Positions 1-7,713 of a DNA stretch of 7,713 bases are shown here, piece by piece. Below the pieces are notes generated by a model. The model was not told the origin of the DNA, did not search any database, and saw nothing but the letters and a program-made list of their open reading frames with translations. The translations under genes were made by a program, and so were the position numbers. This DNA comes from Nitrospirota bacterium (GTDB taxonomy: Bacteria > Nitrospirota > Nitrospiria > Nitrospirales > Nitrospiraceae), in NCBI GenBank assembly GCA_020028595.1, contig JAIBHQ010000062.1:1-7713 (forward strand). The letters are read 5' to 3'. Position 1 is the stretch's first letter. Every line of letters begins with the position of its first letter.

Positions 1-10
1 CACCGGAAAC

Positions 11-35
11 GGTGTCGCTCCGCGACAAGCATTTT
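11..35 (+). repeat. Palindromic direct repeat, copy A
   Basis: The sequence reads GGTGTCGC, two bases, CGCGACAA, two bases, ATTTT. A second copy lies at 314-340 with a four-base centre. Both fold as hairpins: TGTCGC pairs with GCGACA at 13-27. Only the loop and the two bases before ATTTT differ between copies, so the stem is conserved and the loop is not, as expected of a structured repeat. Confidence 0.7.
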
Positions 36-153
36 GGGTGGGATTCGAACGAGGGGGATCGCGGGGGAGAAGCTCCCCTGCGTGGGGAGACACGAGGGGG
101 CTGGCCCCCTCAGTGGGAGCGCGAGTTGCGAGCGCGACTTCGAATGCCCACCC
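36..153. repeat. Inverted repeat with tRNA-Ser 3'-end-like arms
   Basis: The left arm 36-49 (GGGTGGGATTCGAA) is the reverse complement of the right arm 139-153 (TTCGAATGCCCACCC) apart from one inserted G. The right arm continues as CTCTCCGCTA to 163. The whole 139-163 stretch looks like a T-loop (TTCGAAT), the 3' side of a T-stem, an acceptor end and a near-CCA of a tRNA-Ser. No cloverleaf can be folded around either arm, since the matching 5' T-stem and acceptor strands are absent. These are therefore fragments, not a tRNA gene. tRNA-Ser genes commonly neighbour the SRP RNA/dnaX locus in bacteria, and tRNA 3' ends are classic integrase attachment sites. Confidence 0.5.
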
Positions 154-313
154 TCTCCGCTACCCCTCGCTGCGGGTGACACCCATGCAAGTAGTGTTTG
201 ACCTGTGCCGCTACGCTCGGTGTTTGGCGCGACTGGAACATTCTGACGGCATGCAATCGGGCAGTGACGCGCCAGTACGTACCAACAGGTCATGGCGTTT
301 GATCACTAAGCAA

Positions 314-340
314 GGTGTCGCGCAACGCGACAATGATTTT
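314..340 (+). repeat. Palindromic direct repeat, copy B
   Basis: This is the second copy of the element at 11-35: GGTGTCGC, GCAA, CGCGACAA, TG, ATTTT. The hairpin here is a 7-bp stem, TGTCGCG/CGCGACA, around CAA (316-332). It is followed by two further hairpins, GTTGC/GCAAC (346-358) and ACACC/GGTGT (357-372). The last resembles the CACCG/CGGTG hairpin that precedes copy A, so the two hairpin types occur together in both places but in opposite order. Confidence 0.7.
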
Positions 341-398
341 ATGACGTTGCGAAGCAACACCACTTCCGGTGTCCGTAGCCGTGAGTGGAAGGGATGGG

Positions 399-450
399 TT
401 AGCGCGCCACTGCCTGAAGGTTGATTATTGGAATGTGCCTCTCGCGCTAA
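399..450. repeat. Perfect 8-bp inverted repeat abutting the SRP RNA
   Basis: TTAGCGCG (399-406) and CGCGCTAA (443-450) are exact reverse complements separated by 36 bases. The right arm ends about seven bases before the predicted SRP RNA 5' end, where promoter elements should lie. It could be an operator-like site or another piece of the upstream hairpin cluster. No function is claimed. Confidence 0.45.
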
Positions 451-456
451 AGGACT

Positions 457-559
457 AGGGGCCGGGCCCTGTGCAACCGAACCCTGTGAACCCCGCCAGG
501 TCCGGAAGGAAGCAACGGTAAGCGGGAAGTTCGGTGTGCCGCAGGATCACCTGGCCCCA
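457..559 (+). ncRNA. Signal recognition particle RNA (bacterial 4.5S type)
   Basis: This RNA binds Ffh (SRP54) and its receptor FtsY to target nascent membrane proteins. The invariant domain IV is visible: CCAGGTCCGGAAGGAAGCA at 496-514, with the GGAA tetraloop at 504-507 closed by CC/GG and the purine-rich asymmetric loop beside it. The long hairpin also folds. GGGGCC (458-463) pairs with GGCCCC (553-558), CCTG (468-471) with CAGG (542-545), ACCGAAC (476-482) with GTTCGGT (529-535), and CCCGC (492-496) with GCGGG (522-526). The length of about 100 nt is that of the short Alu-less form. It stands immediately 5' of dnaX, a frequent bacterial arrangement. Ends are estimated from the terminal helix. 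Confidence 0.96.
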
Positions 560-598
560 CAACAACAGAAGGGTACGAGATTATCTTTCCGGAGACTC

Positions 599-626
599 CG
601 AACCTAGCACCTCGAACCTCGCACCA
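599..626 (+). repeat. Heptamer tandem repeat before dnaX
   Basis: There are four consecutive 7-nt units, CGAACCT, AGCACCT, CGAACCT and CGCACCA, forming two 14-nt copies with 12 of 14 bases identical. The block ends 13 nt before the dnaX ATG, in the place a ribosome binding site would occupy. No convincing Shine-Dalgarno is present there. Confidence 0.6.
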
Positions 627-639
627 GGCATCTGAATCC

Positions 640-2426
<1,787 letters not shown>

Positions 2427-2430
<4 letters not shown>

Positions 2431-2753
2431 GCAAGAATCCGTTCGGCAACATGGGAAACATCATGCGGCAGGCCCAGGCGATGCAGGACCAGCTTGCCAA
2501 AGTACAGGAACAAGCGGCAGGCAAAGTCGCTGAAGGCTCGGCCGGGGGCGGCATGGTGACGGTCAAGGCCAACGGCGCGATGGAAATCGTTTCAGTCACC
2601 ATCCATCCCGACGTCCTGAAATCCGGCGAGCGCGACCTCCTGCAGGAGATGATCGCCGCGGCCACCAACGACGCGCTGCGCAAAGCCAAGGATCTCATGG
2701 CCGGTGAGATGAAAGCCATTACCGGCGGAATGAAAATGCCGGGACTCTTCTGA
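2427..2753 (+). CDS. ybaB: YbaB/EbfC family nucleoid-associated protein
   Basis: This is a small DNA-binding protein of 108 residues, the usual family length. In characterised bacteria YbaB/EbfC forms a tweezer-like dimer that binds DNA and is nearly always encoded between dnaX and recR. Visible features are a Met/Gln-rich amphipathic N-terminal helix (about 9-40, with MRQAQAMQDQLAKVQEQ) and a Gly-rich turn SAGGGMVTVKANG. A beta segment, EIVSVTIHPDVL, follows, then a C-terminal helix (LLQEMIAAATNDALRKAKDLM) and a Gly/Met-rich tail ending GLF. The start is set by the AAGGAG site and the overlap with dnaX. Its precise role in recombination or chromosome organisation is not established from sequence. 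Confidence 0.95.
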
Positions 2754-2797
2754 ACGCCAACTACAGAGCGATGCGCGCTGAACGTTTTGCCAGTCTT

Positions 2798-2832
2798 CGT
2801 CACCCGTCACGCGTCACGCGTCACCCATCACG
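2798..2832 (+). repeat. Heptamer tandem repeat before recR
   Basis: There are five consecutive units, CGTCACC, CGTCACG, CGTCACG, CGTCACC and CATCACG, following consensus CGTCAC(C/G). The block ends 8 nt before the recR ATG and replaces any recognisable Shine-Dalgarno. A TTG at 2787 would read through the repeat in the recR frame, but this extension has no counterpart in RecR proteins. Confidence 0.75.
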
Positions 2833-2840
2833 GCTCATCC

Positions 2841-3443
2841 ATGGGCATTGACAACCAGGGGTTGCTTGCGCAACTGATCCGGGAACTGGTCCGGCTGCCG
2901 GGTATCGGCCACAAAACGGCGCAGCGCCTCGCCTTCCATATCTTAAAAACCGACAAGGATGACTCGATGCGGCTGGCCGACGCGATTCGCGCCGTGAAAG
3001 ACGGCCTGACGTTCTGCCGCCAGTGCCACAACATCGCCGAGGGCGAGCTGTGCGAGTTCTGCCGGGATCCCAAGCGCGACCGCACCAAGATTCTGGTCGT
3101 CGAAGAGCCCAGCACGCTCTACGCTGTCGAGCGCACCGGCGGCTATCGCGGTCTGTACCACGTGCTGCTCGGCGCCCTGTCGCCGCTGGATGGTGTGGGC
3201 CCCGCGGACATCCGCGCGCAGGACCTGGCCGACCGTCTCAAGGACAGCGGCGTCGAAGAGGTGATCCTCGCCACCAATCCCACGATTGAAGGCGAAGCCA
3301 CGGCCATCTATCTGACCAGGCTGCTCAAGCCGCACGGCGTCCGCGTCTCGCGCATCGCCTATGGGATTCCGGTCGGCGTGGATATCGAGTATGCGGACGA
3401 AGTGACGCTCATCAAATCCCTGGAAGGCCGGCGGGATTTGTAG
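2841..3443 (+). CDS. recR: Recombination mediator protein RecR
   Basis: RecR works with RecO (and RecF) to load RecA onto SSB-coated single-stranded DNA at gaps. The protein from this ATG is 200 residues, the standard length. It has a helix-hairpin-helix, LPGIGHKTAQRLAFHIL (19-35), and a C4 zinc finger with Cys59, 62, 71 and 74. A Toprim domain covers about 82-175 (ILVVEEPSTL with the acidic residue; ATNPTIEGEATA). The family signature at the C-terminus reads GIPVGVDIEYADEVTL, where most members have Gly rather than the second Val after PVG. An in-frame TTG 54 nt upstream was rejected because the added residues come from the heptamer repeat. It is the third gene of the dnaX-ybaB-recR cluster, 87 nt after ybaB. 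Confidence 0.97.
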   Translation: MGIDNQGLLAQLIRELVRLPGIGHKTAQRLAFHILKTDKDDSMRLADAIRAVKDGLTFCRQCHNIAEGELCEFCRDPKRDRTKILVVEEPSTLYAVERTGGYRGLYHVLLGALSPLDGVGPADIRAQDLADRLKDSGVEEVILATNPTIEGEATAIYLTRLLKPHGVRVSRIAYGIPVGVDIEYADEVTLIKSLEGRRDL

Positions 3444-3494
3444 CATAGTAACGCTGAACGAAGTTCCGCGAGACTGACGCGACGTGCGAGACAA

Positions 3495-3555
3495 GCGAGA
3501 GGGACAAGACATGAAACGGCCAGTCACGCAAGTCATGCTCGTCCCGCGATCTCGC
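3495..3555. repeat. Imperfect long hairpin between recR and dksA
   Basis: GCGAGAGGGAC (3495-3505) pairs with GTCCC (3541-3545) and TCTCGC (3550-3555), with a four-base bulge on the right side. Inside it CATGA (3510-3514) pairs with TCATG (3533-3537). There is no T-tract, so it is not a standard intrinsic terminator. The word GCGAGA(C/G) occurs three times to its left (3468, 3486, 3495). It may stabilise or end the recR transcript. Confidence 0.45.
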
Positions 3556-3564
3556 AGCTAAGCA

Positions 3565-3593
3565 TTGACCGGCCCGGATCATGTTGTTATAGT
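3565..3593 (+). promoter_or_regulatory. Sigma70-type promoter of dksA, probably leaderless
   Basis: TTGACC (3565-3570) and TATAGT (3588-3593) are separated by 17 nt, a near-consensus housekeeping promoter. Transcription should begin about 7 nt after the -10 box, near 3600. The dksA ATG is at 3602, leaving one to three leader bases and no room for a Shine-Dalgarno. Confidence 0.7.
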
Positions 3594-3601
3594 TTTTGCC
3601 G

Positions 3602-4048
3602 ATGAGTCCACGCGCACAGGGATCAACGCAGACAGTGTCCCCGCCTTCGCGTCCGGCGAAACGGACTGCTGTGCGCAAGAAGCAGCCCTACGCCGGTGAG
3701 CCGAAGTACGCGTCTATTTTTCACGCGTTGCAGCAGCAGCGGGCCGGCTTGATCCAGGGCGCCGAGGCGGTCGTGGAGCAACGGCCGGGCCTCGCCACAT
3801 TCCCCGACATGAACGATCAGGCCACGGCGGAGGCGGATCAGAACTTTGCGTTACGGATCAAAGACCGGGAGCGGAAGCTGATCAAGAAGATCGACGAAGC
3901 CCTCGATCGCCTGACTACGCGGACCTACGGCATTTGCGAAGGCTGTGGGGAGGAAATCCCGCTCAAGCGTCTCAAGGCCCGGCCGGTCACGACCTTCTGC
4001 ATCGAGTGCAAAACGCAGCAGGAACAGGAAGAACATTCCAGGGGATAA
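3602..4048 (+). CDS. dksA: DksA/TraR family RNA polymerase-binding transcription factor
   Basis: DksA enters the RNA polymerase secondary channel and, with ppGpp, redirects initiation away from rRNA promoters under starvation. From this ATG the protein is 148 residues, close to E. coli DksA. The coiled-coil tip carries the functional acidic motif in FPDMNDQA (Asp69, Asp72, Ala74), almost at E. coli numbering. It is followed by the conserved DRERKLIKKID helix and a C4 zinc finger (Cys112, 115, 133, 136; CEGC and CIEC). Having all four cysteines and both Asp residues points to a functional DksA rather than a plain TraR-like relative. The first 27 or so residues are low-complexity, so a GTG at 3671 is an alternative start. 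The ATG is favoured because the promoter places the transcript start next to it. It converges on the TPR gene with a gap of 22 nt. Confidence 0.93.
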   Translation: MSPRAQGSTQTVSPPSRPAKRTAVRKKQPYAGEPKYASIFHALQQQRAGLIQGAEAVVEQRPGLATFPDMNDQATAEADQNFALRIKDRERKLIKKIDEALDRLTTRTYGICEGCGEEIPLKRLKARPVTTFCIECKTQQEQEEHSRG

Positions 4049-4070
4049 TCGCCCGGGCAGGCGTCATCGC

Positions 4071-5240
4071 TTACCGTTTCTTCAAGTACTGCACACGTTC
4101 CTGCGCCTTGGCCACCCGTGACTGCTCTTCTTCGATGCCTTCAACCAACGCCAGATAGGTTTCATACTCCGCGATGGCCCGTTTGACATTCACCTGCTCG
4201 TACGCCTCCGCCAGGTTGAACCGCGCGACCGTATAGTTCGGTCGCAACGCCACCGCCCGTTCGAAGGTCGCCACCGCCTGCTCGTGATCGCCCAGCTTGG
4301 CGTAGACGGAACCGAGGCTGTTGAGAAACTCCGCCGTGTTGGGACGGATGGCAAGGGCCTTCAGAATGGCCTGTTTGGCCGGCTCGAGTTTGCCGCTCCG
4401 TTCCAATGCCAGCCCGAGCTTATGGTAGGCTTCGGCCTGCCAGACTTTATCCGAAAATCCCACCGCAATGGCTTTCCCGTAGGCGTCCGCCGCGCGGGTG
4501 TCGTCTTTCGCACCGCACGAGCCGAAGTGCGCCGTTTCTCCGCGCGCGAACTGCTGAAGCGCCGCGAATGCCTCCCGGTCCGTCGAGCCCTTGCCCGACG
4601 GCTTGGAGCCTCCCTGCGTCTTGCCGCCTCGCTCGATCCGCGAGAGAAACTCCGCACGGTACGGCGAGAGCAGCTTGGCATAGGGATCGATCGAAAAGGA
4701 GGCGGCCAGGAGGGTCAGCGGGTCGCCGTTCAAGACCAGGTAGCGGACCGTGCTGGTCGCATCACCGGTCTCATAGAGTGTACTGGGGTCGAGACTCTCC
4801 CGCGCGGAGACCTGCGCAATGTTCAGATAAAACTCCAGCGAGGGCTTGAGTTGGCTCAGAGTCTCGCGCAGAACCGGGTAGGGTTTGAGGCTCACGCCGG
4901 ACGGAAAGACGAACAGCAGGCCGACCAGTTGGTCGTCCTGATCGAAGAACAGCGATTCTTCCGAGCCGGTTGCGCTGCGATCCGCCGGAATCCGCAGTTC
5001 CTCGCCCGTGCCCCAGACCTCACGGCGGACGGGCATCCCTGCCAGACGTCCGAGCACCGACGCTTTGTGATCGCACAATTTCGCCGCCTTGAGCAACCCC
5101 AAATCGCTGGCCGACGGCGGGAATTTCGACGGCGCCGGAGTTTCACAAGCCGCCACCAGCCATGCAGTCAGTAACAGCGCGCAGGCGGCTGCCGTTCGGA
5201 CTGCACCGATTTTTTGTCCGTCTGGAGCAAACATAGACAT
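4071..5240 (-). CDS. TPR-repeat lipoprotein of unknown function
   Basis: The 389-residue protein starts with a short polar leader, Arg15, a hydrophobic stretch and the lipobox LVAAC with Cys32. It is therefore probably lipidated and anchored in the envelope. Residues 33 to about 200 form an uncharacterised domain, with segments such as SLFFDQDDQLVGLLFVFPSG. A Lys/Gly/Ser linker follows near 210-225. At least two clear tetratricopeptide repeats occupy about 268-301 and 302-335, with a third, less regular one to about 368 and a charged C-terminal helix. TPRs usually mediate protein contacts, so a scaffold or assembly role at the envelope is plausible but not shown. There is no Shine-Dalgarno before ATG 5240; ATG 5234 is an alternative. 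Translation begins 17 nt after the T-tract of the preceding terminator. Confidence 0.88.
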   Translation of the reverse strand: MSMFAPDGQKIGAVRTAAACALLLTAWLVAACETPAPSKFPPSASDLGLLKAAKLCDHKASVLGRLAGMPVRREVWGTGEELRIPADRSATGSEESLFFDQDDQLVGLLFVFPSGVSLKPYPVLRETLSQLKPSLEFYLNIAQVSARESLDPSTLYETGDATSTVRYLVLNGDPLTLLAASFSIDPYAKLLSPYRAEFLSRIERGGKTQGGSKPSGKGSTDREAFAALQQFARGETAHFGSCGAKDDTRAADAYGKAIAVGFSDKVWQAEAYHKLGLALERSGKLEPAKQAILKALAIRPNTAEFLNSLGSVYAKLGDHEQAVATFERAVALRPNYTVARFNLAEAYEQVNVKRAIAEYETYLALVEGIEEEQSRVAKAQERVQYLKKR

Positions 5241-5249
5241 CGGAAGGTG

Positions 5250-5255
5250 ATTCTA
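5250..5255 (-). promoter_or_regulatory. Possible -10 element for the TPR lipoprotein
   Basis: Read on the minus strand this is TAGAAT, a good -10 hexamer, ending 9 nt before the ATG at 5240. The dksA -10 box has nearly the same spacing. The region 17 nt upstream lies in the terminator stem and has no -35 match, so the assignment is weak. Confidence 0.35.
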
Positions 5256-5256
5256 C

Positions 5257-5299
5257 AAAAAACAGAACAGCGGCGGGAAGGGGCTCCTTCCTGCCGCTG
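5257..5299 (-). terminator. Rho-independent terminator of the small lipoprotein gene
   Basis: On the minus strand CAGCGGC (5299-5293) pairs with GCCGCTG (5274-5268), and inside it GGAAGG (5291-5286) pairs with CCTTCC (5281-5276) around an AGCC loop. There is a single A/C mismatch between the two stem blocks. A run of six T follows at 5262-5257. It begins 26 nt past the stop of the small lipoprotein. Confidence 0.93.
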
Positions 5300-5325
5300 C
5301 GTAAAGGAATGCTCGCGGGGACGGG

Positions 5326-5673
5326 TTAGTTGTCGAACCGGTTCCACTTCTGGAACTGCGAACTGACGAACTCGTCCTCGCTGGTATAGCCGAACAGATA
5401 CGGGAACGCGGAGGCCAGCGCATAGAACGGCCGGTTGATGGCGTAATCCAGAACAACACCGACCGGATGCAATGCATATCCCGCATACCGCCACACAGTA
5501 TCCTCCACCGGCGCCTGCGCTCTGGGATTGGAATAGACCTGTGCCGTCGCGTCCAGGGCCGAATACATGCCGCCGCCCTGCGCCAGCTTGACTGAACCCT
5601 CCCGCTGTGTCGAGCAGCCGGCCGCCAGAATCACCACCAGCGCCACGAGCCCGACGAGTTGCATGCTTTTCAT
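5326..5673 (-). CDS. Small lipoprotein of unknown function
   Basis: The 115-residue product has a classic lipoprotein signal: MKSMQ, then a hydrophobic stretch LVGLVALVVILAAGC, with the lipidated Cys20 followed by Ser-Thr. The mature part is short. Its central region (about 65-102) is hydrophobic and aromatic, with HPVGVVLDYAINRPFYALA and FPYLFGY, then an acidic TSEDEF and a polar C-terminus. The HPVGV-LDY-RPFY pattern resembles small conserved envelope proteins I have seen in Nitrospirota and Deltaproteobacteria, but I cannot name the family. The start is supported by AGAGGTGATC (5684-5675 on the minus strand) just upstream of the ATG. Its own strong terminator follows, so it is probably monocistronic. 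Confidence 0.9.
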   Translation of the reverse strand: MKSMQLVGLVALVVILAAGCSTQREGSVKLAQGGGMYSALDATAQVYSNPRAQAPVEDTVWRYAGYALHPVGVVLDYAINRPFYALASAFPYLFGYTSEDEFVSSQFQKWNRFDN

Positions 5674-5674
5674 A

Positions 5675-5684
5675 GATCACCTCT
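5675..5684 (-). promoter_or_regulatory. Ribosome binding site of the small lipoprotein
   Basis: The minus strand reads AGAGGTGATC directly upstream of the ATG at 5673, with GAGG 6 nt from the start. It is the clearest Shine-Dalgarno in this part of the window and contrasts with the SD-less TPR gene downstream. Confidence 0.75.
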
Positions 5685-5785
5685 TTTGCTGAATACTGCT
5701 CTGCGTGACGAAACCGAGTCTAACGTGGGCGATGCATTCTGTCCAGAGAAACGGCGTTTTCCTGCAGATCGGCTGTTGGCACGCA

Positions 5786-5814
5786 TTGATCTGCGGGGAG
5801 TGCCATGTTAGACT
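5786..5814 (+). promoter_or_regulatory. Sigma70-type promoter of tRNA-Val
   Basis: TTGATC (5786-5791) and TAGACT (5809-5814) are spaced by 17 nt. The predicted start near 5821 lies about 4 nt before the mature tRNA 5' end at 5825. Confidence 0.7.
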
Positions 5815-5824
5815 TTCGCCCCGT

Positions 5825-5900
5825 GGGCGATTAGCTCAGTTGGGAGAGCGCTCCCCTCACACGGGAGAGGTCACTGGATCAAGACCAGTATCGCCCACCA
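5825..5900 (+). tRNA. tRNA-Val (anticodon CAC) with an abnormal T-loop
   Basis: The cloverleaf is complete. The acceptor GGGCGAT (5825-5831) pairs with ATCGCCC (5890-5896), and the D-stem is GCTC/GAGC (5834-5837, 5846-5849). The anticodon stem CTCCC/GGGAG encloses the loop CTCACAC with anticodon CAC at 5858-5860. The T-stem is ACTGG/CCAGT (5873-5877, 5885-5889), and discriminator A is followed by an encoded CCA (5898-5900). The tRNA reads the valine codon GUG. The T-loop (5878-5884) is ATCAAGA, whereas bacterial tRNAs have T54, T55, C56 and usually a pyrimidine at 60. Both 54 and 60 are A here. A54 cannot become ribothymidine and cannot form the usual T54-A58 reverse Hoogsteen pair. All stems pair perfectly, so decay of the whole gene is not apparent. 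Confidence 0.95.
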
Positions 5901-6002
5901 AACCGAGCTTGCTGAGCCGCCGCGTTCGATCAAATCGTGGCGGATAGGTACGTTGCCTCCAGTGGCTTAGATTCTTCGCCGAACCTCCGGAGTCCCACTC
6001 AG

Positions 6003-7162
6003 ATGCGCGAGGATGTGGTCGTCGTGGGAGGCGGGCTGGCCTCCTGAAAGAGGAGATGCGGCGGCTCAATTCTCTCATCATCCGCGTGGCGGACGAGGTC
6101 CGCGTCCCGGCCGGCTCGGCCCTCGCGGTGGACCGCGACCAGTTTTCGCAGAAAATCACGCAGGCGCTCGAAGGTCATCCGAACATCCGCATTCTCCGAG
6201 AAGAGATCGCCGACATTCCGACCGACTGCGTCTGCATCATCGCCACCGGCCCGCTCACCTCCGACAAGCTGGCCGCCGCCATCCAGCGCCTCACGCACTC
6301 CACACATCTCTACTTTTTCGACGCCATCTCGCCGATCATCGACGCCGACTCCATTAACATGGACGTCGTCTTTCGCGCATCGCGTTACGACAAGGGCGGC
6401 GCCGATTATCTCAACTGCCCGATGGACGAACAGACATTCAATGCGTTCTACGACACGATGATGGCCGCCGAAAAAGTCCAGCCCAAGGAGTTCGAGAAAA
6501 ACACGCCGTACTTCGAGTCCTGCCTCCCCATCGAAGTCATGGCCGAACGCGGCCGGCAGACGATGCTCTTCGGCCCCTTGAAACCGGTCGGCCTGGACGA
6601 TCCCAGAACCGGCGCGCGGTTCCACGCCGTCGTGCAGCTCCGCGCGGAAAACCGCCACGGCACCTGCTACAACATGGTCGGCTTCCAGACCAAGCTCACC
6701 TACGGCGAGCAGAAGCGCGTGTTCCGCATGATCCCGGGGTTGGGGCAAGCCGAGTTTCTCCGCTACGGCAGCGTCCACCGCAACACCTTCATCAACTCAC
6801 CCGAGCTGTTGCGCAACACTCTGCAGCTCAAGAGCCGCGGGACCGCGTTCTTCGCCGGGCAGCTCGTCGGCGTGGAAGGGTACACCGAATCGGCGGCGAT
6901 GGGCGGACTGGCCGGCCTCAACGCCGCGCGGGGGCTGGCCAACCTGCCGTTGGTGACGCCGCCGCCGACCACTGCGCACGGCGCGCTGCTGAACTACATC
7001 ACCACCACCGAGCCCAAACACTTTCAACCGATCAATACGAATTTTGGGCTGTTCCCGCCGCTCCCGGATCGCGTCCGTGACAAGGAGCAGAAACGGACCC
7101 GCATCGTTCAACGGGCGCTGGAGGACTTCGACGGATGGAGAAACACATTCGAGCTTTCGTAG
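6003..7162 (+). pseudogene. trmFO: TrmFO, tRNA (uracil-54) methyltransferase, disrupted by an N-terminal deletion
   Basis: Intact TrmFO (about 440 residues) makes m5U54 in the tRNA T-loop using methylenetetrahydrofolate and FAD. The N-terminus begins at ATG 6003 as MREDVVVVGGGLA, the start of the FAD Rossmann motif. It then jumps at about 6040 directly to LLKEEMRRLNS, which in intact homologues lies roughly 53 residues later. The missing part should hold the rest of the FAD motif (GSEAAW), the YEMRP strand and the CSNSL segment with its conserved cysteine. The junction also shifts frame, giving a TGA at 6045-6047. The remainder is open from ATG 6056 for 368 residues and is well conserved, including PAGSALAVDRD, the ESCLPIE cysteine (residue 156 of that frame), and the GYTESAAMGGLAG region. 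It overlaps xerC by 28 nt. Either a recent real deletion or an assembly error could explain it. Confidence 0.88.
7120..7125 (+). promoter_or_regulatory. Ribosome binding site of xerC
   Basis: GGAGGA within the 3' end of trmFO stands 9 nt before the ATG at 7135. It selects that ATG as the xerC start and supports co-transcription with trmFO. Confidence 0.7.
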
Positions 7163-7713
7163 CGTTCCTCGAAGACGAGCGCGGCGCATCGTCCGAGACG
7201 ATTCGCGCCTATCACTCGGACCTTCGACAGTTTCTCGCCTTCGCATCGTCGAAACGTCCCGCCGGAGCCGCGCCGATCAAACCATCCGATGTGGACCCGA
7301 TGCTGGTCCGCGAGTATCTCTACTGGCTGGACCGGCGGCAGGAACAGACCTCCTCCCTGGCACGCAAGCTGGCCGCGCTCCGCACCTTTTACCGCTACCT
7401 GAACCGGAACAAAACCAGACGGGTGAATCCGGCCGCCGAGGTCCGTACGCCGAAACTGCCGCAACGGCTCCCGCGCGTCCTGACCAAGGACGATGCGAAC
7501 GCGCTCATGGAGTTTCCCGAAGGCGACGGCTTGGCGGCGCGGCGCGACCGGGCGATCCTCGAAACGCTGTACTCCACCGGGGCGCGCGTCAGCGAATTGG
7601 TCGGCATGAACCGCGAGGATCTGGACCTGCGCGAGGGACTCGTCCGGCTCCGCGGCAAGGGACGCAAAGAACGGATCGTCCCGATCGGCGACGTCGCCGT
7701 CGAGGCCATCAAG
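7135..7713 (+). CDS. xerC: Tyrosine recombinase XerC (partial, cut by the window end)
   Basis: XerC, with XerD, resolves chromosome dimers at dif by tyrosine-mediated strand exchange at the division septum. The first 193 of about 300 residues are present. They comprise the N-terminal SAM-like core-binding domain (about 1-100, with ETIRAYHSDLRQFL) and the start of the catalytic domain. Visible there are the first catalytic Arg in STGARVSEL (Arg151) and the beta-hairpin Lys in RGKGRKERIVPIG (Lys175). The His-x-x-Arg, His/Trp and nucleophilic Tyr lie beyond the window. The trmFO-xerC order is the familiar one that often continues into hslV and hslU, which favours a chromosomal XerC over a phage or integron integrase. 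The gene starts inside trmFO with a 28-nt overlap. Confidence 0.93.
   Translation, partial: MEKHIRAFVAFLEDERGASSETIRAYHSDLRQFLAFASSKRPAGAAPIKPSDVDPMLVREYLYWLDRRQEQTSSLARKLAALRTFYRYLNRNKTRRVNPAAEVRTPKLPQRLPRVLTKDDANALMEFPEGDGLAARRDRAILETLYSTGARVSELVGMNREDLDLREGLVRLRGKGRKERIVPIGDVAVEAIK

Follow-up and report, generated by a model that had tools for sequence, protein, structure and literature searches.

A 160-bp gap in trmFO of a Nitrospirota draft genome is probably an assembly or library error

Gene content of the contig

The DNA studied (the window) is the whole of contig C62 of the draft genome G000, 7,713 nucleotides in length. The draft amounts to 1.30 Mb in 243 contigs and is 76.55% complete, with 0.28% contamination. 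Besides trmFO, the window carries an SRP RNA (460–559), a gene at 640–2430 that is presumably dnaX, another at 2427–2753 that is presumably ybaB, recR, a dksA-like gene and, on the minus strand, a gene for a TPR-containing protein. A tRNA-Val(CAC) gene (5825–5900, plus strand) lies upstream of trmFO. On the other side the contig end truncates a xerC/xerD-type recombinase gene (7135–7713, plus strand), which is why its 181 bits against TIGR02224 fall below the whole-protein cut-off of 335.15. A dispersed intergenic repeat (5894–5993, no strand assigned) lies between the tRNA gene and trmFO; it recurs at three other sites in the part of the sister genome G002 that was fetched and at four more in G000. 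Two other parts of the window are also repeated intergenic stretches: 36–163 (87.5% identity to L160:15302-15429 in G002) and 209–331 (81% identity to L210:18993-19112 in G002).

A gap at the start of trmFO

As assembled, trmFO is in two pieces. The 5' fragment (6003–6047, plus strand) starts as trmFO does in two sister genomes of the same genus, G002 (locus L003) and G001 (locus L004), and from the ATG at 6003 its frame reads MREDVVVVGGGLAS before meeting a TGA at 6045–6047, after 14 codons. LLKEEMRRLNSL then carries on in a different frame, open up to 7162. The 3' part proper (6056–7162, plus strand) encodes 368 aa, equivalent to residues 72–439 of the intact protein, and is recognized by TIGR00137 and NF003739. 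In both sisters trmFO is intact. By blastn, window positions 5939–6041 and 6038–7713 match 172–273 and 430–2105 of the G002 locus, and 5981–6041 and 6038–6168 match 467–527 and 684–814 of the G001 locus; relative to both, the window lacks exactly 160 bp, or 3×53+1. The initial annotation had proposed a loss of about 160 bases (3n+1, about 53 codons), with the frame lost and the product truncated at the TGA, and the alignments bear this out, the body being read in another frame. The junction contains no Ns, which counts against an assembly error.

The residues absent from the window are approximately 14–66 of P0001, the 439-aa protein of G002. GGGLA is followed by a serine and the stop, which leaves the FAD/dinucleotide-binding motif out of frame with the body, and the cysteine of CSNSL (C52 of P0001, aligned with C51 of Thermus thermophilus TrmFO, 3g5q) lies inside the missing 160 bp. 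The suggestion that the FAD motif was partly lost and the CSNSL cysteine wholly so is therefore upheld by the alignment of P0001 with 3g5q. The second catalytic cysteine is retained: FESC in the window is FEAC in 3g5q and, in the alignment of P0001, corresponds to C223. Passages of two papers describe C51 as the general base and as the FAD-linked residue in the reaction intermediate (PMC7226160, PMC5954106). The product as assembled would presumably be inactive.

The two edges of the missing block have GGCC in common (6038–6041, plus strand), a 4-base overlap in blastn against both sisters; as an exact match it presumes a left edge like that of G001 (CTGGCC), G002 being one base off (CTCGCC). 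Such a direct repeat favors a genuine, recent deletion, in which slippage or end-joining between the GGCC copies would have made trmFO a new pseudogene and left the tRNAs without m5U54. An overlap of at least four bases is expected in 2.2% of random joins, so GGCC is compatible with a short-repeat deletion in the cell as well.

The remaining body of the gene

In profile searches, the 3' part scores 529.4 bits against TIGR00137 (cut-off 428.65) and 550.2 bits against NF003739 (cut-off 262). The TIGR00137 score, being above its cut-off, excludes a chance match, and the gene is trmFO. With 98.7% identity to residues 66–439 of P0001, the remainder of the gene is as intact and conserved as had been claimed. 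Over the 362 codons compared, 2 nonsynonymous and 8 synonymous changes fall on the window branch and 2 and 9 on the G002 branch, with 8 further synonymous differences placed on neither. The codon changes on the two branches give no indication that selection on the remaining body has relaxed, which counts against a genuine deletion; therefore, the loss is either very young or not biological. To judge from its profile scores and its identity to P0001, purifying constraint on the 3' part persists.

Could the 3' part be a shortened but working protein? Translation restarting at ATG 6056 would yield the 368 aa, with a new role; this frame is intact and conserved, and AAGAGGAG stands immediately 5' of the ATG. 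However, in the intact gene AAGAGGAG belongs to the coding sequence, and its distance from the ATG is too short for a usual ribosome site. The shortened protein would also have neither the dinucleotide-binding start nor the catalytic cysteine that aligns with C51 of T. thermophilus TrmFO. The TrmFO literature gives this missing cysteine as required for activity (PMC7226160, PMC5954106), and a working protein of this kind is extremely improbable.

Second copies, substitutes and distribution in the family

A search of the whole of G000 (76.55% complete) returned one trmFO and an MnmG-type match on C88; no second trmFO was found. The missing block was not found elsewhere in G000 either: when the block of G002 is searched together with its left flank, the sole match is to the flank, at 5987–6041. 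Both results speak against a misjoin that conceals an intact trmFO elsewhere in the genome; the sole point in its favor is the incompleteness of the draft, and the chance of it is very small. TrmA was considered as a stand-in for TrmFO and dropped, as none of 61 genomes has a match above the cut-off. (Sub-threshold matches in 38 of the 61 are presumably related 23S rRNA methylases; that of G000, on C108, has 70.2 bits and is likewise below the cut-off.) For a genuine deletion, the lack of another trmFO and of a TrmA above cut-off in G000 is a point in favor. Another is the statement, in a part of PMC5954106, that TrmFO and TrmA activities are dispensable under optimal growth.

In the family, trmFO is present in 160 of 175 genomes searched and in 113 of the 114 that have at least 90% completeness and at most 5% contamination; the latter figure is a point on the side of an artifact. 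The named relatives picked out by the 3' part are mostly Nitrospira or Nitrospirae metagenome genomes. Among the matches listed, only those of G000 (from residue 64) and G026 (from residue 22) begin well inside the protein, and that of G026 begins at the first base of its contig. Two drafts have two full-length trmFO copies each (G114:C64; G137:C177 and C7), those of G114 being about 8 kb apart on a single contig.

Gaps in other genes of the same draft

One simple check on claims of this type is to look for comparable gaps in housekeeping genes of the draft that are unrelated to the one in question. The G000 sample (61 of the 243 contigs, including the window; 347,670 bp) was compared with 1,518,216 bp of G002; about 196 kb of it aligns, at about 94% identity. 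When only losses of at least 50 bp that break a recognizable gene are counted, five G000 genes, trmFO among them, each lack one clean piece of 50–166 bp, and all five losses break the frame. The other four are gapA (86 bp missing, C60), recO (127 bp, C6), an ACT-domain gene (166 bp, C18) and a Rieske-domain gene (50 bp, C38). Their G002 versions score 448.8 bits against GAPDH-I (cut-off 367.2), 149.6 against RecO (48.7), 31.2 against Pfam ACT (27) and 32.8 against Pfam Rieske (20.3), respectively.

In G000, gapA consists of two pieces in two frames and lacks residues 133–159, presumably those around the active-site cysteine of SNASCTTN; no other gapA copy was found in this genome. The gene matches from residue 1 to at least residue 301 of 332 in 18 of 20 other genomes, the exceptions being G043, where it is cut by a contig end, and G008, which has only a weak, distant match. 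Similarly, among 21 genomes searched the Rieske gene is split in G000 only: 18 of the 20 others have a single match covering at least 311 of 313 residues, while G005 has no match and G043 only a distant relative.

In the reverse direction, G002 against G000, a single loss of 50 bp or more breaks a frame. It removes 151 bp, with an 8-base overlap, from a small lipoprotein-like gene (L215) that is whole in G000 (C146, L194:10744-10888). G002 also has an in-frame loss of 78 bp. The asymmetry of five to one, G002 being a draft as well, is no more than suggestive; the weight of the control rests on which genes are gapped, and especially on the catalytic core of gapA. Frame shifts of 1–7 bp are seen in both directions, and the ORF comparison matched 168 of 1454 ORFs in G002 and 167 of 299 in G000. 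The count for G000 leaves out losses of 414, 99, 968 and 30 bp, which are unclassified or intergenic, and that for G002 leaves out losses of 213, 105, 64, 54 and 105 bp along with the 78-bp one. (The 64-bp loss was inspected and lies upstream of a gene; the other four were judged by ORF coordinates.) Also left out were gaps of 15–39 bp within alignments, of which there are 12 rows for G000 and 4 for G002. A 146-bp difference on C23 was rejected as a gene gap, as it falls between two intact genes. The 968-bp and 414-bp stretches, present in G002 and absent from G000 (L271:4347-4350 and L145:2949-2952 vs L163 and L248), both have a 4-base overlap and could be mobile insertions with a target repeat.

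The 5' end of trmFO in other drafts

A tblastn search gave 110 trmFO entries (98 distinct translations, some contigs being present twice from two sources), and 105 of the 110 are full length, counting as such L012, which has an in-frame loss. In a Nitrospira draft, L105:2841-4086 (JACRQB010000082.1), about 68 bp by tblastn coordinates are missing from codons 56–76. This loss breaks the frame, and its join, with a 5-base overlap, is inside the contig. L012 (G032:C168, protein P0101) lacks five codons in frame at codon 14, directly after GGGLA, so that its glycine motif is incomplete, and has a CTGGC repeat at the join. All three internal losses (the window, L105 and L012) are within the first 77 of 439 codons. 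Such clustering may mean that deletions really do concentrate here or that assemblers cope poorly with this stretch, and the losses in L105 and L012 can be set on the side of a genuine deletion.

Contigs begin at codon 69 (P0004, L085) and at codon 22 (P0005, L013 = L038) of trmFO. Across drafts, starts recur at the same codons, at 69, 22 and 28 twice each, and also involve P0009 and P0078, these P proteins being a small sample chosen for shortness. Contig ends fall elsewhere in trmFO too, in G014, G035, G053 and G055.

In each of the three genomes of the genus, the neighboring tRNA-Val(CAC) gene (in the sisters at L003:3-78 and L004:138-213) has the T-loop ATCAAGA, in which position 54 is A and not U. 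This tRNA could thus not receive m5U54. The other tRNAs of G000 and the other tRNA-Val(CAC) compared have TTC at position 54, and the compared tRNA-Val(CAC) genes with TTC are on the strand opposite to trmFO. (According to a review, PMC7912444, A54 is a peculiarity of eukaryotic initiator tRNA.) It might be proposed that a Nitrospira-family lineage has just lost its only U54 methylase through a short-repeat deletion at the FAD motif, with the rest of the gene as yet untouched, and that, given the losses in L105 and L012, the 5' end of trmFO is a recurrent hot spot of inactivation, beside a tRNA-Val gene that has already given up U54. Taken as a whole, this is distinctly improbable.

Origin of the gap

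Why, then, does trmFO lack 160 bp? The most likely explanation (probability about 0.75) is that the draft assembly went wrong locally, or that a library molecule was chimeric, and not that the organism underwent a deletion. A real deletion is unlikely, and whatever else might account for the gap is highly improbable. An artifact is favored because comparable pieces are missing from other housekeeping genes in this draft, and because a free-living cell is unlikely to lose its only visible gapA. If the deletion in trmFO were genuine, the pieces of gapA, recO, the Rieske gene and the ACT gene must have gone by the same type of event. The idea of a very recent event in the organism, put forward in the initial annotation, is for this reason not favored. 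Of the two circumstances that it had named as telling against such an event, assembly collapse is favored by the other gapped genes, while a second intact trmFO was not found in this 76.55% complete draft.

An error of this type would arise when the assembler, or template switching during library preparation, joins two nearby pieces at an overlap of 0–4 bases and drops the intervening stretch. In that case trmFO would be whole in the cell itself, and formation of m5U54 would be expected. By alignment, the joins overlap by 4 bases in trmFO, 4 in recO, 1 in gapA and 0 in the ACT gene, although such BLAST overlaps may contain a mismatch, the species being about 6% apart. Each missing piece is shorter than the insert of a usual read pair. 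Overlaps and lengths together fit either assembler joins or template switching in the library. High GC or stable folding was rejected as a shared cause of the five gaps, since the GC percentiles of the missing pieces in G002 are 94th for trmFO, 50th for gapA, 45th for recO, 67th for the ACT gene and 3rd for the Rieske gene.

Taken at face value, the gap would go on record as a case of a Nitrospira-family lineage naturally losing m5U54. If, on the other hand, the deletion were true, it would provide a natural trmFO-minus bacterium in which to study the role of m5U54.

Comparison with known systems

Local assembly errors and scaffolding gaps of draft metagenome genomes are described as leaving incorrect protein-coding genes in public databases (PMC7111523), and many putative pseudogenes have been attributed to assembly errors (PMC11017572). 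The present case resembles these in its short, clean gaps, in a fragmented draft, in conserved single-copy genes that are intact in sisters. The published errors are defined by read support; the gaps of G000 come from a comparison of assemblies. The loss or change of uracil-54 methylases in Mollicutes, as treated in part of PMC7226160, is similar in that uracil-methylating enzymes can be lost in nature. There, however, genomes are eroding, whereas what remains of trmFO in the window is not decaying. Compared with TrmFO itself, the folate-/FAD-dependent tRNA uracil-54-C5 methyltransferase (TIGR00137; solved structures 3g5q, 3g5r, 3g5s), the window version has a 3' part above the curated cut-offs and keeps the second cysteine (FESC, C223), but as assembled it is without residues 14–66 or thereabouts, and with them the end of the dinucleotide motif and the CSNSL cysteine.
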